DNA of 64,000 nt, from assembly GCA_021801355.1 (NCBI GenBank), contig JAJYYB010000005.1, positions 1-64,000 of the forward strand. Reading direction: 5' to 3'. This document shows positions 1 to 64,000 of this stretch, piece by piece. Source of the DNA: Microcaldota archaeon. Its GTDB lineage: Archaea > Micrarchaeota > Micrarchaeia > Micrarchaeales > Micrarchaeaceae. A program made the position numbers and the translations under genes. A model generated the notes under the pieces. The model ran no database searches and was not told the origin of the DNA. It saw only the letters and a list, made by a program, of their open reading frames with translations. Each line of letters begins with the position of its first letter. Positions within the stretch are counted from its first letter, which is position 1.

Positions 1-250
1 AGTTCTGGCCGGAATCCTGGCTGATCGTCGCCGTTATCCCGTTAGGCGTGTAAACCGGATTCGAGCAGGTGAAACCGGGCTGCGGGGAGCAGCCGTTTGG
101 GGTTGCCGCAGAGCCGTTGAAAAGGCCGAGCGCGAAGAGAACGCCAACTACTATCGCGAGGATGAGTATCGCCCATCCGTAGGTCATCAGGTATTCCATT
201 GACGATTGTGCTTTGTTTTTGCGTCTTATAATCCGTATGCTGCTTGCCAT
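1..250 (-). CDS. Type IV pilin-like protein with class III signal peptide (partial)
   Basis: The gene starts at the ATG at 248-250 and runs off the left edge, so about the first 83 residues are seen. A basic N-terminus (IRIIRRKNKA) is followed by QSSMEYLMTYGWAILI and a hydrophobic stretch to about residue 47. This is the archaeal class III signal, normally cut by an EppA/FlaK-type prepilin peptidase just before the Q, leaving the hydrophobic helix to pack into a pilus. The exported part has Cys, Pro and Asn residues. A TATA-like element lies about 45 bases upstream. Family assignment is firm from the motif; the exact role (pilin or pilin-like surface protein) is not known. Confidence 0.85.
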   Translation of the reverse strand, partial: MASSIRIIRRKNKAQSSMEYLMTYGWAILILAIVVGVLFALGLFNGSAATPNGCSPQPGFTCSNPVYTPNGITATISQDSGQN

Positions 251-290
251 ATCTAATCACTTAGACTTGCTTATAGATAGGCAAGTGTGG

Positions 291-304
291 TAAATTATAA
301 ATTG
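291..304 (-). promoter_or_regulatory. TATA-like element of the pilin-like gene
   Basis: Minus-strand CAATTTATAATTTA lies about 45 bases before the ATG at 250. A 6-bp inverted repeat (ACTTGC/GCAAGT, 265-286) falls near the expected transcription start. The rest of 251-511 is AT-rich and shows no gene. Confidence 0.5.
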
Positions 305-514
305 TTAGATATAAATAATTTCACAAAAAAAATGTGAGGAGGATTTTATTGCTTAATTAGTGCAAGAATGGTATTATTCGATGAAGTACCTACTTAAATC
401 GTCAATGGTTTTTACGAAAACTTATGGTGTTTGTATGGTTTTTATTAATTTAGAATTTGCCATCGTGACATGTGTTTCCAACTGACCAAATTTGGGTGTT
501 TGAGCCATAGACAA

Positions 515-525
515 CTTTTATATAC
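515..525 (+). promoter_or_regulatory. TATA-like element of the MoxR gene
   Basis: CTTTTATATAC sits about 55 bases upstream of the ATG at 573, which predicts a short leader. GGGGTAG just before the ATG may serve as a weak ribosome-binding site. Confidence 0.5.
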
Positions 526-572
526 TAATAGGGTCATTAAATAGAATATTGTGTGTTTAAGGGGTAGTACAT

Positions 573-2156
573 ATGCGTGAAAAAAACGACGATTTTGGCA
601 ACATGTTAAGGAATGTACAAGAGAGTGTATTTTATGACACCCAGCCGCAGCCTATGTCTTTGAATGATGTGAGCGATGGGATTGTCTACCAGAATCAGGC
701 AGAGACACCCAAAGTATCAGATGTTTATAGGGAAGTCCTCAGGGGCATAATCAAGGACAAGACATCCAGCACGCAGGATCTATTCGCGAAAGTGCAGGCG
801 CTCAAACAGTCGCTTGAGGGCAGGTTCATAGAGAGGGAGCCCGAAATACTTGGGGTTCTTGCCGGTCTTTTCGCAAACGAGCCTGTGCTTCTAATAGGGC
901 CACCTGGAACAGGAAAGACAAAGCTGGTTGAGAAGCTCGGAGAGGCTATCAACGGCAAGTACTACTACTACTTACTGCACCAATTCATGGAACCTGATGA
1001 GCTGTTGGGTCCGCCTAACGTCAAGAAGTACATAAACGAGGGCAAGTACGAGAGGTCTGAGACTGGAGGGTTGCAGCAGGCTAACATAGCGTTCTTCGAT
1101 GAGCCTTTCAAGGCCTCTTCACCGGTAAGGAACATGCTTTTGGACATAATGCTTTACAGGCGTTACAAGAGCGGAGACCAGGAGATAAAGCTGCCGATGA
1201 TAGGGCTCTTCATGGCAGCCAACGAGCTACCGGACGATTCAGAGGACGACGCATTCAAGGACAGGCTGGTGATACGCGTATTCGTAAAGAAGCTCTCCAG
1301 GGAGGGAAGGATGCAGATGCTCGAGACCCAGGGGCAGCAGGACGCTGACAGGGACACCACAGCAGGCCAGAAGGGCATAATGTCAGTGGATGATGTCAAG
1401 GCGATACAGGCAGAAGTCGACAGGCGCCTTGTAGCATCAAAAAGCAATGCTGCATTGACTGCAAGCTTCGACAAGGCAATGGCTGATCTTGAAGCTGGCG
1501 GGGTTGTTTTCTCGGATAGGACATTCAAGAAGGTATGGAAGGTTGCAGCCGCATGCTCTGTCATCTTCAACGAGAGCGAGGTGACTAACGAGGACATAGC
1601 AGCTGCGATATACATGTGCGCGCCAAGGACCGAGGAAGACTATGGCATAATAGAGGACACGATATCAAAGAACAAGCTAAGCGGAACGTATGAGGCAACT
1701 AAGATCGTCCTTTCCGTAGCCACCGAGATATACAACAAGTTCGACCTTGCGCAGAAGTACCAGGGCAACAAGGACAGGCTGACGCAGTACGTCAGGGCCC
1801 TGGATGACCTTGATGCCACATCCCAGAAGGCGAAGGACGTTGAGAAGGCTTACAAGAGCAACGCTAGAGTAGCAGGCCTAGTTACGCAGCTCGATCAGCT
1901 TATAGTAAAGGTTGATGAGTACGTAACCAAAGAGCGCGACCCTGCGAAGAAGGAACTTGCAAGGCAGCAGGCAGAGGCCGAGAAGCTCAGGAGGAGGGAG
2001 TCTGATCAGGGCAGGAGAGGCAATGGAACTGGAATGGACATGGAAGGTGAAACAACTGAACTCGGCAGCATCCAGCCGGAAGAGAGCACTGAAACAGAAC
2101 AAAGCCAACAGGCCGAAACTAACCAAGGCCAACAGAAGATGCAAGTACCGCGCTGA
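573..2156 (+). CDS. MoxR-family AAA+ ATPase
   Basis: A 527-residue AAA+ ATPase. The Walker A motif GPPGTGKT is at residues 109-116, Walker B (NIAFFDE) at 171-177, and a sensor-1 region (GLFMAANELP) near 211-220. HQFMEPDELLGPP and the overall order match the MoxR/RavA group, which are usually chaperone-like ATPases that mature or remodel protein complexes, often with a VWA-domain partner. No VWA gene is next to it here. The C-terminal 150 residues are Lys/Glu/Gln-rich, probably coiled coil, ending in a low-complexity tail. It is monocistronic, with its own TATA box and a hairpin-plus-T-tract after the stop. The target is unknown. Confidence 0.85.
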   Translation: MREKNDDFGNMLRNVQESVFYDTQPQPMSLNDVSDGIVYQNQAETPKVSDVYREVLRGIIKDKTSSTQDLFAKVQALKQSLEGRFIEREPEILGVLAGLFANEPVLLIGPPGTGKTKLVEKLGEAINGKYYYYLLHQFMEPDELLGPPNVKKYINEGKYERSETGGLQQANIAFFDEPFKASSPVRNMLLDIMLYRRYKSGDQEIKLPMIGLFMAANELPDDSEDDAFKDRLVIRVFVKKLSREGRMQMLETQGQQDADRDTTAGQKGIMSVDDVKAIQAEVDRRLVASKSNAALTASFDKAMADLEAGGVVFSDRTFKKVWKVAAACSVIFNESEVTNEDIAAAIYMCAPRTEEDYGIIEDTISKNKLSGTYEATKIVLSVATEIYNKFDLAQKYQGNKDRLTQYVRALDDLDATSQKAKDVEKAYKSNARVAGLVTQLDQLIVKVDEYVTKERDPAKKELARQQAEAEKLRRRESDQGRRGNGTGMDMEGETTELGSIQPEESTETEQSQQAETNQGQQKMQVPR

Positions 2157-2160
2157 GATT

Positions 2161-2216
2161 GAACACCGGATTCTTGGGCTAAATCCAGGAACTCCGGTTC
2201 TTATTTTTTATTTTTA
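2161..2216 (+). terminator. Hairpin and T-rich tract after the MoxR gene
   Basis: Five bases after the stop an imperfect inverted repeat (CACCGGATTCTTGG against CCAGGAACTCCGG, with small mismatches) is followed by TTATTTTTTATTTTTAA. The T tracts alone would suit archaeal intrinsic termination. The next gene is convergent. Confidence 0.6.
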
Positions 2217-2286
2217 ATTATTTACTAAGAATCTGTGCTGCATTTTTGCGCGGTTTATTAGGGATAGCGATTATTTGGGCGCATTC

Positions 2287-3342
2287 TCAGTAAAGCGCGG
2301 TTATGTCCCTGAATTCGAACTTCTTGGGCTTTCCGCCTACGATTGGGATCATGTTCCCGCATTCAGCACACTTGGAACCGTTTGTTAAGTTCCAGGCAGT
2401 TATATAGAAACCAGACCTTCCTATCACTACATTACCGCAATTGCTGCAGTACGTGCTCTCGTATGGGTTTCCGATCACGTTGCCGACATAGACGTAGTTC
2501 AGGCCGTTCTTCTTGGCGGTCTTGTAGTGGTCAAGAAGCGCGGAATATTCAGTCATTGGATAGTCGAGCATCTTGTAATCCGGATGGAACTGGGTGAAGT
2601 GTATTGGGGTATCGTCACCGAGGTTTTGCGCGACCCAGCGGGTAAGCTCATCGCAAGCCTTAAGGGACTCGCCTACACGCGGTATTATCAGATCGGTCAG
2701 CTCAAGGTGCATGCCGGCTTTTTTTATCGCAAGCATTGAGTCCTTTATCGCGTCATTTGAAACAACGGCCTCGTACCTGTTGGCGAACTTCTGCTCGCCG
2801 CTGCCTTTGTAGTCGACCACTACCGCGTCTATATTGCCCTTCATCTTGGCTACAGCCTCCCCAGTCATATAGCCGTTCGAGACAAAAAGCGTGTTGATGC
2901 CGTTCTTGTGCGCCTTTTTTGCAACGTCCAGTGCGTATTCTATGAATATTGTGGGCTCATTGTAAGTGAATGCAATGGATTTGGTATTGTACAGCAGAGC
3001 CATGTCTACTATGTCTTGCGGCTCCTTTTCGGCGCCGTTAATCTCCCTTTGCTTTGATATGTTGTGGTTCTGGCAGAAGAGGCAGCCCCAGTTACACGAC
3101 GATGTGCCTATACCGAAAACGTACGTGCCGGGCATGAAGTGGTTAAACGGCTTTTTCTCTATAGGGTCAACCTGCATAGCGGCAATCACTCCGTAATCTG
3201 CAAGCTTGAGCCTGCCGCCGATGTTCTGCCTTACGAAGCAGAAGCCATGCGAACCTTCTGGTATCTTGCATCTCCTAGAGCAAGCGAAGCATTCTACTTT
3301 ACCATCCTCAAGGCTCTTCCATAGGATTGCGTCTTTTATCAT
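2287..3342 (-). CDS. Radical SAM enzyme of the AmmeMemoRadiSam type
   Basis: A 351-residue protein related to pyruvate formate-lyase-activating enzymes. N-terminal CFACSRRCKI is a short Cys cluster typical of this subgroup. The radical SAM motif is SCNWGCLFCQNH near residue 83-93, with Cys spaced CxxxCxxC to bind a 4Fe-4S cluster. GYMTGEA and the DYKGSGEQKF region follow the usual TIM-barrel order. The C-terminus carries a rubredoxin-like zinc ribbon (CSNCG and CAECG). In many prokaryotes this gene goes with AMMECR1 and Memo genes, neither of which is visible here. Substrate unknown. A palindrome abuts its TATA box. Confidence 0.85.
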   Translation of the reverse strand: MIKDAILWKSLEDGKVECFACSRRCKIPEGSHGFCFVRQNIGGRLKLADYGVIAAMQVDPIEKKPFNHFMPGTYVFGIGTSSCNWGCLFCQNHNISKQREINGAEKEPQDIVDMALLYNTKSIAFTYNEPTIFIEYALDVAKKAHKNGINTLFVSNGYMTGEAVAKMKGNIDAVVVDYKGSGEQKFANRYEAVVSNDAIKDSMLAIKKAGMHLELTDLIIPRVGESLKACDELTRWVAQNLGDDTPIHFTQFHPDYKMLDYPMTEYSALLDHYKTAKKNGLNYVYVGNVIGNPYESTYCSNCGNVVIGRSGFYITAWNLTNGSKCAECGNMIPIVGGKPKKFEFRDITALY

Positions 3343-3361
3343 GTATCTTCTATGTAATTTC

Positions 3362-3391
3362 CTTAATATTTATGTTTTGCCAAGGCAAAAC
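3362..3391 (-). promoter_or_regulatory. TATA box with adjoining perfect palindrome (radical SAM gene)
   Basis: On the minus strand GTTTTGCC-TT-GGCAAAAC (3374-3391) ends where the TATA-like CATAAATATTAAGG (3362-3374) begins. The gene starts at 3342. A palindrome touching the TATA/BRE site is a good place for a repressor or activator; the regulator is unknown. Confidence 0.5.
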
Positions 3392-3422
3392 AGGCTGGAA
3401 TAAATAGATTGGCTGTGTCTGG

Positions 3423-4232
3423 TCATTTGTAAGTGAGGCCCATCTTTATCAGCACTTTAAGCATCTCCTTGTTATTGGTCTGTTGGACAAGCTTGGATGC
3501 ATTGTTGCCGTTTATGTCCTCCGCTTTTACATTTGCGCCCTTGCTTATGAGAAATTTTGCCACGTCGAACTGCCCGCGTACGCTAGCCCACATGAGCGGG
3601 GTTTGCCCGTAGATTGTCTGTGCATTGAGATCTGCCTTGCTTGCGACCAGGAGCTTGGCCATTTCTATGTTTCCAGTGGAGGCGGCCCACATGAGCGGGG
3701 TGAAATTTAGTATCCTGTCACCTACGTTTACGTTTGCACCATTGCTTATGAGCAATTTCGCCATTTCAGTTCGACCTTCCTTTGCAGCCCAGAGGAGCGC
3801 CGTCTGGCCCTTTGCTCCGACTGCATTTAAGTCAGCGCCCTTATCTATAAGCAGACCAGCTACCTCAACCATGCCGTATTTTACAGCCCACATGAGCGGG
3901 GTTGTTTCACCACGCTTTTCCCTTAGGTTTACATCAGCTCCGCTTTTTATGAGTAGTTTTGCTATTGCAGTCTGGCCGCTTTCTATCGATACCATTATGG
4001 CAGTCCATCCGGTCAAAGAATACGCGTTTATGTCGGCACCGCTTTGGAGCAGCAGCTTTACTATGTCTGACTTACCGTTGAGCACTGCCCATTGGAGGGG
4101 GGTTATTCCATGCGTTTGCGGCATGTTTATGTCGGACAGCTTGCTTATGGAGCCTTCCACTGATTTGAGGTCGCCTGCCTTTATCGCGGAAAATATGCCT
4201 TCGCCATGTTCCTTATCAGCGTGATGGTCCAT
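3423..4232 (-). CDS. Ankyrin-repeat protein
   Basis: A 269-residue protein made almost wholly of about eight ankyrin repeats of 31-33 residues. The repeats show the usual TPLMWA...G..EMAKLLI..GAD(V/L)NA pattern; the first and last are degenerate capping repeats. There is no signal peptide or membrane segment, so it should be cytoplasmic and bind other proteins. Archaeal ankyrin proteins are scattered and often thought to be acquired; nothing here identifies a partner. The start at 4232 is an ATG (MDHHADK). Confidence 0.9.
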   Translation of the reverse strand: MDHHADKEHGEGIFSAIKAGDLKSVEGSISKLSDINMPQTHGITPLQWAVLNGKSDIVKLLLQSGADINAYSLTGWTAIMVSIESGQTAIAKLLIKSGADVNLREKRGETTPLMWAVKYGMVEVAGLLIDKGADLNAVGAKGQTALLWAAKEGRTEMAKLLISNGANVNVGDRILNFTPLMWAASTGNIEMAKLLVASKADLNAQTIYGQTPLMWASVRGQFDVAKFLISKGANVKAEDINGNNASKLVQQTNNKEMLKVLIKMGLTYK

Positions 4233-4453
4233 CTACTCCACTCTTTACAATCGCTTTGATTACTTTGATTATAGTGATACTGAATGATATTATATTAAAC
4301 TTTGGCAGGATTGACATAGGTACGTGGCAGTCGCCGTCTAAAGCATATAATGCTATTGCAGAAATGAAAAACAATTCGTGGATGGCGAATTGGACGCCAA
4401 TTAATGTATCGAAGTGCTGCAACATGCCTGCCAGAACGGAAGCCCACAACCAT

Positions 4454-4600
4454 TTATGGGTGGGAGGATGTCACATTTTCGAGTTCTACCTTCAGATTCT
4501 TATTTTCTGCGCTGAGGTCGTCTAGCATCGTTTTCAGGTCGCTGTCCTCTTTTTTCAGGGAATTAACGGCTTCCAACAACTCATCGTATGTTGGTGCCAT
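4454..4600 (-). CDS. Small coiled-coil peptide (48 aa), hypothetical
   Basis: A short frame from ATG 4598-4600 to TAA 4454-4456. It reads as a heptad-patterned, charged helix (YDELLEAVNSLKKEDSDLK, then DLSAENKNLKVELENV). Such peptides occur as free small proteins and as N-terminal pieces of IS66-type transposases, so this may be a real small gene or a remnant. A hairpin (CCCAC..CCAT/ATGG..GTGGG, 4443-4464) overlaps its stop. Between 4233 and 4453 there is only a doubtful hydrophobic frame, and 4601-4854 is AT-rich with nothing recognisable. Confidence 0.4.
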   Translation of the reverse strand: MAPTYDELLEAVNSLKKEDSDLKTMLDDLSAENKNLKVELENVTSSHP

Positions 4601-4854
4601 TCGGGTCGCAGAATAAGATTAGACGCAAAATTCCAAATCACTTTCTGTTGCAGGGGTTAGCTGCGGATACAGTTATGAGCTAAACAAGTACAAAAATTTC
4701 AAGTAATTGTTGATCATGGGCGATATAGGTAGTACCATGGCTAACTCCAATTATTATCTGCAATGCTAAAAGCACTAGAATAAAATTTTTGTTCATAAAA
4801 CCAATGTTTAATATTTTGTTGATAGCGAATAGCGTGTGGTATTAGTTCCTACCT

Positions 4855-5565
4855 TTAAGATGAAGATGCAAAAGGTAGTTGTCCGGTATATTTTTCATTT
4901 CCAATCGTTAACAAAAATCTGTAAGGTGAACAGAAATTAGGACCTAGACCCACAATGTATGTCGCTGATTTAGCAGTTGTTGGGGCTTTTATTGTAACCG
5001 TAACTATGTATGAACCATTAGCGAGCATTATTTTACTTGCGGTATTTGGTGAGGCATAAACAGCTATTTCTGCCTGCTTCAAAGTTGTTATATTTTCACT
5101 AATATTTAAAAAGGTGTTAAAGGAAAGTTCTTCATTGGGATATAAACTAAAATTACCTTTTGTCAGGGCGTACTTGAAACTTTGATATGTTTTATTATTA
5201 ACTACGACATTAGTAGGAACCTGCACGTATCTAGATACTTTATAGTAAATAGTGCCATTTGAGCCCTGTGCTAATACGTAATCTAATAGGACATTATTCG
5301 AATAATTATAAATTTTAAATCCTGATGAATTTATAATTTGACTAGAAAATCCCACTTGCGGCAAAGAAGGACAGGTAGGCTCAGATAAAGATTGCATATT
5401 TGGTATCGTAGTGTTAGAAGGCAACTCCATTGTATTCTGCCCGAATGTTTCATTTATGCTTATGGGTTTCTGATTAGAGCTCGCCATCCCGGAAAATTCT
5501 ATTACCGTGATTATCGCTACCGCTACCACCGCAAGAATTAATACAGCGTAAACGACTTTGTGCAT
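4855..5565 (-). CDS. Membrane-anchored exported protein, unknown family
   Basis: About 236 residues from the ATG at 5565; a TTG three codons upstream is possible, but GGTAAGC before the ATG suits a ribosome site. A single N-terminal hydrophobic segment (VVYAVLILAVVAVAIITVI) would act as signal anchor. The rest is predicted outside the cell: rich in Ser, Asn, Thr and Tyr, with several N-x-S/T sequons (for example NNTI-like and NSS/NGS), two Cys in the C-terminal half and a beta-rich pattern. No family was recognised. Codon use is more AT-rich than the flanking ribosomal genes, which may mark a recently acquired or fast-evolving surface gene. A 7-bp hairpin (5593-5615) lies upstream. Confidence 0.6.
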   Translation of the reverse strand: MHKVVYAVLILAVVAVAIITVIEFSGMASSNQKPISINETFGQNTMELPSNTTIPNMQSLSEPTCPSLPQVGFSSQIINSSGFKIYNYSNNVLLDYVLAQGSNGTIYYKVSRYVQVPTNVVVNNKTYQSFKYALTKGNFSLYPNEELSFNTFLNISENITTLKQAEIAVYASPNTASKIMLANGSYIVTVTIKAPTTAKSATYIVGLGPNFCSPYRFLLTIGNEKYTGQLPFASSS

Positions 5566-5774
5566 GCTTACCAACCGATACTTCCTTTGATGCCGATAAT
5601 AGTTATGGTTATCGGGTCGTTATGTCTTGGGATTGTTCGATGCGCCTGCTCTGGCAGGGCTTATAAGACCTTGCAAAAAACGTGTAGCCCGCTTCCGGTC
5701 GACATGCTGGCCTAATTTTTCGAAAATGCTGCTCACTCCGATTCGGACCTGAAATCTTCGACCACAGAATTTGA

Positions 5775-5863
5775 TGGGCCTGGAGAGATTTGAACTCTCG
5801 ACCTACGGCTTTCCTATCGATAATTATAAGACCGCCGCTCTGACCAGGCTGAGCTACAAGCCC
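5775..5863 (-). tRNA. tRNA-Ile(UAU) with 14-nt intron
   Basis: The acceptor stem pairs GGGCTTG with CAGGCCC, the D arm is GCTC...GAGC, the T arm GAGAG-TTCAAAT-CTCTC, and the discriminator is A; CCA is not encoded. The anticodon stem GCGGT/GCCGT encloses 21 nt, so 14 nt are extra. Placing the intron (5811-5824) between positions 37 and 38 gives a good bulge-helix-bulge: CTTA (32-35) pairs with TAGG of the intron, flanked by 3-nt bulges. The spliced loop is CUUAUAA, giving anticodon UAU, which reads AUA. The body resembles archaeal tRNA-Ile2, which normally has CAU. The tRNA call is strong; the anticodon depends on the intron placement. Confidence 0.85.
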
Positions 5864-5911
5864 ACCTCTGTTAATTATCGGATTAAGTTATTAAACGCTT
5901 TCTGTGCCTGC

Positions 5912-8900
5912 TCAAGGCATCGTGTAATTGTTGGCGACATAACTTGGTTTCTGAGGGACAGGCACGTTGCCGCCGGTGTAGTTGTTCAGCTTGTAGATCC
6001 TTATATCGTAAGTCCCGTTTACGAAGTTGACTCTATCGTACGTCCCGTTTACGAAGTTTGTGCCTGTCGCGTTGGCCGGATAAACTTCTGTGAAGCCGGG
6101 CAGGTAACCTAGGAAAAACGCCCTGTAGTAGTTCGAGTTGTAGAATGCGGAAGGCGCATCCGTTATGGTGCCGTTAGGCCCGTTTGGCAGGTATATCATC
6201 GGAAAGTCTATGAAAGTTATATTGCCTATGTTCACAAGACCTAAGGAGAAACTATCCTGCACTACCGCGTTTATTTTTTTGGCTGATGTGTTGTATATGC
6301 TAAGCACGCCATTCGGATTCGGCACGGTGCCCAGGCAGACAGAAGTATTTGAAGGGGTCTGCCCTGTAAGCAGGAATGACCTTATATAAGTCTGGTTTGG
6401 AGTAGAGATAGCGCAGTAGTAGCCGAGGTTCTGCTGACCGCATCCTTGCGCTCCGGGCACTATAGCACAGTACGGAACAAGAAGACTCTGTGGATCGTGG
6501 GCTATTTCACATTGGGAGTAGCCAAGTACATAAGGCGTGCCGCTGCTCAATAACTTGGCCTCATCTATGGCCTGCGTCATTGATGTCTGATTTACGCCAA
6601 CGCAGCCGAGGAAGTCGAGGGCGCCCCATTTACTTAGCAGGTCTCTGTCGAAAAGCGCGTATTCTGTTTGGTTGCCGTTCATAAGGTTAGCAAGAGCTGC
6701 TGGGCCGAAACTGTCGTTTGACCCGAGGACATAACTCGCAGCGACAGCGTAATCCTCCTTTGGCACTGAGTTGTCACCCCTAAGCACCGCATTGCTGTTA
6801 CCGAACCAGTTTATCCAGTCCCCGTAGTCCCACCATGCCAGCACCCTAGGGGCATGAGGCCCTACATTCGCGCTTATCCAGCTCATCGCATCAAGCCAGT
6901 ATTGAGGTATTGTGTTGCAGAAGAGCGCAGCTCCGAGGCTGCTGCTTATGGAGTTCTGGTAGTTTGAGTTGCATGCGAGCGCAGGGGTTGCGGAATATGT
7001 TGCGGATGCACCGCCTACCTGCGCTAAGGATATTATCTCCCCCTGGGTTATACCAGGATGGCCGGTTATGAAGCCTGCAGCAGCAAGAATGACCATCCCT
7101 ACTATCAGACCCATCAGGTACCTGTTGTCCATGCCCACCTTTTGCATTATTATGACAAGCAGCAGGAATGCTATTGCTATGAAAGGCGACAGGAAGAAAA
7201 GGCCGATGGAGAGTATCGCGTATGCGATAATTGATTTCTGACCCTTTGAGTAAGCGTTCCTTGTTATTCCTAGTTCGCTGGAATCGGACTTCAATTCCTT
7301 GGCCAGATTGAAGTTGATGTCTGCCATGTATATGAATTCACCGAGCATTATGCCGAAGAGCATTATATAGGATATGCCCAGATGCGGGAGGTATTTGACT
7401 TCGGAGAAGCCTGCAAACATCAACGGAACCGCTATTGATACGTACAGTATGGCTGTCTTGCTGTTCCTGTAGATTATGCTTATGAAGAGCAGAGCCATTG
7501 ATATGGCTATCACAGACCACATAACTATTGGTATACCGCCCAGGCTCGCTGCCATCACGCCAAGGCCCTGCGCGCCGAAGTCGTAAAACAGGCCGGTAGG
7601 TATGTACTCCTCGACAGTCATGAAAAGCGGGCTGGATGGGGTCGTGAAATGCACGCTAAGGTTGAGGTAGCCACGGACAGGGTTACCTAGAGGGGTAGTA
7701 AGTATTAGCACAATGCCTATTATCAGGAGTGCTACTATTATGGCCAACCTCGAAGCCGTCTTACTGAGGTTAGTTAACCTTGGTGAGAGGTTCTTTACAA
7801 GGTACTCCATTATGAAAACGAATAGAAGGGATATTATAGGGAAGGCTATCGTAGTTGGTATGAAGCCGAGTATCACTGGTATGCCTCCGCCATAAACGGC
7901 ATTGTACGGCTTGTACAAAACTAGGAATGCCGCTATAACGCTGAGGACTATCGCATTCATTTTATAAAAGTCTTTTTCTATATGGCCATCCTTAATAATG
8001 TCCCAAGCACACTGAATCAGTATATACAACGAAAGTACGCCCGTATCAACTGTATAGTAGTGCGCGCCAAGGAAGTTTACTACGAATGCCAGCCCTGCGA
8101 ATATAGCGAGCCTCTTGCTCTTCATGTTCCTTATTGCGAGCATATAGGCTGCGAAGAAAAAGAACAGTGCGAATATGCCCCACGGTTCGAGTAGTTGCTC
8201 ACCAGCTATGAAAGTTGTTATGAGAACCGGCATCGAGGCAGTAAAAGCGGCACCTATGAGCGCTATGTACTCATCGTATTCGTGGTATAGGAGCACGAAA
8301 ATGACGAATACAAGGAGCGCTGCTGCTATTGGTGGGTAAATGCTGCCGACATAGCTCATCAGCGCAGTGTTGAAAGTATGGTAATTGGAACCGAACATAT
8401 TTGCCAAATCATACCAATACGCTTCAAGATATGGTATTAGGGGCTGTATCCTCATTGAAGTGCCTGCGGATACTACGGGCCATGCTGAGTGTGAAAGATA
8501 ATACTGCTGGCCATATCCGAGTATAGATTCTGTAGCGAGCATATCGAAGTAAGGATCGAACTCAAAAAAGTTCGGTGCGGTCCCTATGTTCGCTATCCTC
8601 GTATAAAAAGTTATAATCATTAATATTGTAAGTATTGTCCAGACCCACCAAACCGCGTGCTTCTTTGTTTCGGAACTTCCGGTGGCTACCTGATCGGCAC
8701 CCTTGGGCTTCATTATGCCGTTAAGCCATGGCATGAAGTCGCCGAAGGCTCCCTGCTGGTAACATAGAACGGCGCCAAGTATAGTGAGCACGAGAGCGTT
8801 CAGCTCGAAAAGGGAAACAGAGAAAGTGAAGAACGAAGATATATGTATCAGATAAGACTCAGCCCATGTGAGGGTGGCAGGAGCTATAAGCCCGAAAGTG

Positions 8901-9025
8901 AGGCCTATTACGACAATCTCGAAAAGATGGAGTTCTGTCTTGCGCAGCAACGCAAAAGTAAGTAGCAGTCCAGGGACAGACATCGAGACTAACGCGATAA
9001 GTAATGGTAGAAGTATGCCGCTCAT
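5912..9025 (-). CDS. aglB: Oligosaccharyltransferase AglB (STT3 family)
   Basis: A 1037-residue membrane enzyme that transfers lipid-linked glycans to Asn in N-x-S/T sequons outside the cell. The N-terminal 650 residues carry about a dozen membrane helices. An early acidic loop (FEFDPYFD) matches the metal-binding DxD region, and a TVEE segment matches the TIxE/SVSE loop that bridges to the acceptor. The hallmark WWDYGD lies at the start of the C-terminal globular domain. The extreme C-terminus has a 10-residue tandem duplication (NFVNGTYDRV) adding sequons. It is 34 bases after the uS3 stop and probably read through from the ribosomal operon, where rpl29/rps17 would be expected. Confidence 0.95.
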   Translation of the reverse strand: MSGILLPLLIALVSMSVPGLLLTFALLRKTELHLFEIVVIGLTFGLIAPATLTWAESYLIHISSFFTFSVSLFELNALVLTILGAVLCYQQGAFGDFMPWLNGIMKPKGADQVATGSSETKKHAVWWVWTILTILMIITFYTRIANIGTAPNFFEFDPYFDMLATESILGYGQQYYLSHSAWPVVSAGTSMRIQPLIPYLEAYWYDLANMFGSNYHTFNTALMSYVGSIYPPIAAALLVFVIFVLLYHEYDEYIALIGAAFTASMPVLITTFIAGEQLLEPWGIFALFFFFAAYMLAIRNMKSKRLAIFAGLAFVVNFLGAHYYTVDTGVLSLYILIQCAWDIIKDGHIEKDFYKMNAIVLSVIAAFLVLYKPYNAVYGGGIPVILGFIPTTIAFPIISLLFVFIMEYLVKNLSPRLTNLSKTASRLAIIVALLIIGIVLILTTPLGNPVRGYLNLSVHFTTPSSPLFMTVEEYIPTGLFYDFGAQGLGVMAASLGGIPIVMWSVIAISMALLFISIIYRNSKTAILYVSIAVPLMFAGFSEVKYLPHLGISYIMLFGIMLGEFIYMADINFNLAKELKSDSSELGITRNAYSKGQKSIIAYAILSIGLFFLSPFIAIAFLLLVIIMQKVGMDNRYLMGLIVGMVILAAAGFITGHPGITQGEIISLAQVGGASATYSATPALACNSNYQNSISSSLGAALFCNTIPQYWLDAMSWISANVGPHAPRVLAWWDYGDWINWFGNSNAVLRGDNSVPKEDYAVAASYVLGSNDSFGPAALANLMNGNQTEYALFDRDLLSKWGALDFLGCVGVNQTSMTQAIDEAKLLSSGTPYVLGYSQCEIAHDPQSLLVPYCAIVPGAQGCGQQNLGYYCAISTPNQTYIRSFLLTGQTPSNTSVCLGTVPNPNGVLSIYNTSAKKINAVVQDSFSLGLVNIGNITFIDFPMIYLPNGPNGTITDAPSAFYNSNYYRAFFLGYLPGFTEVYPANATGTNFVNGTYDRVNFVNGTYDIRIYKLNNYTGGNVPVPQKPSYVANNYTMP
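6004..6059. repeat. 30-bp tandem duplication in aglB
   Basis: TATCGTA(A/C)GTCCCGTTTACGAAGTT occurs twice with a 30-bp period, coding for two copies of NFVNGTYD near the AglB C-terminus. The two copies differ by a base or two, so the duplication is recent. Confidence 0.9.
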
Positions 9026-9058
9026 CGGATCAACGACCTAAGGCTATCAGGACAGCAT

Positions 9059-9682
9059 TCAGCTGCTCAGTATTGCCCTTGGAATCTCTATCTGCTTTAT
9101 CTCTCTGTCAGGGAAGACTGTGCCTGGTGGCACGATCCTTACCTTTATGCCTATGGCGCCGTACTTTGGATAAGCGGCGCATGCCGCCTCCCTGACCAGA
9201 TTCACAACGTCACCAGACTTTGGTATGTACCCGATGCTCTTCCTTATCGACTTGGCCCTAGCGCCCTTTGCTGCGAGCTTTCCGCAAGCTATTATCTCAG
9301 CGCCTAGCGCGCCGTTCTCTATTATTCCTCGAAGTGTCGACTGTATAATCTTCCTTGCGTTTATGCCTCGCTCCAGCCTGTCTGCTATGTCCTTTGCTAC
9401 AAGCATTGGCTCGAGCATCTTGTTTTCCACCTCAGCCACGCTTATCTGGGGATTCTCAACATTAAATCTGTTTCTAATCGTTTCGGTTAATGTATCTATC
9501 GTGCGCCCTGCCCTACCTATGACCCTACCTGGGCTTAGTACATAAACCGTTATCCTCGTTATGACAGGGGTCTTTTGGATATCCACCCTGGAAAAACCAG
9601 CCCTGGACAGCGTCTTGCGCAGATACTGCGATATGTTCTCCTTTATTATAGCATCATCAATGAATTTTTTCTCTATTGCCAA
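9059..9682 (-). CDS. rps3: Ribosomal protein uS3
   Basis: Archaeal uS3, 207 residues, of the small-subunit mRNA entry region. The KH-domain GxxG loop is in GRVIGRAGRTID near residue 53. The C-terminal domain is complete (VRIVPPGTVFPD). The start is TTG at 9680-9682, directly after the uL22 TGA at 9683-9685; no ATG is available nearby, so TTG is well supported by homology. It is the last ribosomal gene of this run: uL29, uS17 and the rest of the S10/spc series do not follow. Confidence 0.97.
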   Translation of the reverse strand: MAIEKKFIDDAIIKENISQYLRKTLSRAGFSRVDIQKTPVITRITVYVLSPGRVIGRAGRTIDTLTETIRNRFNVENPQISVAEVENKMLEPMLVAKDIADRLERGINARKIIQSTLRGIIENGALGAEIIACGKLAAKGARAKSIRKSIGYIPKSGDVVNLVREAACAAYPKYGAIGIKVRIVPPGTVFPDREIKQIEIPRAILSS

Positions 9683-10396
9683 TCAAGCACCTTCCTTTTT
9701 CTCTGTTTCAGTATTAGCTGCAGGAGCAGGGCTTTGTACCTGCGCCTTTGCGTCTTCCTTCTTGGGCTTCTCCGCCGCAGGAATGGCTTTCGCCTCTTTC
9801 GCTGGGACCTTCTTTGCCTGCGCCTTCTTAGCTGGTGTGGTGGCCTTTGGTTTAGCCCTTGACGCACGCGCCTTGGAGGCGTTTACGCATGCATAAACAT
9901 TCTTGCTCAGGCCCTGCGTATCCGGACCTGCAACTGCTATCTCGATCCTCGCGAGCTCCAGGTCGCTGTGCCTCGTTGCACCGTACCCGTAACCGTGACC
10001 TATAGATATTATGCCCTTTGATGGGTATCTGGGTATTATTACGGTCTTATTGGCAGCCGCGTGCACGACGTAAAGGTCGTCTGAGACCAGGCCCTTGCTG
10101 CTCGCGTTCGCCTTCGCGTTGACAAGCACCTTCCTGACGAAAGAGGCACACTTTTTAGGGTACCTTCCCTTGTTGCCATGGAGCTCGTGCCTGGAACCCA
10201 TGTGCGTGTTGTGCTTCCTGTAGAGTATTGGCGTATCGCCATTTGCAACAGACTCCAGCATGTCCAGCGCGCTCTGCACGCTCTTGTACCTTATGGCATC
10301 GCAAACCGCGCCGAGGTCCTTCGAGCTGGCGTTGATGTCGCTCATGCTGGCGAAGACGACATCCTTTGCCTTCTGGTTGAATGAGTATCTGACCAA
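9683..10396 (-). CDS. rpl22: Ribosomal protein uL22
   Basis: 237 residues: a normal archaeal uL22 core (about 1-160, with HGNKGRYPKKCASFVRKVL) lining the peptide exit tunnel, then a 75-residue tail rich in Lys, Ala, Pro and Glu that is not part of the conserved fold. The start is TTG at 10394-10396, immediately after the uS19 stop TAA, with no ATG alternative. Sits between uS19 and uS3 as in other archaea. Confidence 0.95.
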   Translation of the reverse strand: MVRYSFNQKAKDVVFASMSDINASSKDLGAVCDAIRYKSVQSALDMLESVANGDTPILYRKHNTHMGSRHELHGNKGRYPKKCASFVRKVLVNAKANASSKGLVSDDLYVVHAAANKTVIIPRYPSKGIISIGHGYGYGATRHSDLELARIEIAVAGPDTQGLSKNVYACVNASKARASRAKPKATTPAKKAQAKKVPAKEAKAIPAAEKPKKEDAKAQVQSPAPAANTETEKKEGA

Positions 10397-10789
10397 TTAC
10401 TTCACCGCCAAGAACTTGCTTCCACGCGTAGCCCTTATTCCAGGAGCTGAATGCAACACGCGCTTCGTAGAGTATGCGAACTCGCCGAGCCTGTGACCGA
10501 GCATGCCTGCAGATATCTCGAACTGCTGGAACTCCTTTCCAGTGTATACCGAAAATGTAAGCCCGATCCATGAAGGTAGTATGACGGCCTCCCTTATATG
10601 CGTCTTTATCGGCTTCTTGTTTGCTGCCTTCTTCATTTCCGCGACCTTCAAGAGAAGCTCCCTGTATTGCAGAGAGTTGCGCTTTATGCTGCGCCTCTGC
10701 CTCGACTTTATGAGCTTCAAGTATTGGTCATTGCTGAGACTGGCCGCATCGTTTGCTAGCAGTCCCTTGAACGCTATTCTTTCTACCAT
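10397..10789 (-). CDS. rps19: Ribosomal protein uS19
   Basis: uS19 of the 30S head. The conserved core includes HIREAVILPSWIGLTFSVYTGKEF and GHRLGEFAYSTK. I take the ATG at 10787-10789 (MVERIAFKG), four bases past the uL2 stop; a longer TTG start at 10816 would overlap uL2 by 23 bases. About 130 residues, usual for archaea. Confidence 0.93.
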   Translation of the reverse strand: MVERIAFKGLLANDAASLSNDQYLKLIKSRQRRSIKRNSLQYRELLLKVAEMKKAANKKPIKTHIREAVILPSWIGLTFSVYTGKEFQQFEISAGMLGHRLGEFAYSTKRVLHSAPGIRATRGSKFLAVK

Positions 10790-10793
10790 CAAA

Positions 10794-11507
10794 TCAGCCT
10801 TTCTTTTTCCTACCAACGCGTCTTGCTGCTATGTGACCCACCTTCCTTCCCGGCGGGGCATTCCTTGAGGTCATGCTGCTCTTACCCTTGTGGTGCTGCT
10901 TGCCTCCGAACGGATGGTCGACAGGGTTGCTCTTGACCCCCCTGTACCTTGGCCATAGCTTATTGATTGCGTGGTTAATATAAAAGTTCTTTCCAGCCTT
11001 GACGAGCGGAGCCTCAGACATGCCGCCGCCTGCGACTATCCCGAGCTGCGCCCTGCAGGCGCTGCGGATCACAATTGACGTTTTGGATGGGAGCTGAACA
11101 GTGGCGAAATCGCCCTCGTGTGATACGAGTATGCCTGAACTGCCTGCTGACCTTATGTATTTGCCGCCGTCCCCGGGCGATGCTTCGACGTTATATATAG
11201 GAGTCCCGAATGGTATCTGTGACAGCTCTGCGACTGTGCCTAGCTCGAGAAGCGAGCCGTTTATGTGTATCTTATCACCTACCTTTATCCCTTCCGGAGC
11301 TATAAGGTAGCCTTTTGAGAAATCGCCATAAAGCAGTTCCATCAGCGGTGCCGTATGACCGGTGTGGTTGAATATGTCGACTACTTCGCCTATCATAACG
11401 TTCTTCCTGTCGCTAGTGTAGCTGACATCTATGTCGAAAGTATTAGGAAGCTTGGTGTATGCGTTTGAACCCTTTCCCCTACGCTGCATTTTAAGTCTCT
11501 TGCCCAT
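10794..11507 (-). CDS. rpl2: Ribosomal protein uL2
   Basis: 237 residues; core 23S rRNA-binding protein near the peptidyl-transferase centre. The C-terminal NPVDHPFGGKQHHKGKS segment includes the conserved His region. The ATG at 11505-11507 is preceded by GAGGTGG, a strong ribosome-binding site. Order uL23-uL2-uS19 is the standard one. Confidence 0.97.
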   Translation of the reverse strand: MGKRLKMQRRGKGSNAYTKLPNTFDIDVSYTSDRKNVMIGEVVDIFNHTGHTAPLMELLYGDFSKGYLIAPEGIKVGDKIHINGSLLELGTVAELSQIPFGTPIYNVEASPGDGGKYIRSAGSSGILVSHEGDFATVQLPSKTSIVIRSACRAQLGIVAGGGMSEAPLVKAGKNFYINHAINKLWPRYRGVKSNPVDHPFGGKQHHKGKSSMTSRNAPPGRKVGHIAARRVGRKKKG

Positions 11508-11517
11508 TCATGCCACC

Positions 11518-11769
11518 TCATACGAGTTTCAGTTTGACTGCCACGTCACTTGCGTTGTATCCCTTGGATAGCTTTATGAAAGCCTTCTTTATATTTGTAG
11601 GCGCGTTAAGCGTCCTTACCGCGCTCACCTTGACATTGAACATATCCTCGAATTCCTTCTTGATCTCTGGCTTCGTCGCCCTGAAGTCGACCACGTAGAC
11701 TATGACGTTGTTCCTCTCTATCATGCCAACGGATTTTTCTGTTGCAAGCGGATACTTCAATATTCCCAT
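11518..11769 (-). CDS. rpl23: Ribosomal protein uL23
   Basis: 83 residues, of the tunnel-exit platform that docks SRP and nascent-chain factors. Shows the family pattern YPLATEKSVGMIERNN and VKVSAVRTLNAPTNIKKAFI. The ATG at 11769 follows GGAGTGA, a clear ribosome-binding site overlapping the uL4 stop region. Confidence 0.95.
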   Translation of the reverse strand: MGILKYPLATEKSVGMIERNNVIVYVVDFRATKPEIKKEFEDMFNVKVSAVRTLNAPTNIKKAFIKLSKGYNASDVAVKLKLV

Positions 11770-11773
11770 TTGA

Positions 11774-12571
11774 TCACTCCAGATGAAGCTTCGTTATGTC
11801 CTCGTCAATGCTCTTGGCAGCAGACTCGCTCCATATGACAAGCCTGCCCGGCCTGCCGCCCGGAGCCAGAAGGTTTACCTTAAGCGAATCGGTCCTGCAA
11901 ACATCGACACCAGGTATGTTCCTTGCGGCCCTTGATATGCCATTGTCGGACTTGACTATGAACAACGCTGTCCTTTTATAACGCCTCTGCACTGCGCTCC
12001 TTCTTATGCCCCTCTTTATGCGCGGGCCGTCATTTTCCAACTGAGCGCCGAGACCCAGAGCCTCTATGAGCCTTATGACATCTTTCGTCTTCTTCAGCGC
12101 CTGCACATCATCCGAAAGCACTATCGGGAGATCCTTTGATGCCTTGACATAATCTTTCAATGCGGTAGCGGCTATTGCAGAGGCAACAGCCTTCTGGTAC
12201 TCCTTCTTGTTTATCCTCTCCACCAATGTTTTTTCTATCATGTGGGGATGTGCGCGCTTACCCTTCACTGCCGAAGGTATTCTCCTGACGTCTCCTTGGC
12301 GGCCGCCTCCGAGTTTCTGCCTTGGCCTTATAGCTATACCCATGTGCCTTCCGGTTCTGTACGAGCCCATTGCACCGTAGTACTTCGCCGAAGTCTGCAT
12401 ACCGGCCAACAAGAAGTGGCCCTGAGGCTGCAACTTCATCGTCTGCTCAGCAACTGCAGCCCTAAGTATTATCTCCGGCCTTATAGATTCCCCGAATGCA
12501 GCGGGCCTCTGCACGCTGCCCTTGACAGCGCCTTTTAGATCCAGTATATTGTACATTTGAGAATCTGGCAA
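11774..12571 (-). CDS. rpl4: Ribosomal protein uL4
   Basis: 265 residues with the archaeal/eukaryal uL4 features: the rRNA-threading loop (MGSYRTGRHMGIAIRPRQKLGG-like region, about 65-95) and the Rossmann-like C-terminal half. The start shown is TTG at 12569-12571, eight bases past AGGT and ten after the uL3 stop; an ATG five codons inside (12556) also fits the family N-terminus and has no obvious ribosome site. The gene itself is certain, the start is not. Confidence 0.93.
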   Translation of the reverse strand: MPDSQMYNILDLKGAVKGSVQRPAAFGESIRPEIILRAAVAEQTMKLQPQGHFLLAGMQTSAKYYGAMGSYRTGRHMGIAIRPRQKLGGGRQGDVRRIPSAVKGKRAHPHMIEKTLVERINKKEYQKAVASAIAATALKDYVKASKDLPIVLSDDVQALKKTKDVIRLIEALGLGAQLENDGPRIKRGIRRSAVQRRYKRTALFIVKSDNGISRAARNIPGVDVCRTDSLKVNLLAPGGRPGRLVIWSESAAKSIDEDITKLHLE

Positions 12572-12581
12572 ATCAATCTAC

Positions 12582-13559
12582 CTAAAACATTACATTGTTT
12601 ATCTTGGGCTCCTTTATGCCGCCCTTGGCGTTTATGTTGGTTATGGACTTCCTTATCCTGACAAGCCTCTTTGATGGACCTGGGACTGATCCATCCACTA
12701 TTATGTAGCTGTTTTTCAAAGCGCCGTAGTTAAGGAAGCCGGATGCGGGCGTTAATGCACCTGCATCAATCTTTGAACCTATCTTAAGTATGCGCTTGTT
12801 CTGCTCTATCCTGTAGTTGAATCCCGTCTGACCGGCTTGCGGTACCGAATACAGAACCTTGCCAGGCTTGAACGGACCCAATGTTCCGACGTGCCTTATC
12901 TTTTGGGTTGCCTTATGCGAAACCCTAGCCACCCCGAAACGCTTGATTACTCCTCGCCATCCCTTGCCCTTTGTTATCGATGCTACGTCTATGTACTCGC
13001 CTGGCTTGAAGAAGTCCTGGAAGCTTATCTCCTTGCCGATGCGTGAAGCGATAAAATCGAATTTCTCCTCATTGGTCTTTCCGCCAACCACCGATTCAAA
13101 CTTGTTGAAATGGTGCTGCCCGGTTGCCAGTCCGCGAGGCGAGCCGGCTATGAGCGCAGTAACATCGCTGAAGTCCTTGAGCTTCTGCTTCATTTCAGGT
13201 ATCTTGCTCTCATCGCGCTTTACCTTCTTTATGCCCAGCTTCTGTGCCGATGCCTTGTCAAGTATCTCTGTTGAGGCAGTCCTGTAGCCGGTAAGCTGGT
13301 CCTTTGAATAAAGCCTTATTCCATAGATAAACATCGATGGCGCCTCAAGGAGCGTGCACGCGCGGCTTACCTCCAATTGCTTTGCATTCGGGACTCTGTC
13401 GTCTATCATTGCAACGCGTCCGGTAGCGACCTTAAATGCTATTAGGTTGCCCATCCCTGGCGCCTCCATGCCGCGCGGCTTATTGCGTAGCCTAGGCAAG
13501 CGCTTCTGTGCGCGCCTTTTCTGCCAGTATTGCAGGGACCCTCTGTGCATAAACATCAT
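12582..13559 (-). CDS. rpl3: Ribosomal protein uL3
   Basis: About 325 residues; early assembly protein of the 50S subunit. The archaeal N-terminus MHRGSLQYWQKRRAQKRLPR is present, as is the hook region KRFGVARVSHKATQKIRHVG. The reading frame is open upstream to 13640, but a TATA box at 13641-13652 puts the transcript start near 13620, and homology begins at the ATG pair at 13554-13559, so I use 13559. It leads the uL3-uL4-uL23-uL2-uS19-uL22-uS3 operon. Confidence 0.93.
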   Translation of the reverse strand: MMFMHRGSLQYWQKRRAQKRLPRLRNKPRGMEAPGMGNLIAFKVATGRVAMIDDRVPNAKQLEVSRACTLLEAPSMFIYGIRLYSKDQLTGYRTASTEILDKASAQKLGIKKVKRDESKIPEMKQKLKDFSDVTALIAGSPRGLATGQHHFNKFESVVGGKTNEEKFDFIASRIGKEISFQDFFKPGEYIDVASITKGKGWRGVIKRFGVARVSHKATQKIRHVGTLGPFKPGKVLYSVPQAGQTGFNYRIEQNKRILKIGSKIDAGALTPASGFLNYGALKNSYIIVDGSVPGPSKRLVRIRKSITNINAKGGIKEPKINNVMF

Positions 13560-13640
13560 TTGTTGTGAATCGTTGTAAATCGAGCATAAACGTACGTAAT
13601 TTCTGGCTGGATGAGGCATGAACTGGCTTGATGGCTTCAA

Positions 13641-13652
13641 GAATATAAAAAG
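13641..13652 (-). promoter_or_regulatory. TATA box of the uL3 operon
   Basis: Minus-strand CTTTTTATATTC. Transcription would start about 25 bases on, near 13620, inside the longest possible uL3 frame, which is why a shorter uL3 start is preferred. Confidence 0.6.
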
Positions 13653-13705
13653 CCCGACATTACGAAGTATTTATCATGGGTTTACATTTATATATTTTCA
13701 CTTTT

Positions 13706-13957
13706 TTAGCGTGTTTGTGGAATCTTTACCTTCCTTACGCTTTCTATTACCTGTATGTCCTTTATCACGGAGTTGAGCGAGGACTTGAGCGCAGCAGGGT
13801 CGGACGCGGTAATCTTCACTGTGAAAGCTGCGGGGGTCTCAGCCAGAGCTATCGAGCTTCTTTTATAAGTGGTGAGCTTGCCTATCAGTTTCGTATAGTT
13901 GATTTTGCCTGTTTTGCGCATTGTAACTACGGCCTCGTACCTTGCTTCATCTTTCAT
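13706..13957 (-). CDS. pcc1: KEOPS complex subunit Pcc1
   Basis: 83 residues matching the small dimeric Pcc1 subunit of KEOPS, which makes t6A at position 37 of ANN-decoding tRNAs. The C-terminal AALKSSLNSVIKDIQVIESV is the typical helix with the ALxxSLNSVxR pattern, preceded by the strand FTVKITASD. Its ATG overlaps the previous gene's TGA (ATGA), so they are translationally coupled. No kae1/bud32 gene is seen in this window. Confidence 0.8.
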   Translation of the reverse strand: MKDEARYEAVVTMRKTGKINYTKLIGKLTTYKRSSIALAETPAAFTVKITASDPAALKSSLNSVIKDIQVIESVRKVKIPQTR

Positions 13958-14253
13958 GGGCGCACCTTTGCATCTCCTAACGTAATGCTTTTGCCCCAGG
14001 TGTAATCGCCGTGTATGTCCTTAATTTCTATTGTGTCGGCGCGCATCCGCAAACTTCCTTTCTCCTCGAACTTAAGTATTATGGCCGTGTCAAATCCAAG
14101 TTTGACTGCGTTCTTTACTACCTTCCTTATCGTCTTTTGACCGCGCCTCTCCACTACCGTGTTCTCTAGATTGAATTTATCTACCAATTTCTTTGATGCT
14201 GTGAAAAGCAGTTCTGCACGCCTGCCATTGCCCGAATATGTTATGTATGGCAT
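13954..14253 (-). CDS. Possible Brix-domain (Imp4-like) protein
   Basis: 99 residues between eL15 and pcc1. In many euryarchaea a Brix-domain rRNA-biogenesis protein lies beside pcc1, and this sequence has a compatible layout: a strand ELLFTASKK, then VVERRGQKTIRKVVKNAVKLG and AIILKF. It is shorter than the usual 150-180 residues, so it would be a reduced form. The call rests on context and a weak pattern match only. Confidence 0.4.
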   Translation of the reverse strand: MPYITYSGNGRRAELLFTASKKLVDKFNLENTVVERRGQKTIRKVVKNAVKLGFDTAIILKFEEKGSLRMRADTIEIKDIHGDYTWGKSITLGDAKVRP

Positions 14254-14266
14254 TTGGCAGACCTTC

Positions 14267-14839
14267 TCAATTGCCGCTTCTTTCTACGGATCTCCTGCTG
14301 GGTCTGAGCGCCCCGGTGCCGAAGCCTTTGCCGGATAGGCCGCGGTGCTTCCTCCCAGATGATGTAAGGCCCCTGAACACCCTGTTCCTCTGCCCGAGCA
14401 TAGCCGCATATCTCGGATCCGCCCGTAACACAGGATTGCTCCTGTCAAGAAGTATTACATCATAAAATTTCTCGTAGCCGTTAGTGCCAATGTAATACGA
14501 GTTAAGCACCTCGCAGTTCGAGAACTTCTGGGCTGCCCTTCCTTCAGCTATAGATTGGGATGAGCCCACCCTCGAGAAGAATCTGCCGCTCTTTGACGGC
14601 TTCCTGCCGCCGCCGGGCATGACTCGCTTGCTCCTGCCTGACCTTACGCGCACCCTTACTACAAGGATGCCGCTCTTGGCCTTGTAACCGAGTTCCCTTG
14701 CCCTTGGCAGGTTTGTCGGGTAATCGACCCTCGTAACCGTTGGTTCGGAGTGCCATAGCGCAAGCTTTTCCTTGTACAGTTTCGGGGTCTCCTTGAATTC
14801 TGTTTGTATAGTTTCCCTTATAGCCTTATAACCGCTCAT
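14267..14839 (-). CDS. rpl15e: Ribosomal protein eL15
   Basis: 190 residues from the ATG at 14839 (MSGYKAIRET), preceded by GTGA; a GTG three codons earlier is less likely. Typical eL15 segments include RARELGYKAKSGILVVRVRV, the GGRKPSKSGR basic loop and RNRVFRGLTSSGRKHRGL near the C-terminus. First gene of the eL15-Brix-pcc1 run, which continues in the same direction into uL3. Confidence 0.95.
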   Translation of the reverse strand: MSGYKAIRETIQTEFKETPKLYKEKLALWHSEPTVTRVDYPTNLPRARELGYKAKSGILVVRVRVRSGRSKRVMPGGGRKPSKSGRFFSRVGSSQSIAEGRAAQKFSNCEVLNSYYIGTNGYEKFYDVILLDRSNPVLRADPRYAAMLGQRNRVFRGLTSSGRKHRGLSGKGFGTGALRPSRRSVERSGN

Positions 14840-14985
14840 GAAAATCACGCTGTATATCGAATGAGTAGTAATGCTTTGTTACCTAACATATAAAAATATG
14901 TGGCTCTGCAGGCACGGTGAGACCGACATTTTGGGCGACGAGTCAACTGCTTTAATTTCTTGCCACACATTATAATCGTGCTTTG

Positions 14986-15660
14986 ATGGGAAGAATCGAA
15001 ATCGCGCCGTCCATATTATCAGCGGACTTCGGTAACATGAGGGACGAGGTAGGCAGGTTGGAGAGATACGGCGCGGACAGAGTGCACATAGACGTAATGG
15101 ACGGGCATTTCGTGCCTAACCTTACTTTTGGACCAGACATGATAAGGGCGATACGTTCTGCCACAAGCTTGCCTTTTGAAACGCATCTTATGATAGATAA
15201 TCCTGACATGTATTTGAAAAGCTTCGCAGAAGCGGGATCCGATACGCTTATCGTCCACTGCGAGGCAACCAGGAATCTCGACAAGACGCTGAAAGCCATA
15301 AGATCGCTCAAGAAAGAGGCGGGCGTTGCCATCAACCCCGAAACCAGGATAGACGGCTTGCTGAAAAGCTTGAGGGGCGCCGACATGCTGCTCGTCATGG
15401 GCGTGCATCCGGGTTTTGGCGGGCAGAAATTGATAGGCTCTTCTCTCTATAAGATAGGAAAGGCGCGTGACTACGCCGCAACGAATGGGCATAGGCTCAG
15501 GATAGGAATCGACGGAGGCATAAACTTGAGGACAGGACAGGAGGCCATAGACCACGGCGCGAACGAGCTTATAGCAGGCAGCGCAATATTCGGGAGCGAA
15601 AATGTAGCTTATGCGATAAAGGCGTTCAAGGCGCTGAAGGCCAATGGACGGCGTGTTTAA
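14986..15660 (+). CDS. rpe: Ribulose-phosphate 3-epimerase
   Basis: A 224-residue TIM barrel interconverting ribulose 5-phosphate and xylulose 5-phosphate. Visible signatures: APSILSADFGNM at the N-terminus, HIDVMDGHFVPNLTFGP (metal ligands and catalytic Asp), THLMI, MGVHPGFGGQ and IDGGIN (second Asp). I use the ATG at 14986; a TTG directly before it is possible. Gene stands alone, divergent from the eL15 gene, with AT-rich promoter sequence just upstream, so it may be leaderless. Suggests a non-oxidative pentose route for making ribose phosphate. Confidence 0.93.
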   Translation: MGRIEIAPSILSADFGNMRDEVGRLERYGADRVHIDVMDGHFVPNLTFGPDMIRAIRSATSLPFETHLMIDNPDMYLKSFAEAGSDTLIVHCEATRNLDKTLKAIRSLKKEAGVAINPETRIDGLLKSLRGADMLLVMGVHPGFGGQKLIGSSLYKIGKARDYAATNGHRLRIGIDGGINLRTGQEAIDHGANELIAGSAIFGSENVAYAIKAFKALKANGRRV

Positions 15661-15670
15661 CTGAACGCGT

Positions 15671-16084
15671 CTATCCCTGGTTGGGCGTCGCGGTTATGTT
15701 TTCTACATCTATGTAATCGTAAATAGTAGCGCAGTTGCCGTAATTGGGCGTGTTACCGGCGAACACACCTGATACCGAATAGTCGGATGAGAGGTTTAGT
15801 GTCACGTTGGATGGCAAACCAACGAGCTCGACTGTATGGCCAATATAATCATACAGTCCGTAGATGGCGCACGCGGTCTTTACCAACTCACCGTTTACTG
15901 TTACATGCTTACCGTAATAGGAGGATGAATTTTGTACAAGAATTGCTATTGGAGTTGTACTCGACCCTATCTGATTCTCGGAGAGTATCTGGTTTATGAA
16001 ACCCAGTTGATTTAGGTAGTAAAGCAGGAGCGCTATAGCAGCTATTATGACGAATGTCTTAGCGAGTGCGGCTACAACTGACAT
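15671..16084 (-). CDS. Membrane-anchored exported protein, possible OB-fold
   Basis: 137 residues: an N-terminal hydrophobic anchor (FVIIAAIALLLYYLNQLGFI) followed by a small extracytoplasmic domain. The pattern HVTVNGELVK ... VELVGLP ... YSVSGVF looks like the strands of an OB-fold of the tOB/BOF type, which occur in exported prokaryotic proteins. Two Cys (in KTACAIYG and NYGNCATIY) could form a disulfide, and there are several N-x-S/T sequons. Function unknown; ends 11 bases from the convergent rpe. Confidence 0.6.
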   Translation of the reverse strand: MSVVAALAKTFVIIAAIALLLYYLNQLGFINQILSENQIGSSTTPIAILVQNSSSYYGKHVTVNGELVKTACAIYGLYDYIGHTVELVGLPSNVTLNLSSDYSVSGVFAGNTPNYGNCATIYDYIDVENITATPNQG

Positions 16085-16137
16085 GGTTATGATGTAAACT
16101 TAAACAAATAAATTACTTGCCGAGAATTTTGGTGGGT

Positions 16138-17262
16138 TCACCGAAGTTTAAGTCCGGTAGGACCTATGTACCTTGAATCCGGCCTTATTAGTTTGTTGTT
16201 GCCAACCTGCTCTAGGTAATGCGCAGCCCACCCGAAGGATCTTGATGAAGCAAAGATTGGGGTATAGAAAACGTGGTCTATTCCAAGTAGATGCATGATG
16301 AGCGCGGCGTAGAAGTCCAGATTCGCAGGCAACTTCTTCCTGTCCCATACTGTTTCCTCTATCGCGGCTGCGATGTCGTAAAGTTTTTCCGTGTGCTTTA
16401 GTCTTGACAGCGCATCCAATTCTTTTTTCATGAACTGCGCCCTCGGATCGACCTTTTTGTATATTCTATGGCCGAATCCCATTATCTTTTCCTTTCTTGC
16501 AAGCCTATCGTCCACGAACTTGACTGCCTCGTCCTTCGTATCCATTTTTACAATATAGTTGAGTATCTGATCGTTGGCGCCGCCATGCAGAGGGCCCTTT
16601 ATCGTAGCAAGGGCGGTTGTTAGCGCTGCGCGAGGGTCTGCCAATGTGGAAGCAGTGACCCTGAGTGCGAAGGTGGATGCATTCATCTCGTGCTCCATAT
16701 ACAGTATGAGAAGCTTTTCCAGGTATTTTGCGGCTTCTGCATCATTCTTGCCAGTGAGCTGGTAGTAGAAACGCTCAGCATAAGTGCCCGATATGCTCGG
16801 TAGGGGCGCGGCTCCATTGATAAGTCTGTATCCGTCAGCCGCGATATGCGGCATCTTTGCCGCTATCTCTAAAAGTACCCTGTCTTGCTTGGTCTCATTC
16901 GTTGGCACAAGCGAGACGACAGATCTCATCAGGTCTATAACGGCCGTGTCCTTGTTTATCAGCGCCATTATTTTCTTAGTGTTGGAATCAGGCTCCTCGT
17001 TCTTCTTCAAGAATTGAGAAAACTCAGCAAGCTCGTTCCTGCCAGGTAGCTTGCCGTAAACTATCAGGTAAGCTGTCTGCTCGAAAGACGCTTTTTCAGC
17101 AAGCTCAACCGCGCTGTAGCCTCTATATATCAAGGTGCCGTTGTCGCTGTCTGCGGTGCAGATTGCACTATCATCCACTATGACCCCGTCAAGACCTTTT
17201 GGCACAACTATCGGTTCCATGCTTAACACACAAACTTGGATAAATTGATATCTGGCAGTCAC
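16138..17262 (-). CDS. prpC: Citrate/2-methylcitrate synthase
   Basis: 374 residues. The family signature GFGHRIYKKVDPRA is present, with GPLHGGAND upstream (first active-site His) and the C-terminal RPDSRYIGP (acyl-CoA/citrate Arg). Condenses oxaloacetate with acetyl- or propionyl-CoA. It is third in prpD-prpB-prpC, which argues for 2-methylcitrate synthesis, though archaeal enzymes often accept both substrates and no other citrate synthase is in view. The GTG at 17262 overlaps the prpB TGA (GTGA); an ATG at 17220 (MEPIVVPKG) also fits and matches the family N-terminus better. Confidence 0.88.
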   Translation of the reverse strand: MTARYQFIQVCVLSMEPIVVPKGLDGVIVDDSAICTADSDNGTLIYRGYSAVELAEKASFEQTAYLIVYGKLPGRNELAEFSQFLKKNEEPDSNTKKIMALINKDTAVIDLMRSVVSLVPTNETKQDRVLLEIAAKMPHIAADGYRLINGAAPLPSISGTYAERFYYQLTGKNDAEAAKYLEKLLILYMEHEMNASTFALRVTASTLADPRAALTTALATIKGPLHGGANDQILNYIVKMDTKDEAVKFVDDRLARKEKIMGFGHRIYKKVDPRAQFMKKELDALSRLKHTEKLYDIAAAIEETVWDRKKLPANLDFYAALIMHLLGIDHVFYTPIFASSRSFGWAAHYLEQVGNNKLIRPDSRYIGPTGLKLR

Positions 17263-18161
17263 TTTCTTTTACCGTCCCAATACTTAGACAGCTGCTCATC
17301 TTCTGCCCCATAATCATCGTACCCTATTAGCCCGTAGAATTCTTTCCTTGTCATTAGACGAGGAAGGACCTTTCGCTGGGTACCGCTGCTGTTCAGTTCG
17401 TTGTATACCAGATCCATTGTGGATATCGCAGCTCTGAATCCGGTCAACGGGAATATTATTATCTTGTAGCCCATTTTTGAAAGCTCGCCGGCGCTGAGCA
17501 GCGGGCTTTTACCGAATTCGGTCATGTTTGCCAACAATGGCGCATTGACCTTCTTCGCGTACTCCTTGAACTCTGCCTCGCTTTCAAGAGCTTCTGGAAA
17601 TATCGCATCCGCTCCTGCTTCCATATACAATTTGCCTCGCCTTATTGCGCCGTCCAGCCCCTCTATCGCCCTCGAGTCAGTCCTGGCTATTATAAGAAAA
17701 TTGTCATCCTTCCTGCTTTCAACCGCCATCTTTATTTTCCTAGCCATCTCTTCCGCTTTTATTATCCGCTTGCCTGCGAGTTGGCCGCATTTCTTTGGCA
17801 ACACCTGATCTTCCATGTGTATCGCTGCGGCTCCTGCAGACTCTATCCACTTTATGGCCCTTGCAACGTTAAGCGCTTCCCCAAACCCTGTGTCTATATC
17901 AACTATCAAAGGGAGCTTTGAGACGGCGGTTATCCTTCTCACCTCCTCGGCGACCTCCGGCAAGGTTGTCAATGAAAGATCCGGGAGGCCCATCGCCCCG
18001 GCAATGCCGGAACCAGATAGATAGAGTGCTCTGAAACCAGCTCGCTGGGCAATGAGGGCGGACACCCCGTTAAACACGCCCGGCGCCACCACATAACCGC
18101 TGTTGATCATCTTCCGAAGGCTTTTTGGCCCTTCATTTACATTGTCCCTAAGAATCGACAC
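17259..18161 (-). CDS. prpB: 2-Methylisocitrate lyase (PEP mutase/ICL superfamily)
   Basis: About 300 residues. Cleaves 2-methylisocitrate to pyruvate and succinate. Seen: VAPGVFNGVSALIAQRAGF at the N-terminus, DIDTGFGEA (metal site), HMEDQVLPKKCG with the catalytic Cys, and IARTDSRA. The residue after KKCG is Gln where most members have His. The GTG at 18161 is preceded by GAGGTGG at ideal spacing, so I use it; a TTG at 18176 would overlap prpD more. The start lies inside the end of prpD, implying coupled translation. Confidence 0.88.
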   Translation of the reverse strand: MSILRDNVNEGPKSLRKMINSGYVVAPGVFNGVSALIAQRAGFRALYLSGSGIAGAMGLPDLSLTTLPEVAEEVRRITAVSKLPLIVDIDTGFGEALNVARAIKWIESAGAAAIHMEDQVLPKKCGQLAGKRIIKAEEMARKIKMAVESRKDDNFLIIARTDSRAIEGLDGAIRRGKLYMEAGADAIFPEALESEAEFKEYAKKVNAPLLANMTEFGKSPLLSAGELSKMGYKIIIFPLTGFRAAISTMDLVYNELNSSGTQRKVLPRLMTRKEFYGLIGYDDYGAEDEQLSKYWDGKRK

Positions 18162-19476
18162 TTGATACCACCTCAAACAGTTCCGATACGCTCTTTTTAT
18201 CTAAATCTTTTCCTACCATTATCAGGCTATCAACTACGCTATCATCATTAATTATCGCAATGCCCTTATTCCTGAGATCGTCCCACGAATACGGATTCCG
18301 GAAGTGGCCCTTAGGGACTGTGACTTCTTCCTCGAACCTTGAGCTGTCGGTTGAAACAGTTATTTTTATCGGAAGGTATTCTGGATACATTGAATCAAAT
18401 CTTTGCGATACATTGAAACTCATCCTGTCCATCAGACCAAGTATCTTCTTGTCGGCGAGGTGCTTATCCGAATAGGAGTTTGGGGTGGGCGCGCCGTTTA
18501 GGATGGTGTAGGCAATTATGTATGGAAGGCTGTGGTCTGCAGTCTCTTTGGTCTTTGGCCTTAGCTTCTCTGGATCCTTTACTATTATTTTATTTGCTAC
18601 TGAGAATGTTTCTACATCTATCTTCTCTATCCTGCCTGATAATTTTTCTTTCAGTTTCAGCGCAGCTTCTACGCCGCTCATTGCATGGTACTCGACAGGA
18701 TAGTTCTTTATCATGGTCTTAACTATGCGATCAGTCTTAAGGTCTAGCTTGAAACCCCCGGATACCTGCTTGAAAAAGCCCATCTCTCCCTCGAATATCG
18801 GAGCGGGCCCGGTCAGCCCCTTTTCTGCGAGCAGTGCGGCGAATACGCTGTTCCTTGATGCATCGGCCGCAGTAAGACCTTTCCACATGCTCAGCTCGCC
18901 GGCGCGGGTCTGCCTAAGGCTTATGTTGTTGTTTATGGCCAGGTTGAGCGTGTGCGCGAACTTTTGTGCGTCCAATCCCATCAGGCTTGCAAGCCCCGCG
19001 GCCGAAGAAATCGATACATATGTGACGTGGTCCCATCCGCGATCCCTTATCGAAACAGAGTCCGATAGAGCGCACACTACTTGATACGCTACTGCTATGG
19101 CTTTTATCGCGCTTGCACCGTCAAGCTCTAGGGAAGATGACATCGCAAGTATCGGAGGTATATTGTCCGATGGATGGAGCGCTTCTTTGGACAGGTAGGT
19201 GTCGTTGTAATCCATGTACCTTGTCATAGAGCCGTTTATGAAAGTCGCAGTATCAACTGCTGCACTGCGTTTTGAAAAGTATATCGGCGCCTCGCGCTTG
19301 CCCTTAGCTGGAAGCAGTGCAGACTTTATTATTTTGACCGGTTCGGAGTCTTTTGCCGAATAAGCCACAAAAATTGAGTCTATTATCCTCTTTTTTATTT
19401 CCTCGGAGTCTGCGTCGCTGAGTTTGTTCCGCATGATGCCCAGCGCACATTCATAGATTTCATCTACAACAGTCAT
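18148..19476 (-). CDS. prpD: 2-Methylcitrate dehydratase (MmgE/PrpD family)
   Basis: 442 residues of the MmgE/PrpD family, which dehydrates 2-methylcitrate to 2-methylaconitate (some members act on cis-aconitate or itaconate). Seen: YMDYNDTYLSKEALHPSDNIPPILA near residue 85-110, AYQV, SAAGLASLMGLD and KNYPVEYHAMSGVEAAL. First gene of prpDBC, starting at an ATG with a TATA box about 45-55 bases upstream. A hydratase (aconitase or AcnD) needed to complete the cycle is not in this window. Confidence 0.9.
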   Translation of the reverse strand: MTVVDEIYECALGIMRNKLSDADSEEIKKRIIDSIFVAYSAKDSEPVKIIKSALLPAKGKREAPIYFSKRSAAVDTATFINGSMTRYMDYNDTYLSKEALHPSDNIPPILAMSSSLELDGASAIKAIAVAYQVVCALSDSVSIRDRGWDHVTYVSISSAAGLASLMGLDAQKFAHTLNLAINNNISLRQTRAGELSMWKGLTAADASRNSVFAALLAEKGLTGPAPIFEGEMGFFKQVSGGFKLDLKTDRIVKTMIKNYPVEYHAMSGVEAALKLKEKLSGRIEKIDVETFSVANKIIVKDPEKLRPKTKETADHSLPYIIAYTILNGAPTPNSYSDKHLADKKILGLMDRMSFNVSQRFDSMYPEYLPIKITVSTDSSRFEEEVTVPKGHFRNPYSWDDLRNKGIAIINDDSVVDSLIMVGKDLDKKSVSELFEVVSSVDS

Positions 19477-19520
19477 GCTACCAGCCAGATTCTAAGCATA
19501 GTCAATTAACCCTAAAACAT

Positions 19521-19533
19521 AATATAAATATTT
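19521..19533 (-). promoter_or_regulatory. TATA box of the prpDBC operon
   Basis: Minus-strand AATATTTATATT, 45-57 bases before the prpD ATG. The interval 19477-19634 holds this promoter and, divergently, that of hmgA. Confidence 0.55.
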
Positions 19534-19604
19534 GTAGGCAGAAGTTGTGAACATATATAGGAAGCGCTGCGGAAGTTTTGCGGATTGTCTAACGTATCGC
19601 GAAG

Positions 19605-19613
19605 CGTTATATC
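19605..19613 (+). promoter_or_regulatory. TATA-like element of hmgA
   Basis: CGTTATATC about 24 bases before the hmgA ATG at 19635. The spacing implies a leaderless or nearly leaderless transcript. Confidence 0.4.
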
Positions 19614-19634
19614 GGTTATTGGAGTTGCATTATC

Positions 19635-20945
19635 ATGGACGGGAAAAAATACGGGGATGATGAGGTAATAAAGAAGCTTATGGACGGAGAACTTTCGTTG
19701 AGCGGAGTTTCCACTTTTGTCGGGGATGAGGCGCAGGCTTCGGAGATAAGGAGGAAGTACCTTGAGAGGAAGTACAAGATAGCACTACAAGCCATAACGA
19801 CAACTACCATAGATCACGAGGACGCAAGCAAGAGGAACATCGAAAACATGATAGGCGCTACGCAGAGGCCCCTTGGATTCGCTGAAGCAGTGATAAATGG
19901 CGAACACCTGAAGGGCTTAAAGCCGATCTTCATGTCCACCACGGAGGGCAGGCTAATAGCAGGGGTGTCGCGAGGCCTGAAAGCGATAAATGCCGGTGGC
20001 GGAGCCACCACCACAATATTAGACGACAAGATGACGCGCAGCATAATAATCGAGACATCAGGTGCAAGGGAATCGAAGCAGATAATGTCATTCGTGGAAA
20101 GCGCCGATGGCCTTAAATTCATAAAGGCGGAATTCGCAAACCACACCAAGCACGGTGAGCTTATCGGCGTGGACTGTTATACAACAGGCAGGAACCTGTT
20201 TCTAGTCTACAATGCCAGGACCGGTGCGGCTATGGGCATGAACATGGTTACCATAGCATCAAACAACACCACGGCAAAGCTTGTGGAGCAGCTCAACGAC
20301 AAAAAGAAGAAGCGAAAGTCTGTTGATGCGGAGGTCTCAAAGTCGTCAATAGCAACCACGAAGAAGTTGCTTAGAGTGCTCAGCGAGAGCGGGAACCTTT
20401 GCACGGACAAGAAACCGGCGCTGAAAAACGTATTGGTAGGCAGGGGCGTATCTATAGTAGCAGAGGCGTTAATACCAAAAGACGTAGTCAAAGACACGCT
20501 GAAGACAGACCCTAAGGAGATGGCGAGGATAAATTACGTGAAGAATTATATCGGCTCAAGCCTGGCAGGGTCGCTTGCACACAATGCCCAGGTAGCGAAC
20601 ATACTGAACGCCACGTTTGATGCGTACGGTCAGGATGGTGCGCAGATAGTTGATGGGGTAAATGCGCTTGATGACGTTGAAATAACAGACGAAGGCGACC
20701 TTTACATCTCCATATACATACCAGCTTTGGAGATAGGTACGTATGGAGGCGGTACAGCAAGAGAAACGCCGAAGGCGCTGTTGGCCGCCTCCGGAGTTTA
20801 CGGCGAAGGAGATGACGAGGGGTATACCAAACGCATGCTTGCGGAGCTAATCGCGACTGCCTGCCTGGCAGGAGAGCTGAATCTTCTCGCAGCCGAAACG
20901 AGCGGAGAACTCACCAAGGCGCATGCAAGCATAAAGAGGGGTTAA
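19635..20945 (+). CDS. hmgA: HMG-CoA reductase (class I)
   Basis: 436 residues. Reduces HMG-CoA to mevalonate, the entry to isoprenoid ether lipids. All four class I catalytic residues can be placed: Glu in ENMIG, Lys in DKKP, Asp in GQDGAQ and His in the C-terminal LTKAHA. The NADPH site GAAMGMNMV is intact. No membrane segments, as is usual in archaea. Monocistronic. Pairs functionally with the geranylgeranyl reductase near 60 kb in making saturated archaeal lipids. Confidence 0.95.
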   Translation: MDGKKYGDDEVIKKLMDGELSLSGVSTFVGDEAQASEIRRKYLERKYKIALQAITTTTIDHEDASKRNIENMIGATQRPLGFAEAVINGEHLKGLKPIFMSTTEGRLIAGVSRGLKAINAGGGATTTILDDKMTRSIIIETSGARESKQIMSFVESADGLKFIKAEFANHTKHGELIGVDCYTTGRNLFLVYNARTGAAMGMNMVTIASNNTTAKLVEQLNDKKKKRKSVDAEVSKSSIATTKKLLRVLSESGNLCTDKKPALKNVLVGRGVSIVAEALIPKDVVKDTLKTDPKEMARINYVKNYIGSSLAGSLAHNAQVANILNATFDAYGQDGAQIVDGVNALDDVEITDEGDLYISIYIPALEIGTYGGGTARETPKALLAASGVYGEGDDEGYTKRMLAELIATACLAGELNLLAAETSGELTKAHASIKRG

Positions 20946-21103
20946 TCATCACCTAAAGTTCCTTACATTCTTGGCCATGTGACGTGGGTAGGCGTTACTT
21001 ATAAAGAGAATATATTTGCATGCGTAGTGTTTGTATAGTGACTGTACTAGCATTGCCATTTCATAAGAGTGAGGCACTCCTGTAGGGAGCTAGCTGATAT
21101 ACC

Positions 21104-21388
21104 TTAAGACAACTTTGGTAAGAGTTTAATAAAGTTACCTTCAGAAGCGTCTAAAACCATCTTAGCATATCCAAGTTGTCTAATAAAGTTAACGAGAGAT
21201 GAGGATTTTGAAGTTTTGCCAATTTCGGCTCTGCAGAAATCCCCTGCTGACGCATTTTTCGGACAAACAGCCAGTTTTATCGAGACCAACACAATTTTAG
21301 AAAATTTCCCACAAATCGCTGCACCACTGCTAAGTTCAGCAGGGTCTTTGCCTCGTGAAGCCTTTTCAAACGCATCTTGCAATGCCAA
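21104..21388 (-). CDS. Hypothetical protein (94 aa)
   Basis: A frame starting with TTG (MALQDAFEKASRGKDP) and ending 21104. It has a plausible mix of residues, with two Cys and an amphipathic C-terminal half (VNFIRQLGYAKMVLDASEG), but no recognised family, no clear ribosome site and an in-frame stop shortly upstream. It could be the worn end of a longer gene. The stretch 20946-21103 before it shows nothing recognisable. Confidence 0.35.
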   Translation of the reverse strand: MALQDAFEKASRGKDPAELSSGAAICGKFSKIVLVSIKLAVCPKNASAGDFCRAEIGKTSKSSSLVNFIRQLGYAKMVLDASEGNFIKLLPKLS

Positions 21389-21504
21389 GAATATTTTGGA
21401 ATTCTACAAGGTCCCAATTTCAAATTTTGTCCTTTCGTATCAATATTAGACTCTTACCAAATTCAGCCAGCATTTTCATATTTTTACTATCTTTATCTGG
21501 GATT

Positions 21505-21846
21505 TCAATAGTGCCGCTTATTTTTCTCATCGCCGCTAGAATAAAGCTTCCTTACAGATTTGCTAAGCTTTCCATTAATCAATAGGAAAGCCTCTAATAT
21601 CTTATGATAATGTGAAAGCAGCAATATTTCTCCTAAGAGGGCTAGCGATACTATAACTATTACTGTTAGGGCATAGCTAAGTAACTGTATTTCATTTGTC
21701 ACTGCCTGAAAGTTTCCAATGTTCAATGAGATTAAAGTTGTCAGAGATATTAGTATATCTATGATTAGAGACGCGTATGCTATCTTCTCGAGCAGTTTCT
21801 TAGCTCTGCGGACATTTTTTATGGAATTGATCGATTGCTTTATCAC
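21505..21846 (-). CDS. Small membrane protein, two helices, unknown
   Basis: 113 residues with a basic N-terminus, two hydrophobic segments (about 24-45, YASLIIDILISLTTLISL, and 55-75, LLSYALTVIVIVSLALLGEILL) and a basic C-terminal tail. No family recognised. It is 23 bases downstream of the MscS gene in the same direction, so the two may be co-transcribed. Confidence 0.5.
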   Translation of the reverse strand: MIKQSINSIKNVRRAKKLLEKIAYASLIIDILISLTTLISLNIGNFQAVTNEIQLLSYALTVIVIVSLALLGEILLLSHYHKILEAFLLINGKLSKSVRKLYSSGDEKNKRHY

Positions 21847-21869
21847 TCAAATCCTACCCGTACATAATG

Positions 21870-22766
21870 TTATTTACGCGCGTTGACAGAGCGGACAGCA
21901 CTGAAAACTGCCTCTGACAGAACTTTCTTGACATAAGTTTCGCTTTCTATCGTGGCCTCTGTATGCACATTTATACCATAATTTGATAAACTTATGTCCA
22001 TTATATTTATATTGAGCGCGTTTTTGACGCTGGATTTCAGCATCTTGTCTTTTGCTATGCTACGTGCCACCTCTTTTCTGAACTTGGATAAATCTGTTTT
22101 TATTGGAAGTTCAACTCTGAATTCAACATCTACCTTATCTGAAATGGAATAATTTATTATGGCTGCCTGATTCATTATGCCGCTAGGCAATAAAAGCACT
22201 CTGCCGTCATCAAGAACTAGTTTTGTGTACATCAATCCTATGTCTTTTATCACACCGGAATAACCAGGCAGTAAGGATCCATGTGTATATGATGGGGGCA
22301 CCAGACCATATTGCCATGTAGAAAACGTAATTCTATCCCCTACAATGAATGGCTTTGCAACCATCATTGATATGCCAGCAAAAAGGTTACCTAGAGTAGC
22401 TTGGGATGCTAACCCAACGACTATACTAAGAAAGCCGGCGCCGACCAGCAGGCCTGTTATGTTGATTTCGAAAATTGATAGGATTAAAAGAGCTAAGACT
22501 CCGTATCCGAATAGGCCAACTACTTTTGAAAGTGGGACCTCGTCGACTGTTGGTCTCGGTTTCCCATATGCTATGATGGCTTTAGACAACAGCTTTATCG
22601 CAGCATAACCTAACACCAGTGTAATCAATGATTCTGCTATCTGATAGTATAGTAGTGTACCGTAGAAGCCTATCTGCTCAAGTATGTACCCTAACGAGAT
22701 CCCAAGTGCCAACCCGAATGCTACAAGTAGCAAAAAACCGGTAAGATACGCATAATACGGCTTCAA
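21870..22766 (-). CDS. Small-conductance mechanosensitive channel (MscS family)
   Basis: 298 residues. Three or four N-terminal helices are followed by the pore-lining TM3 pattern (VGAGFLSIVVGLASQATLGNLFAGISMM) and the beta domain with PFIVGDRI and the GVIKDIGLMYTKL strand, all typical of MscS. Opens under membrane tension to release solutes. Starts at TTG 22764-22766, seven bases after GGTG. Confidence 0.9.
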   Translation of the reverse strand: MKPYYAYLTGFLLLVAFGLALGISLGYILEQIGFYGTLLYYQIAESLITLVLGYAAIKLLSKAIIAYGKPRPTVDEVPLSKVVGLFGYGVLALLILSIFEINITGLLVGAGFLSIVVGLASQATLGNLFAGISMMVAKPFIVGDRITFSTWQYGLVPPSYTHGSLLPGYSGVIKDIGLMYTKLVLDDGRVLLLPSGIMNQAAIINYSISDKVDVEFRVELPIKTDLSKFRKEVARSIAKDKMLKSSVKNALNINIMDISLSNYGINVHTEATIESETYVKKVLSEAVFSAVRSVNARK

Positions 22767-22897
22767 AAGTCAACACCATATCAGAATACACGGATTAGTG
22801 ACCATATTGGAAGTCCGCAATAACGTTTTTTCATCACAAACCGACTTTCAGTATATTTATACAACCATCGAACTTTACTCTGCGCGTTAAATTTGGG

Positions 22898-23401
22898 TCA
22901 AACTCGCCTAAGCATCTCTGTCAAATCGTTTTGCATTTCATACCAGTATTCATCTTCATATGCTTCATCATTTCCACGCTTGGACACTAGAAGCTTGAAT
23001 GTGTTCCTGATATGTTCGGGTGTATAAATATTAGTGAGTTTGTTGCCGATTTCCTTGAGCGCAGTACCTATAGAGGTATCGCCACCGATGTAATGGGGCT
23101 CTTGCTCCTCCACTACAATAGCGCACATTCCGCTACCATAGATTTCCCGGATTTCACTGCCAAATACAACCCTAAATTGCAGTTTGTCACGCATGCCATC
23201 GCTGAGATTGGCCAGCATGCTAGTTAGATCTTTCATTGCTTTGTCCAAATCTGCTTCATTGATCGGAGCAAGAAATTTGTACCTCTCGGATAGCGATGTT
23301 GGGCTTATATAGCACTTCACAAATCCCATCTTCCAATCCCCTTGGTCGATTTTCTCAGCAAACTTTTCTTCCTCAGTTTTTTTCTTCCCGTATCCAATCA
23401 T
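22898..23401 (-). CDS. Hypothetical cytoplasmic protein (167 aa)
   Basis: Acidic/charged soluble protein starting at ATG 23401 (MIGYGKKKTEEEK). No signal peptide, membrane segment or recognised motif. A central stretch (KLQFRVVFGSEIREIYGSGMCAIVVEE) looks like beta strands around a loop. Single gene with AT-rich flanks. Confidence 0.6.
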   Translation of the reverse strand: MIGYGKKKTEEEKFAEKIDQGDWKMGFVKCYISPTSLSERYKFLAPINEADLDKAMKDLTSMLANLSDGMRDKLQFRVVFGSEIREIYGSGMCAIVVEEQEPHYIGGDTSIGTALKEIGNKLTNIYTPEHIRNTFKLLVSKRGNDEAYEDEYWYEMQNDLTEMLRRV

Positions 23402-23512
23402 TATAACACATCTTTTTGGTATTTTAAATAAAAATTAGCGCATTCTAGCGAATTATAAAAAATAAATAGCCGGGTACAGCCCGACCAAAATTACAAGTAA
23501 GGCAGTATGTTA

Positions 23513-23689
23513 TTATGCCTCCTGAATTGATGACTTTACCTTTGACATTGTAGCCTCATCAATCTGCTCCATTTTATGTGAGGTCCTTGCATGCTCCTTG
23601 ACTTGTGCAAGTAACGCCTCTTCATTCTCTGCTGATGTTTCGAAGTTGCACGCAAGCCCTATGTTCTTGCATGCGAATTTTTTTGCCAT
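23513..23689 (-). CDS. DUF1059-family small protein (58 aa)
   Basis: Short gene from ATG 23687-23689 to TAA 23513-23515. It begins MAKKFACKNIGLACNFE and continues with ENEEALLAQVKEHARTSH, the pattern of DUF1059 proteins: two N-terminal Cys (CxxxGxxC) and a helix with a conserved His. Function unknown; the Cys/His set suggests metal binding or redox. GGTGA six bases before the ATG is a good ribosome site, and a TATA box plus palindromic repeats precede it. Confidence 0.85.
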   Translation of the reverse strand: MAKKFACKNIGLACNFETSAENEEALLAQVKEHARTSHKMEQIDEATMSKVKSSIQEA

Positions 23690-23716
23690 TTATTTCACCA
23701 GAGTAGATTTGTCTGC

Positions 23717-23797
23717 TTTAATTTATACTACTTTCTTCTATGTTCCACAATCGTGGAACGTTAGACAATTGTGGAACGTTAGACAATCGTGGAAATG
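23717..23797 (-). promoter_or_regulatory. TATA box with upstream palindrome and 18-bp direct repeats
   Basis: Minus-strand AGTATAAATTAAAG (23717-23730) suits a start near 23698 for the DUF1059 gene. Directly upstream is a perfect palindrome GTTCCAC-AATC-GTGGAAC (23743-23760), and CAATCGTGGAA recurs three times with an 18-bp period (23749, 23767, 23785). The layout looks like a multi-site operator. 23798-23873 has no other feature. Confidence 0.6.
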
Positions 23798-23873
23798 ACT
23801 TGCGCTTAAATCTAGCTTTGGTAGCAAAATGATATTTCATTATTATGCTAATTTATTGTTGGATAGGATCCGC

Positions 23874-25040
23874 TTATGGCTGCATCCAGTCTATCTCGTA
23901 ATATTCGTAATCGCTTTTTGGCAGCTCTATCCTCCTTATCTTGTAGTATGTTACCGCTGTCTCCCTGTCTGATATGGCGACTATGAGCTCGAGTTTGTGC
24001 GTCTTGGCCTCGTTTATTATTGCGGAAAGCTCAGCCCCGCCTATGTACTCGTCTTCGCTCAGGGACAGCATAGCGAAGCGGGGGCTGTCCTCTCCTGGCA
24101 CCTCTATTGCGTTGCCTTTCCTGTGATAAAGTATGAAGTCGATTGCCAACTTCTTCTTCCTGCTCCTTCCCGGAATCGCGAGTATGAAAGTCTTCCTTAC
24201 GGAATGCGCAACCCTTATGGCGCGCGCCCACTCTGAGATGAGAAGTTTTGCGTCCCTGGGGAATACGTGCACGACGTGCCTCGAATGCACCCACGTAGGG
24301 TCGTCCTTTATCGGCTTCGCGCCTGGGAAGTATATCCTGAAATGCGTACCGAACTTGAACCCTGTCTTTACCACATAGCCCTTGCTGCGCCAGTCCTTGT
24401 AAACATCGTATAGCTTCGGGAAATCCGACCTACGTTTTGTCGCTATCTCGAATATCTTGCCCTTGCTGAAGTTGCTTACTTCAAGCACGCCGAGTTCCAT
24501 CAGGAAAACGGTCTCGTATATGTCAAGCTTGTTCAGCATTCCGTGCTCGCTTAGCTTATACGTGCCGTATTGGCCTAGCCAGTATTCCATATAGAGCTCG
24601 CGGCCAAGCTCCTTGTCATCAACCATGGTGGTCATGTCTTCGGGAAAAAACACGCCGCGAATCTTGATCCCTTTGAGCCTCAGCACTGCTTGCGGATATT
24701 TCTTTATCTGTGTCTTGCTCCCACTCTCTATAAAAGTCTCGGCGGGACCGCGTATGACTAGGCCGCGATCCCTCCAGTCCCTATATGTGAAGTACCGAGC
24801 CATGAACTTTTTGCTGCGTATGAAATGCACAGCAACGGAATTGAACTGCAGGACGGATTCAGTATATGAATCTGTGCATTCCGCATTCCGCACGTCCATT
24901 AGGTAAAGCGCCTCTTCCGGCATCAGCACGAGCCTGTCTTTGCCCATAGTGCCTATGTTCCCGTTCCTGAGAGTGTCCATGCTCGATTGATCCGTAACGT
25001 AGAACGATTTTGACTTTGAATCGAATATTATGGGGAGCAA
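23874..25040 (-). CDS. endA: tRNA-splicing endonuclease, three-unit (epsilon2-like) form
   Basis: 388 residues, about twice a canonical archaeal alpha subunit. The catalytic unit lies in the middle/late part: Tyr237 in HFRIY, His252 in HSRHVV and Lys283 in SVRKTF form the usual triad. The N-terminal 190 residues look like a second, non-catalytic N-unit with a repeat of the RDWRDRGLVIRG motif (compare KDWRSKGYVVKTG), and the C-terminal 100 residues resemble the structural beta C-unit. This is the plan described for ARMAN-2 EndA. Such enzymes splice introns at relaxed bulge-helix-bulge sites, as in the tRNA-Ile of this window. Third gene after radA and dphB. Confidence 0.88.
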   Translation of the reverse strand: MLPIIFDSKSKSFYVTDQSSMDTLRNGNIGTMGKDRLVLMPEEALYLMDVRNAECTDSYTESVLQFNSVAVHFIRSKKFMARYFTYRDWRDRGLVIRGPAETFIESGSKTQIKKYPQAVLRLKGIKIRGVFFPEDMTTMVDDKELGRELYMEYWLGQYGTYKLSEHGMLNKLDIYETVFLMELGVLEVSNFSKGKIFEIATKRRSDFPKLYDVYKDWRSKGYVVKTGFKFGTHFRIYFPGAKPIKDDPTWVHSRHVVHVFPRDAKLLISEWARAIRVAHSVRKTFILAIPGRSRKKKLAIDFILYHRKGNAIEVPGEDSPRFAMLSLSEDEYIGGAELSAIINEAKTHKLELIVAISDRETAVTYYKIRRIELPKSDYEYYEIDWMQP

Positions 25041-25051
25041 ATTCGCACCGC

Positions 25052-25813
25052 TTAGCCGGTAACCCTGTTACGCAGGGTCTCCATCTCTATATCTGTCAGC
25101 GCTGAAGGCATTATCATCAACGTTGGACCTATGCTGAAAACTATTGATTGCGCTTCTTTCAAAGTCGCATATCTTATCGCTTTGTCTGCGAGTGACACGT
25201 TGTGCAACAAAAGTATTTTGGTGTCACTGCTTATTATGCCCATTTTATATTCGCTTTCGGCTTGAAGGAGCGTAATTACTGCTTCGCCGGGCTGTAAAGA
25301 CGACCTTGTCTCGGCATCGTAGTCCAGCAGCAGCAGGCTGTGGAGCTTGCGCTTTGCGTTGCCTTCGATTATCTCGTAGAAAGAGACCGGCTTGTAATGC
25401 TCGCTCCACCTCGGTATGGTTATTATCTGGCCGAACCTGTAGAAGTCTAGGCCGCTCTCGCCTATCGCGGCTGAGAGTATTGATTGGGCGTGCACCACAG
25501 AGACGCTGACGCCCTGCTTCGCTGCCTCGTTTATTATTATCTTGTGTGTAGTCGCGACAAGTGGATCGCCCCCGACCAAAAGCGTTATGTCCTTGGCTTT
25601 CGCCCTGGCGACAAACTCCTTGGCCCCATCCTCAAGGTCGGCTCTCTTAAGCTCTGTCGGGGCCTTTCCAGTCTGCTCCTTTATGAATGAAAGAGTATCA
25701 TCGGGTATGAAGCTGGTGTAGCGTTCTAGATAAAGCTCCGTTTTGCCAAGCAGTTTTACGGCGCTTGAGGGTATATCGTTGCTACAAAGACCCAGACCGG
25801 CAAGGTAAAGCAT
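25052..25813 (-). CDS. dphB: Diphthine synthase
   Basis: 253 residues of the tetrapyrrole-methylase fold. Methylates the modified His of aEF2 on the way to diphthamide, using SAM. Seen: MLYLAGLGLC at the N-terminus, VGGDPLVATTH (SAM loop), VVHAQSILSAAIGESGLDFYRFG and ITIPRW. Lies 10 bases after radA and 11 before endA, so it is the middle gene of a three-gene operon. Confidence 0.93.
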   Translation of the reverse strand: MLYLAGLGLCSNDIPSSAVKLLGKTELYLERYTSFIPDDTLSFIKEQTGKAPTELKRADLEDGAKEFVARAKAKDITLLVGGDPLVATTHKIIINEAAKQGVSVSVVHAQSILSAAIGESGLDFYRFGQIITIPRWSEHYKPVSFYEIIEGNAKRKLHSLLLLDYDAETRSSLQPGEAVITLLQAESEYKMGIISSDTKILLLHNVSLADKAIRYATLKEAQSIVFSIGPTLMIMPSALTDIEMETLRNRVTG

Positions 25814-25823
25814 CCAACCAACA

Positions 25824-26774
25824 TTACTCTGAGATTCCTTCTGGTGTTATCTTTATGACGCATTCGCCTTCTGGTACGCTAGGGGAATCCACCAGCCTGA
25901 CTATGCGCTTCTCCTCCTTGCTCTTCCTGAGGTAGAGCCTTGTCGTAGCGGCATGGGCCAATACGTTGCCTCCTATTGGCGTTGTTGGATCACCGAAAAG
26001 TATGCCGGGATTGTCCATGACCTGGTTGGAGATGTAGACGGCCAGACTGAACTTGTCCGCAAGGGTCTGCAGCTTGTGGATGTGTACATTGAGCTTGCCC
26101 TGACGCTCGTTGAGCGCGCCCCTGCCTATGAACTCGGACCTGAACAGCGCCATGAGCGAATCGACTATGATAAGCTTCACGTTCTTCTCCTGTATGAGCT
26201 TGTCGGCCCTTTCAATCGTAAGGATCTGCTGGTCGGTGGTTATTGCGCGGACGACCATGATATTTTCGAGCACTTTTTTGGGATCAAGCCCCTTCGATCT
26301 TGCTATGCTATCTATCCTCTCCGGCCTGAATGTGCCCTCGGTGTCGACAAAAAGGACGGAGCCGTCCAGGCCTCCCTCCTTCTTGGGCAGCTGTACATCC
26401 ACCGCGAGCTGAAAACCTAGCTGGGACTTGCCGCTTGCGAACCTCCCGTAAGCCTCCGTTATCGCGTTGGTCTCCACGCCACCGCCTATCAGCTCGTCAA
26501 GGTCCTTTGAATTTGTGGTTATCTTGCCTATCTCCTTGCGCTTCTCGAATATGGCCTCTCCTGTCTCGTAAACAACTGTCGTTGACTCCTTCGCAGCGTC
26601 AATGGCCTTCTTGGCGTTGTCCACGCTTATGCCGGCCAGCTCCGACAGTTCGTGCGGCGCGGCCGTGGCTATCTTCTCTATTGAATCTATTCCTGCGGCC
26701 CTGAGCTTTTCTGCCGTAGTCTCCCCGATTCCTGGAAGGTCCTCCAAATCGTGGATGCCTTTCTCCTTTGCCAT
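25824..26774 (-). CDS. radA: DNA repair and recombination protein RadA
   Basis: 316-residue archaeal RecA/Rad51 homologue. N-terminal helix-hairpin-helix (LPGIGETTAEKLRAAGI, about 13-29), the polymerisation linker with VYETGEAIFEKRKE, Walker A GRFASGKSQ at 110-118, Walker B LIIVDSLMALFRSEF, and the L2-region QVMDNPG...GGNVLAHAATTRLYLRKS. Forms nucleoprotein filaments for strand exchange. First gene of radA-dphB-endA; an AT-rich promoter (TTATTTATTA) lies just upstream. Confidence 0.96.
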   Translation of the reverse strand: MAKEKGIHDLEDLPGIGETTAEKLRAAGIDSIEKIATAAPHELSELAGISVDNAKKAIDAAKESTTVVYETGEAIFEKRKEIGKITTNSKDLDELIGGGVETNAITEAYGRFASGKSQLGFQLAVDVQLPKKEGGLDGSVLFVDTEGTFRPERIDSIARSKGLDPKKVLENIMVVRAITTDQQILTIERADKLIQEKNVKLIIVDSLMALFRSEFIGRGALNERQGKLNVHIHKLQTLADKFSLAVYISNQVMDNPGILFGDPTTPIGGNVLAHAATTRLYLRKSKEEKRIVRLVDSPSVPEGECVIKITPEGISE

Positions 26775-26882
26775 TCTATCAGTTTTAGATTATGCATGAA
26801 TAGTAATAAATAAGTTTAATGCATGATAGTTGCTCAAAACGTATCTAACATGGAAGATAGTATAACGTCGTGATTTGCTCTT

Positions 26883-26960
26883 AAAAAGGATTAGTGCCAG
26901 CGTGCAGATGCACGCTGGCAAGGCGACCAGTTCTACGACCTTCCTACAGTAGAGAACCTG
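26883..26960 (-). ncRNA. Candidate structured small RNA (three hairpins and T-run)
   Basis: Read on the minus strand, three adjacent inverted repeats follow one another: TACAG/CTGTA (26945-26962), AAGGTCG/CGCCTT with one bulge (26920-26942), and a perfect 10-bp stem GCCAGCGTGC/GCACGCTGGC with a 4-base loop (26896-26919). A TTTTT run follows at 26883-26887, and TATA-like TATTTAA lies at about 26974-26981. No protein frame explains them. Not a recognised C/D, H/ACA, SRP or RNase P RNA. Strand and ends are inferred. Confidence 0.45.
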
Positions 26961-27026
26961 TAATATTATTACTGTTAAATACCTTTTTAAATGTTTGTTA
27001 ATAGCGGAATAATTTCGTAAAAATGG

Positions 27027-27755
27027 ATGTGTAAATTGGCTTTTCTGACATTAAATAGGAACGGTCTTGCAGTGTCCTTAGTCATGGCACTTGCGCTGCT
27101 GCTGCTCGGCGGCGCTGGCCTGGGGCTGTTCTTCGTGCTTCTGATGGTCTACTTCCTTGCGCTTTCAGCCATAGTCACTTGGACAGGGATAGCAAGGAAA
27201 AAGGCCCTCAAGCTATATCAGTATGATAGGGGAGTCAGCAACGTGATAGCCAATGGAGCCTGCCCTATCATAATGGCAGCAGTATTCTTCTTTATGGAAA
27301 GCAGCGCAGTAGCGCCGGGCCTGGCCTTCTTCGCTGTGCTAGGCTTCATGGGCAGCGTCGCTGCGATAACCGCAGACAAGTTCAGCAGCGAGCTTGGAGT
27401 TTTGGATGGCATGCCAAGGCTCATATTCACTCTAAGGAAGGTGAGGAGAGGGGTCTCTGGAGGCGTCACATCATTAGGCCTAGGCGCAGGACTGCTCGGC
27501 TCAGCACTTATAGCGGCCGGGGCGTTCGCTGTAGGGGGACAACTTGCTTCGTTGGAGGGCGCGCAAGCCTTCAACGTAGTAGCAGTCTTCATCAGCATAG
27601 TTATCGCTGGCTTCGTAGGCACGGTAGTGGACTCAATGCTCGGCTACTACGAAGAGAGGGGCTTGGGCAACAAGTTCACCTCCAATTTCATATGCAGCCT
27701 ATGCGGCGCGGCTATCAGCATCCCGTTGCTCCTCGCGCTCGGCGGAATGCACTGA
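27027..27755 (+). CDS. DUF92 family membrane protein
   Basis: 242 residues, about seven membrane helices. DUF92 marks: a YDRGVSNVIANGACP segment after TM2-3, AAITADKFSSELGVLDGMPR and VRRGVSGGVTSLGLGAGLLGS. Plant members (VTE6) are phytyl-phosphate kinases; archaeal members are thought to act on polyprenyl phosphates but are not well studied. Its ATG at 27027 overlaps a decoy ATG-stop mini-frame. TATA-like CTTTTTAAATG lies about 35 bases upstream. Confidence 0.85.
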   Translation: MCKLAFLTLNRNGLAVSLVMALALLLLGGAGLGLFFVLLMVYFLALSAIVTWTGIARKKALKLYQYDRGVSNVIANGACPIIMAAVFFFMESSAVAPGLAFFAVLGFMGSVAAITADKFSSELGVLDGMPRLIFTLRKVRRGVSGGVTSLGLGAGLLGSALIAAGAFAVGGQLASLEGAQAFNVVAVFISIVIAGFVGTVVDSMLGYYEERGLGNKFTSNFICSLCGAAISIPLLLALGGMH

Positions 27756-27837
27756 ATTACGAATAAATCTCCGCCTGGCATATAGGTTTAAATATTGAAA
27801 ATCCCAAATTATACTTGTTCTTTTCATCGGTCGTAAA

Positions 27838-28737
27838 ATGCCAAACAAGAAAGTGCAGAGGAAAGTAGCAAAAAGTGGGATGAAGGCAGGCGCCAAGAGC
27901 GGTGCACCTAGCCGCAAACAAAATATCAAGAAAATCGCTAAAACCAATAAGTTAAAGGCCAAGCCCAAGGCGGAGGATGTAGTGGCGAAGGGGGCACTAA
28001 AGCATAATCCGGTAAAGGCCCTCAAGCCGCAGAAACAGCCCAAAATGCAGGCAACACCATCAGAGAAGGAGGGACCGATGGTGCCCGAGATAAAAGCCGC
28101 GAAGGATATAAACAAGCTTTTGAGCTCTGACCTAACCGGATACGAGATGGCAAAGGGCAAGAAGCTAAAGAACATGAACATAACAAGGCCAGAGACTGCG
28201 AAAAAAGCGATAAACATGCTGCTGAACAACGAACAGATTATAGATTACCTGAAGAAGAACGTGAGCAGGGTCGCGCCCGATGTAATAAGCATGCTAAGCA
28301 CGCCGAGGACCGATGAGTACATAGCTATAGAGCTCAATCTGAAGATAAATGCCATACGCAGGATACTCAATATACTGCAGGGTTATGGCGTGACAAATTA
28401 TTACGTGGCTAAGAACACCAATGGATGGCTATCGTTTGCTTGGTTCATAAACGTAGAGAAACTGGGCCCATTCTTGGAATACGTCAATGGGGTAGGGGCC
28501 AATAAGTCCATAATAAACGAGGATTGCAACGACTACTTCATATGCAGGAAGGATTACGAAAACGATAGGCTCATATTCACCTTCGATTCCGCTTTCGAGA
28601 CAGGATTCAAGTGTTCATGCGGTGCGACACTTGAGAGGATAAGCAAGCGCGAGGCAGAAACCTTGATGAAGTCAAGTGCGCCTACGATGGAGGACAACCA
28701 GGACTATACGGCCGCATCGGCCGACTCCGGCGAGTAA
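27838..28737 (+). CDS. tfe: Transcription factor E (TFE-alpha) with degraded zinc ribbon
   Basis: 299 residues. Residues 1-80 are a Lys/Ala/Pro-rich basic extension not found in typical TFE. The winged helix is at about 130-215 (DEYIAIELNLKINAIRRILNILQGYG ... GWLSFAWFIN), the part that binds RNA polymerase clamp and aids promoter opening. In the zinc-ribbon region only DYFICRKD and FKCSCGATL remain: the second Cys of the first CxxC is Asp, and the second pair is CxC. A distant Cys230 could compensate. TATA box TTTAAATA lies about 45 bases upstream. Confidence 0.85.
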   Translation: MPNKKVQRKVAKSGMKAGAKSGAPSRKQNIKKIAKTNKLKAKPKAEDVVAKGALKHNPVKALKPQKQPKMQATPSEKEGPMVPEIKAAKDINKLLSSDLTGYEMAKGKKLKNMNITRPETAKKAINMLLNNEQIIDYLKKNVSRVAPDVISMLSTPRTDEYIAIELNLKINAIRRILNILQGYGVTNYYVAKNTNGWLSFAWFINVEKLGPFLEYVNGVGANKSIINEDCNDYFICRKDYENDRLIFTFDSAFETGFKCSCGATLERISKREAETLMKSSAPTMEDNQDYTAASADSGE

Positions 28738-28774
28738 TCCGCGTTTACACAATCCGTTTACGTCATCGGCAAAA

Positions 28775-28785
28775 ATATTTATAAG
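28775..28785 (+). promoter_or_regulatory. TATA box of initiator tRNA gene
   Basis: ATATTTATAAG centred about 30 bases before the tRNA 5' end at 28810, the standard archaeal distance. Confidence 0.6.
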
Positions 28786-28809
28786 CTAGCGCAATAGCAT
28801 TACATACAA

Positions 28810-28884
28810 AGCGAGGTAGGGTAGTCTGGAGTGCCCGTCGGGCTCATAACCCGAAGATCGATGGTTCAAATCCATTCCTCGCTA
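28810..28884 (+). tRNA. Initiator tRNA-Met(CAU)
   Basis: AGCGAGG pairs with CCTCGCT, giving the A1-U72 pair typical of archaeal initiators. The anticodon stem has the three G-C pairs (CGGG/CCCG) used in initiators, around loop CTCATAA. The T arm is GATGG-TTCAAAT-CCATT. 75 nt, no intron, discriminator A, CCA not encoded. Confidence 0.95.
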
Positions 28885-29032
28885 TGATGCTACATACACC
28901 CCACACTTCCACTAATCGGCTTGTTATATTATATATGCCATATAATAGAAAGCTATTTTATAATTTAATAAGCAAAAATTTTTCGAGGAAAGAGAATAAT
29001 ACCGGAACTGCGGGGTATAGCACGGTGATGGA

Positions 29033-29530
29033 ATGACCGACACGATCACATACGACCTTCTATGGCAGATACTCCAACGGGAGAAGCAGACAAACGAGAT
29101 TCAAATCGTGCCCAAAACGTTCTACAGGGAAATCGCAGACATGATAAAAACTCTTGAAAAAGACAAAACCGAAGATGCAGGGCAGACTAAAGCGAATGCG
29201 GTGAAGCTATCAAACGATCTTTACGAAAGAAGGAAGCAGAAGATACTGGTTTATGTGGCTTACGGCAGGGCGTTGCCCCAACAGCTCCCACAGGAAGAAG
29301 CCAACTTCTACAACAAGATAGCAGATAGCTTTAAGGCAAATCAGTTCACATATTACCTGTCCAATGAAAGCAGGAAGGCGATGCTCGAATCACTTTACGA
29401 CATCCCCGAGATGCTGCTGCCGTCAGGCAACAAGATAGGCCCCCTAACAAAGGCGCAGACTGTCTCCGTTGAAAGCAGCGAAGATGCAATATTTCTGGTT
29501 AACAATGCATTGTGCAAAAAAATAGGTTGA
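29033..29530 (+). CDS. GINS complex subunit (Gins51/15-like)
   Basis: 165 residues. The N-terminal helical half (TYDLLWQILQREKQTNEIQ, then FYREIADMIKTLEKD) matches the A domain of archaeal GINS, part of the CMG replicative helicase with MCM and a Cdc45/RecJ-like protein. The C-terminal 40 residues look like a reduced B domain. It is directly upstream of eL42-aIF2alpha, a place where GINS genes are often found in archaea. Shorter than most Gins51 proteins. Confidence 0.6.
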   Translation: MTDTITYDLLWQILQREKQTNEIQIVPKTFYREIADMIKTLEKDKTEDAGQTKANAVKLSNDLYERRKQKILVYVAYGRALPQQLPQEEANFYNKIADSFKANQFTYYLSNESRKAMLESLYDIPEMLLPSGNKIGPLTKAQTVSVESSEDAIFLVNNALCKKIG

Positions 29531-29534
29531 TGAA

Positions 29535-29819
29535 ATGAAGATATCAAAGGAGATTCGCGTGTTCTGCCCTAAATGCAACAAGCACACGGTACACAAGGTG
29601 AGGATATACTCAAAAAAGCAGGAGAGCGGCCTCAATATAGGCAACAGGAGGCGCGCCAGGAAGCTCAAGGGCTATATCGGAAAGGTAAAGGGGGCCGCCA
29701 CAAGCAAGAAGACCGGCAAGCACCAGAAGGCGATGCTCGAATGCGCGGAGTGCGGCTACGTGATCGAACGCGTGCTCGGTACAAGGACAAAGAAGAAGCT
29801 TGAGATAAAGACAGGGTGA
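29535..29819 (+). CDS. rpl44e: Ribosomal protein eL42 (L44e)
   Basis: 94-residue zinc-ribbon protein at the 50S E site. Two CxxC pairs: CPKCNKHTVHKV near residue 11-14 and CAECGY near 72-75. The basic middle (NRRRARKLKGYIGKVKG) and the TGKHQKAML segment are typical. The gene for eS27, which usually follows, is missing; aIF2alpha starts in the stop codon (GTGA). Confidence 0.95.
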   Translation: MKISKEIRVFCPKCNKHTVHKVRIYSKKQESGLNIGNRRRARKLKGYIGKVKGAATSKKTGKHQKAMLECAECGYVIERVLGTRTKKKLEIKTG

Positions 29820-30625
29820 GATTCATTCCTTCTGAAACTAAAAGGATTCCCAACATAGGCGAGCTTGTAATAGCCAACATATCGAAGATAGCGCAGTTCG
29901 GGGCTTACTGCAGGCTGCCCGAGTACAACGACATTGAAGTTTTCCTGCCTATAAGGGAGGTCTCATCAGGCTGGATAAAAAACATCCATGAGTTCATACA
30001 CGAGGGGCAGAAAGTAGTGTGCAAGGTCGTGTACTACGATAGGGAGAGGGGCTCGATAGACGTATCACTCAAGAAAGTAACTGCGAAGGAGTCAAAGGAT
30101 AAAATCGGCAGCTACAATCTTGAAAAAAGGCTCGATGCCCTGTTCACGCAGGCACTTAAGGTCAGCAAGGTGCCTGGCACGAGGGAGGCTTTTGAGGATA
30201 AGTTGCTTTCCGAGTTCGGCAGCTATACCAACATGATGCGCAACCTTATAGACGGGACGGAAGCCGGAGAGAAAAGCGCCCTGCCGAAGAAGCTCAGGAG
30301 CACGCTTGTGAAGCTATACGAAGCCAATAAGCCTGAGAAGAAGTTCATAGTATCATACATAATGACGCTCTCATCCTACAATACCCGGTCCGGCGTGCAG
30401 GAGCTCAGGGAGATACTCACCGCGGTCAAGGAGAAGGGCGTCGACGTAAGGTACATAAGCGCTCCCAGGTACAGGCTAGTATCGCAGGGCGACAACTACA
30501 ATCAGGCTGAGATAAAAATCAAGGACGCGATGGCAATAGCACAATCCAAGATGAAGAAGGGCGTGGTAGCGATAGAGAAGGAGAAGATAGCAAAGAAGAA
30601 GGAGAGCGTGATAGAGTCGCTATGA
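29816..30625 (+). CDS. Translation initiation factor aIF2 subunit alpha
   Basis: 269 residues; one of three subunits that deliver initiator Met-tRNA to the 30S subunit. An N-terminal S1/OB domain (IGELVIANISKIAQFGAYCRLPEYNDIEVFLP) is followed by the helical domain and the C-terminal alpha-beta domain (DVRYISAPRYRLVSQGDNY). Starts with GTG overlapping the eL42 TGA. The usual neighbour nop10 does not follow; PAC2 does. Confidence 0.93.
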   Translation: MRFIPSETKRIPNIGELVIANISKIAQFGAYCRLPEYNDIEVFLPIREVSSGWIKNIHEFIHEGQKVVCKVVYYDRERGSIDVSLKKVTAKESKDKIGSYNLEKRLDALFTQALKVSKVPGTREAFEDKLLSEFGSYTNMMRNLIDGTEAGEKSALPKKLRSTLVKLYEANKPEKKFIVSYIMTLSSYNTRSGVQELREILTAVKEKGVDVRYISAPRYRLVSQGDNYNQAEIKIKDAMAIAQSKMKKGVVAIEKEKIAKKKESVIESL

Positions 30626-30644
30626 TACATCGAGCAGGGTAATC

Positions 30645-31433
30645 ATGATGCAGAAAACAACCATAATATTCAACAAGAAAGTGAAACTGAACAAGCCCAT
30701 ACTCATCGTAGGCCTTCCAGGCATAGGCAGCGTCGGCAAGCTGGTATCAGGTCATCTGATAAAGGAGTTCAAGGCCAAGCGCATTGCAACCCTATACTCG
30801 CCGCATTTCCCGCATCAGGTAGTGATGCGCAAGAACGGCAGCATAAGACTGGTCAGCAACAGATTCTACCTGATGAAATCACAGAAAGCAGGCGGCAATG
30901 ACATAGTACTGCTTACCGGAGACGTCCAGGCGGTTACGCCGGAGGGCCAGTACGAGGTTAACAGTTCCATAGTGGACTTCTTCGTCGACACGCTCAAGGG
31001 CGATTTCATATACACTATAGGCGGCTACAGCATAGGCGAAGGCATCGTGGCAAAGCCAAGGGTCTTCGCCAATGTGACAAGGACCGAAGTTATATCAGAA
31101 TTCAAGGGCCATGACATAATTTTCGGCAAATCCAGGGGCCTGATATGGGGGTCTGCCGGTCTCATACTGGCTTTTGCAAAGATTAGGAAAATAGATGGCA
31201 TATGCATAATGGGTGAGACAAGCTTCCTTGAGGTAGACGCCTCAGCGGCGAAGGCGGTACTATCGGTAATGGCGAAGAAGCTCAACCTAAAGATAGACAT
31301 GACGAGCATGGACGCCAAGATAACAAAGGCCGCGAGCGCGCTGCACGCTCTGGAGCGCCAGATGGCCACGGGTTACGCGCCTCCTGGGCATGAAGGGGAG
31401 GGCAATGAGTCAAAGCCCAGCTACATAAGGTAA
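30645..31433 (+). CDS. PAC2-family proteasome assembly chaperone-like protein
   Basis: 262 residues, PAC2 family. LNKPILIVGLPGIGSVGKLVSGHLIKEFKAK at the N-terminus is characteristic, as is the FIYTIGGYSIGEG region. Archaeal PbaA/PbaB-type members bind the proteasome core C-termini or act in its assembly. It sits 19 bases after aIF2alpha, a conserved archaeal pairing. Ends with a Gly/Glu-rich tail. Confidence 0.85.
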   Translation: MMQKTTIIFNKKVKLNKPILIVGLPGIGSVGKLVSGHLIKEFKAKRIATLYSPHFPHQVVMRKNGSIRLVSNRFYLMKSQKAGGNDIVLLTGDVQAVTPEGQYEVNSSIVDFFVDTLKGDFIYTIGGYSIGEGIVAKPRVFANVTRTEVISEFKGHDIIFGKSRGLIWGSAGLILAFAKIRKIDGICIMGETSFLEVDASAAKAVLSVMAKKLNLKIDMTSMDAKITKAASALHALERQMATGYAPPGHEGEGNESKPSYIR

Positions 31434-31537
31434 ATAAGGGATGTAAAATTTACCAGGCCCACGTTACCACTTTACTTGGCGCGCCATCAAGACATGCACA
31501 ACAATTAAAGCAATTCGCTAGAATTATTATCGTTTGA

Positions 31538-31610
31538 GCGGGTGTAGTCTAGCCTGGTAGGACACGGCCTTCCCAAGGCTGTAACCCGGGTTCAAATCCC
31601 GGTACCCGCA
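31538..31610 (+). tRNA. tRNA-Gly(CCC)
   Basis: GCGGGTG pairs with TACCCGC; anticodon loop TTCCCAA gives CCC; T arm CCGGG-TTCAAAT-CCCGG; discriminator A. 73 nt, no intron, no encoded CCA. AT-rich promoter sequence (ATTAAAG, GAATTATTAT) lies just upstream. Confidence 0.93.
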
Positions 31611-31662
31611 CTTAAAGCGCGATAAAAATGTCAGGTATAATAAACATCCTGGCGTAATATTC

Positions 31663-32136
31663 ATGAGTGATCTAATGGTAGAAGTTGGTGAAAAGATCCC
31701 AAGCGTTACATTGAACGACACAGAAATGAAGTCGGTCAGCCTCCCTGCTGATATAAAAGGGAAGACAGTGCTGGCATTTTTCCCTGGTGCATTCACAGGA
31801 GTATGCACGAAGGAGATGTGCACATTCAGGGATGACATGTCAAAGCTGAGCGCGATAAAAGCCAACGTAATGGCAATAAGCGTTGACAGTCCTTTCGCAA
31901 ACAAGGGGTTCAAGGAGCATAACAAGCTCACTTTCACGGTACTGAGCGACTACAACAGAGTCGCAGTCACGGCGTTCAAGATAGAGCTCAATGATTTTGC
32001 AGGGCTCAAGGGCTATGTAGCGGCCAAGAGGTCAGTGTTCATAGTGGACGTAAGCGGGGTTGTCAAGTACAAATGGGTGTCAGACGATCCGCGCGTTGAG
32101 CCTAACTACAACGAGGTAGAGGCCGCCCTCGCATGA
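31663..32136 (+). CDS. Peroxiredoxin (Bcp/PrxQ-like)
   Basis: 157-residue thioredoxin-fold peroxidase. The active site PGAFTGVCTKEMC places the peroxidatic Cys at 48 and a likely resolving Cys at 53, the spacing of Bcp/PrxQ atypical 2-Cys enzymes. Catalytic Arg is in the later KRSVFIVD region. Removes peroxides, fitting an aerobic, iron- and heme-containing cell. Single gene. Confidence 0.92.
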   Translation: MSDLMVEVGEKIPSVTLNDTEMKSVSLPADIKGKTVLAFFPGAFTGVCTKEMCTFRDDMSKLSAIKANVMAISVDSPFANKGFKEHNKLTFTVLSDYNRVAVTAFKIELNDFAGLKGYVAAKRSVFIVDVSGVVKYKWVSDDPRVEPNYNEVEAALA

Positions 32137-32228
32137 TTTGGCAAGCATAAGAAATAACTTAGTCTTTTTTACCGCGAAGATTACAAGGATGAAAAACGTT
32201 TTCCTGATAAATTTCTGCCGGTTTTGAT

Positions 32229-33176
32229 ATGATTACTAACAAGGAACTGCTCAAGAAGGCCGTGAAGGACATAAAGCTTAAGAAAGGAATGAGCGTTTCA
32301 GAGCTGATAAGCTCAATGGGCTCTATAGGGGGCTTTTCGGCGCAGCACATGGTAGACGGCATAAAGATAACGAAGGACATGGTAGCAGACAAAGACTCAT
32401 TCAACTTCCTTTCTTTCCCTGCTGACATCGTGTCCACGGGCGTTCGCGGCGTGCTTGCTTCTGCTGTGAAATATTTCGATGCGATAATAACAACCGGCGG
32501 GACGCTTGACCACGATCTCGCACGTTCTTTCGGCGGCAAATACAGCCTTGGGAGCTTCCAGGCCGACGATGCAAAGCTGCACAGCATGGGCATTTACAGG
32601 CTAGGTAACGTCTTCATAGAAAACAAGGAGTATGGTCTCAAGGTAGAAGATGAGTTCACAAGGATAATGAATGACATATACACATCCAAGGGCTACAAGA
32701 AGGAGTACAGTGCCAGCGAGCTGATATCAGAATTCGGGAAGCGGATGACTGATCCTGGTTCCATAATTAGGCAGGCATACCTAAACAAGGTGCCGATATT
32801 CAATCCAGGCATACTGGATGGCGCTTTCGGAACCCAGCTCACGATATTCTCACAGAATCACGACTTCAAGCTCAACCTTATAAGGGACGAGCTGGCTCTA
32901 AGCAATATATCTTTCGACAACAAGGTCACCGGCGCCTTCATGGTGGGCGGCGGAATAAGCAAGCACCACGTCATATGGTGGAACCAGTTCAAGGGCGGCC
33001 TTGATTACGCCGTCTACATAACTACTGCAACGCAGTATGATGGCAGCCTTTCTGGTGCCAGGCTTACCGAGGCCGTGTCATGGGGCAAGATAAAGGAGAA
33101 GGCGAAGTACGTCACCATAGACGGCGATGCCACTATAATAATGCCGCTTATGTTCTCCGCGCTGGACATGATATGA
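32229..33176 (+). CDS. dys: Deoxyhypusine synthase
   Basis: 315 residues. Transfers the aminobutyl group of spermidine to a Lys of aIF5A. FPADIVSTGVRGVLASAVKYFDAIITTGGTLDHD-type NAD site early, and the catalytic Lys in GGGISKHHVIWWNQFKGG near residue 240. DGSLSGARLTEAVSWGKI at the C-terminus is conserved. Single gene; aIF5A is not in this window. Confidence 0.95.
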   Translation: MITNKELLKKAVKDIKLKKGMSVSELISSMGSIGGFSAQHMVDGIKITKDMVADKDSFNFLSFPADIVSTGVRGVLASAVKYFDAIITTGGTLDHDLARSFGGKYSLGSFQADDAKLHSMGIYRLGNVFIENKEYGLKVEDEFTRIMNDIYTSKGYKKEYSASELISEFGKRMTDPGSIIRQAYLNKVPIFNPGILDGAFGTQLTIFSQNHDFKLNLIRDELALSNISFDNKVTGAFMVGGGISKHHVIWWNQFKGGLDYAVYITTATQYDGSLSGARLTEAVSWGKIKEKAKYVTIDGDATIIMPLMFSALDMI

Positions 33177-33327
33177 TGCGCGCTGTAGAAAACCGATTGT
33201 AAGTCAATCTTTTCAATGGCGCAGTGAGCGTAGTCAGGTATCAACAATTTCCATCCCTCATGGAATCTAGTTTCCATACCCCATCTATGTTGTTACTAGC
33301 ATTTTTACAGAGCCAGCAACTATCAAC

Positions 33328-33352
33328 TTTTATACTGACCCACTTAAATATG
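33328..33352 (+). promoter_or_regulatory. Promoter of the heme operon
   Basis: CTTTTATAC (33328-33336) and ACTTAAATATG (33342-33352) are two TATA-like elements before hemE. A small inverted repeat ATGGAA/TTCCAT (about 33257-33273) lies upstream. The remaining bases of 33177-33453 show no gene. The leader to hemE would be 45-95 bases long. Confidence 0.4.
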
Positions 33353-33453
33353 AAGTAAATTACATAGATGATTTGCTGCGCAGCTAGCACTATTACGATG
33401 TTTTGCGTACATCAAGCATGGTGCATCCTCACTCATGCGCTGCTCATGATGTA

Positions 33454-34485
33454 ATGGTCGATAAAAATAACGCATTCATTCTCGCGTGCAAGGGTCGCGA
33501 AGCAGAATACACTCCGGTATGGTTCATGCGTCAGGCAGGCAGGTATTTACCCGGATATATGGAGCTAAGGAAGCACCACAGCATAATGGAAATGTACAAG
33601 AATCCTACCATAAGTTCTGCCATAACCACCATGCCCGTCGAGTCCATAGGAGTTGATGCAGCTATAGTATTTGCGGATTTAATGACGCCACTGGAAGCAA
33701 TGGGCATAGAGTTTGACATTGCATCTGGCGGTCCCATAATAAAATACCCAATAAAAGATCCACGGGGTATCGAAGCTCTTAAGCAGATAAATCCACTTTT
33801 CGATACAGGATATGTGATGGATACTATAAGAAGGTCAGTGGCCTCCCTTCAAAATCGCGTACCAATTATCGGGTTTTCCGGCGCGCCGTTCACCCTAGCA
33901 AGCTACATAATAGAGGGGGTGTTGAGCAAGGATCTTCATGTAATAAAAGAATTTATGCATTCGAATGCTGAGCCGTGGCACGCGCTCATGATAAAGCTTG
34001 CTGAAATGGTATCCACATACTCTATAGCCCAGGTGTCCAGTGGAGCCAGTGCAATACAATTATTTGACAGTTGGGCGGGCAATTTATGCCCTGCAGATTA
34101 TGAAGATTTTGTCATGCCATACATGAAAATGATATTTAGAAAGATATCAGAAGTTGGAGTGCCATCGATATACTTCAGCACCTGTACATCTGGCATGTTC
34201 GACCTTCTATCAGAGCTTGGTGCCGATGTCATAAGCGTGGACTGGCGTATGAACATTGATGATGCATGGTCCGGCATAGGCTGCAAGGCAATACAAGGAA
34301 ACCTGGATCCATCACTCATGCTATGCAATTTTAGTATCCTGGAAAGAAGCGCCAACGCCATAATGGAGCAGACTGCAGGCAGACCGGGCCACATCTTCAA
34401 TCTAGGCCATGGGATGTTACCTGCAACTCCTGTCCAGAATGCAGAAAGACTAGTAAAGCTGGTCCATGAACGGACCGCGTTGTGA
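33454..34485 (+). CDS. hemE: Uroporphyrinogen decarboxylase
   Basis: About 343 residues from ATG 33454 (MVDKNNAFI); ATG 33418 or TTG 33403 are possible longer starts. Converts uroporphyrinogen III to coproporphyrinogen III. The signature PVWFMRQAGRYLPGY is intact, as are FADLMTPLEAMGIEF, GFSGAPFTLASYIIEG, FDSWAG and the final NLGHGMLPATPVQN. First gene of the nine-gene heme run, overlapping hemH by four bases. Confidence 0.95.
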   Translation: MVDKNNAFILACKGREAEYTPVWFMRQAGRYLPGYMELRKHHSIMEMYKNPTISSAITTMPVESIGVDAAIVFADLMTPLEAMGIEFDIASGGPIIKYPIKDPRGIEALKQINPLFDTGYVMDTIRRSVASLQNRVPIIGFSGAPFTLASYIIEGVLSKDLHVIKEFMHSNAEPWHALMIKLAEMVSTYSIAQVSSGASAIQLFDSWAGNLCPADYEDFVMPYMKMIFRKISEVGVPSIYFSTCTSGMFDLLSELGADVISVDWRMNIDDAWSGIGCKAIQGNLDPSLMLCNFSILERSANAIMEQTAGRPGHIFNLGHGMLPATPVQNAERLVKLVHERTAL

Positions 34486-35420
34486 TTGATATGAAAAACG
34501 GGATACTACTTATGGGTTATGGTTCCCCCGAATCAATTGAGGATGTCGAGCAGTATCTGTGCAACATAAAAGCGCTGCATGCACAACCTAACACTTCTGT
34601 CGTCCCCACGATGGAAGAGACTGAAAGGTTGGAGATGAGGTACAAAGCCATTGGTGGCAGGTCTCCATTCAACGCGATAACCGAGCGTCAGTCCCGCTCT
34701 CTTTCATCATATCTGAAGTCTTACAGAATAGAAGCTAAGGTGTATACGGGCATGCTGCACTGGAAGCCAAGTATAGAAGATGCAGTATCTGGAATGGAGC
34801 GCGATGGCGTGACAGATATAATAGCCATACCTATGGCCCCATATTACTCCACTATTAGCACGGAGGGCTATAGAAAGGTTCTCAACAGGTGCTTAGCAAG
34901 ACTTAAGTCGGCGCCGGCCGTGTCATTCGTGAAGAGCTGGAACATAAATAAGCACCTTATAAAATTCTGGGAAGATGTGATAGCAACAGCGATGCAGCAT
35001 TCGAATACCGATGCACACATTATATTCACTGCACACAGCCTTCCAAGCATAACTGTAGAGAATGGTGATCCCTACAAGGATCAGTTTATTGAGACATGTA
35101 CCGCAATAACATCAGGTTTGGGCATCAAGGACTGGTCATATGCTTTCCAGAGCGCCAGCGGAGCAGGATGGTTAGGGCCTAGCATTGTAGATAGGCTAAA
35201 GATTATAGCTAGCGAAGGGAAGCACAAGAAAGTGGTTATAGCGCCAATAGGATTCATCACTGATAATTTGGAAACATTATACGACATAGACATAGAATGT
35301 GTAGCTGGTTTCAATAGCGCAAATATGTCTGTGTCAAGGGTAATTTTACCAAACGATTCGGAACTTCTTATAGAAGCACTCACATCGATTGTCAAAGAAA
35401 GAGTAACTAAGATAAGTTGA
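34482..35420 (+). CDS. hemH: Ferrochelatase (proto- or coproporphyrin type)
   Basis: 312 residues; inserts Fe2+ into a porphyrin. The metal-site His is in FTAHSLP, and GFITDNLETLYDIDIE carries the acidic ETLxxID motif; the usual His after the Asp (DHLETL) is Asn here. No membrane-binding tail. The TGA of hemE overlaps its start. Given that no coproporphyrinogen oxidase of HemN/HemF type is near, it may work on coproporphyrin III (CpfC role); the sequence alone does not decide this. Confidence 0.93.
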   Translation: MIDMKNGILLMGYGSPESIEDVEQYLCNIKALHAQPNTSVVPTMEETERLEMRYKAIGGRSPFNAITERQSRSLSSYLKSYRIEAKVYTGMLHWKPSIEDAVSGMERDGVTDIIAIPMAPYYSTISTEGYRKVLNRCLARLKSAPAVSFVKSWNINKHLIKFWEDVIATAMQHSNTDAHIIFTAHSLPSITVENGDPYKDQFIETCTAITSGLGIKDWSYAFQSASGAGWLGPSIVDRLKIIASEGKHKKVVIAPIGFITDNLETLYDIDIECVAGFNSANMSVSRVILPNDSELLIEALTSIVKERVTKIS

Positions 35421-35424
35421 TCGC

Positions 35425-36357
35425 TTGAAGCTAATGGCCGGCACAAGGGGGAGCAAGCTAGCATTGATCCAATGTTCCACAGTTGTAAAGGCGTTGACCT
35501 CTTCAATACCTGATCTTGAAGTGGAGCAAATGGTGATAAAGACGTCCGGCGATAGCGACCAAAGCACGCCAATACATGAGATGGAAGGCGAAGGCGCCTT
35601 TGAGAAGGAATTGGATGCCGCGGTCTTAAATGGCCAGGTTGACTTTGCAGTTCACAGCATGAAGGACGTGCCAGTGCTTCTGCCGGAAGGTCTTATAATA
35701 GCAGCAGTTCCGGAAAGGGCCTCCCGCAGCGACGTCATAGTATCAAAAGGATCATTAAAACTCAATGAACTTCCCGCAGGTGCAGTGATAGGCACTGGAA
35801 GTGTGCTAAGGCATGCGGAGCTCAAGTTGCATAAGCGCGATGCGATGCTAAAGGACATCCGCGGCAACGTAGATACGAGGCTGTCAAAATTGGATGGCGG
35901 CGAGTACGACGCCATAATAGTTGCCTCAGCTGCGCTAGAGAGGATGGGTTTGAAGGACAGGATAGCAGAGACGCTAAACACGTCAGATTTCATGCCAGCA
36001 GCGGGCCAGGGTGCGATAGCCTTGATTACCAGAAAGGATAATTCAGAGGTAGTCGCTATCCTTAGAAGGATAAATAGCGAAGTTTCAATGACCGAAGCGC
36101 TGGCGGAGCGCACCGCCATATCTGTAATAGGTGGCGGATGCAAGGTTCCGGTCGGCGCCATTGCTAGCGTATCCGGAGACATGATAGAAATCTCATGCGT
36201 GGTGTTCTCAAAGTATGGCGATTTGATAAAGCGCTCCGCAAGAGGCAGCGCCTCCGCAGCAGAAAGCGTAGCGAAAAGCCTTGGTTCAGAGATGCTTTCT
36301 GCTGGTGCAGAGTCTATGCTCAAGGAATGGCAAGCCTCAGCAGGTATACGATTATGA
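35425..36357 (+). CDS. hemC: Porphobilinogen deaminase (hydroxymethylbilane synthase)
   Basis: 310 residues. Polymerises four porphobilinogens. AGTRGSKLALIQ at the N-terminus, EKELDAAVLNGQVDFAVHSMKDVP (catalytic Asp region), RRHAELK-like RHAELKLHKRD, DIRGNVDTRL, AGQGAIA and the dipyrromethane-cofactor Cys in GGGCKVPVGA. Starts at TTG 35425, four bases after hemH; ATG 35434 is a shorter option that would trim the first strand. Confidence 0.96.
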   Translation: MKLMAGTRGSKLALIQCSTVVKALTSSIPDLEVEQMVIKTSGDSDQSTPIHEMEGEGAFEKELDAAVLNGQVDFAVHSMKDVPVLLPEGLIIAAVPERASRSDVIVSKGSLKLNELPAGAVIGTGSVLRHAELKLHKRDAMLKDIRGNVDTRLSKLDGGEYDAIIVASAALERMGLKDRIAETLNTSDFMPAAGQGAIALITRKDNSEVVAILRRINSEVSMTEALAERTAISVIGGGCKVPVGAIASVSGDMIEISCVVFSKYGDLIKRSARGSASAAESVAKSLGSEMLSAGAESMLKEWQASAGIRL

Positions 36358-37202
36358 TGAGCGCCAAGACTATCGCAGTTGCAATGCCTGAAGCTTCGGC
36401 ACGCAGAGTGATTTCTGCAATCGTGAAGCTGGGCGGTCGCCCATACCACATCCCCACGACATGCGTGCGCATGTCAGAGTGCGAAAAATCAGTAGCGAAG
36501 CTATACGATGATCTGTCTTCAGGCGCCGTTGATTACATTGCATTTCTCAGCTGCAACGCCTTCACATATCTTGTTGAGGCTGCTTCCGGATTGGACATAG
36601 TGAAGCAGTTAAAGACAGTCCCTATCATATCAGTAGGCCAGAAGACAGCTGAATTCCTAGAATCTAATGGGCTTAAGCCATCTATCATAGCAGCACAGCC
36701 TGGTTATGCCGGAATTGTTGATTCAATGAAGCCTTCTGCGATTCATGGCAAGCGCATCGTTGTTATACGTAACGCATCAGCCAAGAATAGCATGTCGTCC
36801 GCCCTTCTCTCTGCTGGTGCCTTAGATGTCATAGAGATCGGCACTTATGAAACAAGAACTATTCTGGATGCCAAAGCCTCACGCGCATTCTACGAAGCAC
36901 TTTCATCAAGATCCATAGACGCAATAATATTCGGAAGTGGCTTGGGGGCAGAGGGTATGATGGAGATGCTTGGCATAGCGCCGTTCAGCCCAAAACAGGC
37001 ATCACTCCTATCAGGAGTGCTTCTTGCTGCAATAGGCGCCTCAACTGCCCGCACCATGGCATCGATAGGTATGGTCGCAGAAGTTGTGCCTGACAAGTGC
37101 ACTTTCGATGACCTGGTGATAGCCCTTGATGCAAGGCTCGGTGCGGGTCGCCCAACAATGTCAGATTCACATTGCGACATGGTGAATCCTACTTCGAAAT
37201 GA
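36354..37202 (+). CDS. hemD: Uroporphyrinogen-III synthase
   Basis: About 282 residues from the ATG overlapping the hemC stop (ATGATGA). HemD proteins are poorly conserved; the two-lobed plan is visible: TIAVAMPEASARRVISAIVKLGG, then VDYIAFLSCNAFTYLVE, then VDSMKPSAIHGKRIVVIRN and a late IIFGSGLGAEGMME / AAIGASTARTMASIGMVAEVVPD segment typical of the family. Position between hemC and hemA supports the call. Confidence 0.85.
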   Translation: MMSAKTIAVAMPEASARRVISAIVKLGGRPYHIPTTCVRMSECEKSVAKLYDDLSSGAVDYIAFLSCNAFTYLVEAASGLDIVKQLKTVPIISVGQKTAEFLESNGLKPSIIAAQPGYAGIVDSMKPSAIHGKRIVVIRNASAKNSMSSALLSAGALDVIEIGTYETRTILDAKASRAFYEALSSRSIDAIIFGSGLGAEGMMEMLGIAPFSPKQASLLSGVLLAAIGASTARTMASIGMVAEVVPDKCTFDDLVIALDARLGAGRPTMSDSHCDMVNPTSK

Positions 37203-38383
37203 TTTTCATGCACATAATTAGCTTACACGCGACTTACAAGACTATGGACCTGACGCATCTTGGCAAGTGGGCATCGCACGATAAAGCGTTCTTTGCGCAA
37301 AAATTGGAAGAATCTGGCATACATGAGTATGTGGTACTAAAAACATGCAATCGCATAGAGATATATATCGCGGTGTCTGAGGTCCAAAGTGCAAAGCCCT
37401 GCCTAACATCAATAATCTCGGATATGCAAACTACCGGCGCATACATCTTGGAAGACCAAGACTCCATAACACACATAATGCGCGTGTGTGCAGGCATAGA
37501 ATCAATGATACTCGGGGAGCAGGAGATACAGAAGCAGGTCAAAGATTCGCTAGCCGATGCGCAGGCTGCCGGCACTGCGTCAAAGGCCCTCAACTATATC
37601 TTTATGAAAGCATTGTCTACTGCCAAGAAAGCGCGCGCAAGCACGTCGTTGTCAACAAGCGCATTCTCAATACCAAAGGCAGCTTCAGCGATAATAGCAC
37701 ATACAAAAGGCATAAGCAGCGTTTGTATCGTTGGTACTGGTCATATGGCCAGTCGTGTGTTGAAGGAACTTTCAGATGCCGGTCTGAGTATAACATTATG
37801 TGGCAGGAACTCGGCCAAATTGAAAGCACTATCAAATGGACATGATATAAATACAATCAATCTAGTGGATTTCAACCCTTCAAATTTCGATGCCATAATA
37901 ACTGCAGTGTCGTCTCCAGAACCAATACTCAGGATTCCTTACGCAGAAAAGCCGCTTCTTACAATAGATCTTGGCAACCCGAGGAACGTAAGCTCCAATG
38001 GCAAGTCCACATACATAGACCTAATGAGCGTCAAGAACTACGCGCATGTTAACGCAAAGCTTAGCTCGGAAGATAACAGGATAATATCGCGTATAATGGG
38101 CAGTTCCTCTGACTGCGTGGTTAGGTATCTCAACTTGATGGAAGCAGATGAAATAATAGCATCGTTGTACAAAAGCGCCGAAGTCGCCGATATGGTGCAG
38201 TGCGGAAAGGCGCTAAAGCTGATAGGTTATGAACACAGTGCTACGGTTGATATGATGGCGAAGTCGATATCAAATGCGATACTTAGCGGTCCTGTCCAGA
38301 ACATCAAGAGGATAATAAAGGATGGCGATGCTACCAAGATAGAAACCCTTAGGGAGATATTCGGAGTGGATAAAAAGCGGTGA
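37199..38383 (+). CDS. hemA: Glutamyl-tRNA reductase
   Basis: 394 residues. Reduces glutamyl-tRNA(Glu) to glutamate-1-semialdehyde, the first step of the C5 route. Catalytic Cys in LKTCNRIEIY, the signature ESMILGEQEIQKQV, NADPH site IVGTGHMASRVLKEL and the C-terminal dimerisation helices. The ATG at 37199 overlaps the hemD TGA by four bases, which fixes the start better than the open frame upstream. Confidence 0.95.
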   Translation: MIFMHIISLHATYKTMDLTHLGKWASHDKAFFAQKLEESGIHEYVVLKTCNRIEIYIAVSEVQSAKPCLTSIISDMQTTGAYILEDQDSITHIMRVCAGIESMILGEQEIQKQVKDSLADAQAAGTASKALNYIFMKALSTAKKARASTSLSTSAFSIPKAASAIIAHTKGISSVCIVGTGHMASRVLKELSDAGLSITLCGRNSAKLKALSNGHDINTINLVDFNPSNFDAIITAVSSPEPILRIPYAEKPLLTIDLGNPRNVSSNGKSTYIDLMSVKNYAHVNAKLSSEDNRIISRIMGSSSDCVVRYLNLMEADEIIASLYKSAEVADMVQCGKALKLIGYEHSATVDMMAKSISNAILSGPVQNIKRIIKDGDATKIETLREIFGVDKKR

Positions 38384-38387
38384 TTTA

Positions 38388-39818
38388 GTGTTAAAGGAGG
38401 TAGTAATAATAGGAGGTGGTGTATCTGGTCTATCATCAGCCTATTTCATAAAAAAATACCTGGCTGTGCATAGAGCGCCTCCAACAGTCAATATTACTGT
38501 TTTAGAACAGGATTATCGCACCGGAGGTAAGATCGCCACCGAGATGGTGGGCGATTTCACGGTGGAGAAAGGTCCTGATTCAGTAACCACATCCAACGAG
38601 ATTTTCATGAGGTTGTGCAGGGATCTAGACATAGACAAGCATATGATTGCCCCGGAACAGTCTGCAAGCAAGGTCAGCGTGCTACTTGGCAAGCAACTGC
38701 GAAGCTTGCCTGAGGGTCTTGCAATGATGTTGCCAAATTCAATAACATCAATGGTTCTTAGTGATTTATTGACACCAATCGGGAAAAGCCGCGCGGCACT
38801 GGAAATACTCATGCCTCGCGGCTCAGGCGCCGACGAATCTGTTGCAAGTTTTGTCAAGCGCAGATTCGGTAGGGAAGTATACGAAAGGCTCGCAGAGCCG
38901 CTACTTTGTGGCATCCACGCTGGCAATCCTGAATTCACAAGCTTAAGGTGCGCTTTTCCGTACTTAGCCGAATTCGAGCACAATTTCCGCAGCATCCTAC
39001 TAAGTGGCAAGAAGCATTGGCATCGCACTACAAATGCCACCGCCAATACGCCGCCCCGCCCTCAATTAATATCATTAGACAGCGGAATGGAGGACCTTCC
39101 AAACGCTCTAGTTAAGGCTCTGGGCTCAGCAAACATACTTACGCATAAAGGTGTAAAGAGCGTGGTGCCTACGGGTACGCGCAATGGCAACCATCTCATA
39201 AATCTGTTCAATGGCGAGACTATGAGCGCTGATGCAATTATAATAGCCACTCCTGCTTATTCCTCTGCCAAAATGCTCTCAGGTTCAGATGAGCGTTTGG
39301 CAGGACTTCTCACTGCAATCCAGTACAGGTCGGTTGTAACAGTATCGCTTGCTTATAAAAATTCAGACATAATATCATATCCCAATGGTTCCGGCGTACT
39401 GATACCAAGAATAGAGGGCATGCGCCTTGGCGCAATAACATGGAGTTCGCTCAAATGGTCGTCGCGCGCACCGTCGCGCACACTTCTTGCACGATGCTAC
39501 TTCAATGATGCATACTACAACGACACTATAAATCTGGATGACCGGGCCATAATAGACATGGCAAATGATTCACTCTCAGCTCTCCTTGGCATAATCGGCA
39601 AGCCCATAATGTCAAGGGTGTATAGATGGCCAATGGGCATGCCGCAATACACAATAGGACATTCTCAACGCGTAGATGCCATAATGTCCAAACTGAAGGA
39701 ACACAAAGGCATATTCGTTACGGGCGCATGGATAAATGGCGTCGGCGTGCCTAATTGCGTGTCAAATTCATCAAAAGTTGCCACAGAAGTTGTAGATTAT
39801 ATCTGCAAATCGGCGTGA
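38388..39818 (+). CDS. hemY: Protoporphyrinogen/coproporphyrinogen III oxidase (HemY/CgoX type)
   Basis: 476 residues, FAD enzyme oxidising a porphyrinogen to a porphyrin with O2. FAD-binding VVIIGGGVSGLSSAYFI near the start, EQDYRTGGKI, the GPDSVTTSN segment, EPLLCGIHAGNP and a C-terminal FVTGAWINGVGVPNCV FAD loop. Starts with GTG four bases after the hemA stop. Members act on protoporphyrinogen IX or coproporphyrinogen III; the operon lacks a HemN/HemF, which favours the latter. Confidence 0.93.
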   Translation: MLKEVVIIGGGVSGLSSAYFIKKYLAVHRAPPTVNITVLEQDYRTGGKIATEMVGDFTVEKGPDSVTTSNEIFMRLCRDLDIDKHMIAPEQSASKVSVLLGKQLRSLPEGLAMMLPNSITSMVLSDLLTPIGKSRAALEILMPRGSGADESVASFVKRRFGREVYERLAEPLLCGIHAGNPEFTSLRCAFPYLAEFEHNFRSILLSGKKHWHRTTNATANTPPRPQLISLDSGMEDLPNALVKALGSANILTHKGVKSVVPTGTRNGNHLINLFNGETMSADAIIIATPAYSSAKMLSGSDERLAGLLTAIQYRSVVTVSLAYKNSDIISYPNGSGVLIPRIEGMRLGAITWSSLKWSSRAPSRTLLARCYFNDAYYNDTINLDDRAIIDMANDSLSALLGIIGKPIMSRVYRWPMGMPQYTIGHSQRVDAIMSKLKEHKGIFVTGAWINGVGVPNCVSNSSKVATEVVDYICKSA

Positions 39819-39822
39819 TTTT

Positions 39823-40980
39823 ATGATACAAAGAACAGAACATACAAACAATTCACCACGTTTTTCAAATAAACCTGTATTAGTATTCTGGGAGACTACG
39901 AAAGCATGCCCACTAGCATGTAAGCATTGCAGAGCATCCGCGATACATGATCCATTGCCTGGGGAGCTAAACACGCAGGAAGGCTATGCGCTAATAGATT
40001 CTGTGACTGAATTTGGCACCCCCGCTCCAGTGCTAATACTGACTGGCGGAGATCCTATGGCCCGCAGCGATATATTTGAGCTAATGCACCATGCTAGAAA
40101 TAAGGGTGTGAAATTCGCAGTATCACCAGCTGTTTCGCCATCGCTTGACTCAGAAAAACTGACAAGGCTTCGCGATGTTGGTGCAACATCGATATCGGTG
40201 AGTCTGGATGGTGCGTGCAGCGAAACGCACGACAGAATTCGAAACATAGCAGGAACGTTTGATAATACAATGCGAGTAATAAGAGAGGCAAACGCAATCG
40301 GGCTTGCAATCCAAGTCAATACCACAGTCATGAAGAGCAATATGCGTGAAATGGCAAAAATATTTCACCTAATCAAGTCAATGGGTGTAAAGACATGGGA
40401 AGTGTTCTTCTTAATAAAAATCGGCCGTGGTTCAGAAGTGGAGGAAATAACCCCGCAGGAGAGCGAGAGTGTATGCAACTTCTTGTATGATTCTTCAATG
40501 TGTGGGATGACTGTGCGGACCGTAGAAGCACCATTCATAAGGCGCGTAGCATCTATGCGAAGATCTGCCGGAATGTATTGCGGCGACATTTACTTAGGCC
40601 TACGCAATGAGTTGTCTGCACTTGGATATAGCGCCAATGAACCATCCTCAATAGCCAGTATCGGTACGCTAGATGGCGACGGCATCTTGTTCATAGCCAA
40701 TGACGGATCAATATATCCGGGAGGCTTCCTGCCGCTAAAGCTGGGTGATTCAAGGTCAAACAACATTGTTGAAGTTTACAGAGATAATGAGATGCTTAAA
40801 GGCATAAGGGATAGATCAATAAATGGGCCTTGTGGTACGTGCCGGTATAAACAGGCGTGCGGTGGGAGCAGAGCAAGATCATTCGTCTCGTCCTCCAACC
40901 CATTGGGCTCTGATACTGCCTGTGCCTATGCATATAACGACCTGCACGCCCTATACAAGCGTCAATGTGATGACAAATGA
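39823..40980 (+). CDS. AhbD/NirJ-like radical SAM/SPASM protein in heme operon
   Basis: 385 residues. Radical SAM motif WETTKACPLACKHCRASA near residue 28-45 has the CxxxCxxCRA form shared by AhbC, AhbD, NirJ and related enzymes rather than the HemN form. LTGGDPM and SVSLDGACSETHD follow. A SPASM-type C-terminus has Cys in CGTCRYKQACGG and GSDTACAYAY for extra Fe-S. AhbD makes heme b by decarboxylating Fe-coproporphyrin III. Within hemY-this-hemL, overlapping hemL by four bases, it is the best candidate for that step here. Family-level call is strong, the reaction is inferred. Confidence 0.8.
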   Translation: MIQRTEHTNNSPRFSNKPVLVFWETTKACPLACKHCRASAIHDPLPGELNTQEGYALIDSVTEFGTPAPVLILTGGDPMARSDIFELMHHARNKGVKFAVSPAVSPSLDSEKLTRLRDVGATSISVSLDGACSETHDRIRNIAGTFDNTMRVIREANAIGLAIQVNTTVMKSNMREMAKIFHLIKSMGVKTWEVFFLIKIGRGSEVEEITPQESESVCNFLYDSSMCGMTVRTVEAPFIRRVASMRRSAGMYCGDIYLGLRNELSALGYSANEPSSIASIGTLDGDGILFIANDGSIYPGGFLPLKLGDSRSNNIVEVYRDNEMLKGIRDRSINGPCGTCRYKQACGGSRARSFVSSSNPLGSDTACAYAYNDLHALYKRQCDDK

Positions 40981-42290
40981 ACAGCTATAATAGGTCTAAG
41001 CGGTTATACGCAAAGGCAAATAAGGTAATGCCCGGAGGTGTGAGCAGCCCAGTAAGGGCATTCGGCTCTGTTGGCGGTTCCCCGCTGTTCATTGCAAGGG
41101 GGAAGGGACAGCACATATGGGATGTAGACGGCAATCGTTTTACAGACTATGTTTGCTCTTGGGGCGCCTTAATACTCGGACATGCCAACAATGTCGTGAC
41201 AAGGAGCGTCTATAATGCAGTGAAATGTGGTTCAAGCTTTGGTGCACCTACTGAATCAGAGGTAGATCTAGCAAGAAGGATTCGCAGCCGCTTGAGCTCT
41301 ATAAACAAGATAAGGTTTGTAAACTCCGGCACCGAAGCCACAATGTCAGCCATAAGGCTAGCTAGGGCTTATACAAAGCGCTCAAAGGTGATAAAATTTG
41401 AAGGCTGCTACCATGGGCATGCAGATTCGTTCTTATCGGGATCAGGTTCGGGCCTTGCAACGCTAGGCATAGCTTCTTCGCCAGGGGTCCCAGCCTCTTT
41501 TGCCAGTGAGACGATATCTGTGCCGTACAACGATACCAATGCGCTAGAATCGGCATTCGCAAAACACGACAAATGCATAGCTGCAGTGATAGTTGAACCT
41601 ATTGCAGGAAACATGGGAGTAGTACCGCCAATGCGAGGCTTTCTAGATTCCATAAGGAAGCTGTGCACTGATAATGGTTCTATATTGGTATTTGATGAGG
41701 TAATAACAGGTTTCAGGGTGTCAATGGGTGGGGCTCAGAAGCTTTACCATATAAAACCAGATCTTACATGCTTAGGCAAAATAATCGGAGGCGGCTTTCC
41801 TATTGGTGCCTACGGCGGTTCCAAGGAGATAATGGATATGGTGGCACCATCCGGACCAGTTTATCAGGCAGGTACGCTTGCTGGCAATCCAGCCGCCATG
41901 GCAGGTGGAATAGCAACATTATCGTCACTGCACCCTAATACATACGCGCTCCTGGAACGTCTCGCTTCAAGGCTTGGGCGTGGTTTGCGCGACGCCGCCG
42001 AAGACAGCGATGTCCCAGTAGTGATTAACAGGGTAGGCTCAATGATGAGCGTATTCTTCAACAGCGACCAAGTTAGCGATTTCGTCACCTCAAAGATGTC
42101 AGATACATCATCGTTCAAAGAGTTCTTCTGGCGCATGTTGGCCTATGGCACATACATGCCTCCGTCGCAATTCGAGTCATTTTTCGTTTCTACATCCCAT
42201 CACACAGATGATATAGACACAAGCATAGAACATGCGTATGATGCGATGCGCTTATGCCGCACTGCTTCAATACGAAGACATCACGCTTAA
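40977..42290 (+). CDS. hemL: Glutamate-1-semialdehyde 2,1-aminomutase
   Basis: 437 residues, PLP enzyme converting glutamate-1-semialdehyde to 5-aminolevulinate. MPGGVSSPVRAFGSVGG at the N-terminus, NSGTEATMSAIRLARAYT, VFDEVITGFRVS and the PLP Lys in CLGKIIGGGFPIGAYGG. ATG overlaps the preceding TGA (ATGA). Confidence 0.96.
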   Translation: MNSYNRSKRLYAKANKVMPGGVSSPVRAFGSVGGSPLFIARGKGQHIWDVDGNRFTDYVCSWGALILGHANNVVTRSVYNAVKCGSSFGAPTESEVDLARRIRSRLSSINKIRFVNSGTEATMSAIRLARAYTKRSKVIKFEGCYHGHADSFLSGSGSGLATLGIASSPGVPASFASETISVPYNDTNALESAFAKHDKCIAAVIVEPIAGNMGVVPPMRGFLDSIRKLCTDNGSILVFDEVITGFRVSMGGAQKLYHIKPDLTCLGKIIGGGFPIGAYGGSKEIMDMVAPSGPVYQAGTLAGNPAAMAGGIATLSSLHPNTYALLERLASRLGRGLRDAAEDSDVPVVINRVGSMMSVFFNSDQVSDFVTSKMSDTSSFKEFFWRMLAYGTYMPPSQFESFFVSTSHHTDDIDTSIEHAYDAMRLCRTASIRRHHA

Positions 42291-42308
42291 CGCATCGCTG
42301 GAGATAAC

Positions 42309-43298
42309 ATGGCCGCAGAAACTTTGGACAAGCAAAGACCTAGAAGACTAAGAGTCTCACCTTGCATAAGGAAACTAGTTAGCGAGACGCTCATAAATCC
42401 CAGGCAGCTGGTAGCTCCGATATTCGTGCGCCCCGGACGTGGCATAGTGGAACCCATAAAATCTATGCCAGGGATAAACAGGTACTCTGTAGACACTGTG
42501 GGTGAGTACGTTTCAGAACTCGCAGATGTAGGCATAGAAGCTGTACTGCTTTTTGGCATACCTGCAGTCAAGGACGAAATAGGTTCAAGTGCGTATGATC
42601 GCGAAGGCGTAGTGCCGAAGGCCATAAGTGCCGTAAGAGATTCAGTTAGCTCAACAGCCATAATAGCTGACGTCTGCCTATGTGAATACACCAGCCATGG
42701 GCACTGTGGTATAATAAAAGATGGAGCAGTGGACAATGATGGCACCCTTCCGCTACTCGGCAAGGCCGCCGTTGCCTATGCAGAAGCCGGTGCGGACATA
42801 GTAGCCCCAAGCGCCATGATGGATCACCAGGTGCGTGCAATAAGGGGGGCACTTGATATATCAGGGCATGAGCATACTGCGATAATGGGCTATTCCGCAA
42901 AATATGCTTCATCATTCTACGGCCCATTCAGGGATGCAGCTGGTTCCGTACCATCGTTCGGCGACCGCAAAGGATACCAAATCGGTCCTTCAAATAGGCG
43001 TGAAGCGATGAAGGAGATAGCGCTGGATATTCAGGAAGGCGCAGATATAATAATGGTAAAACCCGCTCTTGCTTATCTTGACGTTATCGCAGAGGCAAGG
43101 CGCAGATTCAACGTTCCGATAGCAGCCTATAGCGTAAGCGGAGAGTATTCTATGCTAAAAGCGGCAGGCAGCATGGGACTTGTGAACGAGAATGAAGCAA
43201 TGCTGGAGTTGCTGCTGTCAATAAAGCGAGCAGGCGCGGACATAATAATAACATATCATGCCGCTGAGGCTGCACGTGCATCAATTAGCCAAAGGTAA
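42309..43298 (+). CDS. hemB: Delta-aminolevulinic acid dehydratase (porphobilinogen synthase)
   Basis: 329 residues. Joins two ALA molecules. The metal site ADVCLCEYTSHGHCGI keeps the Cys set of zinc enzymes. Active-site Lys residues lie in SAKYASSFYGPFRDA and MVKPALAYLDVI. NENEAMLELLLSIKRAGADIIITYHA closes the barrel. Last of the nine heme genes; an ATG 18 bases after hemL. Confidence 0.96.
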   Translation: MAAETLDKQRPRRLRVSPCIRKLVSETLINPRQLVAPIFVRPGRGIVEPIKSMPGINRYSVDTVGEYVSELADVGIEAVLLFGIPAVKDEIGSSAYDREGVVPKAISAVRDSVSSTAIIADVCLCEYTSHGHCGIIKDGAVDNDGTLPLLGKAAVAYAEAGADIVAPSAMMDHQVRAIRGALDISGHEHTAIMGYSAKYASSFYGPFRDAAGSVPSFGDRKGYQIGPSNRREAMKEIALDIQEGADIIMVKPALAYLDVIAEARRRFNVPIAAYSVSGEYSMLKAAGSMGLVNENEAMLELLLSIKRAGADIIITYHAAEAARASISQR

Positions 43299-43312
43299 AA
43301 CGAATTTATACG

Positions 43313-43498
43313 TTGCAGTTGCAATTATTGTATGCACTTACAACTCATAATGGTGTTATAATTAGGATTGTAAAGCTTACAACCACTTCTAGATTCGTTC
43401 TAGCAGGCGGTGCATTCATATTAATTGGCGGTATTCTAAGTATCATGGGCCTTCCATCCGAACTTGCGTTATCAAACGGCGCGTTCACAGTCAACTAA
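43313..43498 (+). CDS. Short membrane segment, probably coupled to the next gene
   Basis: A frame of up to 61 residues with one clear membrane helix (RFVLAGGAFILIGGILSIMGL) ending in TAATG, where the next gene begins. Only TTG starts are available (43313, 43328). A TATA-like AATTTATACG (43302-43311) and a small palindrome TTGCA-GT-TGCAA (43314-43325) sit at its front. It reads like the missing first helix of the next protein, so either a coupled small subunit or the product of a frameshift. Confidence 0.45.
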   Translation: MQLQLLYALTTHNGVIIRIVKLTTTSRFVLAGGAFILIGGILSIMGLPSELALSNGAFTVN

Positions 43499-44046
43499 TG
43501 GGCGGACCAGATATTTACGGTGGTACAATAGGGATCATCAGTGGTATATCTCTTATACTATCTGCGCTTTTGATCAGTATGCGCACGCTGGATCGGATAC
43601 AGCTACTATCTATAATCGTCCTTATATCTTCAATAATAAGCCTGCTTGATGGCGGCGGTTTATTTGTGGGCTTTGCCTTAGCATTCGCAGGTGCATTGGA
43701 TGCTGCTTTTGTCTATTACGTATCTGCTGGAAAGAAGTTGCAATTACTCTATCAGGATACTCGGCGCAATTCTAACAGGAATATACGTGCAGTCAAAGTA
43801 AGTGATTTTATACCACCGCTAAAAGCCGAAGAGCATACTTTATACAATATGGTTGTACAAGCTAATGGGTCGATATTCCAGGCAGAATTGGTAGAAAAGA
43901 GCGGTTTCTCAAAGGTCAAGGTGAGCAGACTGTTGGATCGGATGGAAGGCCTAGGCATTCTAGAACGCCGCCGCCGTGGCATGACTAACATCGTGATACT
44001 CAGGGAAAATGTACAAAACGGCCCAGGCAGCCTGAAGCAACCATAA
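43498..44046 (+). CDS. Membrane-bound winged-helix (MarR/ArsR-like) regulator
   Basis: 182 residues. Three membrane helices (about 10-30, 34-50, 53-77: IGIISGISLILSALLI, IQLLSIIVLISSIISL, GLFVGFALAFAGALDAAF) followed by a cytoplasmic winged helix (AEEHTLYNMVVQANGSIFQAELVEKSGFSKVKVSRLLDRMEGLGILERRRRG-type). Membrane-anchored wHTH proteins of this plan are common in archaea and little studied. It directly follows the heme operon and could regulate it, but that is only position. Confidence 0.7.
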   Translation: MGGPDIYGGTIGIISGISLILSALLISMRTLDRIQLLSIIVLISSIISLLDGGGLFVGFALAFAGALDAAFVYYVSAGKKLQLLYQDTRRNSNRNIRAVKVSDFIPPLKAEEHTLYNMVVQANGSIFQAELVEKSGFSKVKVSRLLDRMEGLGILERRRRGMTNIVILRENVQNGPGSLKQP

Positions 44047-44166
44047 CTATCTCTACAGTAACTCTGAAACGCCTTCTGGTTAATGAATCCTCATGAGTCT
44101 TTCAAAGTTTGGCAAACTGAACGTAGAATAACGCTACTGCTAGAAATGCCGTCTAGATTTTCGACC

Positions 44167-45255
44167 TCAATGCGGCAAAAGGCCGAATACAACTTTGGCG
44201 GTCAGAGTCGCATTTGCGATTTCCAATGGCGATTTTACTTTGTTCTTTCCTGCCTCAAATTTCCTGAACATAGAATTGAGTGTGAATAACGATGTAAAAG
44301 ACCTCGCGGTTCTTTCCTTCCTGAATCCGTGCATTGTTTGCCCCTTCTTTTCGAACCTCCTGTTGAACTGTCCTACCGCGTTGGAAGTCTTCGGGCAGCA
44401 GGGAAACTCGAGGTAGGTGAAGTAGTCCCTCCAGTTACTCAGGAAACTCTTCAGAAACCTCACCAATTTCTTTTCCCTTTTCATCCTACCTACTACACGA
44501 AGCCACACATAGCCTATTTCAGTGTTTTCGATCCGAGGAGCTGCGTATCCACCTGAAGAACTTTCCCTCTCTCTTCCCTGCATGCGCGCCCTCTTCAGTG
44601 CGCGTAATGCGGTGTGCAGGGCATGGAAATGGCACCTCTGTGCCTAATCCCCAATTCCTTTATCACCTTTGCATATGCCTTCCAGTCATCGGTGATGCAG
44701 ACCTTCACGCCCACCCTTTTCAATTCCTTGAAAACTGCCATGAACGCAGGTTCGTCCCTGTTTCGCAGAAGTTCCTGCTTCACCACAAGGCAGCACTCTG
44801 GGCAGACCGCAAAGAATTGCGGCTTCTTCTTACCATGCACAGATATAAACTTTTCATCAGCACATACATATCTGGGAGGTGGTGAGTTAATGCCGTTGAT
44901 TTGGTTTATACCGAGTGTGGTCTTTGACCACGTGTACACCTCTCTCCATATTGTTGCCGCTGAGACTGCAATACAGAAGTCCTCAATTAGTCACTTTCTC
45001 ACACACCTTCCAAGTTAGGCCCTTTGATATAGGCGATGACTGCCAGTTTCTTTACTTCGTCTGATATCTTGCAGCCCTTCTTTGCACCATCAATCCTGTC
45101 TGTAAACATCTTTGACAATTATGACAGCAACGCTGCCTAACGATGCAATTCTTGACGCCGGTCAGTGTCTTCACATTTCTGGTGTATTTGAACTTCGTTC
45201 TTATATCGCCGGAACCGCATTTTGGGCAACTGGTCGCCAAACCCAGACTTACCAC
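44167..45255 (-). pseudogene. Decayed DDE transposase
   Basis: Three frame pieces together rebuild one transposase. The N-terminus is a zinc ribbon (SCPKCGSGDIRTK ... CCHNCQRC, 45255-45052); the next piece, in another frame, reads ISDEVKKLAVIAYIKG and hits TGA; a third starts AVSAATIWREVYTWSK and carries YVCADEKFISVHG and CITDDWKAY with two catalytic Asp; near 44640 the frame shifts again before CHFHALHTALRALKRA, ending with TSNAVGQFNRRF where an acidic residue is expected. At least three lesions, so inactive. No terminal repeats were found by eye. Confidence 0.8.
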
Positions 45256-45418
45256 AGGAATATGTTCCGAGGAAAAGTCCTATATCTACGTCGTGCTAAA
45301 GTTTGAAATAGTCACATTTCAACGAGCACTTAAAAATAGGTCACGTCGTTTCAAAGAATGCAGCACAGTTAAGTTAGTGAAAGTGAAGAACATTTACTTT
45401 AGCAGTTGACTAACTACT

Positions 45419-45556
45419 GAAACTAGTTTCATACTTACTCTATTATCCTGTTTCAGCGTATGGTAAAAACAGAGTTTGCCCACGTTCGGCGCCATAAATG
45501 GCTCTGCGCACGACCAGCTCTATGCAATATCGATCATGATTAAATGTTATATAGCT
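45419..45556 (+). promoter_or_regulatory. Palindrome and TATA box upstream of HxlR-type gene
   Basis: A perfect 12-bp palindrome GAAACTAGTTTC (45419-45430) lies in the otherwise empty 45256-45575 interval. ATGTTATATAGC (about 45545-45556) is a TATA-like element about 25 bases before the ATG at 45576, so the transcript is probably leaderless. Confidence 0.4.
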
Positions 45557-45575
45557 AGGGACAAGGTGTATTTGT

Positions 45576-46013
45576 ATGCCAATACGACAAAGTTATGTGA
45601 TATGCCCCACAATGGAGTTGTTGCACATAATCGGCAAGAAGTGGTCCATCCCAATATTAGAGGAGCTTTATTATTCCAGGGCGGAACTGTCATTCAATTC
45701 GATTAGCAATTCATTACGCGGAGCCACTCAGCGCAATCTTAGCTTAAGCTTAAAGGAACTGAAGCGCGTATCCCTAATACGCAAATTAGAGAAATCAAAT
45801 GGTAACATAAGGCACACTGCGTACGCGATAACGGATCATGGGAGAGCCATAGTAAACACAATAAATATGATCAAGAAACTAGGTACCGAGTGGTATGGCA
45901 TAAATCCAAGATGTAAGAGCTTTAATTGTGCAAACTGTGAGTTTTTTGCAGACGAAAAGTGTACGATAATGCCAACAGAGGAGGAAAGTGAAATAGTGAT
46001 ACATTTGAAATAG
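45576..46013 (+). CDS. HxlR-family winged-helix regulator with C-terminal Cys cluster
   Basis: 145 residues. VICPTMELLHIIGKKWSIPILEEL at the N-terminus is the HxlR hallmark with its redox-type Cys10, followed by NLSLSLKELKRVSLIRKLE recognition and wing region. Unusual is a C-terminal extension with four Cys (113, 118, 121, 129: CKSFNC, NCEFF, EKCTI) that could hold zinc or an Fe-S cluster. It lies 112 bases upstream of the cytochrome b gene in the same direction, suggesting redox, oxygen or iron sensing for respiratory genes. Confidence 0.82.
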   Translation: MPIRQSYVICPTMELLHIIGKKWSIPILEELYYSRAELSFNSISNSLRGATQRNLSLSLKELKRVSLIRKLEKSNGNIRHTAYAITDHGRAIVNTINMIKKLGTEWYGINPRCKSFNCANCEFFADEKCTIMPTEEESEIVIHLK

Positions 46014-46125
46014 ACTAGAAATAAGCATATACGGCAGGGTCATTCAACGGAACAACATTATTATCAAAATAAACTATACCATTTGATACTTCCTGCCTTT
46101 TAATAAGAAGACCCGCATTCATCCT

Positions 46126-47685
46126 ATGTATCTTATGCCCGCTCAAAAAAATGGGGATGATAAATATATAGAGTCCCAAATTGGCATGACCGCACACGCT
46201 AAAAGCACTGATGAAACGAAATCTGGCATCTTGGATGACGTAAAGCTCGTAGCTGAAGATTATATTATAAAGCGCGGTCCGTCCTACAGCAACAACTTCT
46301 TCTTCACTATCGGCGTCTACCTTCTGCTTCTTTTTGGCATCTTGGCCGTCACAGGCATGGTTATGGCATTGTTCGGCCCTTATTGGTGGGATGTCACTCC
46401 ATTGGGTACGTTTTTGCGTAGTATACATCTGTGGGCCGCAGAGGCATTCGTTACACTACTGTTCGTGCATCTTTTAGTAAATTTCACTACTTCAGCATTC
46501 AAGCACAGAAAGCTGATGTGGATTGTTGGGAGCACTATGCTACTCCTTGTGCTTTTTGAGTATGCTTTTGGTGTTGGCTTAGGTGGCACCCTGGTTGCGC
46601 AGGCGAATCAACAGGCCGGCGCGGATTTGTGGAACGGTATGGGACTAGGTTTCTGGATAAACCCTATGAATTCTGGTGCTGTTTATGGCTGGCATATTGC
46701 CATAATTCCAATACTCCTACTTACTTTGATGTTCCTGCATTATGGGGTTGTGCGTAAGAAAGGCTTAAGCACCCCCTACAGAAATGATATTCCATACAGC
46801 ATGGCACCAATAAACCATAAGATAATGTACAAAAGGATGGTTTATATCTTGGCTCTTGTAGTAATATTCGCGCTGATATTCAGCGCACCTTACATACCTC
46901 CGCTTACTATAAGCCAAGCTGCCATACAGCATCCTGATGCCGTAGCAAGTACGTTCTTGAATGAATCTAATATGTCATCCGCTACCGCGACTTATTTTGA
47001 TACGATAGATCCATACACGTTCAATACTAGGGCTGTATATATCACCGAGCCGTATGCCATATACATAAACCTGACTCATTCGAATAATGCCGAAGCGCAA
47101 TTCATGGCAGAAAATGCAACACTGCAAAAAACAATGCTATCTAATGCGTATGCTTACTTCGTAGCAAATGATAGCATATCAGCAGGTATTAATTCAAGTA
47201 ATCCAATGATAAAGATGGCTTCCCAGCTCACATACATGGCACAGCTTGGCGCCTACCAACCGGTGCTGCAAGGAGAAGTAGCAAGTGGCTTAAACACTAC
47301 ATATGTTATAAGGTTCTTGTTTGATACCGGAGTGCTATGGGACGTAGCTAGTGAGTATAATCTAACAGTGCCCCAGTTGGGCATGCTAAGTGTTGGCGCG
47401 CCTCCATGGTCACTGCAATACTGGCTAATGCCATATAACGAGATGGAAAATGCAACTGGTGACATACCATGGTGGAACGACATCGAGAATGGTTCCATCG
47501 CGGCGTTTGCATTCTTAATCCTCATATTATTGCCATACATACCGGGTTTAAGGGCGATACCAGACAAATTTAAGCTTTACAAGCTCTTCTGGAACAGGTA
47601 TACTATACCTGAAATCAGAAAGAATGTGCACAAGAGCAGTGTGTTATCAAAGGTATTCAAATGTAGCCGCCGCCCTAAGGATTGA
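46126..47685 (+). CDS. Cytochrome b (b6-like spacing)
   Basis: 519 residues. Heme-ligand His pairs are His101/His115 and His190/His205, i.e. 14 and 15 apart, the spacing of cytochrome b6 rather than mitochondrial cytochrome b. Helices at about 58-83, 97-122, 130-150, 188-208 and 232-250. A 200-residue Asn/Ser/Thr-rich loop with many sequons follows, predicted outside, and then a final helix (AFAFLILILLPYIPGL). The large loop replaces the usual subunit IV-like helices. No Rieske gene is adjacent. A later ATG at 46135 is possible. Confidence 0.9.
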   Translation: MYLMPAQKNGDDKYIESQIGMTAHAKSTDETKSGILDDVKLVAEDYIIKRGPSYSNNFFFTIGVYLLLLFGILAVTGMVMALFGPYWWDVTPLGTFLRSIHLWAAEAFVTLLFVHLLVNFTTSAFKHRKLMWIVGSTMLLLVLFEYAFGVGLGGTLVAQANQQAGADLWNGMGLGFWINPMNSGAVYGWHIAIIPILLLTLMFLHYGVVRKKGLSTPYRNDIPYSMAPINHKIMYKRMVYILALVVIFALIFSAPYIPPLTISQAAIQHPDAVASTFLNESNMSSATATYFDTIDPYTFNTRAVYITEPYAIYINLTHSNNAEAQFMAENATLQKTMLSNAYAYFVANDSISAGINSSNPMIKMASQLTYMAQLGAYQPVLQGEVASGLNTTYVIRFLFDTGVLWDVASEYNLTVPQLGMLSVGAPPWSLQYWLMPYNEMENATGDIPWWNDIENGSIAAFAFLILILLPYIPGLRAIPDKFKLYKLFWNRYTIPEIRKNVHKSSVLSKVFKCSRRPKD

Positions 47686-47690
47686 AAGTC

Positions 47691-47721
47691 AAAAAGTGAA
47701 GCAGATAAGTCTGCTTTCACT
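47691..47721 (-). terminator. Hairpin with T-run, minus strand
   Basis: Minus-strand AGTGAAAGCAGA-CTTA-TCTGCTTCACT (one bulge) followed by TTTTT. It would stop transcripts coming from pyrH before they enter the cytochrome b gene. The remaining 47722-47963 shows no gene. Confidence 0.5.
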
Positions 47722-47963
47722 AAACATAAGCATTAGGAAACTTGATATAGTATAATTCCTGCCCAGATACACGCGATTTTCGTTGTATTTCCTAGAAAGT
47801 ACGACACGAAAGACATGGATTCATGTTGGTAAAAACGCGACTAAGTCATCCTTGTCAATGTAAGGCCGGCTGCCCGCCTAAAAAATGCGTCGGTAGAGGA
47901 TTTACTTGATCAAACTTTGTCAAGCCATTAATAGTGTCAAAAGCACACATCAGGAATTAAGAT

Positions 47964-48632
47964 TTAAGAGACAATAGTGCCGCTGTGCGACGTGTCGTGC
48001 ACTGCTTTCTTTATGTCCTCGGTCTCTGTGCCAACGAAATGGAGTTTTATCGATCCTCGCTTCGCTATCTTGCATGCCACTAGGTCGAAAATGAAGTTCG
48101 CCCTCGCTGTCCTCGGATCATGCTTGTTTGCCAGCGCGAGAAGCTTGTCGTAGCCCATGCTCTTTATCACCTTGTTCCTGTTCCCCTCCTCATAAACTCC
48201 GCCTATCCTACTTATGTTGATCAGCAGCTTGGAGTTCGCAGCTTCGGCAGCTAGCGTGGCCACGGCGTCCGTGGTGACCCCGGGCATTACGCCCCCCATC
48301 ACTACTATCCTGTTATCCTTGATCAGGTCCGCAGCCTCGTCTATCGTGTTAGCGAATCCCACGTTGTCCAGGCCGAAAGCAGCGTAAACTAGCAGCGCGT
48401 TCGCTTTTGTGGCCGCTATGCCTATCTTATCCTTAAGGTAATTCGAGTTGGTAAATTCCCCGGCTGCGCTCACGTACTGCTTGCTGGTGTAGCCGCCGCC
48501 GCATGTTATTATGAAGTTGCCGGACTTGCTCTCCGATTTTATCAGCTTCGTGAACCTGCGCACGAAATCCAGGTCCAGCCTGCTCTCCTGGCTTATAACG
48601 CTCCCGCCCAGAGATATTACAATGTTGCGCAT
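47964..48632 (-). CDS. pyrH: UMP kinase (archaeal PyrH)
   Basis: 222 residues, amino-acid kinase fold; phosphorylates UMP to UDP. NIVISLGGSVIS at the N-terminus, TCGGGYTSKQYV, DNRIVVMGGVMPGVTTDAVA and INISRIGGVYEEGNRN are typical of the archaeal type. It begins right after the beta-CASP RNase stop (adjacent bases), so they form an operon. Confidence 0.93.
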   Translation of the reverse strand: MRNIVISLGGSVISQESRLDLDFVRRFTKLIKSESKSGNFIITCGGGYTSKQYVSAAGEFTNSNYLKDKIGIAATKANALLVYAAFGLDNVGFANTIDEAADLIKDNRIVVMGGVMPGVTTDAVATLAAEAANSKLLINISRIGGVYEEGNRNKVIKSMGYDKLLALANKHDPRTARANFIFDLVACKIAKRGSIKLHFVGTETEDIKKAVHDTSHSGTIVS

Positions 48633-49889
48633 CTATTCACCAAGCCTGATAGTGTCACCGACCTTAGGCGCATAAGCGTCGAAGCCCTCGCCCCTCAGCG
48701 TCTCAGCGAATGCTTCGGTGTTCTCCTTGTCGCCGTGCACGCAAACTACCGTGTGCGGGGAGCTCCTGTTTACGTACTCGTAAAGCTCGTTCATGCCTGC
48801 ATGCGCTGAGAAATCATAAAAGCTTACTGGCGTTTGTATCTTTACTTCCATATCATCCACTATTATGCTCTTGCCCTCAAGCAGCCTCCTGCCGTTCGTA
48901 CCCTCGACCTGGTAGCCTGTCAGGAATATCTTCGAGTTCTTGTTCAGCTTGGTTATGTAGTGCAGCACAGGTCCGCCATTGAGCATGCCTGCAGTGGTAA
49001 GTATAACGGAAGGCCCATCAAGCGCCCCCTTCCTCTCATTCGCCTCGTCTATCCAATTGGCCTCGTTTATCGCCTTGCTGAGCAGATCGGCGTTCTTTAT
49101 GAACTTAGGGTGTCCAGTCGCTATCTTCGTCGCAGACCTCGCCATCCCATCAATGTAAGTTGCGCCCCCTAACCCGTGTTTCTCAAGTATTGCCAGAATC
49201 TCCTGGCTCCTCCCTACTGCGAACACAGGCACAAGAGCCGTACCGCCCCTCTCGAGCGTTTCGTTTATCTCATTTATGAAGTTCTTTGTCAGCTCCTCCC
49301 TGTCTGGGTGGTGTCTGGTGGCATATGTAGACTCTATGACAAGCACGTCAGACTTCACGACCTCTGCGCCCCCATGCAGCAGCTGTTCATGCAGCTTGAA
49401 GTCCCCGGTATAAACCAGCCTCTTATTCTCCCCTGCATTCTTGTTCTCTATAAGCGTTATCGCGCTACCGGTTATGTGGCCGGCGTCATGAAGCGTGATC
49501 TCGTAGTCCCCAAAGCGCTGCGTCTGCTGGTAATTCATGCTTATGAACCGGTTTTCGAGTGTGCGAATCTGCCGCTTGTGGAACTTTGGCTGGGTCCTCT
49601 CCTTCTTCGCTATGTTGAGCGAGTCCTCGAGCAGGAGCTTGGAAAGCTCAAGTGTAGGGGGCGTTCCGAATGTGGGCACCAACTGCTCATCATATATGGC
49701 CGGAAGGAAGCCGCTGTGATCGAGGTGCGCATGGCTCACTACGCAGGCGTCTATACTCGGTAGGCTTACCGGATACTCAGTCTTGTGATCAAGCTTGACG
49801 CCGTAGTCCAGCATGAAGGACTTCTCGCCCTTGAATAATATAGCGGATCTCCCGACTTCCTGCGCGCCTCCGAAGAAATGAAGCAACAT
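48633..49889 (-). CDS. Beta-CASP metallo-beta-lactamase RNase (aCPSF2-like)
   Basis: 418 residues. Metallo-beta-lactamase motifs SHAHLDHSG, DAGHITGSA and YTGDFK; beta-CASP motifs ESTYATRHH, DGMARSATKIATGHP and the His of FSAHAG and VCVHGD. No N-terminal KH domains, unlike aCPSF1, so it matches the shorter archaeal CPSF2-like group with RNA endo- or exonuclease activity. Paired with pyrH. Confidence 0.88.
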   Translation of the reverse strand: MLLHFFGGAQEVGRSAILFKGEKSFMLDYGVKLDHKTEYPVSLPSIDACVVSHAHLDHSGFLPAIYDEQLVPTFGTPPTLELSKLLLEDSLNIAKKERTQPKFHKRQIRTLENRFISMNYQQTQRFGDYEITLHDAGHITGSAITLIENKNAGENKRLVYTGDFKLHEQLLHGGAEVVKSDVLVIESTYATRHHPDREELTKNFINEINETLERGGTALVPVFAVGRSQEILAILEKHGLGGATYIDGMARSATKIATGHPKFIKNADLLSKAINEANWIDEANERKGALDGPSVILTTAGMLNGGPVLHYITKLNKNSKIFLTGYQVEGTNGRRLLEGKSIIVDDMEVKIQTPVSFYDFSAHAGMNELYEYVNRSSPHTVVCVHGDKENTEAFAETLRGEGFDAYAPKVGDTIRLGE

Positions 49890-50009
49890 ACAAACACCAC
49901 GATACGAATTTACCGATGATAACTTACCACAATAAGCTTATTCGGTGATATATAAAAAGTCTGCTGTGGCCTTGTCATGTCAGATATTGCCATGTTGATT
50001 GGGATTTGT

Positions 50010-50912
50010 TCACTTCCATTGCAGGCAGACTGAACCTATTACTATTAGCGCTATGCCGGGCGTATAAGAAGCCCATGATCCCGGATTTATCAGAAGTGAG
50101 TAGGCCAGAACCGGCACCAACTGTAGGCTTGCCAGGATGTATCCGGTGGAAACTGCGCTCTGACCAAACGGTATCAACATGTTAACCATTGTCGTTTCAC
50201 CATAGAAAGACAAGAACAGCGCCGCTGCCACAAGCAGCAGCACAGCAGTGTAGTATGGGCTGAAAGTGGGCAGCGTCACCCCACTGAAGAAAACCGCCAA
50301 TAGCGCTATGAACATGGCTATCTCGGTTACCTGCACGTAAAGCATCGTGGCAGTCTGGTTCTTGGTCCTTTGAAGCGACAGATAATAGAAGAACGTGCCG
50401 AAGCCATAAAGTAAGGCTAGGGCGGTGCCATACTCTATAAGCTGGGCGTTAAGCACTACTGCAGAGCCGTTCAGCCTGAACGACTCTATGATTAGCCCTG
50501 CTGTCACTATTATCGACCCTACAAGGTATAACCATGCGGAGCGCCTCTCCCTCGATGAGATCCAGAGCAGTAGGGTGAAAACCGCTATCTCTGCTGTGGC
50601 GAATGAACTTGCGAACGCTACGCCGCTTGCTCCAATCGTAGTGAAGAAGACGTAGTTTCCGGCACCCAAAGTAAGTCCAGATGCAACTGCATAGATAGGC
50701 TTGAAACCAGATTTTATAATAGGCTTCTTCATCAAGAGCATAAGCAGCACAACTATGAAAGCCGAGATGAGCTCTATGAGCAGAAGTGGCACTATAGGGG
50801 AATAAGCGCCGCCGGAAAGGCCCTCAAGCACACCAAGCCCGAGATACCATAAGCTGTACGCCAGCGTCACTATCACTGCCAGGCCATAGCCAAGGTAGAG
50901 TTTGGATGCCAT
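50010..50912 (-). CDS. EamA/DMT-superfamily transporter
   Basis: 300 residues, about ten membrane helices arranged as two five-helix repeats, as in drug/metabolite transporters. GASGVAFASSFATAEIAVFTLLLW and the later FGQSAVSTGYILASLQLVPVLAY match EamA repeat ends. Substrate cannot be told from the sequence. Divergent from nuoH; an AT-rich stretch (50930-50993) between them must hold both promoters. Confidence 0.85.
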   Translation of the reverse strand: MASKLYLGYGLAVIVTLAYSLWYLGLGVLEGLSGGAYSPIVPLLLIELISAFIVVLLMLLMKKPIIKSGFKPIYAVASGLTLGAGNYVFFTTIGASGVAFASSFATAEIAVFTLLLWISSRERRSAWLYLVGSIIVTAGLIIESFRLNGSAVVLNAQLIEYGTALALLYGFGTFFYYLSLQRTKNQTATMLYVQVTEIAMFIALLAVFFSGVTLPTFSPYYTAVLLLVAAALFLSFYGETTMVNMLIPFGQSAVSTGYILASLQLVPVLAYSLLINPGSWASYTPGIALIVIGSVCLQWK

Positions 50913-50993
50913 AGGATCAACCCGGAAATGCCATCAGCGAAGCCGATCATGCTGGCATAAAAGTTATAACTAATATCACAAAATAATAAAAGG

Positions 50994-52070
50994 ATGAATG
51001 TAATAAGTAAAAGCGCGATTTTGATGGTGCAGATAAGCTCTGGCACTGTTTCATCCTTATACAATCTACTCCAGCCCCTGGTATCGCAATTCCTGCCAAG
51101 TTCATTGTCGGTCCCGCTCGCGGTGCTCATAGCTATAGTGATATTCGCAATAGCGCTTTCCATATTCTTCAGCATATTCGCATACGTTTTCGGCTGGCTG
51201 GAGAGGAAGCTAATAGCAAGGGCGCAGTCTAGGCACGGGCCTACGTATGTGGGCAAGTGGGGCTTCCTGCAGAACCTGGCAGACCTTGTCAAGCTGGTTG
51301 CCAAGGAGAACATAATACCCGACGAAGCCGACCAGCCGCTGTTCCAGATGATGATACCTCTCATGGTCGCGACGTTCGTACTCGCGCTCGCATTCATACC
51401 GTTCACGCCCAACTTTGTGGCTATAAACTCTACCATCGCGGCGGTGGTCGTATTCCTACTGTTCGCTTTCGTGCCGCTCCTCGTATTCCTCTCCGGATGG
51501 ACCAGCGGCAACAAGTTCGGCTCCATAGCCGCGCAGAGGTCTGTGGTGATGCTGCTAAGCTACGAGATACCATTGATACTAGTGGTTGCAGCCGTCGCGA
51601 TGGTTTCTGGGGGTTTCAGCTTCCTCTCGATAGTCAACGCACAGCAGAGTGGCCTCTGGTACTTCATAATAATGCCCATAGGCGCGGTCCTGTTCTTCAT
51701 AGTCATGATAGCGGAGACTGAAAGGCCCCCATTCGACATAAGGGAGGCTGACAGCGAGCTCATAGCCGGCTGGCTTACTGACATACCCGCACCGTATTAC
51801 AGTCTGGTGCTTTTGCTGGACTACATAAGGATGCTGGCAGGCGTTCTACTGATAGCCATACTGTTCTTCGGAGGCTGGCTCGGACCGAGCTTCCTGCCGC
51901 CGTTCGCATGGCTCATGATAAAGGTTGTTATAATTACCCTGTTCATAATGGTGATAAGGGCAACGACCGTAAGGATGCGCCTGGACAGGCTCATAAGGCT
52001 GGGCTGGGTCTATATGATGCCCCTCGCGGTGTTGAACCTCTTCATCACGTTCGTGTTGTTTATAAAATGA
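50994..52070 (+). CDS. nuoH: NADH dehydrogenase-like complex I subunit H
   Basis: 358 residues, eight or nine helices. The quinone-site subunit joining the membrane arm to the peripheral arm. ERKLIARAQSRHGPTYVGKWGFLQNLADLVKLVAKE and the acidic loop AETERPPFDIREADSELIAGW are the family signatures. First gene of nuoHIJKLMN; no nuoABCD precede it. Confidence 0.95.
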   Translation: MNVISKSAILMVQISSGTVSSLYNLLQPLVSQFLPSSLSVPLAVLIAIVIFAIALSIFFSIFAYVFGWLERKLIARAQSRHGPTYVGKWGFLQNLADLVKLVAKENIIPDEADQPLFQMMIPLMVATFVLALAFIPFTPNFVAINSTIAAVVVFLLFAFVPLLVFLSGWTSGNKFGSIAAQRSVVMLLSYEIPLILVVAAVAMVSGGFSFLSIVNAQQSGLWYFIIMPIGAVLFFIVMIAETERPPFDIREADSELIAGWLTDIPAPYYSLVLLLDYIRMLAGVLLIAILFFGGWLGPSFLPPFAWLMIKVVIITLFIMVIRATTVRMRLDRLIRLGWVYMMPLAVLNLFITFVLFIK

Positions 52071-52079
52071 AGTGATCGC

Positions 52080-52442
52080 ATGATAATAGAATCGATCGGA
52101 AGCGTGGCCAAGGAGATGATAAAGAAGCCCACCACGCTCGAGTTCCCTGATGAGAAAGAGGATCTGACTGACAACTACAGGGGGGTCCACAAGCTGGACA
52201 TGAAGACCTGCATAAGCTGCGCCGCGTGCGAGAGAATATGCCCGAATCAGACGATAACAATGGTGGAGGTAGACACGGAGAAGGGCGTGAAGAAGATGCC
52301 TGAGATAAACCTGGAGAGGTGCCTATATTGCGCGCTGTGCGAGGAGGTATGCCCGACCAGGTGCCTTACGCTGACAAAGGACTATGATTTCGTCAAGTAC
52401 GATAGGAGGGAGTACGTAAAGAGGCCCGAAGACCTAGAATGA
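52080..52442 (+). CDS. nuoI: Complex I subunit I (8Fe ferredoxin)
   Basis: 120 residues with two 4Fe-4S motifs: CISCAACERICPN and CLYCALCEEVCPT. These carry electrons toward the quinone near NuoH/B/D. N-terminus is amphipathic (VAKEMIKKPTTLEFPDE). Starts 9 bases after nuoH. Confidence 0.95.
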   Translation: MIIESIGSVAKEMIKKPTTLEFPDEKEDLTDNYRGVHKLDMKTCISCAACERICPNQTITMVEVDTEKGVKKMPEINLERCLYCALCEEVCPTRCLTLTKDYDFVKYDRREYVKRPEDLE

Positions 52443-52454
52443 GATGTGGTGCCC

Positions 52455-52955
52455 ATGGTAAGCCTTGATACTGCAATATTCATCATAATAGCGATAATGG
52501 AGATCTCCGCAGCATATCTGATATTCTTCTTCAAGAACCTCATGCATTCTGCAATAGCGCTTTCAACAGTTTTCGGTATCACATCGCTGGTTTTCGCGTT
52601 TCTTGGCAATCCGTTACTGGCTGTATTCCAGCTCTTCATAATGGTTGGAGGAATATCAGTCTATATCTTCGTCGGTGTCGCCGCGCCCGGTCTAGCACGA
52701 TTCAGGCACTTCAATCCAAAGGTGCTCTTGCCGCTCTCAATACTGATATTCATGGTACTCGCATATCCGTTGCTCTCAATCACATTTGCGCAACCCTCCA
52801 CTAATGTGCTGCAACAGAGTGATGTAACGCAGACGTTCACTTCGGGCGTGCCAATATTCTATGTTATAATGTTGCTGCTCTTCGCAGTCTCTCTTGGTGC
52901 TATAATATTGATAAAGATAGCTAAACGCCAAGTAGGTCCAGGTGCAGTTAAATGA
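52455..52955 (+). CDS. nuoJ: Complex I subunit J
   Basis: About 166 residues, five helices. Membrane-arm subunit with the pi-bulge helix (LFIMVGGISVYIFVGVAAPGL). ATG 52455 is preceded by GGTG at short spacing; a GTG at 52446 would add three residues. Overlaps nuoK by four bases (ATGA). Confidence 0.88.
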   Translation: MVSLDTAIFIIIAIMEISAAYLIFFFKNLMHSAIALSTVFGITSLVFAFLGNPLLAVFQLFIMVGGISVYIFVGVAAPGLARFRHFNPKVLLPLSILIFMVLAYPLLSITFAQPSTNVLQQSDVTQTFTSGVPIFYVIMLLLFAVSLGAIILIKIAKRQVGPGAVK

Positions 52956-53251
52956 TTCCACTTCTAGTAATATTGCTAAGCATTTTCGTGTTCGCGATAG
53001 GCGCGGCAGGAGTTGTTGCCAGCAGGCACTTCGTAATGATAATACTCTCGATGGAGGTCATGCTGGTTGCAGCAACGATCTTGGCTGTTGGATTCTTCTA
53101 TTATTACGCTGATGGCTCCATACTGCTCCTTCTGTTCTCCATATGGGCAATAGCAGCAGTGGAAGTCATCGCGCTGATAGCATTTTACCAGTACATGCTC
53201 AAAGAGGAGACCACAATGGATGTGACGAGCCTGTCCACCCTAAAGGACTGA
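52952..53251 (+). CDS. nuoK: Complex I subunit K
   Basis: 99 residues, three helices, related to MrpC. Conserved Glu residues in the helices (SMEVMLVAA, AAVEVIALIAF) belong to the central proton path. Start overlaps the nuoJ stop. Confidence 0.93.
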   Translation: MIPLLVILLSIFVFAIGAAGVVASRHFVMIILSMEVMLVAATILAVGFFYYYADGSILLLLFSIWAIAAVEVIALIAFYQYMLKEETTMDVTSLSTLKD

Positions 53252-53255
53252 TATC

Positions 53256-55046
53256 ATGATTGCACTTCTAGTTATATTACCGTTGATTGTGGCAGCATTC
53301 TTCGCTGTCATATTGAGACGGCGGACAAAGCTTGTGCGCTACATGTCCCTTGTGGCCAGCATAATCTCACTTCTCATAGCGGTATCGCTCCTTTGGAACA
53401 CTCAGTCTGTCCAATCATTCGTATGGTTCAGCGTTGGCAATTTCGGCATACCAATATCAACCACGACCGGTGCGCTGAACATGACGCTGCTGTTGATAGT
53501 TGCAGGCATAACTCCGCTGATATTTACCTACTCGATAGGCTACCTGAAAGCGCCGTCTGAGCAGGGCAGGTATTACTTCGAGATGTGCATATTCGCCGCA
53601 GCGATGATGCTGTTCGCCATATCAGCAAACTTCATAACGCTGTTCATAGCATGGGAGATGCTTGGTCTGACAAGCTACCTCCTTATAGGCTTCTGGCAGC
53701 ACAAGCCAAAGGCCCAGGTTGCTGCAAGAAAGGCGATAACGACAATAATAATCGGAGACACTGCTATGCTGATAGCGATACTCCTGATATGGGTCACCTA
53801 CCAAACGTTTGAATTCACTTCCCTGCTTTATGTAGCAATAACCCCGCAGCTCTACGTTGCAATGCTACTAATAGCAGTAGCGGCATTCACGAAGTCCGCG
53901 CAGTTCCCGTTCACAGAGTGGCTCGCAGACGCTATGGAAGGCCCGACGCCAGTTTCAGCATTCCTGCACTCCTCAACTATGGTAAAAGCGGGTGTCTTCC
54001 TTATACTTGTGCTGGCTCCAATATATGCTGAACTTAACCTTCTCTACATATTCATAATATTCGGCGTAGTAAGTGCATTGATAGGCGCAACAAATGCGCT
54101 TTCTGAGCACCACATAAAGAGAATACTTGCTTATTCCACGATGGAGGATCTGGCATTGATGTTCATCGCTATAGGCTTCAACGCACTATACGCTGCTATG
54201 CTGTTATTCGTCGTGCAGGCATTCTACAAGGCCTTGCTCTTCATGAGCGCGGGTTCCATAATGCACGCGGGTGACGACGAGGAGGACCTTTTCGAGAGCT
54301 TCAACTCAACAAAGAGCAAAGGGCTATTCTTCACCATGCTCATAGGCACCCTGTCGCTTGCCGGAGTCTTTCCGTTCAGCGGCTTCTTCGGCAAGGTAGC
54401 AGTTGACTCTGTAGCAGCCAACTTCTCATCCATACAGACAATCGCAGTATACATCATACTTTCGATAATAGACCTGATAAGCAGCATATACATTTTCAGA
54501 TGGCTTTTCGTGCCGATGAGGAAGGCGTCACTGGATAAGGCATTTACTCTCAACGTCAATTATAGGACCCTTCCAAAATCTATGCTTATACCGGCAATAA
54601 TACTCGCTGTTTTCGTTGTCTTGGGTGCTATAATCTATGTGCCCCTGACAAGCCTTCTTGTCCTTTCAGGGCCTCCTGTCTCAATAAGCCTTTTTGACAC
54701 TATATTAGAGACAGTCATAGTTCTGGCGGGCATAGGGGTCGCATACGTTCTCTACGTGCAGAGGAAGCTCGATGGCTTTACCGAGAAGCACGGCCTGCTG
54801 CATGGGATTTTCAGCAGCGAAAACAGCATAAACTCATTCTACCTGTACTTCGTCTCGTTTGTCGATCTCGTAGCCAAGGGCATATGGCAGTTCGACCACT
54901 ATATCGATCAGATACTTTATTATTCGGGCAAGGGTCTCGTTGAGATAGGCAACGCAGCAAGGAAGCTGCAGAACGGCCAAGTCAACCTTTACGTTGCCGC
55001 TTTCATGCTAGGGCTGCTAGCGCTTGTAATACTGTACGCCATGTGA
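53256..55046 (+). CDS. nuoL: Complex I subunit L (antiporter-like)
   Basis: 596 residues, about 15 helices. LFIAWEMLGLTSYLLIGFW (Glu of TM5), FPFTEWLADAMEGPTPVSAFLHSSTMVKAG (Lys and proton-path helices) and the KRILAYSTMEDLALMF segment are hallmark. The C-terminal lateral helix region is present though short (YVLYVQRKLDG then two more helices). Proton pump at the distal end of the membrane arm. Confidence 0.95.
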   Translation: MIALLVILPLIVAAFFAVILRRRTKLVRYMSLVASIISLLIAVSLLWNTQSVQSFVWFSVGNFGIPISTTTGALNMTLLLIVAGITPLIFTYSIGYLKAPSEQGRYYFEMCIFAAAMMLFAISANFITLFIAWEMLGLTSYLLIGFWQHKPKAQVAARKAITTIIIGDTAMLIAILLIWVTYQTFEFTSLLYVAITPQLYVAMLLIAVAAFTKSAQFPFTEWLADAMEGPTPVSAFLHSSTMVKAGVFLILVLAPIYAELNLLYIFIIFGVVSALIGATNALSEHHIKRILAYSTMEDLALMFIAIGFNALYAAMLLFVVQAFYKALLFMSAGSIMHAGDDEEDLFESFNSTKSKGLFFTMLIGTLSLAGVFPFSGFFGKVAVDSVAANFSSIQTIAVYIILSIIDLISSIYIFRWLFVPMRKASLDKAFTLNVNYRTLPKSMLIPAIILAVFVVLGAIIYVPLTSLLVLSGPPVSISLFDTILETVIVLAGIGVAYVLYVQRKLDGFTEKHGLLHGIFSSENSINSFYLYFVSFVDLVAKGIWQFDHYIDQILYYSGKGLVEIGNAARKLQNGQVNLYVAAFMLGLLALVILYAM

Positions 55047-55050
55047 TAAT

Positions 55051-56469
55051 ATGTCGATATTGATAGGCTTGATGTTACTGATCACTGTCGTAGCCTCATT
55101 TCTGGTACTTGGGCTTGACAGGGACTATAGCAAGCGCATAGCACTGTTCGCATCGGGCGTTGTCCTCGCAATAACAATCTTAATATTAATCACGTCCCTC
55201 GCGCAGGGCTCTGTAAGCCTAAGCGAGCAGTACAACTATGTAAGCGCATTCGGCATAAGTTTGCAGTTGCAGATGAGCGCCATAAATTTCATACTCGTGC
55301 TGATGACTACTATCGTCGCATTCGGCACCGTGCTCGCCGGCAATCCGGAGCACGAGCATGAGAAGGTCGCGAACACTCTGATACTGCTATTCGAGTTCGC
55401 AGCAATAGGGCTTTTCACCTCAGCAAACCTATTCGTGTTCTTCATATTCTGGGATGTAGGTGTGGTGGCGCTGTTCTTCATGATAAACTCGCTCGGCTCA
55501 CCTAACAGGAGGTACGCTTCAATGAAGTTCATAATATACGAGATATTCGCAAGCTCGCTCCTCCTGCTCGGCATAATGATGATATACTTCTACACTCCTG
55601 TGCACTCCTTCAACATACAAACGATAATCAGCTCGGCTGCCAGCATACCTGAAGCCACGCAGGCCATGATATTCTTCTTCCTATTCGTCGCTTTCATGGT
55701 CAACATGCCAATGTTCCCACTGCATTTCTGGCTGCCCGATGCGCATACAGAGGCATCGACGCAGGGTTCGATGTTGCTTTCCGGCGTACTTACAAAATTC
55801 GGTGCGTTCGGAATGCTGCTGCTCTTTTCAATCCTGCCAATATCGCGTGAATTTGCAGCTCCGGCGGCTGCGCTCGCCGGCTTCTCCACTTTATACGCGG
55901 CTTTCGTTACGATGCGCCAAAAGGACATAAAGAGGGTCATAGCCTATACAACGATAATAGACATGGGAATAATACTTGTGGCAATAGCTTCTATGAACGA
56001 GTTCGGCACGTACGGCGCGCTGTTCGGCATGTTCGCTCATGGAGTTACTATAGCCCTAATGTTCCTTGTTGTTGGCTGCGTGCACCACATATTCGGTACT
56101 CGTGACATGCGCTCCGTCAAGGGCGTGGTTAACCAAGCCACTTCAACGGCATACTCATTCCTTGCAGGGACTTTTGGCATAACGGGAGTGCCCCTCACAA
56201 CAGGGTTTGTTGCTGATGTGCTTATATTTATAGGTTCGATACAGGCATTCGGGATCATCGGGGCGCTGCCTCTTCTCGGTTTGCTGATAATCGGCGCGTT
56301 CCTTTATTTCGTGATAAACAAATCATTCCTTATGACAAAGGACCCGCTGCAGCGCGTGGATTACATAGGAGTGGAGCAGAAGATAGGCTACGCATTCTTC
56401 ATGTTCTTCATGTTCTTATTCGGAGTCTTCCCATTCCTGCTTCTCGGACTGACTAACCTACAACTGTGA
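55051..56469 (+). CDS. nuoM: Complex I subunit M (antiporter-like)
   Basis: 472 residues, about 14 helices. VFFIFWDVGVVALFFMI (the TM5 acidic residue is Asp here, where Glu is usual), FPLHFWLPDAHTEASTQGSMLLSGVLTKFGAFG and KRVIAYTTIIDMGIILVA match proton-pumping Mrp/NuoM proteins. Four bases after nuoL. Confidence 0.95.
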   Translation: MSILIGLMLLITVVASFLVLGLDRDYSKRIALFASGVVLAITILILITSLAQGSVSLSEQYNYVSAFGISLQLQMSAINFILVLMTTIVAFGTVLAGNPEHEHEKVANTLILLFEFAAIGLFTSANLFVFFIFWDVGVVALFFMINSLGSPNRRYASMKFIIYEIFASSLLLLGIMMIYFYTPVHSFNIQTIISSAASIPEATQAMIFFFLFVAFMVNMPMFPLHFWLPDAHTEASTQGSMLLSGVLTKFGAFGMLLLFSILPISREFAAPAAALAGFSTLYAAFVTMRQKDIKRVIAYTTIIDMGIILVAIASMNEFGTYGALFGMFAHGVTIALMFLVVGCVHHIFGTRDMRSVKGVVNQATSTAYSFLAGTFGITGVPLTTGFVADVLIFIGSIQAFGIIGALPLLGLLIIGAFLYFVINKSFLMTKDPLQRVDYIGVEQKIGYAFFMFFMFLFGVFPFLLLGLTNLQL

Positions 56470-56474
56470 TTTGA

Positions 56475-57884
56475 ATGGCAACGATTGATGTAACTTACAT
56501 TGCATACGCCATAATCGCCGCGACTATGGCCTTGATAATAGTGCCTCTTGCCACTATACCAAGGAAACTGTCCTTCGTAGCAATGGTCGCAAGCACGGTA
56601 CTTCTTGCCATAATACTCATACTCGCAGCTTATGCCATGATTTCTGGCATAGACGTTACCGTACTTGGCATATTCCACCTGTATCCATTCTCTGAGTTCT
56701 TTATAGGTCTTTTCGCCTTCGCACTCGCTCTGGTCAATATGCTCTCCTATGAATACTACCCCAACTTCACGCGCTTCGAGCTGTTCTTCAGCTTCGCAAT
56801 CATAGGCATGTTCGTAGTTGCAATGGCCAACTCTCTGCTTACCATACTGTTAGGCCTTGAGCTTATGACCCTGCCAACCGCGTTTATGATAATGACCAGC
56901 GGAAGGCACCACATAGAGGCTGCAGTAAAGCTCTTTATACTCAGCGCGATAGCAATAGGCGCACTATCGTTTGCTCTTGCGCTCATATTTCCGTACAGTC
57001 CAGAGTTAGGCCTTACACAAATAGCTCCAAACACTACGTTCACTGGCAATTACCTGATAAGCCTCGCCATAATACTTGTTGGCGCCGCGATGGGCTTCGA
57101 GGTTGCTGCTTTTCCGTTCAACCTATGGGTGCCTGACGTTTACCAGGGCGCACCCGGCAATGTAACTGCACTTCTTGCCGGAATAAACAAGAAGGTTGCA
57201 TTCGTAGCACTTATGGAGATATTCTTCGTTGTCTTCCTCCAATTCCAGCCTATTTTCTCCCCTGTACTCGTGCTACTATCGATAGCCACGATGTTCTACG
57301 GCAACGTCGTTGCACTAGTGCAGACGAACGTTAAGAGGTTGTTCGCATACTCCTCCATATCACAGGCAGGATACATACTGATAGGTTTGGCAGTTGCTAC
57401 ACAGTTCGGAATTGAGGCGAGCATAGTGCAGATAGTCGCGCACCTTTTCATGATCATAGGCGCGTTCGCGATAGTACTATGGCTCGAGAGCAAGAACCTA
57501 CGCACACTAGATGACTATACTGGCTTGAGCTCCAGAAACAAGTTCGCTGCTTTCGCACTGGCTATACTGATGCTTTCGATGGCAGGAGTGCCGCCGCTTT
57601 TGGGCTTCATAGGCAAGTTCTTGGTGTTCTCAAGCGCCATAGACACCCAGAGCCTCCTCTATCTGGCTGTTTTCGGCATAGTCAACAGCTTCATATCTAT
57701 ATACTATTACGCAAGGCTGATAGACAGGATGTATGGCGGTCAGAAGAAGGAACTGCTCTTCATGGGCAACTACACATACGCAGTAGTGATAGTCGCACTG
57801 GCAGCCACGATTCTTCTAGGCATATATCCTAACCTGCTGATAAGCGCAGCGTCACTGGCGAGCAAGACCCTGCTGGCGCTCTGA
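56475..57884 (+). CDS. nuoN: Complex I subunit N (antiporter-like)
   Basis: 469 residues, about 14 helices. LLGLELMTLPTAFMIM (TM5 Glu), AAFPFNLWVPDVYQGAPGNVTALLAGINKKVAF and KRLFAYSSISQAGYILIGLA are typical. Last gene of the run; converges with the transglutaminase-like gene 51 bases on. Confidence 0.95.
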   Translation: MATIDVTYIAYAIIAATMALIIVPLATIPRKLSFVAMVASTVLLAIILILAAYAMISGIDVTVLGIFHLYPFSEFFIGLFAFALALVNMLSYEYYPNFTRFELFFSFAIIGMFVVAMANSLLTILLGLELMTLPTAFMIMTSGRHHIEAAVKLFILSAIAIGALSFALALIFPYSPELGLTQIAPNTTFTGNYLISLAIILVGAAMGFEVAAFPFNLWVPDVYQGAPGNVTALLAGINKKVAFVALMEIFFVVFLQFQPIFSPVLVLLSIATMFYGNVVALVQTNVKRLFAYSSISQAGYILIGLAVATQFGIEASIVQIVAHLFMIIGAFAIVLWLESKNLRTLDDYTGLSSRNKFAAFALAILMLSMAGVPPLLGFIGKFLVFSSAIDTQSLLYLAVFGIVNSFISIYYYARLIDRMYGGQKKELLFMGNYTYAVVIVALAATILLGIYPNLLISAASLASKTLLAL

Positions 57885-57935
57885 TGCTCTTTAAACATAA
57901 AGGAAAACAAGCAATGGCCGTAGTAGCCGTGCAGT

Positions 57936-59315
57936 TCATCCAATCCTTGGTCTTCCTGACCTTATGTCCGGCAAGTTCGGCTTTATCGGAGTGACTTTAG
58001 GCATGTAGTCGCGCATGTAGTCCCAGCCTGACATCGGGCTGAACCTCATGAAATCCCCATTCTTCTCCCTCCTGCCAGCGTAAAGGTAAGGCACAGTAGG
58101 ATCTATCACGAATATCTCACCCTCTAATTCTACCTCAACCCAGGCATGCATCGATGAGAGGTCGTCGCTCTTCATGAGTCCGGTGACAAAATACGGCTTT
58201 ATCGTCCGCTCGCCATGCTTCGCGTTCATCATCTCCTTCTCAAGTATAACGTAAAGCAGGAGCGCCTTCTCGAAGCAAACGCCCTTGTCCTCCTCTATGA
58301 AGTAATCGAGCGGTATATCCCTCTCGCCTTCCTTGAAGTCCTCGCTAGCATCGTCGAACCTTATCCTCTCGTAAACGTATTTCGCCTTGAGCAGGATGCT
58401 CTCAAGCTCCTTGTTTGCGGATCCGCCGGCCGAGCTGAAGAACGCTTCGCGCACACTATCGCTCAGCTTGTATCTCTCAGCATAGTCCTCGGCTTCGCTG
58501 ACGAACTTAGATACTACTTTATCCATTTCTAAGTTAGGTATGGTAACAGAATAGTGTACGTTCTTAGGCAGTTTCGACTCCATCTCGACTTTGAGATATC
58601 GCTTGCTAGGGTCAACGGTCACCTTTGAGTTGGACGGGATGCTCATGTTGACTATCCTGAGCCTCTGTCCGCTGCCCTCGAGTATTACTGTGCTTTCGCT
58701 TCCTATCTCCGATGAATTTATGCTGAGCATCTTGTATGTGGCAGAAATGTCATTCGCTGCACCAATCCTCCTGGTGGGCGAGAAATCATCCGCTATCACG
58801 CTTACGCCGTCCTTTATCTTCGAATCAGTTACTATGAATGCGCCTTCTCCGATGTTTATCGCGGTCCCTGGGCCTATAACAGAATTGCTGACAAGAATGA
58901 TATTGATTGCAGAACCAGATTTCATTTTCACTGCGCTTCCTATAATTGAATTCGATATAGAGACAGGATGAATATCACCTGTAAGCGGCTTCTTATCAGG
59001 TGTTAATATCGCAGCGTTCGCATCTATCCTCGAATTCGACACCGTTACCCTTCCGCATACTACTGCAGTTGCGTCTATGTAAGTCGAGGTGTCCACCTCA
59101 GAATGCTCGCTTACGAACCCTCCCACAGTGCCATCTGCATTTATGTGCCTCCGGAAGTTGAGCTCTACCTGATTGCCTCCCTCCTGATCTACGAACATCA
59201 GTTTTGCGGTCTTCGAGCGCTTTAACTCATCTGACCTAAGGTATACAGCAATGTCGTCCGTGTTGTAAAAGAGCTCCGCCTTTTGCTCTGGCGTTGCTCT
59301 GTTGAATTCGGCCAT
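57936..59315 (-). CDS. Beta-helix plus transglutaminase-like fusion protein
   Basis: 459 residues with two parts. Residues about 70-245 show short repeated strands of the left- or right-handed beta-helix kind (ISNSIIGSAVKMKSG, VSNSVIGPGTAINIGEG, VTDSKIKDGVSV, INSSEIGSESTV). Residues about 300-410 are a transglutaminase-like cysteine protease fold with a full triad: Cys347 in KGVCFEKA, His390 in MHAWVEVEL and Asp405 in VIDPT. No signal peptide, so cytoplasmic. The C-terminus is Pro/Arg-rich. I know no described family with this domain pair; substrate unknown. Confidence 0.75.
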   Translation of the reverse strand: MAEFNRATPEQKAELFYNTDDIAVYLRSDELKRSKTAKLMFVDQEGGNQVELNFRRHINADGTVGGFVSEHSEVDTSTYIDATAVVCGRVTVSNSRIDANAAILTPDKKPLTGDIHPVSISNSIIGSAVKMKSGSAINIILVSNSVIGPGTAINIGEGAFIVTDSKIKDGVSVIADDFSPTRRIGAANDISATYKMLSINSSEIGSESTVILEGSGQRLRIVNMSIPSNSKVTVDPSKRYLKVEMESKLPKNVHYSVTIPNLEMDKVVSKFVSEAEDYAERYKLSDSVREAFFSSAGGSANKELESILLKAKYVYERIRFDDASEDFKEGERDIPLDYFIEEDKGVCFEKALLLYVILEKEMMNAKHGERTIKPYFVTGLMKSDDLSSMHAWVEVELEGEIFVIDPTVPYLYAGRREKNGDFMRFSPMSGWDYMRDYMPKVTPIKPNLPDIRSGRPRIG

Positions 59316-59497
59316 GAAACATCATCATCGTAATTTTAATACACGCCGTACAATATACAGCGCAGTGCACACAATAATACTGTGTAAGTTTATGGTATTT
59401 AAGAACTCCCTTAGTGCGCAATCCGGGAATTCATCATTTCTACGTCGCAGAAATAGCGCATGGATAGCTTATTAGTATGCTTCAATGACGGCTTTAT

Positions 59498-59526
59498 AAA
59501 AAAATGTGGCATATCTAATATGCCAC
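59498..59526 (-). terminator. Perfect hairpin with T7, minus strand
   Basis: GTGGCATAT-TAG-ATATGCCAC on the minus strand followed by TTTTTTT. Would end transcripts from the geranylgeranyl reductase side. 59316-59497 holds the promoter of the transglutaminase-like gene (TATA-like GTATATTG near 59348-59358) and nothing else visible. Confidence 0.65.
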
Positions 59527-59555
59527 GATTAATTCAGAAAAGAGCAACGGAAGCT

Positions 59556-59905
59556 CATCTCTTGGCTCTGAGTTCTTTCTTCTCCTCTTCTCCAAAGCTC
59601 AGATCTGCTACCTTTGCTATCACTATTGCTCCAAGGTGAAGCGTTACTCTTGAAAGGAATATACGCTGTACTGCCAAGCTCTCTAATTGCGTTATGGTTG
59701 TCTTTTGAGTTATGGGCATTGTCCTATGTCATCTCCTTTATCTCAAAGCCGTTTTGCTGCATCTGTAGGCTCAGAGGAACGAACTGCGGCGAATCTGCAC
59801 CTGTTAGTCGTGTTATTTCAACTGCCATTATAACGTTGGTCTTGACACCGCAGCAGATGTGCGACTTCTTTCCCTCTGCGTTCGCTACACAAGTAGCAAA
59901 TTATT
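59556..59905 (-). pseudogene. Transposase fragment (IS4/IS5-like) and gene-end remnant
   Basis: One frame reads KKSHICCGVKTNVIMAVEIT, then GADSPQFVPLSLQMQQNGFEIKEMT, an in-frame TAG, then NSKDNHNAIRELGSTAYIPFKSNA. The AYIPFKSN ending and the spacing match DDE transposases of the IS4/IS5 kind, of which only the middle is left. In a second frame the last 28 codons (LHLGAIVIAKVADLSFGEEEKKELRAKR, split here as LGAIVIAKVADL and GEEEKKELRAKR) look like the intact end of another gene, perhaps the one the element disrupted. Confidence 0.6.
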
Positions 59906-59945
59906 TGGCATAACCTATCTTTTCAGATATCAAATCAGCTAGGGG

Positions 59946-61055
59946 TCACTTGGCCCTGCCCCTAAGGAAGAATCTCTTTATCATTATCGTGGGTCTGTCC
60001 ATATCCCCGTATTTGCTGAAAAAGCCTTCGGCGCCGAGGAACTTGGACAACATGAAAAGCATGTCAAGGCTCCTATCGCCTACTGAAGAATAATAGCTGT
60101 GCATCAACTTGTGCATTGCGAGGTCAAGGCCGTACTCCTTCCTCCATCTCGTTTCATATACGCCCAAAGGCTTACCATTCTTTATGTGGTCGTACAGTGC
60201 GCGCGCTGCAATCTTTGCGCATGCCGTGCCGAACACTATGCCGCCGCCTGTCGTAGCTTTCACCTGACCTGCAGCATCTCCCACTAAAAGGACATTGCCT
60301 CTCACAGTATGCCTTCTGGTCGACAGCGGTATTACGCTCGCATGCCCGGATACAGGCTCCGCCTTACTCAACATCCTCTCTATCGTCTCGTTCTTCAGGA
60401 ACCTCTTGAACGCTGCGCTGCTGCTGCTTTTGGCGAAGCTGCTTATCCCTATGCCTATCTCGGCAAGGCTGCTTGAGTAAGGTGCAATCCAACCGAAGAA
60501 CCTGTTCGATACCTCGTTCGAGAAGAATAAGTCGACAGAATGGTGGTCAGCCATATTAATCCTATCATATTCAGCCTTATAAGTCAGCACGTACTCTTTT
60601 ATTTCTGGGAAGCCGCACGCGCTGGCCACATTTGATACTGCACCGTCCGCGCCTATGACCACATTATCCCGGTCGTCCTTGAGTTCTATTATGTCCTGCT
60701 TGCTTATGCGTTTACCTAACACGATTTCTGCACCTGCATCGAGCGCCTCCTTGTAGCATTCCTCAGCCAGAAGGCCCCTGTCCACTATGTAAGCCTTAGT
60801 CTCTGGTGCTTTTATCTTAAGTTTCTCATTTCCTGCATGCAGCACGGCGCCATTAAGCGTATTTACTATAATGCGCTTGGAATCCACGCCCATGCTTGCC
60901 AGCCCCTCCTTTGAAAGTATGCCGGACGCCTTGGATGCACCTTCATCGATATGCCTCTTAACTTCGTAAAGGGTGGCATCTATCCCGGACTTACCAAGCT
61001 CTCTTGCCAATATCAGCCCTATAACTCCACCCCCGATGATTACTGCTTTCTTCAT
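59946..61055 (-). CDS. Geranylgeranyl reductase family FAD protein
   Basis: 369 residues. FAD site KKAVIIGGGVIGLILARELGKSG, the GA-rich VVIGADGAVSNVAS segment and GNVLLVGDAAGQVKATTGGGIVFG are hallmarks of archaeal geranylgeranyl/digeranylgeranylglycerophospholipid reductases, which saturate the isoprenoid chains of membrane lipids. TATA box CATTTATATAGG is about 50-60 bases upstream. Other FAD monooxygenase-like roles cannot be excluded. Confidence 0.88.
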   Translation of the reverse strand: MKKAVIIGGGVIGLILARELGKSGIDATLYEVKRHIDEGASKASGILSKEGLASMGVDSKRIIVNTLNGAVLHAGNEKLKIKAPETKAYIVDRGLLAEECYKEALDAGAEIVLGKRISKQDIIELKDDRDNVVIGADGAVSNVASACGFPEIKEYVLTYKAEYDRINMADHHSVDLFFSNEVSNRFFGWIAPYSSSLAEIGIGISSFAKSSSSAAFKRFLKNETIERMLSKAEPVSGHASVIPLSTRRHTVRGNVLLVGDAAGQVKATTGGGIVFGTACAKIAARALYDHIKNGKPLGVYETRWRKEYGLDLAMHKLMHSYYSSVGDRSLDMLFMLSKFLGAEGFFSKYGDMDRPTIMIKRFFLRGRAK

Positions 61056-61102
61056 TTCTTAATCAGCCCGGCATCAAAACAGCTCATAATTCTCTACTTT
61101 AC

Positions 61103-61115
61103 AACCTATATAAAT
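61103..61115 (-). promoter_or_regulatory. TATA box of the geranylgeranyl reductase gene
   Basis: Minus-strand CATTTATATAGGT about 50 bases before the ATG at 61055. Confidence 0.6.
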
Positions 61116-61197
61116 GCAAGTGAGGATTTCTCATGATTTCGGTTACCCTCCGTAATATCCCAACCTTTAGTCTATGAATGCCTCAAGGCGCTCTCAC

Positions 61198-61208
61198 CCT
61201 ATTTAAAT
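61198..61208 (+). promoter_or_regulatory. TATA box upstream of the TBP-domain gene
   Basis: CCTATTTAAAT would start transcripts near 61230, about 80 bases before the first standard in-frame start codon (GTG 61312) of the TBP gene. Confidence 0.45.
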
Positions 61209-61311
61209 CTTTTCATCCTAACTTAATAACGGTGTTAAAACGGCTGCTAAAACTCCTGCATCGCGCTCAAACGATATAATAAAACCTACAATAAAGATAC
61301 AGAATATAGTC

Positions 61312-61602
61312 GTGAGCGCAGACCTACATGCTGTCATAGACCTGTACTCACTGTCAAGGGACGTCAAGGCGGTGGACTATGAGCCGGAGCAGTTCCCAGG
61401 CGCAATATTCAAGATAGCCGAGCCAAAGGCAGTAATAATCCTGTTCAAGAACGGCAAGATGATATGTACCGGGGCGAACACCGAAGCCAACATAAAGAAG
61501 GTGCTCGAGTACGCTTCAAAGATAATATCAAAGTACGTTATAGAACTTGTAACCACTCCTAAATCCTCCGAGGTAAAGAAACAGGCAGCAGAGGCGAAGT
61601 GA
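61312..61602 (+). CDS. Single-repeat TATA-binding protein homologue
   Basis: 96 residues from GTG 61312 and only one TBP repeat, where normal TBP has two. VDYEPEQFPGAIFKIAEPKA, IILFKNGKMICTGANTEANIKK and YASKII follow the consensus closely, including the FPG and GKxxxTG turns that contact DNA. The first strand (TIKIQNIVVSADL) is encoded in frame just upstream of the GTG, back to about 61276, but no ATG, GTG or TTG precedes it, so either ATA is used, the strand is lost, or there is a mutation. The last 20 residues are a charged tail in place of repeat two. A dimer could mimic TBP. Confidence 0.8.
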   Translation: MSADLHAVIDLYSLSRDVKAVDYEPEQFPGAIFKIAEPKAVIILFKNGKMICTGANTEANIKKVLEYASKIISKYVIELVTTPKSSEVKKQAAEAK

Positions 61603-62736
61603 TCACATCTTAGCTACCTTAGCCAGATACCTGTCGAATTTCCCAAAAAATCTCTCCCACGAATAATACTTCTCCACCCTGGCCCTGCCCTTTTTCCCCA
61701 TCACATCTGCCAAACTAGGGTTTTCGGCGACCTCTAACATCATGGCAGCCATCTCGTCTTCGTTGTTCACAAGGAAGCCGGTTTCTTTGTCGACTATCGT
61801 TTTCCTTGGCCCTCCTTCGTTAACAGATATTATTGGCTTACAACTGGCCATGGCCTCGAGCGGCACCAAGCCATAGTCCTCATCTATTGGTGCGTATAGC
61901 ACCGCAGTTGCATGAGAATAATAATCCTTCAGTTCCGCATCGCCTACCGCACCTACTATATCTACATCGCCGACATCCTTCGCCAGCTCAACGACTTTCT
62001 TATAAAAATCGTAATAGAAGCCGTCCTTGGAAACTGGCCCAACCAATACGAGTCTGTAACCCTTAATTTTCTTTTTGAAGGTCTGGAACGCCCTTATAGC
62101 ATAGTCCTGCCTCTTGTTGGGTGACATTCTGGAAGGATAAAGGAAGTACTTGTCATCACCTTTATCGCAATAGAGTTCGTACTCCACTCCCCCGTTAAGC
62201 ACTTCCGCGTCATCCCTGCCGAAATATTTCGAGATTCTTGACCTTATGTTGTCGCTATTCGCCACTATAAGCTCAAGTCTGCTAACGATTCTCCTGTCTA
62301 TGCTGCGTACGGCCCTGGCTCCTAGCATGTAAACCGGCTTCTGGTAAAAGCTTTTCATCGATAGCCTGTAACCATAAAGGTCATATACGTCTCTAAGCGG
62401 CGTATGGCAATACCAGAGCACCCTCTCATTTTTATTGCGTACCCAGTGGCTCGGGGCGATATGTGCATTCAGCACATCGTAATCCTCATCTATCTTCATT
62501 CCATAGAAACCAAGGCCGTAATTAAGTCCCTGGGATACCCTGCCGTAAGGCAGGAGCCTGCCGAGCCCTCCATTTTTTATCACTTCCACGTCTAGATCAG
62601 AGAACTCAGAAAAAGTGCCTTCCTCGTTGTATTCTGCAGTGTAAATCTTGGCCTTGTAATGCTGCGCTATCTTCAGTACCACGCGCTCACCTCCGCCTTT
62701 GAGGGTGAGATTGGCTTGAGTCATAATCACCTTCAT
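61603..62736 (-). CDS. Glycosyltransferase family 4
   Basis: 377 residues, GT-B fold. N-terminal LTLKGGGERVVLKIAQHY (the Gly-rich acceptor loop), LYPSRMSPNKRQDYAIRAF (start of the donor domain), and the nucleotide-sugar motif DEDYGLVPLEAMASCKPII with NEGGPRKTI. The first half resembles ALG11/GT4 mannosyltransferases. With AglB in the same window a role in building the N-glycan lipid is possible but not shown. Converges with the TBP gene with no gap. Confidence 0.88.
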   Translation of the reverse strand: MKVIMTQANLTLKGGGERVVLKIAQHYKAKIYTAEYNEEGTFSEFSDLDVEVIKNGGLGRLLPYGRVSQGLNYGLGFYGMKIDEDYDVLNAHIAPSHWVRNKNERVLWYCHTPLRDVYDLYGYRLSMKSFYQKPVYMLGARAVRSIDRRIVSRLELIVANSDNIRSRISKYFGRDDAEVLNGGVEYELYCDKGDDKYFLYPSRMSPNKRQDYAIRAFQTFKKKIKGYRLVLVGPVSKDGFYYDFYKKVVELAKDVGDVDIVGAVGDAELKDYYSHATAVLYAPIDEDYGLVPLEAMASCKPIISVNEGGPRKTIVDKETGFLVNNEDEMAAMMLEVAENPSLADVMGKKGRARVEKYYSWERFFGKFDRYLAKVAKM

Positions 62737-62832
62737 TTAAGCCACCTGTGTAGTAACCCGAGCTGCAAGTTAATTTGAAGCAGATGCTAAATATAAAGCT
62801 TGTCTAACAATATAACCTATTGACTGATTTGC

Positions 62833-64000
62833 ATGGATTTGGGAGAGGGATTGAGGCATGCCATAGCCAAGCTTACGCGTTCTGTCATAATAGACGCCAA
62901 GACGATAAAGGAGTTCTCGAAGGAGCTCCAGAAGAGCCTGCTTGGTGCAGATGTGGATGTGGAGCTGGTGCTCAAGTTCACCAAGGACATAGAGGATAAG
63001 GCGCTAAAGGTAAAGCCGCCATCAGGCGTAGCGCCTACCGATTACATAACCAACATGGTTTACGACGAGCTTGTCAAGCTGATGGGCTCCAGCTACGAAC
63101 CGCAGCTGAAGAGGCAGAGGATACTTATGATGGGGCTATACGGCTCCGGCAAGACCACCTCCTCTGCAAAGCTGGCAAAATACTACCAGGACAGGGGCCT
63201 GGGGGCAGCGGTCATATGCTGCGACGTTACCAGGCCTGCGGCTTACGAACAGCTTGAAACGTTGGCGAAACAGGCCAATGTCAGTTTTTTCGGCATAAAG
63301 GGCGAGAAGGACGCCGCCAGGATAGCAAAAGAGGGCGCCGAGAAATTCAAGGACAAGCAGGTCATAATATGCGATACCAGCGGCAGGAATGCACTTGACG
63401 ATAACCTCATAGGTGAGCTGAAGAGGGTAGATAGCGCCTTCAAACCCGATGAGAAGATACTGGTTATAAGCGCAGATACTGGTCAGATAGCCGGCAAGCA
63501 GGCGCGTGAATTCAACAGCGCAGTAAAGATATCCGGCGTCCTCGTAACAAAAATGGACGGCTCTGGGAAGGGGGGCGGCGCTCTCAGTGCAACAAACGCT
63601 GCCAATACAAAGATAATGTTCATAGGCATAGGGGAGAAGCTAGGCAACCTAGAACCATATAATGCGGAAAAGTTCATAGGCGGCCTGCTCGGCATACCCG
63701 ACATAGGTTCCTTAGTTGAGCATGTACAGGACGCCATAAAGGAAGCCGGCATAGCGCCCGAGGACTTGCAGGTAGACGAACTGAACTTTGAGACTTTCTA
63801 CACGCAGCTTAAGGCAATGAACAAGATGGGTCCTCTGAAAAACGTTTTCGGGATGATGGGCGCCCCTGACGTGCCAAAGGAAATAGCCGAGCAGGGAGAG
63901 GAGAAGCTCAACAAGTACAAGGTGATAATCGCCTCAATGACGAAGGAGGAGCGCCTGAACGAGAAGGTGCTGCATGACACCGACAGGATAAGGCGCATTG
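62833..64000 (+). CDS. srp54: Signal recognition particle GTPase SRP54 (partial)
   Basis: Starts at ATG 62833 and runs off the right edge after 389 codons. N domain (LRHAIAKLTRSVIIDAKTIK), G domain with P-loop GLYGSGKTT (101-109), CCDVTRPAAYEQL, DTSGRN, TKMDGSGKGGG and the ALSATN closing loop, then the first part of the Met-rich M domain (MNKMGPLKNVFGMMG). Binds signal peptides at the ribosome exit and SRP RNA. Within CDVTRPAA the usual DTxRxAA has Val for Thr. Confidence 0.96.
   Translation, partial: MDLGEGLRHAIAKLTRSVIIDAKTIKEFSKELQKSLLGADVDVELVLKFTKDIEDKALKVKPPSGVAPTDYITNMVYDELVKLMGSSYEPQLKRQRILMMGLYGSGKTTSSAKLAKYYQDRGLGAAVICCDVTRPAAYEQLETLAKQANVSFFGIKGEKDAARIAKEGAEKFKDKQVIICDTSGRNALDDNLIGELKRVDSAFKPDEKILVISADTGQIAGKQAREFNSAVKISGVLVTKMDGSGKGGGALSATNAANTKIMFIGIGEKLGNLEPYNAEKFIGGLLGIPDIGSLVEHVQDAIKEAGIAPEDLQVDELNFETFYTQLKAMNKMGPLKNVFGMMGAPDVPKEIAEQGEEKLNKYKVIIASMTKEERLNEKVLHDTDRIRRI

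Follow-up and report, generated by a model that had tools for sequence, protein, structure and literature searches.

The TATA-binding protein (TBP), a transcription initiation factor of archaea and eukaryotes, is regarded as universally two-lobed, with a dimer of one-lobe proteins as its hypothetical ancestor, and both lobes of the canonical protein are used on its site. Canonical TBPs carry the PF00352 lobe twice (PDB 1mp9, 2z8u, 1pcz and 1cdw). The glutamates of the YEPE motif in their C lobe bind TFB (PMC7221094), and in canonical archaea the BRE and TFB are held to orient the complex (PMC7289017). A comparison of 34 species led Adachi et al. (2016; PMC4910066) to a single duplication of TBP, because N lobes and C lobes each grouped in a clade of their own, and Ravarani et al. 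(PMC7221094) assumed that archaeal and eukaryotic TBPs have as many N as C lobes. In a survey of the DPANN archaea TBP is merely listed as conserved. Single TBP-like lobes are known from bacteria and viruses (RNase HIII, RnlA and viral TBP-like proteins; PMC7221094), where one helix-grip lobe binds double-stranded nucleic acid; in bacteria these lobes are built into other proteins and have no TFB-contact signature. In open full texts we found no published one-lobe TBP.

Here we describe living one-lobe TBPs of Micrarchaeota that appear as the sole TBPs of their cells, starting from a gene, termed TBP-A, in the window, i.e. the whole stretch of 64,000 nucleotides that was analysed. TBP-A shares with canonical TBP the lobe fold, the DNA-contacting Asn and Phe residues and the YEPE stirrup, and the one-lobe proteins likewise have an ordinary TFB as partner. 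They differ by having one lobe per chain, by the motifs FPGA and FKNGK, by single-gene lobes that look like neither of the canonical lobes and, in the family of the window genome, by the presence of two unlinked genes. In contrast to the bacterial lobes they stand alone and have kept the TFB-contact signature. The hypothetical one-repeat ancestor (Adachi et al. 2016, PMC4910066) would likewise have been a free lobe that needed pairing to build a saddle, yet the Micrarchaeota proteins are extant.

A single TBP lobe in the window

The open frame at 61222-61602 is preceded by TAA and encodes one TBP lobe, a charged tail and TGA, which bears out the initial annotation of a single-repeat TBP ending in such a tail and a stop. 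TBP-A (61240-61602, plus strand) was assigned as a one-lobe TBP of 120 amino acids by PF00352, AlphaFold2 and Foldseek. It matched PF00352 once, across nearly the whole 85-position model, with an E-value of 5.8e-25 and 87.4 bits (cut-off 22.9); positions 2-85 of the model correspond to the lobe at 61291-61536 (plus strand). The stirrup YEPEQFPG lies at 61378-61401 (plus strand) and includes the two glutamates that, in canonical C lobes, touch TFB. The AlphaFold2 model had a pLDDT of 88.7 and a pTM of 0.69, with low confidence for the charged C-terminal tail (61540-61599, plus strand; pLDDT 61 in the last 10-residue block). Its top Foldseek match was human TBP (1cdw) at 0.8 Å across 82 columns, i.e. 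one lobe. The NCBI models of two-lobed TBPs (NCBIfam PRK00394) gave about 86 bits at cut-offs of 181 to 347, thus TBP-A is not accepted by these naming models. A second lobe is absent downstream, where a gene on the opposite strand (61603-62736) abuts the stop codon.

Ahead of the gene, TATTTAAAT at 61200-61208 (plus strand) is by its sequence a candidate TATA box. TTTAAA, ATTTAA and TTAAAT were among the commonest hexamers between -50 and -18 ahead of genes in the window genome. Transcription of TBP-A would start about 25 nt downstream of the candidate box. An Rfam search near the gene yielded nothing credible.

TBP genes of the Micrarchaeota

The window genome is a draft of 1.07 Mb in 21 contigs with a completeness of 96%. 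Six frames with stops read through contained exactly two PF00352 matches, both one-lobe, and no two-lobed TBP was found in this search. The initial annotation had proposed to look for a second, full TBP in the genome; besides TBP-A there was only the one-lobe TBP-B on contig C21, which is unlinked to TBP-A. The two proteins are about 50% identical, and YEPE is present in both.

For the family, 60 genomes out of 27 genera were counted by hand: there were two PF00352 matches in 46, one in eight, none in three, three in two and four in one. Most of the sampled genomes share the A and B pair of the window genome. The single-contig genomes G012, G013, G028 and G034 have two one-lobe genes each and no other TBP. 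In a 92% complete genome of family f1 (G019) TBP matches were lacking, perhaps due to an assembly gap. The genome with four matches (G014) includes a canonical two-lobed TBP on an 8-kb contig with a transposase-like ORF, which we set aside as a probable contaminant. In the sister family f2 one gene was present in 41 genomes and two in 34 (hand count), and many genomes from further Micrarchaeota families likewise carry a single one-lobe gene. The single-contig f2 genome G063 and the sister-family genome G061 (97% complete, 3 contigs) each have one one-lobe gene as their sole TBP.

Across 301 genomes of the phylum, a scan indicated one-lobe TBPs for the two sister families plus about a dozen smaller ones, and two-lobed TBPs for about eleven other families. 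The 222 TBP ORFs read by sequence comprised 192 one-lobe and 30 two-lobed proteins. A two-repeat TBP at the TBP-A locus of relatives was looked for, and all orthologues read in the family and order were one-lobed. Two-lobed TBPs were confined to other families, and their two lobes resemble a fresh duplication. The best named match was Candidatus Micrarchaeota archaeon MAS5.bin21 with 99%; relatives with a name are entered as Candidatus Micrarchaeota, in one case as Candidatus Micrarchaeaceae.

Some genes departed from this distribution. Family f7 has up to three one-lobe copies (L191, L192 and L078 in G134; L193 and L068 in G142). Outside named Micrarchaeota, one-lobe TBPs (L251, L252) occurred in a record entered under Diapherotrites and in an unclassified archaeon; the TBPs of other Diapherotrites are two-lobed. 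A divergent one-lobe TBP-like protein (L010 1498-1863, plus strand, G003:C3; PF00352 40.7 bits) adjoins a phage-integrase ORF, and a mobile element in this genome, which is of the same genus, may carry its own TBP lobe. A viral origin was rejected because the IMG/VR contigs contained no relative.

The start of the TBP-A gene

Between TAA and the first strand of TBP-A there is no in-frame ATG, GTG or TTG, exactly as had been noted before. Initiation at the GTG at 61312 would remove the first strand, and the GTG at 61232 is out of frame, within GGTGTT (61231-61236, plus strand). This hexamer resembles a Shine-Dalgarno (SD) motif; GGTGAT or GGTGTT is conserved ahead of the starts of the orthologues. 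By ortholog comparison the start codon of TBP-A would be ACG at 61240-61242 (plus strand), four bases past GGTGT. Thus the earlier start at 61276 was arbitrary, and initiation at ATA, which had been offered as an explanation, was rejected as ATA is not conserved; ACG takes its place.

Relatives with a type A gene, the type of TBP-A, have GGTGAT or GGTGTT, three bases, ACG and then mostly the N-terminus T-A-[ASK]-K. Type A was compared at 53 distinct loci: 38 combine SD and ACG, and 34 of these have no competing SD with ATG, GTG or TTG. An in-frame stop codon immediately precedes ACG in eight of the 53 loci, and in 11 no ATG, GTG or TTG exists upstream of the first strand. SD plus ACG was not detected in 15 loci; several of these have ATG and one has GCG. 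ATG occupies the position of the ACG in genus g15, and none of the 16 orthologous loci of sister family f2 has an ACG start, ATG being mostly on offer.

In gene-start regions from 390 kb of the window genome the codon four bases past GGTGW was ATG in 18, GTG in 6, ACG in 3 and TTG in 2 of 44 cases; the same count in a species with a two-lobed TBP gave ACG in 0 of 38. ACG is probably usable as a start codon in the order of the window genome. We looked for the 3' end of 16S rRNA with the anti-SD in seven genomes and did not find it, perhaps because it is masked, so that SD pairing rests on motif enrichment. Translation of TBP-A apparently begins at ACG, with GGTG as the SD motif ahead of it.

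Among the genes compared, only TBP-A retains ACG across many genera. A single transition would restore ATG, thus the persistence of ACG suggests selection, possibly for a weak, self-limiting initiation. In bacteria infC, which codes for IF3, has a conserved AUU start. Both genes serve the basal expression machinery and have a conserved non-standard start; in contrast to infC, the codon of TBP-A is ACG, the gene is archaeal and the product is a transcription factor.

ACG was also seen at other genes. The uS4 gene of G063 (L351 3489-4100, plus strand) has an apparent ACG start directly after TGA with GGTGTT upstream. A PF00163 profile search for uS4 gave no matches in 39 genomes; orthologues were retrieved with a protein query, and nearly all readable ones have ATG or TTG at the position of this ACG. 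SD-spaced ACG right after a stop codon occurs in the gene for the DNA polymerase II large subunit of G063 (L348 5503-8952, minus strand) and in that for prefoldin alpha on contig C21 of the window genome (L327 11617-12048, minus strand); because ATG follows a few codons downstream in both, ACG is only suggestive there. An ACG start is also apparent in the type B gene of genus g19 (L153, L155).

Conserved residues and a proposed dimeric saddle

Across 44 one-lobe proteins Asn22, Phe52 and Phe69 are invariant, and the DNA-contact residues as a whole (the Asn of strand 1, two Phe and Thr-Gly; columns 4, 38, 57, 65 and 66) are invariant or nearly so. YEPE occurs in 29 of 29 canonical C lobes, whereas just about 3 of the 29 canonical N lobes have it. 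The motif is found in practically every lobe from Micrarchaeota and Diapherotrites, including both lobes of the two-lobed proteins; two type A proteins have YEPD. In five of five genomes tested TFB was encoded by a single, ordinary gene with two cyclin repeats.

Given that the one-lobe proteins retain YEPE for TFB binding as well as the residues for DNA contact, two subunits most likely dimerise to form the saddle. In the window genome TBP-A and TBP-B would most likely form an A-B heterodimer, with homodimers being possible, and in relatives with a single gene the saddle would be a homodimer. The TFB-binding stirrup is kept in nearly every subunit, hence an ordinary two-cyclin TFB could dock on one end. 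As TFB would be able to dock at either end of such a saddle, the direction would have to be set by TFB and the BRE and not by a fixed C lobe. The output of TBP-A may be set by weak, possibly self-limiting initiation at ACG. The analysis itself shows the gene content, the conservation, the residues, a predicted fold and the comparison of start codons; dimerisation, DNA binding, TFB docking and the regulation by ACG are inferred. Palindromic TATA boxes were considered as a mark of a symmetric TBP. The promoter motif of the window genome was the most palindromic of three (distance 0.088 versus 0.137 and 0.160). The motif model was too rough for this to carry weight, and the idea was dropped.

Relationships of the lobes

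Within two-lobed Micrarchaeota TBPs the identity between the lobes was 48-80%, compared with 42-53% in four canonical TBPs; some further canonical TBPs reached 58%. In the two-lobed TBPs of Micrarchaeota and Diapherotrites the lobes thus mostly resemble each other more closely than those of ordinary TBP do. FPGA and FKNGK are common to the Micrarchaeota and Diapherotrites lobes with few exceptions, whereas canonical lobes have FPGL and F-x-SGK. In a tree of 112 lobes, based on a short alignment of 83 columns, all Micrarchaeota and Diapherotrites lobes formed one clade (100/98) apart from the canonical N and C lobes. Inside this clade the one-lobe proteins take a basal, paraphyletic position, and the two-lobed proteins nest within them with a support of 82/79 overall and higher values at inner nodes. 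The N and C lobes of Diapherotrites are sisters (100/93), and TBP-A groups with its f2 orthologue (100/99). Thus the lobe was probably doubled again there, independently. This clade mixes N and C lobes and thereby breaks the pattern described by Adachi et al.

The clade attaches among the canonical N lobes (90/90). Forcing the classic N orthology gave a delta lnL of 53 and p = 0.0505 in the AU test, and monophyly of the canonical N lobes was not rejected (p = 0.40). An N/C profile, which was trained on distant archaea and thus gives supporting evidence only, had mean scores of -94 for canonical N and +92 for canonical C lobes. One-lobe proteins outside the order scored +1.7, B -8, f2a -29, A +18 and f2b +20. 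By these scores the one-lobe proteins outside the order would belong to neither lobe type, and paralogues within the order would lean opposite ways. The tree does not support A and B as the split N and C lobes of a canonical TBP, even if A scores on the C-like side and B on the N-like side.

Discussion

We consider it likely that TBP-A is a genuine one-lobe TBP with an ACG start from a lineage devoid of two-lobed TBP, and that the saddle is assembled from two separate subunits. A half-length, probably dimerising TBP had been among the initial proposals, and comparison across genomes supports it. The proposal of a damaged gene or assembly error, in which a frameshift or lost base removed the start codon and the second repeat, took its appeal from the lack of ATG, GTG and TTG ahead of strand 1 and from the AAAA run, where an extra A would bring the GTG at 61232 in frame. 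We give it next to no credence: independent assemblies of many genera share the one-lobe length and the GGTG-NNNNN-ACG layout, the lobe is strongly conserved, the gene is kept across 27 genera, and the only other lobe in a genome without two-lobed TBP is TBP-B. The comparison has already refuted this reading, and with it a frameshift at the GTG/AAAA run. An extra TBP-like regulator beside a normal TBP would have a parallel in the several TBP paralogues of some archaea (PMC2121645). It is most improbable here, since neither the window genome nor the single-contig relatives have a two-lobed TBP for it to accompany, and G063 and G061 of the sister family live on one one-lobe gene. One-lobe proteins might also bind TATA as monomers, or one lobe might need only TFB and no saddle. 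Sequence does not prove dimerisation, and single TBP-like lobes occur in other bacterial proteins (PMC7221094). Yet the family retains two diverged genes, and two-lobed forms arose among the relatives, which fits a use for both lobes like that in the canonical protein; we therefore regard monomeric action as unlikely.

The history of the lobes is a separate matter, and more than one account is compatible with function as a dimer. Rather probably an ancestral two-lobed TBP lost or split its lobes and some lines duplicated them again. Other archaeal TBPs that we fetched (Bathyarchaeota, Woesearchaeota, Methanobacteriota, Thermoproteota) are two-lobed, the clade joins the canonical N and not the C lobes (90/90), and genes are lost in reduced genomes. 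On the other hand, the profile places single-gene lobes near zero, and the AU test leaves canonical-N monophyly standing. Concerted evolution, i.e. a two-lobed ancestor of the class with lobes homogenised by gene conversion and one-lobe forms arising by repeated loss, would equally yield similar lobes within a protein. It concerns the history only, and it gains from the short alignment and the borderline AU result for classic N orthology. We view it as possible but doubtful, because it needs several parallel losses and the one-lobe proteins are basal and paraphyletic with the two-lobed ones nested. It is less probable still that the one-lobe form of Micrarchaeota and Diapherotrites is a state older than the duplication behind the TBP of all other archaea and of eukaryotes; two-lobed TBPs would then have evolved at least twice, and Micrarchaeaceae would represent a third solution, a heterodimer with TBP-A under control of the ACG start. 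We favor re-derivation over a primitive one-lobe TBP, though both histories fit.

Candidatus Micrarchaeum harzensis, a cultured relative, grows with its host (PMC8975820; genomes CP060530/CP060531), hence the protein may be open to study. Gene callers limited to ATG, GTG and TTG would mis-start or miss TBP-A if it starts at ACG. One-gene, two-gene and re-fused forms of TBP coexist among the relatives. This makes the origin of the TBP duplication, promoter direction with a symmetric TBP and the evolution of asymmetry testable with small recombinant proteins, while the conserved ACG points to an unusual use of start codons in Micrarchaeales.
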